This document shows positions 1 to 37,928 of a stretch of 37,928 bases of DNA, piece after piece. Below the pieces are notes generated by a model that saw only the letters and a list, made by a program, of their open reading frames with translations, did no database searches and was not told the origin of the DNA. The translations under genes and the position numbers were made by a program. The stretch lies in NCBI GenBank assembly GCA_024638565.1, contig JAHEKC010000004.1, positions 29,863 through 67,790 of the forward strand, read 5' to 3'. This DNA comes from Bacteroidota bacterium. GTDB taxonomy: Bacteria; Bacteroidota; Bacteroidia; AKYH767-A; OLB10. Within the stretch, counting starts at the first letter, position 1, and every line of letters begins with the position of its first letter.

Positions 1-732
1 CTCCTTGGTGATATAGCTGGCGAACATGCGCTTCTGGAAAATGTCGTCATACGTACGCCGTTCCGCGTCATTGTAACGGTTAAAGCACTCCGCATTCACC
101 AGGATCTTCCGCGTTTCGGGGAAGTACAGCCAGAAGATATGTACCATTTTGGCATTCGGGCGCTGGTTTCCGAATTCGTCCCACTCGTAGGCCAGCGGGG
201 CGAGGCCGATTATGCGCACATCCATGACGGAACGCTGCTTGTCGAAGAACCATTCCTCTTTGATCCTGTAGCCTACCACCTTGTCACGCGAGAAATCACG
301 GACAATCACGGTATCGATCTCCAGGTAGGGCGGGTCCGGGCTGGTATAGGTGGTGCTGTCGATCCCGGCGCCACCGACAGTCTTGAGTTCTTCCCGTGTC
401 ATTGGCAGGGTAAACTCGTCGTCCAGGGTGGTATATGCCGTAAGCGTGCCTTCCTCCACCGCATCAAAGAGCACATCGATCAGGCTTGCCCTGCTCTTCC
501 GTGACTTGCTGTAAGGATAGGCGAACGCCAGGTTCACCTTCTCCCTGAGGTCGATCACCCGCCAGACTTTCTTGGACCACATCACATCGGCTTCCCGCAG
601 GAAGGCCGGCTGTATCACCTGCCGGGTGGGGTAATGCTCCTTGACATAAACACCGTCCAGTACGTTCTGAGAAAAACTGATTCCACAGGACAGGAGCGAT
701 CCGGCGACCAGCAGTAATACGAGCTTTCTCAT
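1..732 (-). CDS. gldN: Gliding motility / type IX secretion protein GldN (PorN), partial: C-terminus cut off by the window edge
   Basis: Reverse-strand translation from the ATG at 732 reads MRKLVLLLVAGSLLSCGISFSQNVLDGVYVKEHYPTRQVIQPAFLREADVMWSKKVWRVIDLREKVNLAFAYP..., open to the window edge. It is absent from the ORF track because it is truncated. GldN-like sequence and position after gldM. Confidence 0.9.
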   Translation of the reverse strand, partial: MRKLVLLLVAGSLLSCGISFSQNVLDGVYVKEHYPTRQVIQPAFLREADVMWSKKVWRVIDLREKVNLAFAYPYSKSRKSRASLIDVLFDAVEEGTLTAYTTLDDEFTLPMTREELKTVGGAGIDSTTYTSPDPPYLEIDTVIVRDFSRDKVVGYRIKEEWFFDKQRSVMDVRIIGLAPLAYEWDEFGNQRPNAKMVHIFWLYFPETRKILVNAECFNRYNDAERRTYDDIFQKRMFASYITKE

Positions 733-760
733 GATGATATCTTGTTTCAGTTTTATACGC

Positions 761-2398
761 TTAGTTAAGCACAAAGTTCAGCGGGCTCAGTGCGCGCACC
801 GTGCCATCGGGGCCGGAGGCCCTGATATATTCGATATAGACCTTAGTGCCGATGGGTGAGCCTTTTACGATGCTCCTCATCTGGTTGGTAAAGCGATTCC
901 CCTTGCTTGACAGCTCGATGGGGTCACGGCCTTTCCGAACGATGGTCATCTTAAAGGAACGCACCCTGAAGTAGAGTTCGAAATCGAAGTTCTCCATGAT
1001 GGAAACGATACCCGGCTGTGCGGCCAGTGTGGCCTTGTTGATGGGTCCGCCTTTTTTGCCCGCACACTTGGCCACGGGGTCAGGCACCCGCTTGACGCGG
1101 TATTCCATGCTTCCCATGGATGTCTTTTTGCCGTCAAGTTCTGCGGAGACATTGATGTTCGCCTTTCCCTGGGTTTTGACGGTAACGACAAATTTTCCCG
1201 CACCGCGTTTTGGATCGCGCTTCAGGACCCCACCGCCGCCGGCGATGGATGGAAATACCTTTTCGTTGGGCACCCCCGGTACAGAAATTGACATGGGGTT
1301 GTCCACGCCAATGTAGAGTACATTCATCTTGTCAGCCGAGATCACCGTGGAAGGCCTGGCGGCCACATATTCTGCCTCGAAAGGATACGATTCCTCCTCG
1401 TTGGTTTCCGGGTTCTTGACCGTAATGAGGCCACCCCATTTCTTGATACCCTCGCTGCCGGGCTTTGATTCGTACTTGCCCAGGCCGCCTTCAACGGGAA
1501 CTTTAATGGCATCTCCCTTGATACTTTTCGTGACGGTATCCACCGCCCCAACCTGGATCATTGGATCTGCCGTGGAGCTGTAAGCGGCCAGGAATACGTC
1601 TGCCTTGTAGGTCTGCCCCAACAGCACATAGCTGGTGGGCGCAATTACGCGGGCCTGCAAGGCGTCAAACTTATAGCTTGCCGCATCGATCGCCTGGAAC
1701 AGGTAATTGACAATTTCCGATTCCGCGTTCTTCACGTCGGCCTGCATCTTGGTCATCAGGGCCACACAAGCCACCACGGGATTATGGTAGAAGTTTGCCA
1801 TTTCCCAGGTCTTCTTGTTATCCTTTACAGCGATGCGGCTTTTGGGGTCCGGGTCTGACGTAGTCAGCAGTTCGTCAAACCGCTCCTTGAATCGCTTCTG
1901 GTCCGCGGGATCGAGCCCTTTGACCACATTGGTCTTGAAGACGTCGATTTTGGTCTTGAGCTCCGTGGCCAGGGCACCTACGCCGTCATTGGCGTCACCG
2001 CACATTTCAAAGGTAGGGACGTCATAGTTCTCCTTATCCTCCACGTCTATAAGTGCCGGGGTCACCTCACCCTGGTCAATCTTGTCGACCTTCCGTACGA
2101 GGTGCTCCTTCAGCCCTTCAATGTAGTTAAACAACGAGTCGGACTCCTTTCTGGCGATCTTGGCCTTGTCGTAGAACGGCTTTGTTTTCGTTGGGTCGTT
2201 CTTCATCGCAAAGTCGAAGTCGCGATAGGCCTTATCGAGTTTGCCACTCGTATTCTTGTTCGTCACTTCCAGGCTGTCATTAACGGTTACAAATGCGTTA
2301 ATGATCTCCTTGGAGACGTTCAGGGCAAGGAGGGCGGTGAGTACGAGGTACATCATATTGATCATCCGCTGCCTCGGGGTTAATTTCGTACCTGCCAT
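761..2398 (-). CDS. gldM: Gliding motility / type IX secretion protein GldM (PorM)
   Basis: 545 aa ORF; N-terminus MAGTKLTPRQRMINMMYLVLTALLALNVSKEIINAFV is typical of GldM; gene order K-L-M-N. Confidence 0.95.
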   Translation of the reverse strand: MAGTKLTPRQRMINMMYLVLTALLALNVSKEIINAFVTVNDSLEVTNKNTSGKLDKAYRDFDFAMKNDPTKTKPFYDKAKIARKESDSLFNYIEGLKEHLVRKVDKIDQGEVTPALIDVEDKENYDVPTFEMCGDANDGVGALATELKTKIDVFKTNVVKGLDPADQKRFKERFDELLTTSDPDPKSRIAVKDNKKTWEMANFYHNPVVACVALMTKMQADVKNAESEIVNYLFQAIDAASYKFDALQARVIAPTSYVLLGQTYKADVFLAAYSSTADPMIQVGAVDTVTKSIKGDAIKVPVEGGLGKYESKPGSEGIKKWGGLITVKNPETNEEESYPFEAEYVAARPSTVISADKMNVLYIGVDNPMSISVPGVPNEKVFPSIAGGGGVLKRDPKRGAGKFVVTVKTQGKANINVSAELDGKKTSMGSMEYRVKRVPDPVAKCAGKKGGPINKATLAAQPGIVSIMENFDFELYFRVRSFKMTIVRKGRDPIELSSKGNRFTNQMRSIVKGSPIGTKVYIEYIRASGPDGTVRALSPLNFVLN

Positions 2399-2458
2399 TT
2401 TCCTGAATTGGTTTTTTGGTTAATGAGACTGATTGAAAACGTAAAAGCGGGCCGGATA

Positions 2459-3268
2459 TTACTTGTTGGCGTTGATGTTCATCGCCGACAGCATGTTTCC
2501 ATAGACCGTATTCAGTGAGGACAGGTTCTTGGCAAGCATTGCCACCTCTTCCTTGTATTTCCGTGTATCGTCCAGCGAGGAGTTGAGGTTTTCCATAAGC
2601 TGGTTGATACCTTCATAGAACCTGGAGGTTTGCTTCAGGTGGCTCGCAGAATCCTGCAGTTGCAGCTCGTAGTTCGCATTGATCGCCGCCATGTTCTTGC
2701 CGGCCGAGCGAAGCTGGTCATTGTAAACTTTCACATCCTCGGTTGTGGAGCTCATCTCGTTCATCACACCTGCGGCCTTGTCATAGGACTCCGTAAGGGT
2801 ATGCAGTGATGTGGCCGCCCCTTTGGCGTTCCGGGTGAACTCATCTGTGGCCGCGCCGGCATCGGTCATATCCGCCAGCTTGGCGGTATTGTCACCAAGC
2901 TTGGTGAGGCCCGTGCCGAGGCTTTGTATCAGATCCGGTCCCACATTCGCGTCAGCCAGCATCTTGTCAAGGGCCTGGGCAACGGGATCCGGCTTTTTCT
3001 TTTTGTTCTTGTCATAACCCGGCTCGTGCATGCCTGCGAGCTCCGGATAAACAAGCGACCAGTCCACATCTTCGTGAGGATCTTCGAAAGCGGAAAAGAA
3101 GAAGATGATGGCTTCAGTGCCAAGTCCAAGTACAAGGAAGAAGCCGGCACCGGGATAGTGCTGGATCTTAAACAGGGCACCAAGAATAACGATCGATGCG
3201 CCCCAACCATAGAGACGCATCATGAAGGTCTTGAACTTCTTGCCCTGGGTAAATTGGAACAGTCCCAT
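2459..3268 (-). CDS. gldL: Gliding motility / type IX secretion protein GldL (PorL)
   Basis: 269 aa; two N-terminal TM segments (MMRLYGWGASIVILGALFKIQHYPGAGFFLVLGLGTEAIIFFFSAFE), then a coiled region; between gldK and gldM. Confidence 0.95.
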   Translation of the reverse strand: MGLFQFTQGKKFKTFMMRLYGWGASIVILGALFKIQHYPGAGFFLVLGLGTEAIIFFFSAFEDPHEDVDWSLVYPELAGMHEPGYDKNKKKKPDPVAQALDKMLADANVGPDLIQSLGTGLTKLGDNTAKLADMTDAGAATDEFTRNAKGAATSLHTLTESYDKAAGVMNEMSSTTEDVKVYNDQLRSAGKNMAAINANYELQLQDSASHLKQTSRFYEGINQLMENLNSSLDDTRKYKEEVAMLAKNLSSLNTVYGNMLSAMNINANK

Positions 3269-3373
3269 AGTAGTAAATACGGTTTTTTGAGGTTAAATGA
3301 TATGTACGTTAATTAAACTGGTTCAAAAATAAATAAAGCAAGGTAATAAAACGGGACTGTTGGAAAATCAGAC

Positions 3374-4636
3374 TCAGAAGTCTGACTTATCCCTGCCCAA
3401 AAAGTCCATCACGCACCGGAACCCAATGTAGCATTTGGCGGTATCCTGGTATTCAAAACTCCGGGTACCGGTTTGGAGGTAATATCCGACGTCTTTCCAT
3501 GAACCACCGCGAATCACCTTCCTCTTGAGCGCCGGCGGGTCGGATTCGCTGGCCTCGTACTCGTAGTGCGGATTCAGGTCATGATTAAAGTTATAAGCAG
3601 CCTCGTCAAAGGCATCGCTGGTCCACTCTGCCACGTTGCCTGCCATGCAGTACAAGCCGTAGTCATTGGGCCAGTAGGAGGTGACTTTCACCGTGTAAAA
3701 GCCGCCGTCATCCAGGTAATTTCCCCGCATGGGCTTAAAGTTGCCGAGGAAGCAGCCACGGCTGTTACGGATGTACGGGCCGCCCCAGGGATAGGGTGAC
3801 ATGTCATTCCCGCCACGTGCGGCGTATTCCCATTCGGACTCCGTGGGCAGCCTGAAATCCTGCACGATGGTCTCCCCGTTCCCCATGAGGTAGCTGTCCA
3901 GCAACTGCGTCCTCCAGATACAGAAGGCGCGTGCCTGCTTCCAGTTCACCCCCACGACCGGATAGTCGTCATATGCCGGGTGCCAGAAATAACTCTTGGT
4001 GATCGGGTCGTTAAACGAGTAGGTATAGTCGTGTATCCAGGCAAGCGTGTCCGGGTACACATTAATAATGTCTTTCTTGATGAATACGGAACGATCCGTA
4101 TTGCCCTGCTCCCTGTTGCGCCGCTGGGCAGCCTCCTTGAGGTCAATCCAGTAATACTCGAAATTGAGCTTCCGGACGTCGATTTCCTTGCGCTTGTAGA
4201 ACCGCTCGCTCTCGGGCAGGTAAAGCTCCGCCAGCGTTTCGATGTTCTCTTCGTCATCCCAGCGGATGCGTTCGCGCCAGTTGATCGCCTCGCCATATTC
4301 CCCCTCATCTATGAGGTGCTCACCCCCGATAAGCCGGTGGGCAAGTGAATCGCGAACCCATTCAACGAATTGCCGATACTCGTTGTTGGTGATTTCGGTA
4401 TTGTCCATGTAAAATGCATGAACGGACACCGACTTGCTCTGGCGAACAAGTGCGTAGGGTACATCCTGATCGCCGGGACCCATCAGATACGAGCCGGAAG
4501 GGATGAACACCATACCGTATGGATCCGGCTGGTACCACTTCTCCCTTCCCTGCGCACCTACCAGCTGACCCTTGTTACCGCCTCCACAACTGCTCAGCAT
4601 AAGCAAGATGAATGAGCCGACGATAAGTTGTTTCAT
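3374..4636 (-). CDS. gldK: Gliding motility / type IX secretion lipoprotein GldK (PorK), SUMF1/FGE-sulfatase fold
   Basis: 420 aa; lipobox LMLSSC; SUMF1-type motifs FIPSGSYLMG, LPTESEWEYAARGG, NVAEWTSDAF, VIRGGSWKD. Confidence 0.95.
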   Translation of the reverse strand: MKQLIVGSFILLMLSSCGGGNKGQLVGAQGREKWYQPDPYGMVFIPSGSYLMGPGDQDVPYALVRQSKSVSVHAFYMDNTEITNNEYRQFVEWVRDSLAHRLIGGEHLIDEGEYGEAINWRERIRWDDEENIETLAELYLPESERFYKRKEIDVRKLNFEYYWIDLKEAAQRRNREQGNTDRSVFIKKDIINVYPDTLAWIHDYTYSFNDPITKSYFWHPAYDDYPVVGVNWKQARAFCIWRTQLLDSYLMGNGETIVQDFRLPTESEWEYAARGGNDMSPYPWGGPYIRNSRGCFLGNFKPMRGNYLDDGGFYTVKVTSYWPNDYGLYCMAGNVAEWTSDAFDEAAYNFNHDLNPHYEYEASESDPPALKRKVIRGGSWKDVGYYLQTGTRSFEYQDTAKCYIGFRCVMDFLGRDKSDF

Positions 4637-4671
4637 GAATAAAGCAAGTTAAGGTTATAGTTCCGTAACGA

Positions 4672-4705
4672 CAAAGATATATGAATATTTCAAGACCTTT
4701 TCAAA
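4672..4705 (-). promoter_or_regulatory. Putative Bacteroidota-type sigma-A promoter for the gldKLMN operon
   Basis: Minus strand TATCTTTG (TAnnTTTG -7 box, + coordinates 4672-4679), with a TTTG -33-like element (4702-4705) 22 nt upstream; located just upstream of the gldK start. Confidence 0.5.
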
Positions 4706-4774
4706 ACTTTTGGCTAAATGTTACAAACGAAAATCCCTGAAAAAGGTTGCAAATGACCTTTTTACGTGGGTTTT

Positions 4775-5686
4775 CTAGAGAAATCTTACGTTTTTAATCA
4801 GGGGTGGTTCCTTTTTGCGGATTTTGTGGCAATAGCCCAGTGAAATCTCATGGGTACCGTCACTGAAGTCCTTGATTTTAGACGTTGTTATATCATACGA
4901 GTAACCGATACGAAGGTTCTGCAGCACGGTGAATCCAAGCATGGCCACAATGGCATCCTCGGTCCGGTACGAAGCCCCGATATAAAAGCGGTCATTAAAA
5001 TGTGCGTTGATATTGATGTCTGTGATGGTTTTTGGTGATACGTTCTTGACGAAGACAGACGGCTTAAGGGCCACGGTTGGCGTCAGGTCCAGGCTCACGC
5101 CGGCCATGCCGTAAAAATGCCGCTTGATCTCGGTGGTCAGGTCCCCATAGTCTATTTCGCCTTCCAGCAGGTGGGTGGCCGAACCGCCTATGTAGAAATG
5201 CTCGTTGTTGTAATACACACCGGCACCAAGGTCGATGGCGCTGCCGCTCACGTTTCCTGAAGGGATCAACTGGTCATTGAGGTCGAGCGGGTTGAACTTC
5301 GTTCCGTCCAGGGAGCGTTGCATGATCCCCACATCGGCGCCAAGCGCAATCTTGCCGTTGCCCACATCCAGCCTGAGCGCATAGGCCAGCTTGGCGTTGA
5401 ACGTGCTTTCCGCACCAAGTTCATCTGTCATCAGCGTCAGACCAAGTCCACCGTGCAAAAACTCCACGGGCATATCCACACTCAGCAGTCCTGTCTTGGG
5501 CGCCCCTTCGAAACTTACCCACTGGCTCCTGTAAAGCAGTGAACCGCATATGGCATCATTGCTACCTGCCGTAGCGGGGTTTGGCTGCAACCGGTTGAAC
5601 ATATTGTGGCTGAACTGCGGGTCCTGCTGTCCGAAAGCTGTCGCCGAAAATGCGCAGCACAAGACGCCAATAAAGAATTTTCTCAT
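4775..5686 (-). CDS. PorP/SprF family type IX secretion membrane protein
   Basis: 303 aa; signal peptide; QDPQFSHNMFNRLQPNPATAGSNDAICGSLLYRSQWVSFEGAPKTGLLSVDMP is typical of PorP/SprF; adjacent to gldK. Confidence 0.93.
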   Translation of the reverse strand: MRKFFIGVLCCAFSATAFGQQDPQFSHNMFNRLQPNPATAGSNDAICGSLLYRSQWVSFEGAPKTGLLSVDMPVEFLHGGLGLTLMTDELGAESTFNAKLAYALRLDVGNGKIALGADVGIMQRSLDGTKFNPLDLNDQLIPSGNVSGSAIDLGAGVYYNNEHFYIGGSATHLLEGEIDYGDLTTEIKRHFYGMAGVSLDLTPTVALKPSVFVKNVSPKTITDININAHFNDRFYIGASYRTEDAIVAMLGFTVLQNLRIGYSYDITTSKIKDFSDGTHEISLGYCHKIRKKEPPLIKNVRFL

Positions 5687-5781
5687 AGGGAGGTTTCTAG
5701 AGTCGTTTAGGTGGGTTGTTAAGCCTTGAAAATCGGGGGGTAAAGTAACTAAAAAATTATTTTATTAACAAAAGGCTGTGA

Positions 5782-6957
5782 TCAGGCCATTTTCTGCAAT
5801 GCAAGCCACCAGCGGTCCGGTATCTCGTCATTACAGGCCTGTTCATAGTCCCGGTAGGAGCAGGGCAGGAAGTGGTGGCGTATAAGTTCGTTGCGGATTT
5901 TCCCGGTTGGCAGCTCCATCCACCACCTTTCGGTTTTTTTGCTCTTTAAAAACGTGATCTGCTGCTTGTTACCACTAACCGGAACCCGGTACACGGTAAA
6001 GCTTTTCTCGATCCTGCTGGCAGGCAGGTCCTGTTTTCTGTTTGAAAAGCCTTCGATGAAATACCAGATCATCTGGGCCGCCAGACCGGCCGTCTGTCCG
6101 TTGTCCTCACGACCCGGATCGAGTTCATACAGGCCCAGGCTTTGCAGCTTGTCGCTCATGCCCGCATAGTGCATGACCTGGCAGGCTTCATTGCCGAAAA
6201 ACCCGTTGGGTGAAGGGTGAAACGCCGCAGGCGCGTCGCTCTGCCGGATGGCCGACATGTCAACGGTCACCAGGTCTGCCCCCCTGATGATGGGCTCTGC
6301 CTCGCGCATGTCTTCCTGCACCTGCCCCAGCCGGTATGAATCGAAAAAGAGCTTTTCCATGAGCTGTACCTGCTCCTGGCCTACATAATAGGTCTGGTGA
6401 CCTATGTTACTGAAATTGAACAGGTAATTGGGTTGCTTTAGTACAATTCGACCCAGGTAGGTGGTGGAGGACATGGGTTCGTCAGGCCCTCCCAGGTCGA
6501 ACCGCGCATCGATGCCGGTGATGTTGATTACCTGCTCCAGGTTTTCAAAGGCCTTGTACTGTCCGAAGGTGAGATCCTGGCTGCCCCCGATGATCAGCGG
6601 CAGCATGCCCTTCTGGACAAGCTCCGTGACCACGGAACCCAATGCAAAGTAGGTGTCCTCAAGGGTGTTTCCCAGGACCAGGTTTCCGATATCCACGACC
6701 CTGTTGTCCTGGCTGTGCTTCTTCAGTGCATACAACCTGGAGCGGACGGCATCTGCCGCACCACCGAAAGCCTTGTCCTGCCCCGCCCCGCGGTATTCAT
6801 CCACTCCCATGATTACGAGGTCCGCCTCCGCGCCGGAAGGAAATTCCGACTGATCCGTATAGATGAGTGCCTGGCTGCGCAGGGCGTCATGCTGTTCGAA
6901 GGCTTTTCCTTCCAGCAGTTCGCTGCGCACGGGATTGAACAATCCTTCTATTTCCAT
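5782..6957 (-). CDS. Arginase/agmatinase/formimidoylglutamase (ureohydrolase) fold protein, likely with a degenerate metal site
   Basis: 391 aa; GGSQDLTFGQYKAF aligns with the GGDHS motif, GIDARFDLG with DAHxD, and TVDMSAIRQSDAPA with SxDxDxxDPxxAP. Confidence 0.8.
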   Translation of the reverse strand: MEIEGLFNPVRSELLEGKAFEQHDALRSQALIYTDQSEFPSGAEADLVIMGVDEYRGAGQDKAFGGAADAVRSRLYALKKHSQDNRVVDIGNLVLGNTLEDTYFALGSVVTELVQKGMLPLIIGGSQDLTFGQYKAFENLEQVINITGIDARFDLGGPDEPMSSTTYLGRIVLKQPNYLFNFSNIGHQTYYVGQEQVQLMEKLFFDSYRLGQVQEDMREAEPIIRGADLVTVDMSAIRQSDAPAAFHPSPNGFFGNEACQVMHYAGMSDKLQSLGLYELDPGREDNGQTAGLAAQMIWYFIEGFSNRKQDLPASRIEKSFTVYRVPVSGNKQQITFLKSKKTERWWMELPTGKIRNELIRHHFLPCSYRDYEQACNDEIPDRWWLALQKMA

Positions 6958-6981
6958 GGGATTCCCGAAGGGACATAGGCG

Positions 6982-9603
6982 CTACTTGCCCGTCTTCTTC
7001 GTGGCCGGCTTTACTGCCGTTTTTGTTTTTGCGGCAGGTTTCTTCGCCGCCTTTTTGGCAACCTTTTTCTTCGCCGCCTTTTTGGCCGCCTTCTTCTTTA
7101 CGGCCTTCTTCGCGGCCTTCTTCACCGGCTTCCTGCCCGCAAGCTCCATTGCCTGCTCGAAAGTAAGCTTGGCCGGATCCGTTTCTGACGGGATCTTGAT
7201 GTTTTTTCTGCCCAGCTTGATATAGGGACCGAACTTCCCTTTCAGGACCTGGAGGTCCTTCCGTTCATCGAACCGCTTGATCACCTTCGCATTGGCGGCA
7301 TCGCGCTTGGTCTGAATGAGCTCCACGGCCTTGTCATACCCGATCTCGAACGGGTCCTCGGATTTGGGGATGGAATAAAATGCGCCCTTGTGCTTGACAT
7401 AGGGCCCGAAGCGCCCCCTCGAAACAATGACCTCCTCTTCCTCGAACGCGCCCAGCTTCCTGGGATTGCGCATCAGGTCCGGCGTCTTCCGGGCCTCCGT
7501 CACGATCTCCGTGACGCGCTGTACCGTTATCTCGTATGGATCTTCTTCCTTAGGCAGGGAATAGAATACCTCGCCATGCCTGATATAAGGGCCGTACCGC
7601 CCGATGGAGACGACCAGCTCCTGCTCTTCCAGGGCACCCATGTCGCGCGGCAGTTTGAACAGGTCAAGTGCCTCCTCCAGGGTGATGGTTTCCAGCCGCT
7701 GGCCCGGCCGCAGCTTGGCATAGGTGGGCTTTTCGTCGGAGTCGTCCTGCTTCTTTTGCGCCATGGGCCCGTAACGGCCTATACGCACGCTTACTGTCTT
7801 GTCCGACTTCGGATCCTTACCCAGGATGCGCTCCCCGGATGCCCGCTCCGATGTCTCTTCGGTAATGACAATTTTCTTGTGGAACGGCTTGTAGAAATCG
7901 GCCAGCATGCTGCGCCACTGCATGTTGCCTTCGGCGATATCGTCAAACTCCTTTTCAACCGTGGCGGTGAAGTTATAATCCAGGATATCACTGAAATTCT
8001 GCACCAGGAAGTCGGTGACCACCATACCGATGTCAGTGGGAAATAATTTATTTCGCTCGGCGCCGGTAATCTCCGTCTTGACATCGGATACCACCTTGCC
8101 TTCCTTGAGCGTGATCAGCCGGTATTCGCGTTCATGCCCCTCACGTTCCTCCTTGACCACATAACCACGCTTCTGAATGGTGGATATGGTGGGTGCATAG
8201 GTCGATGGCCGGCCAATACCAAGCTCTTCCAGCTTCTTGACCAGGCTTGCTTCCGTAAACCTCGGCGGGGGGTAGGTGAATCTTTCCCGTGCCTCGATAA
8301 TATCCAGCTCCAGCGACTGGTCTACTGCCAGGGGCGGAAGCAGGCCTTCCGCTTCCTTGTCCGTATCCTCGTCATCCGTGGATTCCAGGTAGACCTTCAG
8401 GAAACCGTCAAACTTGATCACTTCCCCGGTGGCGATGAATGCAGTTTCCACCTTTTCAGGCTGAATGGTGACGATGGTCTTTTCGAGGCGGGCATCGCTC
8501 ATTTGTGATGCGATGGCACGCTTCCAGATCAGGTCGTACAGCTTCTGTTCGCGGTTGTCGCCTTTCACCAGCTGCTTTTCGAAGTAGGTGGGCCGGATGG
8601 CTTCATGCGCCTCCTGTGCCGATGCAGATTTTGTTTTGTATTGGCGCGTTTTTGCATACGCTTCACCGAAATTCTTGTGGATCTCATCCTGCGCGGCCTT
8701 GAGCGCGAACTTGGACAGGTTCACCGAATCGGTTCGCATATAAGTAATGTGCCCGTTTTCATACAGCTTCTGCGCAACCATCATGGTCTGGCTCACGGAG
8801 AAACCGAGTTTCCTGGATGCTTCCTGCTGTAACGTGGAAGTCGTGAATGGCGGCGAGGGGGTACGCTTTCCGGGTTTTGTTTCCAGGTTGGAAACCTTGA
8901 ATGCTGAGCCGGCAAGCTTTCGCAGCAGGGATTCCGCTTCTTCGAGGGTTTTCAGCCGTTCCGGCAGTTCTGCCCTGATAAACCTGGGATTTCCGCTTTC
9001 ATCCTGGACGAGGAATGAACCCACAACCCGGTAGGACGAATGCGGCTCGTGCGCCATCACCGCCCGCTCCCGCTCCACGATCAGCCTGACAGCCACGGAT
9101 TGCACCCTGCCGGCGGACAGCTGGGGTTTGATCTTCTTCCACAGCACGGGCGACAGCTCAAAGCCCACCAGACGGTCCAGGATCCGGCGGGCCTGCTGGG
9201 CTTCCACCAGCCGCATGTCGATCTGCCTGGGATTCTCGATCGCTTCCCGGATAGCCGTCTTCGTGATTTCGTGGAATACGATACGCCGGGTTTTGGATTT
9301 CTTCAGTCCCAGCGAATCAAATAAATGCCATGAGATGGCTTCCCCTTCCCGGTCTTCATCAGTCGCAAGCCAGATTACCTGGGCCTTCCCGGCCTCCTTC
9401 TTCAGGTCCTTGATGACCTTTTCCTTTTCTTCCGGTATCAGGTAAACAGGTTCGAACTTGTTATCGATATCGACTGCCTTATCATTTTTCGCCAGGTCAC
9501 GTACATGGCCGTAGCTGGACATTACCTTGTAATCCCTGCCCAGGAATTTCTCGATGGTTTTAGCCTTCGCGGGCGACTCTACAATGACAAGATTACTGGC
9601 CAT
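6982..9603 (-). CDS. topA: DNA topoisomerase I (type IA) with a Lys/Ala-rich C-terminal tail
   Basis: 873 aa; MASNLVIVESPAKAKTIEKFLG, TDEDREGEAISWHL (TOPRIM), LSAGRVQSVAVRLIVERE, ITYMRTDSVNLS active-site region; repeated GRFGPYV modules; tail KKAAKKAVKKKAAKKAAKKKVAKKAAKKPAAKTK. Confidence 0.97.
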   Translation of the reverse strand: MASNLVIVESPAKAKTIEKFLGRDYKVMSSYGHVRDLAKNDKAVDIDNKFEPVYLIPEEKEKVIKDLKKEAGKAQVIWLATDEDREGEAISWHLFDSLGLKKSKTRRIVFHEITKTAIREAIENPRQIDMRLVEAQQARRILDRLVGFELSPVLWKKIKPQLSAGRVQSVAVRLIVERERAVMAHEPHSSYRVVGSFLVQDESGNPRFIRAELPERLKTLEEAESLLRKLAGSAFKVSNLETKPGKRTPSPPFTTSTLQQEASRKLGFSVSQTMMVAQKLYENGHITYMRTDSVNLSKFALKAAQDEIHKNFGEAYAKTRQYKTKSASAQEAHEAIRPTYFEKQLVKGDNREQKLYDLIWKRAIASQMSDARLEKTIVTIQPEKVETAFIATGEVIKFDGFLKVYLESTDDEDTDKEAEGLLPPLAVDQSLELDIIEARERFTYPPPRFTEASLVKKLEELGIGRPSTYAPTISTIQKRGYVVKEEREGHEREYRLITLKEGKVVSDVKTEITGAERNKLFPTDIGMVVTDFLVQNFSDILDYNFTATVEKEFDDIAEGNMQWRSMLADFYKPFHKKIVITEETSERASGERILGKDPKSDKTVSVRIGRYGPMAQKKQDDSDEKPTYAKLRPGQRLETITLEEALDLFKLPRDMGALEEQELVVSIGRYGPYIRHGEVFYSLPKEEDPYEITVQRVTEIVTEARKTPDLMRNPRKLGAFEEEEVIVSRGRFGPYVKHKGAFYSIPKSEDPFEIGYDKAVELIQTKRDAANAKVIKRFDERKDLQVLKGKFGPYIKLGRKNIKIPSETDPAKLTFEQAMELAGRKPVKKAAKKAVKKKAAKKAAKKKVAKKAAKKPAAKTKTAVKPATKKTGK

Positions 9604-9742
9604 CAGGTTATTTTTCAGTATCTAATTGGTTTCGAAAGCGTGCAAATAAAACGATTTTATTTTCATAGCCCGTCGGCGGGAGACCCGCTGAACTGGCACC
9701 TGCCGGCATGATGGACGCTTATAATTGATAATTTTGCAGGGA

Positions 9743-11242
9743 ATGGCACAAAGGGAAAACAGTCATATTGAATTGGATAGGCAAGCAACCGCAACTGCAA
9801 GCCGGCATGATGTGCAAACGGCAATCCGCGGCCGGTTTTACATTGAAAGCTATGGCTGCCAGATGAACTTTTCGGACAGCGAGATCGTGGCATCCATCCT
9901 TTCGGAAGAAGGGTATGCGCTTACGCGCGATGCCGCGCAGGCCGACATGGTTTTTCTGAATACCTGTGCCATCCGGGACAATGCGGAGCAGCGGGTCCGG
10001 CAAAGACTGCAGGATTTCCGTCAGCACAAACAAAGGAAGCCCGGCCTGGTGGTGGGCATGCTGGGCTGTATGGCAGAAAGGCTGAAGACCCAATTGCTGG
10101 ACGAGGAGAAACTGGTGGACCTGGTGGCAGGCCCGGATGCATACCGTGACCTTCCGCGACTGGTGGAAAGCGCCTCCGGCGGCCAGAAAGCCGTGAATGT
10201 GTTGCTGTCCCGGGAGGAAACGTATGCAGACATCAGCCCCGTGCGCCTGTCGCCCGGTGGCATTACGGCTTTCCTGTCAATCATGCGCGGCTGCGACAAC
10301 ATGTGCTCCTTCTGCGTGGTGCCGTTCACCAGGGGCCGGGAACGCAGCCGTGACCCGGTGTCCATTGCAGCGGAAGCGAAACATCTGTACCTGAATGGAT
10401 GCAGGGAGATCACCCTCCTGGGACAGAATGTGGATTCATACCTGTGGCATGCTGGTCCCAACGACAAGAAAGGCATCCGCCGTGCCGGCGTGGATGGGGA
10501 GGCTCTTTCCTTCGCGGGGCTGCTGGACCGCGTGGCACGCATTCATCCTGACCTTCGCATCCGCTTCTCGACCAGCAACCCGCGTGACATGACAGATGAT
10601 GTGCTGCATGTCATGGCAGCTCATGAAAATATCTGCAAATACATCCACCTGCCGGTGCAGTCCGGTTCCACCGTTGTGCTTGAGCGCATGAACCGGGGTT
10701 ACAGCAGGGCGGAATATATGGATCGCATTGCGGCCATCCGCCGCATCCTGCCCGGATGCGGCATCTCCACGGATATCATCTGCGGGTTCTGCGGCGAAAC
10801 GGAAGATGAGCACCACGAAACACTTGATGTGATGCGGGAGGTAGCCTTCGATTTCGCCTATATGTTCGCTTACTCCGAAAGACCGGGTACAGCTGCAGCC
10901 AGGCAGTACCGGGACGACATTTCTTCTGAGGTGAAATCGCGCCGGCTGCGTGAAGTGGTGGACCTTCAGATGGCGCTTTCTCTTGAAAGCAATGAAAAGG
11001 ATGTGGGCAGCGTTTTCCGCGTGCTGGCTGAAGGTCCGTCGCGGCGCTCACCCGATGACCTGTTCGGAAGGAATTCACAGAACAAGGTGATCGTATTCCC
11101 TGCCGGCGATCATAAGCCGGGGGATTATACAGATATCCTCGTGGACAGGTGCACGGCTGCCACCTTGTTGGGCAAAACAAAAGGACACAACGGCAAAGTG
11201 TCACAACCCGGAACGCTGCAGGGATCCGGTGAGGTGGAATAG
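9743..11242 (+). CDS. miaB: tRNA (N6-isopentenyl adenosine(37)-C2)-methylthiotransferase MiaB
   Basis: Radical-SAM methylthiotransferase: SYGCQMNFSDSE, LNTCAIRDNAEQR, MLGCMAERL, MRGCDNMCSFCVVPFTRGRERSR. ORF track opens at TTG 9725; ATG at 9743 preferred. Confidence 0.95.
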   Translation: MAQRENSHIELDRQATATASRHDVQTAIRGRFYIESYGCQMNFSDSEIVASILSEEGYALTRDAAQADMVFLNTCAIRDNAEQRVRQRLQDFRQHKQRKPGLVVGMLGCMAERLKTQLLDEEKLVDLVAGPDAYRDLPRLVESASGGQKAVNVLLSREETYADISPVRLSPGGITAFLSIMRGCDNMCSFCVVPFTRGRERSRDPVSIAAEAKHLYLNGCREITLLGQNVDSYLWHAGPNDKKGIRRAGVDGEALSFAGLLDRVARIHPDLRIRFSTSNPRDMTDDVLHVMAAHENICKYIHLPVQSGSTVVLERMNRGYSRAEYMDRIAAIRRILPGCGISTDIICGFCGETEDEHHETLDVMREVAFDFAYMFAYSERPGTAAARQYRDDISSEVKSRRLREVVDLQMALSLESNEKDVGSVFRVLAEGPSRRSPDDLFGRNSQNKVIVFPAGDHKPGDYTDILVDRCTAATLLGKTKGHNGKVSQPGTLQGSGEVE

Positions 11243-11283
11243 TGTTTCCGGCCCGGCATGCACGCGGCAAACAAATTAAACGG

Positions 11284-12504
11284 ATGAAAGTACAGGATAT
11301 CAAACAACGGTTCGGCATCATCGGCGGCTCACCGGAACTGGACCATGCCATCGATACCGCCCGGCAGGTGGCCTCCACCGACCTGACCGTACTTATCACG
11401 GGCGAAAGCGGGTCAGGGAAGGAGGTATTTCCCCAGATCATCCATCAGCTGAGTGCACGCAAGCATGGCTCATATATCGCTGTCAACTGCGGTGCCATAC
11501 CGGAAGGCACCATTGATTCTGAATTGTTCGGGCATGAAAAGGGATCGTTTACCGGCGCACACGAGGCACGCAAGGGTTATTTCGAGGTCGTCAACGGGGG
11601 CACCATTTTCCTGGACGAAGTGGCGGAGTTACCCCTGCTCACACAGGTGAGGCTGCTGCGTGTGCTCGAATCCGGTGAATTCATCCGGGTAGGTTCTTCC
11701 AAGGTGCAGAAAACAGATGTGCGGGTGGTGGCAGCCTCCAACGTGGACCTGCCACAGGCCATCGGCAAAGGAAAGTTCAGGGAAGACCTTTACTACCGGC
11801 TCAACACAGTCCCCATCCATATTCCAGCGCTGCGCGAACGCAAGGACGACATCATGCTCCTGTTCCGGAGATTCGCAAGTGACTTTGCGGATAAGTACAA
11901 AATGCCGCCGGTGAAGCTGCTTCCCGAAGCCCGGAAGCTGTTGACGGATTACCGCTGGACCGGCAATGTCAGGCAACTGAAAAACGTGACGGAACAGTTA
12001 TCCATCCTTGAAAAGGAAAAGGAGATCACCGGTGAGGTATTGATGAAATACCTGCCCAAGGATTTATTTTCGTCCGTGCCTGCCTTGTATCATGACCCTT
12101 CCAAACAGGATTTTAATGAACGGGAAATTCTCTACAAGGTGCTGCTGGAAATGCGCAAGGATGTAAACGATCTTAAAAAACTTGTCCTCGGCATCATTGA
12201 ACAGGGAGGGGCGGGTGAAATCGAAAAGCATAACGTTCAGCTTATAGACCGGCTCACGCGTGATGTGGTCGAAAGCCCGGCGGAAAATGAAACCATCACC
12301 TTTCAGCCCGGACCCGCGCAACCTGCCCCTATAGAGCCACACGAGGAAGTGGAAGAGACGCTGTCCATCTCTGAAAAGGAAAAGGAGCTGATAAAGAAAG
12401 CCATCGAAAAGCACCGCGGCAAAAGAAAGCATGCCGCCAGGGAACTGGGCATTTCCGAACGAACCCTGTACAGGAAAATCCAGGAATACGGGCTTAAGGT
12501 CTGA
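11284..12504 (+). CDS. Sigma-54-interacting AAA+ transcriptional activator with Fis-type HTH and no receiver domain
   Basis: Walker A GESGSGKE, GSFTGA (sigma-54 contact loop), GGTIFLDEVAEL Walker B, WTGNVRQLKN; C-terminal KRKHAARELGISERTLYRKIQEYGL. ORF track opens at GTG 11242; ATG 11284 preferred. Confidence 0.92.
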   Translation: MKVQDIKQRFGIIGGSPELDHAIDTARQVASTDLTVLITGESGSGKEVFPQIIHQLSARKHGSYIAVNCGAIPEGTIDSELFGHEKGSFTGAHEARKGYFEVVNGGTIFLDEVAELPLLTQVRLLRVLESGEFIRVGSSKVQKTDVRVVAASNVDLPQAIGKGKFREDLYYRLNTVPIHIPALRERKDDIMLLFRRFASDFADKYKMPPVKLLPEARKLLTDYRWTGNVRQLKNVTEQLSILEKEKEITGEVLMKYLPKDLFSSVPALYHDPSKQDFNEREILYKVLLEMRKDVNDLKKLVLGIIEQGGAGEIEKHNVQLIDRLTRDVVESPAENETITFQPGPAQPAPIEPHEEVEETLSISEKEKELIKKAIEKHRGKRKHAARELGISERTLYRKIQEYGLKV

Positions 12505-12527
12505 CCAATATGCTTACGGGAAAGGTC

Positions 12528-13022
12528 ATGAAATCCACCCTTTACATATGCCTGCTGCTGGCCATGGCCTCCTGCAGGAATTATTCATTCACGGGTGCCT
12601 CCATTGCGGCAGATGCCAAAACAGTAAGTGTGGGGACATTTCCAAACCGTGCACCCATTGTCAACCCGTACCTCAGCCAGCAGTTTGCCGAATCCCTAAG
12701 GGATAAGTTCGTTTCCGAAACGAATCTCGCGGTGGTTCAGCAACAGGGCGACCTTCAGTTTGAAGGCGCCATCGTGAACTACCAGACACAGCCTGCAGCC
12801 ATCCAGGGCAATGACAATGCGGCATTGAACAGGCTTACAATTACCGTGAATGTGAAATTCACGAATTCAAGTGAACCCAAAAATGATTTCGAACAGAAGT
12901 TTTCGCGGTATGTGGAATATGACAGCAAGCTCAGCCTCGCTTCCGTGGAACAGGACCTGGTAACCGAGGTCAACAGGCAACTGGTGGATGACATATTCAA
13001 CAAGGCCGTCATTAACTGGTAA
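12528..13022 (+). CDS. LptE family (LPS assembly) lipoprotein
   Basis: Lipobox LLLAMASC; RNYSFTGASIAADAKTVSVGTFPNRAPIVNPYLSQQFAESLRDKF resembles Bacteroidota LptE; follows the sigma-54 activator. Confidence 0.8.
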   Translation: MKSTLYICLLLAMASCRNYSFTGASIAADAKTVSVGTFPNRAPIVNPYLSQQFAESLRDKFVSETNLAVVQQQGDLQFEGAIVNYQTQPAAIQGNDNAALNRLTITVNVKFTNSSEPKNDFEQKFSRYVEYDSKLSLASVEQDLVTEVNRQLVDDIFNKAVINW

Positions 13023-13023
13023 C

Positions 13024-13971
13024 ATGGAACGGGCACCCTTCATGAAGCTGCTGAAGCATCCCGCCCCCGCTGAAGGGGAGGTGGAAGCACTGCAGGAAAT
13101 GCTCCGTGAATACCCGTATTTCCAGGCAGCGCATATGCTGCGAGCCAAATTGCTGAAGGAAGCCGGTGATGAGCGCTACGGCGAAAGCCTCAGGAAAGCC
13201 GCCGCGTATGCGCCGGACCGCAAGAAACTTTTCGAGCTGGTGGAAAAAGGTTCCGCCGCCCCCGCCTCGTCGCCCCGCGGGACGCCGGTGGTCACCGTGA
13301 CCGGACCGGAAGCAGGGTTGCAGGACCTGCAGCGGCCGGAGGAAAAGGAGCCCGTGCTGCCCGCGGCACCCGATCCCGGCGAACAGGAACGCCCGGAAGT
13401 ACCGCCGGCCTCACCAGCTGTACCCCTGTTCGAAACCCCGGTCCCCGACTATTTTGACCAGACCGGAACTGAAGAGACCCCGGAAACGAAGAAGCAGGAA
13501 CCCGTACCCGGGCTGGAACCCGCATCCGTTCCGGAATCCGCCGGCAAGTCCGATCACCTTTTGGGACACCGGGATGAAAACCATGGATTCACCGACTGGC
13601 TTTCCATGTGCGCCCCGGTTGAAATCCGGGAATCCGATGCCTTGGGAATGGCACCCCCAGGCAAGCCCGGTAAAGAGACGGCCCCGGACACCCCTGCCCC
13701 GCCTGCTGCCGGTGAGCTGCTGGAACGGTTCATTAACGAGGAACCACGTATAGCCCCGGCCCGCGCTTCATTCTATTCCGCATCCAATATGGCCCGCAAG
13801 AGCGTGGAAGATGAAGGAGACCTGGTCTCCCCCACCCTTGCACACATATATTATATGCAGGGAAACCGAAAAAAGGCCATTGAGACCTATGAGAAGCTGC
13901 GGTTGCTATATCCCGAAAAAAGCGGTTTCTTTGCGGCCCGCATCGAGGAGATCAAAAAGTCTGGCGACTGA
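13024..13971 (+). CDS. Hypothetical protein with Pro-rich middle and TPR-like C-terminus
   Basis: ORF 12988-13971 with ATG at 13024 directly after the lptE stop; C-terminal LAHIYYMQGNRKKAIETYEKLRLLYPEKSGFFAARIEEIKK is TPR-like. Confidence 0.75.
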   Translation: MERAPFMKLLKHPAPAEGEVEALQEMLREYPYFQAAHMLRAKLLKEAGDERYGESLRKAAAYAPDRKKLFELVEKGSAAPASSPRGTPVVTVTGPEAGLQDLQRPEEKEPVLPAAPDPGEQERPEVPPASPAVPLFETPVPDYFDQTGTEETPETKKQEPVPGLEPASVPESAGKSDHLLGHRDENHGFTDWLSMCAPVEIRESDALGMAPPGKPGKETAPDTPAPPAAGELLERFINEEPRIAPARASFYSASNMARKSVEDEGDLVSPTLAHIYYMQGNRKKAIETYEKLRLLYPEKSGFFAARIEEIKKSGD

Positions 13972-14043
13972 CAAGGCCTTGCCGGCGGGCGGCGAAGAGG
14001 CCGAATTGACGCAATAGACTGACAATTAAAGACTAACACCTAT

Positions 14044-14412
14044 ATGTATACCGCCATTACCGTATTCCTGATCCTGGCGAGCATTCTGCTGGTGCTGATC
14101 ATCCTGGTGCAGAACTCCAAGGGTGGAGGACTGGCAGCAGGTTTCAGCTCGGGAACACAGCTGATGGGGGTGCGGAAGACCACCGACCTGCTAGAGCGAC
14201 TAACCTGGGGATTAGCCATTTCCATCTTCGTGCTGTCTGTGGCTGGTACCTTTGCGCTGCCCAGGAACCAGCAGGGTGTCGCACCTTCCTCTATCCAGGA
14301 ACAAATCGACCAGGCCACCGTTCCGGCAGCCCAGGCACCGCTGCCTCCAAACGCTGCTGAAGGACAGCCCGGCCAGGCACAACCTGCCCCGTCAGAAAAC
14401 CCGGCCCCTTAA
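14044..14412 (+). CDS. secG: Preprotein translocase subunit SecG
   Basis: 122 aa; two TM segments, LIILVQNSKGGGLAAGFSSGTQLMGVRKTTDLLERLTW. Confidence 0.95.
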   Translation: MYTAITVFLILASILLVLIILVQNSKGGGLAAGFSSGTQLMGVRKTTDLLERLTWGLAISIFVLSVAGTFALPRNQQGVAPSSIQEQIDQATVPAAQAPLPPNAAEGQPGQAQPAPSENPAP

Positions 14413-14442
14413 CCGTCTTATTGTCAGCAACAGGGTCTTGTT

Positions 14443-14484
14443 ATGCCATGTTGACCAATGGCATGTCAGGTCAGGGCCCCTGAC
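14443..14484. promoter_or_regulatory. Stacked inverted repeats upstream of groES (possible operator or upstream activator site)
   Basis: ATGCCAT-gttgacca-ATGGCAT (14443-14464), followed closely by GTCAGGG-c-CCCTGAC (14470-14484). No T-tract follows, so not an obvious terminator. Confidence 0.45.
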
Positions 14485-14523
14485 AGTACCACATCGGCTG
14501 AAAAAATGGCAGTATTCCGGCTG

Positions 14524-14539
14524 TGGCACAGTTGATGCA
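14524..14539 (+). promoter_or_regulatory. Putative sigma-54 (-24/-12) promoter for groES-groEL
   Basis: TGGCACAGTTGATGCA: GG-N10-GC spacing and close match to TGGCACG-N4-TTGCW; 55 nt upstream of the groES ATG. Confidence 0.5.
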
Positions 14540-14594
14540 GAGGGGCTCTCGACAACTAAAAATTCAAAGTCTAACTAATAAAACAAGCATTGAT

Positions 14595-14873
14595 ATGAGC
14601 AAAATGAAGCTTAAGCCCCTGGCTGACCGCGTCATCGTAGAGGCGGCTCCTGCCGAAGAAAAAACGGCAAGTGGCATCATCATTCCCGATACGGCGAAGG
14701 AAAAGCCACAGCGGGGCAAGGTGGTAGCTGTCGGATCCGGCAAAAAGGACGAACCCATGACGGTAAAAGTTGGAGACACGGTACTGTACGGAAAGTATTC
14801 CGGCACCGAGATCACTGTTGAATCCAGTGAATACCTCATTATGCGCGAGAGCGACATCTTCGCCATCCTCTGA
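14595..14873 (+). CDS. groES: Co-chaperonin GroES
   Basis: [76 protein letters not shown] at 14595. Confidence 0.97.
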
Positions 14874-14935
14874 GAAGGGATACCCTATTCAAAACAAAAA
14901 CCGAAAACAATACATTAACTGGAAACACAATCTGA

Positions 14936-16576
<1,641 letters not shown>

Positions 16577-16597
16577 TCCATCTCCCGAATCAAATTC

Positions 16598-16631
16598 AAA
16601 TCCCGTTCCGGCCTGCCGGAACGGGATTTTT
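16598..16631 (+). terminator. Rho-independent terminator after groEL
   Basis: AAATCCCGTTCCGGCCTGCCGGAACGGGATTTTT: long GC-rich perfect hairpin plus T-run, right after the groEL stop. Confidence 0.9.
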
Positions 16632-16668
16632 GCTTCCCCATCCCCGGGGTCCCCGCTGAAAGAAGACG

Positions 16669-18465
16669 CTAGTTAACCACGAACTTCTTCACCAGGCGAC
16701 GGCCTCCTGAAAAAACGGTTATAAAGTACAATCCGCCGGTCCAGCCGCTTGTGTCCAGGAAAAAACTTTCCTGGTCCGTACCGGGATGACGGGCTCCTGC
16801 CTTAAGCAGGCGTCCCCTGGAATCGGTTACTTCCAACCGAAGATGCTTGCCGGCCAATCCGGAACACACCACCACGACACCATTGCCGGTAACGGGCACG
16901 ATGCCGAAAGACCATAAACCGATATTCGCATGTCCCGCGGCAGCGGACGGTAAATCATTGCATATGGTCAATCCCGTTCCCGCAAGGTACCGTTCCCTGG
17001 CAGGGATGGTCTGCCCGCCCACGGGGTTGGGTGTGCCGATATTCGGAAACGGCGAGGCGATGTTCCAGAATGCCGGAACGGCATCAAGGTAATAGGAAGT
17101 GTCATCCAGCACCTGGGTCCCCGGCGGCACAATGACCCCGTTGTCGTTGTTGCCGTACTCAAGGTGATCCGTACCACTAAGGGCATATTGCCCCTGGCCT
17201 AACCCGGTGCCGGTAATATCGTTTCCCACGAAATTCTGCCGGTCGCTGTCGACCGAACCGCCCAGGCATATGACGCCATACCGCTCCACACGGTTCCGGA
17301 AAAAAGTATTGAAGGGCCCGGAGGGACCCCATGCCTGGTCGATCACCAGGTTCTGGCAGATGTTACCCTCGAACAAATTGGCAAAAGGGAAGTGCCCGTG
17401 CAGGGAGATGTCCGCACCGAAATCATTCGGGAATTCGGATCGAAAGGGATCGATGGAATAATTATAGGCAAACACATTCCCGCTGGCCCCCTGCTTGACC
17501 ATCATGGCATGGCGCAGGAACCGGAAAATGTTATTCTCGATCCTGCTGTCGCCCGTATGCGCGGCCATCACCACACCGTACCCGTGCGTGGATGCACCGT
17601 CGTAATTGTATGCATGATGAAAATAGGAACCCGTGATCTCCAGGTGGCTGCTGGTCTCCGCCCAGACATGCGCCCCGATGCTTGACACGCTTTCGATACC
17701 GCGAATCCTGCAATGCACGGCGTACTGGCAGTAAACCGCGTAATTGACACCGGGCGCCGTACTGTCGGTCCGGCTTATAGAAAGGCATTCTAGCCCGCTG
17801 GCAAAACGCGGTGTGATCTGGCGGATTTCCGGCTGCAGGGCCACGTTCAAATTCATGCGCAGCGGTGTATCTATGTATACCGAATCTCCCGCCACGGAAT
17901 CGACCCGTGCCATATGTCCCACTGAATACTGGGCCCAGGCGGCCGGGTTGGTATCCCAGGATCCGTTCAGCTGCCGCAATTCGATATGGTCTCCCGCAGA
18001 AAACAGGTACGCACTGTCCGAGACCAGCTTTCGCGAGTCCTTTTCCAGGCCACCGGCCAAAGGGTAATACGGAGCGGTTTGCCCCTTGACGATATTGATA
18101 CAATTGCTTGTCATTCCGCCCAGATCAAAAACCAGGCGGCTCGCTGCAGCAGAAGCGCCCTTCAGCATCATGCTGTCACCCATGTACACCGGACCGTTCA
18201 TCAGGTAGTTGCCCGCGGGAAAATAGACCACGCCATTTCCGTTAAGTGAAGTCATCGCGGCAACCACGGCCGGCAGGTCGTTGGTGATGCCATTGCCCGC
18301 AGCGCCGAAAGCAGTCACGTCCGCCACATTGGATGTGTCCACATTGAAACCGGAGGCCCCTGCCCCGGACCAATCCGTTCGTATCGAATCCGGGATCACC
18401 TGCCCATGGCTGGCAATGGCGTAGGCCATAAACAGCAGGCACGTGGCTGTATGGCGAGAGGTCAT
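16669..18465 (-). CDS. Secreted pectate-lyase-like parallel beta-helix protein with T9SS C-terminal sorting domain
   Basis: 598 aa; signal peptide; VADVTAFGAAGNGITNDLPAVVAAMTSLNGNGVVYFPAGNYLM (pectate-lyase-3-like); C-terminal LKAGARHPGTDQESFFLDTSGWTGGLYFITVFSGGRRLVKKFVVN. Confidence 0.85.
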   Translation of the reverse strand: MTSRHTATCLLFMAYAIASHGQVIPDSIRTDWSGAGASGFNVDTSNVADVTAFGAAGNGITNDLPAVVAAMTSLNGNGVVYFPAGNYLMNGPVYMGDSMMLKGASAAASRLVFDLGGMTSNCINIVKGQTAPYYPLAGGLEKDSRKLVSDSAYLFSAGDHIELRQLNGSWDTNPAAWAQYSVGHMARVDSVAGDSVYIDTPLRMNLNVALQPEIRQITPRFASGLECLSISRTDSTAPGVNYAVYCQYAVHCRIRGIESVSSIGAHVWAETSSHLEITGSYFHHAYNYDGASTHGYGVVMAAHTGDSRIENNIFRFLRHAMMVKQGASGNVFAYNYSIDPFRSEFPNDFGADISLHGHFPFANLFEGNICQNLVIDQAWGPSGPFNTFFRNRVERYGVICLGGSVDSDRQNFVGNDITGTGLGQGQYALSGTDHLEYGNNDNGVIVPPGTQVLDDTSYYLDAVPAFWNIASPFPNIGTPNPVGGQTIPARERYLAGTGLTICNDLPSAAAGHANIGLWSFGIVPVTGNGVVVVCSGLAGKHLRLEVTDSRGRLLKAGARHPGTDQESFFLDTSGWTGGLYFITVFSGGRRLVKKFVVN

Positions 18466-18536
18466 AAAAGCAGCGTTCTTGTTTTAAAAAAGAATCGAAC
18501 TATAAATTTCATACAAGTCAATGCATGACACTTCCT

Positions 18537-19757
18537 TTAACCTTTTATCACCTTCCTGAATACAGTAGTTGCGGCCGTTCGAATCTCGACAATGTACACG
18601 CCCGGTGACAGGCCTGAAAAATCCAGGTGAAACACTGTCATTCCGCTGTGCACAGATACTGGGCGTACATGCCGTTCTTTCCCCCGGGAATCCAGGATCC
18701 TTAACTGCTCAACTTCCGCGCCGGGAAACCGTACCACCAATTCCGTACTTACAGGATTCGGAAACAAGGACAACATGATCTGTCCGGTTTCCCCTGCCGA
18801 TGTCACGGAGTCCGGTGTGTATTCCCACAGATCGGAAGCGTAATTCCCTCCCGTGTTGCCCATACCGATATAGCCCTTGCCGCCAATCGCGAAGCCGAAT
18901 GCATCGTCGCGTGCCTGGCCGCCGAAGCTTGCTTTTTGTGTCCATATATCGGGCACAGGGTCGTACTGCCAAAAATCCTGCATGTAGTTGGCGGTGCCCT
19001 GCCTGCCCGTACCGACGTAACCGAAATTTCCGAGACTGAAGGAGACCGCCCAGAATCGCGGGCCTCCGCCAAAACTTGCCAGCTGCGTCCAGGTATCACC
19101 GACCGGATCGTAAGTCCATAACTCATCGAGATCGCCGGTTCCGTCACGACCCGTGGCGATATACCCGTCTGTCCCGATGGTAAAACCCGTGCAGTATATC
19201 CGTTCCGTACCTGCAAAATCGTTGAGTTGCGTCCATTGGTCCGCCACCGGATCGTACTCCCAGAAATCCTTGCGCATCACCGGGAAATTGGAGTCCGTAC
19301 CGGTGCCTACGTATCCCTTGCCGTTGATGGCAAATGCAAAGCAATAGCCTGCAGGTCCGCCGCCGTAGGATGCAATGGGTGACCAAATGTTGTTTTGCGT
19401 ATCGTAACCATAAAAGTCGTCCTGGTAATTCCCCCCGCCGCAACTCGTGCCCGTACCCACGTACCCTACGCTGTCAATGGCAAATCCTACCCCGGCATTA
19501 CGCACCACGCCAGGATATGAGGCGAGCTGGGTCCACGTGTCGGTGGACTGGTCGTACGACCAGAAGTCGTTCAGGCAGGGGCCCATGTAGCCCGTGGCCA
19601 TATAGGCTTTGGTCCCCACGACGAATCCCGCCGGCCCCTCCCGGCCGGGGCCTGACAGGCCAGATTTGGAGGTCCAGCTGTCGGCAGTAACAGTTTGCAC
19701 CCATCCAGTAAGAAAAAACAACAATAAACGTATCCGGGTCATCAATCGACTGTTCAA
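18537..19757 (-). CDS. Secreted kelch-repeat beta-propeller protein with T9SS C-terminal sorting domain
   Basis: 406 aa; repeated GYVGTG...DFWxYDPxxDxWTQLASFGG modules; C-terminal LFPNPVSTELVVRFPGAEVEQLRILDSRGK...GLSPGVYIVEIRTAATTVFRKVIKG. Confidence 0.88.
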   Translation of the reverse strand: MNSRLMTRIRLLLFFLTGWVQTVTADSWTSKSGLSGPGREGPAGFVVGTKAYMATGYMGPCLNDFWSYDQSTDTWTQLASYPGVVRNAGVGFAIDSVGYVGTGTSCGGGNYQDDFYGYDTQNNIWSPIASYGGGPAGYCFAFAINGKGYVGTGTDSNFPVMRKDFWEYDPVADQWTQLNDFAGTERIYCTGFTIGTDGYIATGRDGTGDLDELWTYDPVGDTWTQLASFGGGPRFWAVSFSLGNFGYVGTGRQGTANYMQDFWQYDPVPDIWTQKASFGGQARDDAFGFAIGGKGYIGMGNTGGNYASDLWEYTPDSVTSAGETGQIMLSLFPNPVSTELVVRFPGAEVEQLRILDSRGKERHVRPVSVHSGMTVFHLDFSGLSPGVYIVEIRTAATTVFRKVIKG

Positions 19758-19993
19758 TTACAAGCAACTTCGTGGAACGGTGACTTTCAAGAAATAATTC
19801 GACAAGGTAAATACCTTTTTGGACACCGGCAATATACATGTAGGTATGCAGGGTCACCGGTTTTTTTTAATGCCTTGGCCCGGGGTGATTGCGATTCCGC
19901 AGATTCGGGGTTAACCCGTTCAATACCAATTTTTCAGGCCAGATGGCCGATCTCAAATATTGCTTAAATTCGCAGGCTCAGCGCGCCTGGATA

Positions 19994-22900
19994 ATGGATA
20001 ACTTCAAGAGACTCAATAACCTGATTGGCTGGCTGGTGTTTGCCATCGCAGCCGTCGTTTTTGTCCTTTGCATCGAAGAAACGGGCAGTTTCTGGGACTG
20101 TGGTGAATTCATCGCCGCGGCATACAAGCTGCAGGTGGGGCATCCACCGGGTGCCGCCCTTTTCCTCGTGATGGGCCGCATCGCCTCCCTGTTCGCAGGA
20201 GGCAACGTGGAGCTGGTGCCGGTCACGGTCAATGTCATGTCAGCAATTTCCAGCGCCTTTGCCGTGCTGTTCCTGTTCTGGACCATCTCGCTGCTGGCCC
20301 GGAAGCTTTTTAAGAAAAACGAAAATGGCGGGTACACCGGTGCGCAGACGCTCACCATCATGGGCAGCGCCGCGGTGGGGGCCCTGGCCTATACATTCTG
20401 TGATTCGTTCTGGTTCTCCGCCGTGGAAGGTGAGGTATATGCCATGTCGCAGTTCTTCACCGCGCTGGTATTCTGGGCCATGCTCAAATGGGAAAGCGTA
20501 GCCAATGAGCGGCACGCAGACAGGTGGATCATCCTGATCGCATACCTCATGGGGCTTTCCATCGGCGTACACCTGCTGAACCTGCTTTGTATCCCTGCTC
20601 TCGCCTTCATCTATTACTTCAAGAAATACAAGGTCAGCCGCACCGGGATCTTTGCCACCGCAGGCATCGGAATCCTGATTTTGGTTATTGTACAGTACGG
20701 CATCATTGCCGGGTTCATCAAGATCGGTGCGTATTTCGACCTGCTGTTCGTCAACTCCTTCGGCATGCCGTTCTGGTCTGGTTTTATCATATTCATCGTG
20801 CTGATAGCCGCGGCAGTTGTGTGGGGGCTGATCTACACCAAGCGTACCAACAGGCCCATATGGAATACCGCCATCCTCTGCATTTCCTTTATCATGGTCG
20901 GCTATTCATCATTCGCCATGACTGCCATCCGCTCTGTCGCCAATCCCCCGATGGACGAGAACGATCCTGAAAATGCCTTTAACCTGCTCAGCTACATCAA
21001 CCGTGAGCAGTACGGCGACCGTCCGCTGGGATTCGGACAGCATTACAATGCGCAGATCATCCGCCAGGATGACGGCGCCATGACCTATACCGCCCTGGAC
21101 GGGAAGTACGTGGAGACCGGCCGTAAGCTGGTTCCCGTTTATGAACCAGCCAAGACGACCATTTTTCCGCGCATGTACAGTGCACAACCGAACCACGTGC
21201 GCGTGTACAAGGAATGGACGAACATCCAGGGGGATGCCACCCCCACCATGGGGCAGAATATCAAGTTTTTCTTTTCCTACCAGATGGGATGGATGTACCT
21301 GCGGTATTTCATGTGGAATTTCGCGGGGCGCCAGAACGACCTGCAGGGCCATGGCGGCATCCTGCGCGGCAACTGGCTGAGCGGTGTCGACTTTATAGAC
21401 CGCATGCGACTGGGCCCGCAGGAAAGCCTTCCCGGAAGCATGACCAACAATGCGGCTTATAACCGGTTTTACTTCCTGCCGCTGATCCTTGGATTGCTGG
21501 GTATGTTCTTTCACTTCAAGAGAGACCGGCACGATGCGTTTATCGTGATGCTGCTATTTATCATGACCGGGATCGCCATCGTGGTGTACCTGAACCAGTA
21601 CCCCTTGCAGCCACGCGAACGGGATTACGCATACGCGGGTTCATTTTATGCCTTCACCATCTGGATCGGCCTGGCGGTTGCGGCCATTGGTGAGTGGCTT
21701 TCGAAGAAAGTAAAGCCGGCCGCGGCGGTGAGCATGGCCACGGCGGCCTGTATACTCACCGGCCCCGTGCTGATGGCCAGTGAAGGGTGGGATGACCATG
21801 ACCGTTCACACACCTTTACCTCGCGGGATTTCGCGGCGAACTACCTCAATTCGTGTGCACCCAATGCCGTCATCTTCACCAACGGCGACAACGATACCTT
21901 CCCGCTCTGGTATGCACAGGAGGTGGAAGGCATCCGTACGGATGTACGTGTGGTCAACCTGAGCCTGCTGAATACCGACTGGTACATAGACCAGATGAAG
22001 CGCAAGGCCTATGATTCCGAACCGGTACCCTTTTCCTGGGAGCACCGGCAGTATGTGCAGGGTACACGCGACTATGTACCGTATTACGACCGCAAGATCA
22101 AGCAGCGCATCAACCTGGCCGAAGTAATGGAGTTTATCAAGAGCGATAGCCCATCGGCGAAAGCCACCACCGCTGGTGGCAATGACGTGAACTATTTTCC
22201 CACCAAGAAGTTTACCGTTCCCGTGGACCGGGAGGCCGTGATCCGTAATGGCGTCGTGGCTGCTGAAGACATTCCTCGGATCCTGCCCAGCATCGAATTT
22301 GACGTAACCAAGAACTACCTGCTCAAGGCCGACCTGATGATCCTGGACCTGGTGGCCTTCAATGACTGGACCCGTCCGATCTATTTCGCCGTGACCGTGG
22401 GCGACGACAATTACATGAACCTCCAGGAGTACTTCCAGCTGGAAGGCCTTGCGTACCGGCTTGTCCCCATCAGGACACCGCAATCGAACAGCGGCCAGAC
22501 CGGCAGGGTGAACACGGAAGTCATGTATGACAACATGATGAACGACTTCCGCTGGGGCAATATGAACGACCCGCGCGTGTACCTGAACCAGAACAACCAG
22601 AACATGGCCATGAACTTCCGGAATAATTTCGCACGGCTGGCCGAGTCCCTGCTGGATGAGGGGAAACGCGACTCTTCCCTCAGCGTTCTTGACAAATGCC
22701 TGGAAGTCATGCCTGACAAAACAGTTCCGTTCAACCTGTTTGTCCTGCGGATTGCCGACGGGTATTACGATGCCGCTAAATACGACGTCAATACCGGCAC
22801 ACCCATTGTACCCATCACGCCCGAGCTGGAGCGGCGTGACAAATCAGTGAGCCATGCCATCAGCATGGGGAATGCAGTGGTTAACCGGCTGGCCGATATC

Positions 22901-23092
22901 ACCGAAGACGACCTCCATTACTTTCTTTCACTCAAAGGCACGAAATGGCACAAGGGCATTGAACGGGATATGAACCAGTCCATGGCCGTTTTCCAGGAAC
23001 TGTATCGGATGGCGCAGAAGGCTAACCAGGATTCGCTGGCCTCCGACCTCGAACGGCGGTTCGCCGTGCTTTCACAGCGCTACAACCAATGA
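19994..23092 (+). CDS. DUF2723 / GT117-type multi-pass membrane protein
   Basis: ATG 19994; MDNFKRLNNLIGWLVFAIAAVVFVLCIEETGSFWDCGEFIAAAYKLQVGHPPGAALFLVMGRIASLFA is characteristic of DUF2723; NQYPLQPRERDYAYAGSFYAFTIWIGLAV. Confidence 0.92.
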   Translation: MDNFKRLNNLIGWLVFAIAAVVFVLCIEETGSFWDCGEFIAAAYKLQVGHPPGAALFLVMGRIASLFAGGNVELVPVTVNVMSAISSAFAVLFLFWTISLLARKLFKKNENGGYTGAQTLTIMGSAAVGALAYTFCDSFWFSAVEGEVYAMSQFFTALVFWAMLKWESVANERHADRWIILIAYLMGLSIGVHLLNLLCIPALAFIYYFKKYKVSRTGIFATAGIGILILVIVQYGIIAGFIKIGAYFDLLFVNSFGMPFWSGFIIFIVLIAAAVVWGLIYTKRTNRPIWNTAILCISFIMVGYSSFAMTAIRSVANPPMDENDPENAFNLLSYINREQYGDRPLGFGQHYNAQIIRQDDGAMTYTALDGKYVETGRKLVPVYEPAKTTIFPRMYSAQPNHVRVYKEWTNIQGDATPTMGQNIKFFFSYQMGWMYLRYFMWNFAGRQNDLQGHGGILRGNWLSGVDFIDRMRLGPQESLPGSMTNNAAYNRFYFLPLILGLLGMFFHFKRDRHDAFIVMLLFIMTGIAIVVYLNQYPLQPRERDYAYAGSFYAFTIWIGLAVAAIGEWLSKKVKPAAAVSMATAACILTGPVLMASEGWDDHDRSHTFTSRDFAANYLNSCAPNAVIFTNGDNDTFPLWYAQEVEGIRTDVRVVNLSLLNTDWYIDQMKRKAYDSEPVPFSWEHRQYVQGTRDYVPYYDRKIKQRINLAEVMEFIKSDSPSAKATTAGGNDVNYFPTKKFTVPVDREAVIRNGVVAAEDIPRILPSIEFDVTKNYLLKADLMILDLVAFNDWTRPIYFAVTVGDDNYMNLQEYFQLEGLAYRLVPIRTPQSNSGQTGRVNTEVMYDNMMNDFRWGNMNDPRVYLNQNNQNMAMNFRNNFARLAESLLDEGKRDSSLSVLDKCLEVMPDKTVPFNLFVLRIADGYYDAAKYDVNTGTPIVPITPELERRDKSVSHAISMGNAVVNRLADITEDDLHYFLSLKGTKWHKGIERDMNQSMAVFQELYRMAQKANQDSLASDLERRFAVLSQRYNQ

Positions 23093-23102
23093 CGGGCATC
23101 TG

Positions 23103-23720
23103 ATGCTCCGCCCCGTCAGGCCGCCTTTCCTTTACAGGAAGCTGCATTCCCAACTCACCTGGCGGTTTCCCGCCGATGACCAGGCTGTTTACCTGACGTT
23201 CGACGACGGGCCCGTGCCGGGCGCGACAGATCACGTGCTGGACCTGCTGAAGCAGTATAATGCCAAAGCCACGTTCTTCTGCGTGGGCAAGAACATTGAA
23301 GAGCACCCGAACGAGTTCGACCGCATCAAGGCAGAAGGGCATACGGCAGGAAACCATACCTACCATCACCTCAACGGCTGGAGGACCTCCGACAAGCTAT
23401 ACCTTGACAGCGCGGAGCGCGCCCGATCCCTGGTAGGCAACGGCCTTTTCAGGCCGCCATATGGCAGGATCAGCCGGTCGCAGGTACGCATGCTGATGCC
23501 GCGCTACCAAATCATCATGTGGAGCGTGCTCAGTTATGATTACGACCATGAGGTGACGCCAGAGGCCTGCCTCCGCAACGTGATAAGCCACGCGGCATCC
23601 GGTTCCATTGTCGTTTTCCATGACAGCTACAAGGCCGCTGAAAACCTGGAATACGTCCTGCCAAGGGTCCTGCAGCATTTCAAGGAGAAGGGGTATGCTT
23701 TCAAAAGCATACCGGTTTAA
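23103..23720 (+). CDS. Polysaccharide deacetylase family (NodB homology) protein
   Basis: VYLTFDDGPVPGATDHVLDLLKQYNAKATFFCVGKNIE, HTAGNHTYHHLNGW, LFRPPYGRI. Confidence 0.93.
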   Translation: MLRPVRPPFLYRKLHSQLTWRFPADDQAVYLTFDDGPVPGATDHVLDLLKQYNAKATFFCVGKNIEEHPNEFDRIKAEGHTAGNHTYHHLNGWRTSDKLYLDSAERARSLVGNGLFRPPYGRISRSQVRMLMPRYQIIMWSVLSYDYDHEVTPEACLRNVISHAASGSIVVFHDSYKAAENLEYVLPRVLQHFKEKGYAFKSIPV

Positions 23721-23910
23721 AGATATGATGCCGCATTGGTCAGATAATTTTTTCTGTCCAGTTATTAATACTAAATACCTGATGTTTAATGCTCAAGTAT
23801 GGAAGTACGGATATCCTTATACATTAAGAATCAGGTATGAAGTATTGGGCGTTTGTATTTTTACGAAAATCCGATGTCAGGAAGGAAATTAAAATCACCC
23901 GGCACCACTG

Positions 23911-24594
23911 TTAGTGCTGCCGCTTCCCCCTCCCTTCGACAACAACACAAAACTCCCCTTTCGCCTTCTTCTCCCCGTAGTGCGCCGCCAGTTCGCCCAG
24001 CGACCCCCGGCGTGTTTCCTCGAACTTCTTCGTCAGTTCCCGGGACACGCTCGCTTTCCGGCTGTCGCCAAGATGGGAAGCGAGATCCTTGAGCGTCCTG
24101 CCAATCCGGTGGGGTGACTCGTAAAACACCATGGTCCGGGACTCGTCGGCCAGCGCACCAAGGGCGGTAGCTCTTCCCTTGCGTACCGGGAGGAATCCCT
24201 CGAAGGTAAACCGGTCACAGGGCAGGCCCGAGCAGACCAGGGCCACGGGAAATGCGGACGCGCCCGGCAGGCATTCCACGTCTATCTCATTGCGCAGGCA
24301 TTCCCGGACCAGGTAAAAACCCGGGTCGCTGATACCCGGCATACCGGCATCGCTAACCAGCGCCACGGTTTTTCCTTCCCCGATCATGCGAACAACCTCA
24401 GGAGTCGTATGTTTTTCGTTGAAGGCGTGGTGCGAAAGGGCTTTCTTCTTAATGTCGTAATGGTCCAGCAACACCCGGCTGACGCGGGTATCCTCGGCCA
24501 GGATCACGTCGGCCGACCGGAGGGTCTCCACGGCCCTGTAGGTAAAGTCACCCAGGTTGCCTATGGGTGTGGGTACGATGAAAAGCTTGGCCAC
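23911..24594 (-). CDS. rsmI: 16S rRNA (cytidine(1402)-2'-O)-methyltransferase
   Basis: MAKLFIVPTPIGNLGDFTYRAVETLRSADVILAEDTRVSRVLLDHYDI; VSDAGMPGISDPGFYLV. Confidence 0.96.
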   Translation of the reverse strand: MAKLFIVPTPIGNLGDFTYRAVETLRSADVILAEDTRVSRVLLDHYDIKKKALSHHAFNEKHTTPEVVRMIGEGKTVALVSDAGMPGISDPGFYLVRECLRNEIDVECLPGASAFPVALVCSGLPCDRFTFEGFLPVRKGRATALGALADESRTMVFYESPHRIGRTLKDLASHLGDSRKASVSRELTKKFEETRRGSLGELAAHYGEKKAKGEFCVVVEGRGKRQH

Positions 24595-24666
24595 GGCCGT
24601 AAAAATGCGAAAGACCGGGTGAATGACGAATACCTGAACGATACACCGGAAAGGAATCGTGGCGGG

Positions 24667-25380
24667 CTAACGCTTCAGCACCCTCCGGTAAACGGCTTCC
24701 CGGCCGCGTAAACGGACTTCCACGATATATATTCCCGGGGACAGCACACCGGCCTGCATACGCCCCTTATAGGGCCGTGACAGGCACAGCTCGCCCAGCA
24801 CATTAAAAATTCTTACGCGTTCAATTAATTCCGGTGATTCCGTAAGGACCTCAAATCCATCTGAAAAGGGATTCGGCGATAATGTAAACGACTGGTTATG
24901 TGGCCCTACCGGTGCAACCAGCGTCAGGATGGGATTGAAGCAGACGGTGAGTGTATCGTAGTCGGCGGCAATGGTGGTGGAGTTGCTGCTGCGGGGCCAG
25001 ACCACCACAATGTTGCTGCCGGTTTTATACCGGGTGCTGTCATAGGTATAAGTGGTCACGAATGAAACCGTGTCATTGGGGTTGAAGTTGGAGGTCAGCC
25101 CGAAGGAAGCGATGTCCTCCTGGTATACGGATACGGCCACGGAATCCGTATTCTTCCAGGCCACGATCAGCGTATCGCCCACCTGCATGGCCGTATTGCC
25201 CACATTATGAAAGGTCACCTGCATGGTCACCAGCTGCTGGTGAAACACGGTGTCCGGGCACACCTGGAATCCTGCCAGTTGCGTGATGGAAACCAGCGGG
25301 GTGGCACCCTGCCCGTGACCCTGTCGGGGCAGCATGGCCACCTGCAAGGCCAGGAGAAGCACGATTATTCTGTTGCGCAT
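24667..25380 (-). CDS. Secreted protein with T9SS C-terminal sorting domain (CARDB-like body)
   Basis: 237 aa; signal peptide; C-terminal FTLSPNPFSDGFEVLTESPELIERVRIFNVLGELC...GVLSPGIYIVEVRLRGREAVYRRVLKR. Confidence 0.8.
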   Translation of the reverse strand: MRNRIIVLLLALQVAMLPRQGHGQGATPLVSITQLAGFQVCPDTVFHQQLVTMQVTFHNVGNTAMQVGDTLIVAWKNTDSVAVSVYQEDIASFGLTSNFNPNDTVSFVTTYTYDSTRYKTGSNIVVVWPRSSNSTTIAADYDTLTVCFNPILTLVAPVGPHNQSFTLSPNPFSDGFEVLTESPELIERVRIFNVLGELCLSRPYKGRMQAGVLSPGIYIVEVRLRGREAVYRRVLKR

Positions 25381-25472
25381 AACATCTGGTTTTACCCTTC
25401 AAAACTATGCAATAATGATCCCGGCACAGCCATCGAATTTTTAATTATCTTACGCGTTCAAAACTAAACAAT

Positions 25473-26954
25473 ATGAATACCCTGCAGGACATCGTGGCGG
25501 GCATGAACAAGGAGGAGATCCGATTCTTCAAGCTCTATGCCACCCGCTTCGCGGCAGGGGACCGCAAGGACCTGAAGCTGTTCGACTATATCCGCAAGTC
25601 GGGGAAGCGGTACGACGAGGACAAGATTTTGAACCGCCTGTACCCCGGCGGTAACAAGAATCCCTTTTACCGGCTTAAACACCGCCTGCTGAACGACCTG
25701 AACAAGAGCATTGCCGTACAGCACTTCGATGAGGATGAAACCATATCCGCGCTCCACCACCTGGCGCTCGCACGGTATTTCTTCACCCGCAACAACAACT
25801 CGACTGCGCTGCACTTTCTTCGGAAGGCGGAAGCGCGGGCACTTGCCGCGGAGAACTACGAGCTGCTGGATGTGATCTACGGCGAGTTCATCAGGCTGTC
25901 GCATGAGATGACAGGCTTCAATCCCGAGGAATATATTTCCCGGCGGAAGCAAAACAAGGATGCCATTGACCGCATCCGTGCCATCGACGACATACTGGCC
26001 GCCGTCACCTACCGGCTGAAGATCACACAGAACCTGAGCCCGGAAGAGAATCCCGTGCTGCCCATCCTCCAGCAGGCGGTTGCCGACTTCTCCAATGACA
26101 AGACCCTGGGACGGTCGCCCAAGCTGCGGTTCAAGCTATACCATGCGGTCAGCCAGATCCTGCTGCAGCGCCGCGACTACCAGACGCTGCAGGACTACCT
26201 GCTCAACACTTATCATGAGTTCAACGGTGAGAAGCTGTTCTCGAAAAGCAACCACGATACCAAGCTGCAAATGCTCACCTACCTGGTCAACGCATTATTC
26301 AAGAACAATGAACTCAGGGAAAGCCTGCGTTATGCGGAAGAGCTGCGGCGCGAAATGGAAGCGTACCATCACCTGTTATACGACAAGTACTTTTTCTTCT
26401 ATTACAATTCACTTGTCATCAACTATTCCAAACTTGACATCGACAAGGCCATCACCATCCTCGAAGACCTGCGCGATAACGAGAAAATCCGCTCCAACGC
26501 CTTCTACCAGACCTTTGTCTATATCAACCTGGTCCTTGTGCACTTCGACAAGAAGGAGTTCCGTAAGGCCATCCAGGTCCTGAACAAACTTTATATCCTG
26601 GACAGCTACCGCGATACCGACCCGGTAATCCGCTGCCGCGTGGCCGTGACCGAGCTGGTGATCCGGTATGAACTGGGTGATTTTGACCTGCTGGAATACA
26701 AGATCAGCCAGGTGCGATCAGACTTCAAGTCCTATCTCCGGCAGGCTGGTAATGAAAAAGAGCGCGAATTCATCGGAATCCTGCGCGCAGTCATCAATGC
26801 AGCTGATTTCCTGTACCATAAACCACTCGTCAGGCGCGTAAAGAAATTCCTTGCCATGCAGGGACCCCATCCTGATGAAGAAACAGAGATAATAAGCTAT
26901 AAAAACTGGCTTACAGAAAAATTCAGGCCAGTTATTGATGATTTGAGCGGGTAA
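25473..26954 (+). CDS. Conserved hypothetical helical-repeat protein
   Basis: 493 aa ORF, predominantly alpha-helical sequence (MNTLQDIVAGMNKEEIRFFKLYATRFAAGDRKDLKLFDYIRKSG...). No domain confidently recognised. Confidence 0.75.
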   Translation: MNTLQDIVAGMNKEEIRFFKLYATRFAAGDRKDLKLFDYIRKSGKRYDEDKILNRLYPGGNKNPFYRLKHRLLNDLNKSIAVQHFDEDETISALHHLALARYFFTRNNNSTALHFLRKAEARALAAENYELLDVIYGEFIRLSHEMTGFNPEEYISRRKQNKDAIDRIRAIDDILAAVTYRLKITQNLSPEENPVLPILQQAVADFSNDKTLGRSPKLRFKLYHAVSQILLQRRDYQTLQDYLLNTYHEFNGEKLFSKSNHDTKLQMLTYLVNALFKNNELRESLRYAEELRREMEAYHHLLYDKYFFFYYNSLVINYSKLDIDKAITILEDLRDNEKIRSNAFYQTFVYINLVLVHFDKKEFRKAIQVLNKLYILDSYRDTDPVIRCRVAVTELVIRYELGDFDLLEYKISQVRSDFKSYLRQAGNEKEREFIGILRAVINAADFLYHKPLVRRVKKFLAMQGPHPDEETEIISYKNWLTEKFRPVIDDLSG

Positions 26955-26996
26955 GAAATACTAAATTTGGGGGATGCCCCCGCGGCACCAGGTCGT

Positions 26997-27004
26997 TACC
27001 TTTG
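26997..27004 (+). promoter_or_regulatory. Putative Bacteroidota -7 box upstream of the PKD-domain gene
   Basis: TACCTTTG matches TAnnTTTG; a second copy, TAAATTTG, lies at 26962-26969; gene start at 27053. Confidence 0.4.
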
Positions 27005-27052
27005 TTTCCGGGTTTGGAATTCCGCCCGCATGAACCGATAAAAACAATTGCT

Positions 27053-29551
27053 ATGAAAAAAACACTACGCTTTTTACTTCTCGCGCCGGCCCTGATGGTC
27101 ATGGCGCAAACAGCTTCGGCCCAGTCGACCCAGACCTGTCTGGCGGGCTTCGGCTTCAACATCCAGGGTACCGTCGTCACATTCTTCGACTCCTCGTTTG
27201 ACAGCATCGGTACCGTCACCTCCTGGCAATGGAGCTTCGGTGACGGAACAGGTTCTACCCAGCAAAACCCCGTCCATACGTTTAACGCCATGGGCACCTA
27301 TACGGTCTGCCTGACCATCTCCACCTCTTCGGGCTGCATGGACAGCACCTGCCATGTGGTCACCATTGGCGCGGGTTGCCCGCTCACCGCCGGCATCGTG
27401 CCGGACACGCTGAATAACGTCCTGCATGCGGTGGCGAACCAAGGCACACCACCATATACCTATTCGTGGTCCCTCAACGGCAACACCATCGCGGGTGCCA
27501 ACGGCCAGACATACACACCCACGACACCGGGTCAGTATTGTGTGACGATCACGGATGCGAATAACTGTACCGCGTCTGCTTGCTATAACTTCCAGCCTTC
27601 CAGCGGCTGCTCGGTCAACGCCGCGTTCCAGACCGGCGGCGGCGGGGTAGTACACTTCTTCGGTATGGTGGCAGGGAATTACTCCTACTATACCTGGACC
27701 TTCGGCGACGGCGACACCTCCTCGGTACTCAATCCCGTTCACACCTATGCCAATCCGGGTACCTATATCGCTTGCCTGACGGCATATGACTCCACGGGAA
27801 ACGTCTGCAATTCCTATTGCGTGACGATAAACATTAATGCAGTGCCTAACGACAGCATTTGCGGAAAACTGTTCTGGGATACAAATGGCAACGGGATCAT
27901 GGATCCCGGCGAGGCAGGTATCCCCGGTGGAGTGGTAACCATTTCCGGAAACGGGGTTTTCATTACCGCACAGTCGGACAGCAACGGCTGCTATGTCGCA
28001 CCGGTGATGCCCGGTACGTACACCATCGTGTACTGCACCAGCCCGGGCAACGTGTTCACCATCCCGCTTAACGTGGACAGCGGCGGATGCGCCTACTATC
28101 ACCAGGTGGTGGTATCCATGGGCAGCAACGGCTGCGGATATAACTTCGGCATCCAGAATACAGCCGTAACCATCGAAGGCATGCTTTTCATAGACGCGAA
28201 TAACAACGGCACGCTAGACGCAGGAGAGAGCGGCATCCCCTACCAGGGTGTTTCAGTGGGAGGATATACCGCGTACTCGAATCCCGCCGGCATATATTCG
28301 GTTAACGTACCGGCCGGCACTTATACGGTGTCCTACACACCCACGGGACTGTATGCGCCCTACAGCCTGTCCACGCCGGGAAGCATTACCGTTAACGCCA
28401 CTACCGTGGGGAATACCTACGGCGGCAACCATTTCGGACTGTACATCCCGCCGGGCACGGTGAACCTTTCGGTGAACCTGAGCGCAGGTACCACCATCAC
28501 ACCGGGATTCCCTGCATGGTATTACATCCAGGTGTGCAACATTGGCATCACGCCTACAGCAGCCACGCTGACCATGAACTACGATGCCGGGCTGTCGCTC
28601 GATTATGCAAATCCGACGCAGGCATCCAACAACACGACGAACAACATCCTTACCTGGAACCTGCCTGTTATCGCACCGGGAGGCTGTGTGAACGTGTTTG
28701 TCGACTTCGATGCCTCGACGAGCTACCAGGTGGGCGCCAGCGTGGTGCAGATGGTCAATGTATCACCGGTTAGCGGCAATGATGTCGACCTGACCAACAA
28801 TGTCGATACCGTGCACCAGATCGTAACCAGCTCATGGGATCCCAACAACAAACTGTCCGTCAAGACGAACACGAATAACCCCAACGAGCAGGTGATCTCG
28901 AGCATCAACAGCAACCAGACCATCGAGTATACCGTCAACTTCCAGAATACGGGTAGCGCTCCCGCGGTCAACGTGGTGGTGCTCGACGACCTGTCGCCGG
29001 ACCTGGATGCCTCTACCTTCCAGCTGCTGGGCACGAGCCACAATTGCAACGTCACGCAGAATGGCAGCGATCTCCAGTTTGTATTCTCGAATATCATGCT
29101 CCCGGATTCGACCACGAACGAACCGGCGAGCCACGGGCATATAAATTTCAGGGTGGATGCCGTGAACGCCCTGCCCGCAGGGACCGTGATCAGCGACCAG
29201 GCAGCGATCTACTTCGATTTCAACGCGCCCGTGCTGACCAACTTCGCCAATGTCTTGCTGGTGAACCCGCTGGGCATCAACGAATCAGGAAATGACTTCC
29301 TGGGACTGACCGCCTGGCCCAACCCGACTGCCGGTACCACGCAAATTCAGTACGAACTCACAAAATCAGCTGAAGTGACAGCGGTGCTGCACGATGCATC
29401 GGGCCGCAGGGTGGCAACCCTGGAGGACCGCCAGCAGGGCCCCGGCATCCATACGATTGCATGGGATGCCTCTTCAGTAGGTACGGGTATCTACCTGCTG
29501 GAGCTGCGCGCTAACGGCCACCGGGCCCTGTACAAGCTGAGCGTATTCTGA
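27053..29551 (+). CDS. Large secreted adhesin-like protein: PKD domains, SdrD-B-like domains, conserved-repeat (DUF11/DUF7619-like) domain, T9SS sorting domain
   Basis: ATG 27053 with signal peptide; PKD WSFGDGTGSTQQNPVHTFNAMGTYTVCLTI and WTFGDGDTSSVLNPVHTYANPGTYIACLTA; SdrD-B-like GKLFWDTNGNGIMDPGEAGIPGGVV and MLFIDANNNGTLDAGESGIP; SSWDPNNKLSV; C-terminal AWPNPTAGTTQIQYELTKSAEVTAVLHDASGRRVATLEDRQQGPGIHTIAWDASSVGTGIYLLELRANG. Confidence 0.9.
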   Translation: MKKTLRFLLLAPALMVMAQTASAQSTQTCLAGFGFNIQGTVVTFFDSSFDSIGTVTSWQWSFGDGTGSTQQNPVHTFNAMGTYTVCLTISTSSGCMDSTCHVVTIGAGCPLTAGIVPDTLNNVLHAVANQGTPPYTYSWSLNGNTIAGANGQTYTPTTPGQYCVTITDANNCTASACYNFQPSSGCSVNAAFQTGGGGVVHFFGMVAGNYSYYTWTFGDGDTSSVLNPVHTYANPGTYIACLTAYDSTGNVCNSYCVTININAVPNDSICGKLFWDTNGNGIMDPGEAGIPGGVVTISGNGVFITAQSDSNGCYVAPVMPGTYTIVYCTSPGNVFTIPLNVDSGGCAYYHQVVVSMGSNGCGYNFGIQNTAVTIEGMLFIDANNNGTLDAGESGIPYQGVSVGGYTAYSNPAGIYSVNVPAGTYTVSYTPTGLYAPYSLSTPGSITVNATTVGNTYGGNHFGLYIPPGTVNLSVNLSAGTTITPGFPAWYYIQVCNIGITPTAATLTMNYDAGLSLDYANPTQASNNTTNNILTWNLPVIAPGGCVNVFVDFDASTSYQVGASVVQMVNVSPVSGNDVDLTNNVDTVHQIVTSSWDPNNKLSVKTNTNNPNEQVISSINSNQTIEYTVNFQNTGSAPAVNVVVLDDLSPDLDASTFQLLGTSHNCNVTQNGSDLQFVFSNIMLPDSTTNEPASHGHINFRVDAVNALPAGTVISDQAAIYFDFNAPVLTNFANVLLVNPLGINESGNDFLGLTAWPNPTAGTTQIQYELTKSAEVTAVLHDASGRRVATLEDRQQGPGIHTIAWDASSVGTGIYLLELRANGHRALYKLSVF

Positions 29552-29601
29552 TACAAGTAGTTCAATTCAAATTCAATTAGCTTTACTTTTCGAGAGGTTA
29601 G

Positions 29602-29635
29602 GTCCCTCCCGGTTCGCCGGGAGGGACTTTTTTTT
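29602..29635 (+). terminator. Rho-independent terminator after the PKD-domain gene
   Basis: GTCCCTCCCGG-TTCG-CCGGGAGGGAC followed by TTTTTTTT: 11-bp perfect stem, UUCG tetraloop, 8-T tract. Confidence 0.95.
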
Positions 29636-29906
29636 GGGGTTGCCACGCCCCTTTTTTTGGGGGTTGCCACGCCCCTTTTTTTGGGGGTTGCCACACCCAT
29701 TTTTTTGTGGTTGCCACGCCCATTTTTTTGCGGTTGCCACGCTCCTTTTTTGGGGGTTGCCACACCCATTTTTTTGTGGTTGCCACGCCCATTTTTTTGA
29801 GATTGCCACGCCTTTTTTGGGGTTGCCGCGCCTTTTTTGGGTTGCCACGCCCTTTTTTTGGGGGTTGCAACGGCTATCTGTTGGGGTTGGCACCCCCATT
29901 TTTGGC
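29636..29906. repeat. Tandem array of about 12 imperfect 19-24 bp units, consensus GGTTGCCACGCCC(C/A)TTTTTTTGGG
   Basis: By eye: about 10 recognisable units plus 2 degenerate end units. The block CCACACCCATTTTTTTGTGGTTGCCACGCCCATTTTTTTG recurs with a ~70 bp (3-unit) period. Confidence 0.92.
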
Positions 29907-30086
29907 AAATGAGGCTACCCGGATACCCGTGTTATCACAGCCCTCCCTGGCTGTAAGGCGACTCATCTTAGGCGTTTTCCGGGTTTTCATTGACGCTTTG
30001 ACTGCCTGGCGGGTTTCCTCCAATGCCCCGGACTGGCGAATCCTGCCCCCCGTTACAGGGAGAGGTTTGATAAATTTGCCATCCGG

Positions 30087-31178
30087 ATGAAAAAGATTCT
30101 GTGGCTCCTGCTGATTCCCACCTGCTCCCTGGCACAACCCATGGAGACCGTGCGGATGTCGGACGGCAAATGGTCGCTGGGTGCCGCCTATCATTACGGC
30201 TTCATCATTGCCCACCGCTCCTCCATCGTCGCCCTCCGGCAGGACCATGTCAAGGCCCTGGGACTGGACCTGTTCCGGCAGACGACTGCTTCCGATTCAT
30301 GGGGGCCCGCTTACGGCTTCCCGAAAGCAGGACTTCGGTACTATTATCTCGACCTCGGAAATGAAGAACAGCTCGGGAAAGGGCATTCGCTGACCGCCTG
30401 CCTGGATTTCAATTTTTCAAGGAATGAAGCCACACAATTCAGGCTCAACGTCGGCTTCGGTCTTGGCTACGTGACGGAAAGTTTCGACCAGGATGAAAAT
30501 CATAAGAACATCGCCATCGGCACAGGCCTGAATGGCACTTTTACGCTTAGCGCCGACATTCACTTTCGCATCGCACAGCAGCTGTTCCTCACCGCCGGCT
30601 TTAACTTCAACCACTTTTCAAACGCCGCCACACGTACGCCCAACCTTGGTTACAACATCCCCTCGGGCAGGATCGGATTGCGAAGACATATGGGTGTTCG
30701 TGAAAAGCTGACCGCCGATTCCGTCGTGATGTGGGAAAAAGGATTCCGGCATGCCGTATCGGTCAAGGGGGCACTCAAGCAGGTGTATCCTGTAAACGGG
30801 CCGGATTACTATGTGGTCAGCATTGGGGCCACGAGCCTCAGGAGATTTTCCCAAAAAAGTGCCCTGGGGGCAGGTATCGACATCACCTATGATCATTCCC
30901 TCATTGACAGGATCGCCGACGTTGAAAATCCCGACCCGCCCGGGACTGATGCCGTACGTATTGGCCTCAATTCCACATATGAACTTATATTCGACGACTT
31001 GTCTGTCCTTTTACAGGTTGGCAGGTACCTGCGTTCCATGCACAGGAGCGAGGGCATGTGGTACCACCGTGTGGGCATGCGCTACGGTATCGGCCACGGC
31101 TGGTTCGTCACCACCGGCTTGAAAACACATTTCGGCAAGGCTGATTATGTGGACGCGGGTATCGGCAGACGATTTTAA
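30087..31178 (+). CDS. PagL-like lipid A 3-O-deacylase / acyloxyacyl hydrolase family outer membrane protein
   Basis: Signal peptide; beta-barrel-like alternation; LFLTAGFNFNHFSNAATRTPNLGYN carries the H-x-S-N motif of PagL-type deacylases. Confidence 0.75.
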   Translation: MKKILWLLLIPTCSLAQPMETVRMSDGKWSLGAAYHYGFIIAHRSSIVALRQDHVKALGLDLFRQTTASDSWGPAYGFPKAGLRYYYLDLGNEEQLGKGHSLTACLDFNFSRNEATQFRLNVGFGLGYVTESFDQDENHKNIAIGTGLNGTFTLSADIHFRIAQQLFLTAGFNFNHFSNAATRTPNLGYNIPSGRIGLRRHMGVREKLTADSVVMWEKGFRHAVSVKGALKQVYPVNGPDYYVVSIGATSLRRFSQKSALGAGIDITYDHSLIDRIADVENPDPPGTDAVRIGLNSTYELIFDDLSVLLQVGRYLRSMHRSEGMWYHRVGMRYGIGHGWFVTTGLKTHFGKADYVDAGIGRRF

Positions 31179-31180
31179 AC

Positions 31181-31915
31181 ATGAACAGGAACCACCTATT
31201 AGTACTTGGCCTTTCGCTGCTGCTCGCGGGTTGCGACAAGGACCACCTGTTCGACTGCCTGAAGGGATCGGGCAAGGAAACCACGGTCGTACGCCCCGTG
31301 GCCAGGTTTCACGCCATCGAGATGCACGACAAGATCTCCGTGGAATTCTACAGGGGATTCCGGCCTGAACTATCCGTTACCGGGGGCGCCAACCTGCTGG
31401 AAGGGATCGTTACGGAGTTGCAGGGCCATACCCTGGTGATCCGGAACGAGAACAAGTGCAATTGGGTCCGCGACTTCAATAAACGAATTACTGTAAGGGT
31501 ATACTGCGACAGCCTTTCAGTAGTGACCAATTACGGCTCGGGCGAACTTGTTTTTGTGGATACCCTGCGCAGCACCGATTTCCGGTACGAAAACTGGGAA
31601 GCTACGGGCCACATCAGGTTCCTGTTCGACATCACACGATTTGAATGCAATGTGCACCTGGGTACTGCCGACATCATTGCCACCGGCCGCGCTGATATCA
31701 GCCTGATATATAATAATTCGTATGGATCCGTTTACCTGGAAAGCATGCAGAATGACATCACCTTCACCACGAACAGCGGAACCGGTGACATCTTCCTGTC
31801 GGTGAAGAAGGAACTATACGCCAAAATCGAAGAAGCGGGCAACATATACTATTTCGGCGAACCGCATACCATCCAGTCAACCATTACCGGGTCCGGGAAG
31901 CTGATCAAGCAGTAA
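31181..31915 (+). CDS. DUF2807 / putative auto-transporter adhesin head GIN-type lipoprotein
   Basis: Lipobox LSLLLAGC; VARFHAIEMHDKISVEFYRGFRPELSVTGGANLLEGIVTELQGHTLVIRNENKCNW; beta-helix-like stretch. Confidence 0.8.
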   Translation: MNRNHLLVLGLSLLLAGCDKDHLFDCLKGSGKETTVVRPVARFHAIEMHDKISVEFYRGFRPELSVTGGANLLEGIVTELQGHTLVIRNENKCNWVRDFNKRITVRVYCDSLSVVTNYGSGELVFVDTLRSTDFRYENWEATGHIRFLFDITRFECNVHLGTADIIATGRADISLIYNNSYGSVYLESMQNDITFTTNSGTGDIFLSVKKELYAKIEEAGNIYYFGEPHTIQSTITGSGKLIKQ

Positions 31916-31966
31916 AGGCGGCGGCACATGCGCTCAATTTGCTAATTTGCCGCGCACCGCTTTTCC

Positions 31967-32980
31967 ATGAAGACTACTTCCAATGCCTCGCTGAAACCTT
32001 ACAACACGTTCGGCATCGATGCCCGTGCGAAGGTGCTTTGCGAAGTGCATTCCATAGGGGACCTGCGTGAGGCCCTTGCGCTGGCCGGCAGCGAAACGCA
32101 AATGATGATCCTGGGGGGCGGCAGCAATATCCTGTTCACCTCCGACTATGACGGCATGGTGATCCTGAACCGGATTGACGGGATCAGCGTGGTAGACGAG
32201 GATGAGATTCATGTTTATGTGAGAGCAGGCGGCGGGGAACCATGGCATGGCCTCGTACGCTGGTGCGTGGAACGAAACTACGGTGGCATGGAGAACATGT
32301 CGCTCATCCCGGGCTGCGTGGGTGCCGGACCCATTCAGAATATCGGGGCCTACGGACGCGAGCTGAAGGATATCTTCTTCGAACTCGATGCGGTGCATAT
32401 TGAAACGGGCAAGGTGCGGACCTTCAGCCTGGCCGACTGCAGCTTCGGATACCGGGAGAGCATTTTCAAGAAAAAGTACCGGGATCAGTATGTGATCGCC
32501 ATGGTTACCTTCCGGCTGGACAAGGACCCCGTTGTAGACACGAAATACGGATCCATAAGTGACGAACTTGCAAAGCGGGGGATCGAAAAACCGACTATCC
32601 GTGATGTGAGCGATGTCGTCATTGCCATCCGGCAAAGCAAACTTCCCGAAACGGATGTACTGGGCAATGCCGGAAGCTTTTTCAAAAACCCGGAAATCCC
32701 TGCGGATGAATTCGAGGCTATCCGGAAGAAATACCCGGAAGCCAGGGGCTTTCCCGGTAACGGCGGCAAGATAAAACTGTACGCCGGCTGGCTGATCGAG
32801 CAATGTGGCTGGAAGGGCAAGCGTGTGGGCAATACCGGCGCACATAAGGACCAGGCGCTTGTGCTGGTCAACTACGGTGGTGCCACGGGTCAGGAAATCC
32901 TCGACCTGGCAGGCAGGATCCGGGAATCAGTCAAGAAGCAATTTGGGGTGGAGATGGAGATGGAAGTGAACCTTGTTTAA
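31967..32980 (+). CDS. murB: UDP-N-acetylmuramate dehydrogenase
   Basis: LKPYNTFGIDARAKVLCEV, LGGGSNILFTSDYDGMVILN, PGCVGAGPIQNIGAYGRELKD, LGNAGSFFKNPEI, GWLIEQCGWKGKRVGNTGAHKDQALVLVN. Confidence 0.97.
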   Translation: MKTTSNASLKPYNTFGIDARAKVLCEVHSIGDLREALALAGSETQMMILGGGSNILFTSDYDGMVILNRIDGISVVDEDEIHVYVRAGGGEPWHGLVRWCVERNYGGMENMSLIPGCVGAGPIQNIGAYGRELKDIFFELDAVHIETGKVRTFSLADCSFGYRESIFKKKYRDQYVIAMVTFRLDKDPVVDTKYGSISDELAKRGIEKPTIRDVSDVVIAIRQSKLPETDVLGNAGSFFKNPEIPADEFEAIRKKYPEARGFPGNGGKIKLYAGWLIEQCGWKGKRVGNTGAHKDQALVLVNYGGATGQEILDLAGRIRESVKKQFGVEMEMEVNLV

Positions 32981-33376
32981 GACTTCCGCTCACCTGTAAT
33001 CAATAAACGGGATGAACTGACTGCCATGAAGAACAAGTGGCAGAGGCAGTGGCAGTGGGCAGTCAACAGTGATAAGCTCTATCGTGATCGGTGATCCGTG
33101 ATCGTTATGGCATTTCTTACCCGGCAAGCATTGCTTCGCACAGACGTGTTAATGACAAAAGCTTAATAATTTGTTGATGATTGGGGTTTGCGCTTGTCTC
33201 CGCTTTCAACCGACAGGTTTCAACCACATATGAATCTCGTTCCATTGCATCCACTTGCCTTCATTCAACTGGTCTTTTTTGCCAAATAGATCAAAAATCA
33301 CTAATCCCTATTCCTAAAGCAATCTCATATGTTAACGGTTCAGCAACCAAATCCCGATCTGCCATCCTTCAACATG

Positions 33377-36300
33377 CTAGTCTAACTTCTTCAGTTCCTT
33401 CGCTGCCTTGTCGAACGCATTTTGTAAATCGTCGACCGTCTTTTTCGTGACCCGCTTACCCTCGCGTGCCGACACCTCTATCTTCTCCGCGATCTCGCTT
33501 ACCTGTTTCACCCCGAGGTTGCGTGCACTGCCTTTGAGCTTGTGGGCAGCCTGCTCGAGCTTGTCGGCATGTCCTTTCGCACGATGCACTTGGATATCCC
33601 TGATGATATCCGGCCCCTGCCGCAAGTACATCCCGATCACTTTTTGTAGAAATGTCTTGTCCGTAGGACCGCCCAGCTTCCTGATATGGTCCAGGATCTT
33701 ATGGTCGATGAGCGCACGGTCTGGTTCCGATGCACCCGCACCATCCTTTTGCAGCCCGGTACCCCACTGCGTAAGCAGGCGCCCGAGCTCATCAAGCTGC
33801 AGGGGTTTGGAGATATAGTCGTTCATACCCGCATCGAGGCACTTTTGCTTGTCCTCGTCCATGGCGAATGCCGTCATGGCGATAACGACCGGCTGGGGGC
33901 CGTCAGGCCGCTCCCGGATAAGCCGGGTGGATTCGATGCCATCCATGCCATCCATCTGAACATCCATGAAGACGATATCATACGATTCCTTTTCCAGGGC
34001 GTCCAGCACCTTTTGCCCGTCAGAAACCACAACGGGATCATACCCCATCCTGCTCAGCATGATGCGGATGAGCGTCTGGTTTACCTCGTTGTCTTCCGCC
34101 ACGAGGATTCGCAGCGGTATCTTGCCGGCCAGCTTCCTGACCGGCGCCGGAGCCACGGGTTGTTCCTTAGGCGTTGCCGGCTGGGTGGTGCCCGGTACGC
34201 CGGCCTCCATTGTGAAGAAAAAGGTGCTGCCTTTATCCACTTCGCTTTCCACCCAAATCCGGCCATGCATCAACCGGACAAGCCTGGCACTTATAAACAG
34301 GCCGAGTCCTGTTCCGCCGTACTTCCTGTATGTGGATGGGTCCGCCTGGGCAAAAGCGGTAAACAGTTTCTCCCGCTTGTCTTCCGGGATGCCAATACCA
34401 GTGTCTTTTACGCCCACTTTCAGTTCGACCCGGTCTTTTTCATGACGCACCATCTCCGCTGTAATGGTTATGCTGCCTTTCTCGGTAAACTTGATGGCGT
34501 TCCCCACCAGGTTGATGAGCACCTGGCGCAGTCGGACCCGGTCGCCGCTGATCACGTTAGGCACATCGCCTTCGACCTTGTGCATCAGCTTCAGCTGTTT
34601 CTCGTGGGCGCGGGCATACAGGATCTTGAACGTATCCTCTATGCATTCCTTTAGCCGGAATGGCTTGTCCTCGAGCTCCATCTTCTCGGATTCGATCCTG
34701 GAATAATCGAGGATCTCGTTGATAATATGCAGCAGCGCCTCGGACGAGATGTGCAGGGAATTAACGAAGGTGCCCTGTTGCTTGTCGAGCTTCGTTTCCT
34801 GCAACAGGCCAAGCATACCGATGATACCGTTCAGCGGTGTGCGGATTTCGTGGCTCATGGTGGCGATGAATGCGGACTTTGCAAGCGTGGCGCGTTCCGC
34901 CTCTTCCTTTGCCTTGACCAGCACCTCTTCCACGGTGATGCGGCCCGTGATATCGCGGGTATAAACCGAGACCCCGGTCACCAGCCCGTCGTCCGTTGTG
35001 ACTGGATTGTAGGCGATCTCATAAAACCGCACGCTGCCGTCCCGCAGCGCGATCTTTTCGTCATTGCTGACTTTCTGGCCTGCCATGACCTTGTTGAACA
35101 CGCCCTGCCAGGCTGCCTGGCGGTCGGCAGGCAGGGCATCGCGGTAGTTGTCGCCCTGAAGCAACTGTCTGCCGAAATGCGTTTCGAACCAATTGCTGAA
35201 CGGCTCATTGACCACCAGCACCTGGTGATTGAAATCGATGGAACAAATGCCGTCGTCCGTATTATCGATCAATGCCGTCACCTGGGCATTGCTTCGCTTG
35301 AGTTGCTGTTCAACGGTCTTGCCGTCGGAAATATCCTCTATGAGTACAATTGAACCTTCCTCGCCGGGTGCATCCAGTCCCGTACGGCTGAAGCTCGTCC
35401 ACAATACCTCGCCGGCCTTATTCAGCATCCGGCACTCGGTCCTGTCACCCGTTCCGGGCAGGGTGTCACGCGGATGCAGGATGTCATGGAGCTTGAGCTG
35501 CCGCAGCTCGGAACCGGAGTAGCCCAGCATATCCCGGAAAGCTTCATTGACTTCCACGATACGGTCTTCCCCATCGAGGATGGAAACCCCGATGTACCCT
35601 TCCTCGAAAGCCTTTTGTATGGGATCGCCGGTAAGACGTGCTTCGCGTTGCTTGAAAGCCGTGATGTCATTCACGATCCACAACGATGCGCCGGCGCCGG
35701 TGAGCAGGTTGCGTATGCGCCGGCCGTCGAAAGACAGCCACACTTCCTTGCCGTCAAGTGTGCTGCATTTGGCGTCCGCCTGCCTGCCGGTATCGACGGC
35801 ATCGAGTACCAGGCTGAAGCCAGTGATCTTCTGTAACGTGGTAGCATGCTTAACCTGGTTCATGGGCATGCCCAGCCAGTCGCCAATGGCCTTGTTAGCC
35901 AGCCGCACGGCACCATCGTCACCCACGATAAGCACACCCACAGGCAGGTGTTCAAGATAGTTTCGTAATTCGATGGCCCTTTCGTCTGAAAGTTCATGCG
36001 AACGTTTTTCATCGGTCACCTCCAGGAGGCGGCAGGTAATTCGATCCTCATCCGCCACGAACCGCACGTTCAGCCATTTCTCCTGCCCGCCGGCCATGGC
36101 ATAGAGTTCCCGGTCCAGGCCATCCGCCGGCAGGGATGCCAGGTCGGGCAACCCGGTAGTGATGGCATCAAGCCTGAAGGCGGAAGGATTGTCGAAAGCC
36201 AGCATTCGTTTTGCCGCTTCGTTCGCTGCGATGGTATTGCCCTGCAGGTCGAGGATGAGGGCGGCATCGGGGATGGCAGTCAGCGGGTCGGCGACCACCA

Positions 36301-36832
36301 TTCGTTCGGGTACCTCCATGCGGTTCCGGTAGATACGGTAGAAGACACCCACCAGCATCACGGCAATGGTGATCAGGAAAAAGGCCAGCTGGTTCACCCC
36401 GGGTGTTGCCTGGGTGATAATCATGTATTCGAGTGCCGCGAGGACGATGACGTTGTACAGCACCATCACCACTATCCTGCTAAGATGCAGGTTGGTGAAC
36501 AGGATCATGGCCAGGATCACGGGTTCGAAGCGTGTCTGCTGGTTCACGTACAGGAAGCCCACCAGGTGCAGCGTGCTCAGCAGGAAAAGGACGGCACCGG
36601 CCTCGGCCACCCGGTCGCGGAAGAACCCGGGAAAGAAGGATATGGCAAACAGGGAAAGCGGAAGGAGCGACAGCCAGGCGCGTGGCACCAGGAAGTCGGC
36701 GGGCGGCTCGGCCTGCCTGTTGAACAGGAATCCGGATACGAAGTACGCGATGGCGAAAAGGGCGTACAGGACCCGGTAGTACCGGAGTTCAAATGCGGGT
36801 GCGCCGGCTGCGGCGGCGCTTGATGCAGCCAT
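33377..36832 (-). CDS. Hybrid sensor histidine kinase: N-terminal multi-TM region, multiple PAS domains, HisKA, HATPase, REC, HPt
   Basis: 1151 aa; [26 protein letters not shown] (H box); [46 protein letters not shown]...[14 protein letters not shown] (REC); [16 protein letters not shown] (HPt). Confidence 0.95.
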
Positions 36833-36966
36833 CTGGGGTCGCTTTGTGAGTTAAGTAACTTACTGCTAATACTTTATACTCAAAAAAGCATCCAAAAGTT
36901 TCAATCCGCGCCCGGCGGAAATGATTATTAGTTTATTGATTATCAGCTACTTGTATATTACCTTGG

Positions 36967-37422
36967 CTATTCCTGTCCGGCTTCCTCGGGTTTTCCGGCA
37001 GCCTGGTCATCGCCCTCGCCTTCAGATTCACTTTCGGTTTCCGCCGCTTCAAATGTAAAATCCTTCAGCAGGCTGTACCAGCTGATCATTTTCTTGATGT
37101 CGGACAAATACACGCGCTCTTCGTCATAGTCGGGCAGGATGGTCTTAAAGTAATTCTTCAAATCCGCGGGGCTTGACTTTGCATTCACCGGTACCTGATC
37201 CCCGTCCTTGTCGCGGATGGCCTGCAGCACCTCGTTGAGCGGCTTTTCCTCCGCAAGCGTGTAGATCGAGATATCCTCCAGCATGCTCACCCGCTGGCTG
37301 GCATCGACCACGGTTCGTTTATTGTCGGTCAGCGCTTCGACCACGAAGCCGGACTTCGATTGCGCAACGACTTTGAAAAGGCCGGGTTTGCCGGCCACGG
37401 ACATGATTTTCTCGAGACTCAT
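36967..37422 (-). CDS. DUF5606-like conserved Bacteroidota protein
   Basis: MSLEKIMSVAGKPGLFKVVAQSKSGFVVEALTDNKRTVVDASQRVSMLEDISIYTL...PDYDEERVYLSDIKKMISWYSLL. Confidence 0.8.
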   Translation of the reverse strand: MSLEKIMSVAGKPGLFKVVAQSKSGFVVEALTDNKRTVVDASQRVSMLEDISIYTLAEEKPLNEVLQAIRDKDGDQVPVNAKSSPADLKNYFKTILPDYDEERVYLSDIKKMISWYSLLKDFTFEAAETESESEGEGDDQAAGKPEEAGQE

Positions 37423-37508
37423 GGCTAAAGGGTTTGTTCAAATGTAGGACAAAATCCACAAGCCGGAATCCCGGACCCCGAGCGGGTTAGGCACGTTTTC
37501 GAAGGCTG

Positions 37509-37521
37509 CCTGGCGGGACAA
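37509..37521 (+). repeat. 13-bp direct duplicate of the tRNA-Gln 3' end
   Basis: CCTGGCGGGACAA here and at 37618-37630 (tRNA 3' end); preceded by TTCGA, as in a T-loop. Confidence 0.8.
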
Positions 37522-37537
37522 AGTCGAAAAAATCAAG

Positions 37538-37545
37538 TAGTTTTG
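37538..37545 (+). promoter_or_regulatory. Putative -7 box for tRNA-Gln
   Basis: TAGTTTTG matches TAnnTTTG, 12 nt upstream of the mature tRNA 5' end; no clear -33 element. Confidence 0.35.
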
Positions 37546-37557
37546 CGCACTCATTTC

Positions 37558-37630
37558 TGTCCCGTAGTGTAACTGGCAACACGTCTGATTTTGATTCAGA
37601 AGAGTCCAGGTTCGAGCCCTGGCGGGACAA
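37558..37630 (+). tRNA. tRNA-Gln(UUG)
   Basis: Acceptor TGTCCCG/CGGGACA, anticodon stem TCTGA/TCAGA with loop TTTTGAT (anticodon TTG at 37591-37593), T-arm CCAGG-TTCGAGC-CCTGG, discriminator A. Confidence 0.93.
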
Positions 37631-37730
37631 CTTTTTTTTAGCAGCAGGCTGCTGACTAAAGGCGCTCTTTTCGAGGGCCTTTTCGCTTTTCAGAATCAAG
37701 CAGCAGCAGGCAGTGGCAGTCGGTCCTCCT

Positions 37731-37780
37731 TCGTCATTGCGAGGAGTTCCGATTTATATCGGGACGACGAAGCAATCTCA
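37731..37780. repeat. REP-like palindromic intergenic element
   Basis: TCGTCATTGCGAGGAGTTCCGATTTATATCGGGACGACGAAGCAATCTCA: inner hairpin TCCGAT/ATCGGG, outer arms CATTGC/GCAAT. It resembles a palindromic repeat familiar from many bacterial genomes. Confidence 0.65.
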
Positions 37781-37928
37781 TCACATGTGCAGCACGCTTT
37801 AAGTACCCCCATTTTCCAACACCATAATATTGAGAGTTTTCATGTTTTTGAGGCGTTCCTTGTTGACCGGTGCGTCAATCTCCGAATTTGACAATAGTCA
37901 TGATTTTCAACGCTGAGTGTTGCAAGCC

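Follow-up and report, generated by a model that had tools for sequence, protein, structure and literature searches.

A widespread arginase-fold family of Bacteroidia, probably pseudoenzymes, with a degenerate metal site and a conserved C-terminal domain

Here, we describe a gene encoding an arginase-fold protein of 391 residues in which three of the six metal ligands of a ureohydrolase are replaced. It was found in a stretch of 37,928 nucleotides from a Bacteroidota genome, which is called the window below. The gene lies between topA and a cluster of type IX secretion system (T9SS) genes, in the following arrangement:

6982..9603, minus strand: topA, ending 24 bp upstream of the start of the pseudo-ureohydrolase gene and its probable operon mate; the product has a Lys/Ala-rich C-terminal tail
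5782..6957, minus strand: the pseudo-ureohydrolase gene (arginase fold plus C-terminal domain), an intact open reading frame of 391 codons
5736..5748, minus strand: promoter-like element TTACTTTACCCCC with an upstream TTTTG, in the gap (5687-5781) before porP, present in 14 of 15 order relatives
4775..5686, minus strand: porP/sprF-like gene, the next gene downstream, named from the original prediction and from its recurrent order before gldK
3374-4636, minus strand: gldK, from the gene list of the window
2459-3268, minus strand: gldL, with a TIGR03513 match (at G000:C129:32342-33091)
761-2398, minus strand: gldM, from the gene list of the window

That the protein keeps the arginase scaffold, as had been claimed from the sequence, is borne out by profile and structure comparisons. 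The protein matches the Pfam Arginase family (PF00491) at 67 bits (cut-off 22), and an AlphaFold2 model computed from an alignment of 38 orthologues (pLDDT 89.6, pTM 0.91) has T. cruzi formiminoglutamase as its first PDB fold match in Foldseek (E 7e-18, probability 1.00), with other formiminoglutamases and ureohydrolases, metformin hydrolase beta among them, as further matches. The best NCBIfam model is hutG (TIGR01227), but its curated cut-off for the formimidoylglutamase equivalog is 229 bits and the protein scores only 79. The 391 residues contain nothing resembling a signal or a membrane-spanning segment (maximum 19-residue hydropathy 1.35), and the protein would be cytoplasmic. A search for papers linking formimidoylglutamase or arginase to type IX secretion, gliding, gldK or topA returned nothing on this gene.

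In arginases, the first His serves metal site A together with three Asp; site B has the second His and the last Asp, and two Asp are shared between the sites. The ureohydrolase ligand series H-D-H-D-D-D corresponds here to Q127-D150-R152-D154-D233-S235, read from the translation and the orthologue census in three motifs:

6574..6588, minus strand: GGSQD, residues 124-128, the canonical His ligand replaced by Gln127
6496..6510, minus strand: DARFD, residues 150-154, Asp150 and Asp154 kept and the canonical His replaced by Arg152
6250..6264, minus strand: VDMSA, residues 232-236, Asp233 kept and the canonical second Asp replaced by Ser235

A phmmer alignment places these motifs on the ligand motifs of T. 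cruzi formiminoglutamase, so that this sequence alignment and the motif read-out agree with the original prediction on which three of the six ligands are replaced. With the ligands exclusive to site B (152 and 235) lost, a Q-D-D-D remnant of site A remains.

The substitutions are conserved well beyond the host. Orthologues from whole-genome searches and from named contigs were aligned to one profile (n=144, with 129 main-clade and 15 outlying members), and none of the 144 has the full six-ligand set of a catalytic ureohydrolase: three ligands are kept in 111, four in 14 and two or fewer in 19. Within the main clade, D150 and D233 are invariant, position 154 is Asp in 118 of 129 members and position 235 is Asp in none, while position 152, Arg here, varies within the family and is His in 8. 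Canonical paralogues from the same genomes, put through the same search and profile, read HDHDDD in four of five cases; the fifth departs at a single aligned position, perhaps through the alignment itself. Taken by itself, the GGxH change is not diagnostic, since position 127 is still His in 9 of the 129 and T. cruzi formiminoglutamase, whose structure was solved with Mn2+2, has Asn where our protein has Gln127; as read from the alignments, the diagnostic change is the loss of site-B ligands 152 and 235. Automated annotation would call the protein a formimidoylglutamase or arginase that is active despite an unusual metal site, and HutG is indeed its best NCBIfam model and formiminoglutamases are its closest solved structures, but with a score so far below cut-off, both site-B ligands lost class-wide and canonical paralogues coexisting in many genomes, we give this reading a negligible chance.

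A census of Bacteroidia genomes at 95% completeness or more (n=296) found the gene in 276 (about 93%), and for at least one genome that seems to lack it (G491) the cause is a contig break. The orthologues group in one clade against the canonical members (support 100/99), with several long branches and an unsure inner order, and outside the class there are only weaker matches, at about 25-31% identity, that resemble ordinary family members. Vertical inheritance within class Bacteroidia is the best explanation. The orthologues thus combine a conserved fold with a conserved loss of catalytic residues, as pseudoenzymes do, and the family is very probably not a ureohydrolase and is probably a pseudoenzyme. 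The original prediction of a pseudoenzyme rather than a formimidoylglutamase or arginase is well supported by the class-wide substitutions, the sub-cut-off TIGR01227 score, the separate clade and the new conserved domain described below.

Could such a protein be the inactive subunit of a heteromeric ureohydrolase? Metformin hydrolase beta sets the precedent: four of its six ligands are replaced, it holds no metal and it is essential for the alpha subunit (PMC11399263). It is among the Foldseek matches of our model, and the host genome encodes two other PF00491 proteins with canonical motifs. However, an active family member is not always in the genome. The protein is the sole PF00491 member in five genomes of 99-100% completeness (G129, G292, G244, G392 and G168), which rules out a heteromeric partner subunit as the general role. 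The window has no ureohydrolase gene next to this one, and none was recognised among the recurrent neighbours at related loci. Hence we consider an inactive-subunit role highly improbable.

The arginase fold is followed by a further conserved part:

5785..6030, minus strand: C-terminal domain, about residues 310-391 (~82 residues), delimited by conservation and structure prediction

A C-terminal extension had been predicted and is indeed present, but it spans about 82 residues and not just the 34 quoted, and its best-conserved parts (RWW and PC...Y...A...P..WW...K) lie partly outside the quoted stretch. Its invariant or near-invariant residues are F336, K338, R344-W345-W346, P365-C366, Y371, A374, P380, W383 and K389, and when folded alone the domain is predicted as beta-beta-beta-beta-alpha-alpha (pLDDT 82). 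Searched alone, it gave no Pfam family for the window protein, with only single-member weak matches for relatives, and no PDB fold with E below 0.001. No second copy was found in the host or in 24 other genomes; the domain occurs once per genome where present, and thus is not a widely shared module in the genomes tried.

The 15 outlying orthologues, in which even D150, D154 and D233 get lost, separate the fate of the metal site from that of the rest of the protein. They keep 22 of 50 site-A letters, against 133 of 161 letters of the C-terminal domain and 192 of 231 of the core (Fisher p 3e-7 and 4e-8, respectively, values which are descriptive because the rows are related). The core and C-terminal positions were chosen as conserved ones, and the contrast is nonetheless reasonable because conservation of the site-A positions in that main set is almost as high. 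Loci L048-L127 were fetched by peptide patterns that included the RWW motif, so the conservation of their C-terminal domain is partly by selection; the unbiased set from whole-genome searches (L001-L047) gives the same picture, with 481 of 484 letters kept in the C-terminal domain and 172 of 176 site-A letters reading Q, D, D, D in the main clade. Decay of site A with the core and the C-terminal domain retained is what would be expected of a protein kept for binding and not for chemistry.

The near-invariance of these four positions in the main clade also speaks for an enzyme with new chemistry, which would use either a single metal at the old site A or new catalytic residues, and the Mn2+2-bound T. 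cruzi structure with its Asn at the first position points the same way. Gln127, Asp150, Asp154 and Asp233 could, judging by their conservation, hold a single metal for a non-ureohydrolase activity, and among the many invariant polar residues the conserved Cys259 and Cys366, Arg209, Arg225 and Glu221 are candidates for new catalytic residues. Yet the site-A letters are gone in most outlying orthologues that retain the rest, and Asn occupies the counterpart of human arginase Glu277 in 13 of 44 members. We therefore regard a new catalytic activity as improbable.

Turning to the neighbourhood, the predicted location between topA and the T9SS cluster recurs: the order topA-gene-(porP)-gldK is found in 12 of 12 order relatives, in 18 of 29 class genomes and in 21 of 65 named contigs. 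The median distance is 24 bp between topA and the gene (also 24 bp in the window) and 153 bp between the gene and porP or gldK (95 bp in the window). Where the cluster is broken, the gene stands beside topA only in 13 contigs and beside T9SS genes only in none. In the order relatives that carry the gap element, it lies 43-72 bases ahead of the porP match and consists of TTTTG or something close to it, a spacer of about 20 bases, TTACTTTA and usually a C-rich stretch. The TTACTTTA core is present in 20 of 55 syntenic loci against about 1 in shuffles, the rows being related. Promoters of Bacteroidota have the form TTTG / TAnnTTTG, which the spacing of the gap element recalls. It is likely, as far as sequence can tell, the promoter of a porP-gldKLMN operon, and in the simplest reading the pseudo-ureohydrolase gene would belong to the topA transcript, with the T9SS operon beginning after it. 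As a regulon-wide T9SS promoter, TTACTTTA was rejected, having two exact matches genome-wide of which the other lies inside or next to unrelated genes.

The original prediction went further and tied the protein possibly to type IX secretion. It might be an accessory factor of T9SS or gliding, namely a cytosolic regulator or assembler of the GldLM/PorLM motor or of the PorP-GldKN complex, and it does show the recurrent adjacency to T9SS genes expected of a component. In addition, its presence correlates with that of GldL: 274 genomes have both, 2 the gene only, 15 GldL only and 5 neither (Fisher p about 1e-5, with no phylogenetic correction). Its phyletic distribution is, however, not the same as that of SprA and GldL. 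Twelve genomes from several families have SprA without the pseudo-ureohydrolase gene, and G377 and G032 (of one genus) and G466 have the gene without SprA, while sister genera or species, in the case of G377 and G032 sister genera within their family, have SprA; G466 is 95% complete, and the absence of SprA there may be an assembly gap. Presence uncoupled in both directions means that the gene is neither necessary nor sufficient for T9SS. Given also that the gene is the nearer to topA, which it keeps when clusters break, and that an order-conserved promoter-like element stands between it and porP, the proposed tie to type IX secretion is weak, and we think a T9SS accessory role unlikely.

Some further observations concern the same genomes and loci. 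G032 keeps a GldL match despite missing SprA, and G377 and G032 are possible cases of partial T9SS loss. The C-terminal end of TopA (6982-7150, minus strand) is a long Lys/Ala-rich tail (KKAAKKAVKKKAAKK...) that resembles histone H1 tails. In four loci of relatives (L099, L104, L109 and L120), a sigma-54 type response regulator directly follows the pseudo-ureohydrolase gene, and a relative of this regulator is encoded in the window at 11242-12504. Several predicted exported proteins (16669-19757, 24667-25380 and 27002-29551) have ends that by eye resemble the T9SS C-terminal sorting domain, with a GVYIVEI / GIYLLELR-like strand and then a basic end, and are likely cargo near the T9SS genes.

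In light of this family probably being pseudoenzymes, what might its role be? We favour, as a fairly likely reading, a binding role without catalysis in which the C-terminal domain is a main part, because about half of the ligands are lost across all 144 orthologues and yet the gene and its conserved tail are kept in about 93% of the class genomes sampled. An ancestor with the arginase/formimidoylglutamase fold would have permanently lost metal site B, and thereby ureohydrolase chemistry, and would have gained a C-terminal domain of about 80 residues. The arginase fold would then act as a scaffold for binding, and the C-terminal domain, with its RWW / PC / Y / P motifs, may combine with the remodelled pocket into a conserved surface to which a partner protein or small ligand binds. 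For the 391-residue protein itself, we infer the absence of catalysis as well as the binding role and molecular function. TopA, whose gene lies nearest, would be no less plausible a partner than any T9SS part. One tentative option is that the protein is a housekeeping binding module, made up of the C-terminal domain and the emptied pocket, which is coupled to topoisomerase I (nucleoid/transcription) or acts as a small-molecule sensor and is merely parked beside the T9SS operon.

Our findings also matter for genome annotation. A gene present in most genomes of the class is probably annotated as formimidoylglutamase or arginase and very likely does something else, and such annotation would wrongly credit many organisms with histidine or arginine catabolism. 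In addition, the family provides a bacterial case of probable pseudoenzymes with a graded decay across the tree that starts from an intact site-A set and ends in full loss.

Among known systems, HutG, such as T. cruzi formiminoglutamase (4MXR/2A0M), is the closest: it shares the fold, is the best PDB sequence match, and has counterparts of D150, D154 and D233 together with a non-His residue at the first site-A position. The 391-residue protein differs from HutG in having no site-B His and Asp, in falling below the NCBIfam cut-off, in belonging to a separate clade and in its C-terminal domain, which HutG lacks; nor do we know of such a domain in the arginase-like protein of T. brucei. Metformin hydrolase (dimethylguanidine hydrolase) beta is likewise a bacterial member of the ureohydrolase family whose ligands are degenerate and whose role is non-catalytic, but it works as the obligate partner of the active alpha subunit, whose gene is adjacent (PMC11399263), whereas our protein has no partner gene and in five genomes occurs without any other family member. 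Lastly, the T. brucei arginase-like protein is a known pseudo-arginase, which has the ureohydrolase fold but evolved with no dinuclear metal cluster (Hai et al. 2015, as cited in PMC10820115). It is a member of the arginase branch from a single protist lineage, whereas in Bacteroidia the loss is fixed across a bacterial class.
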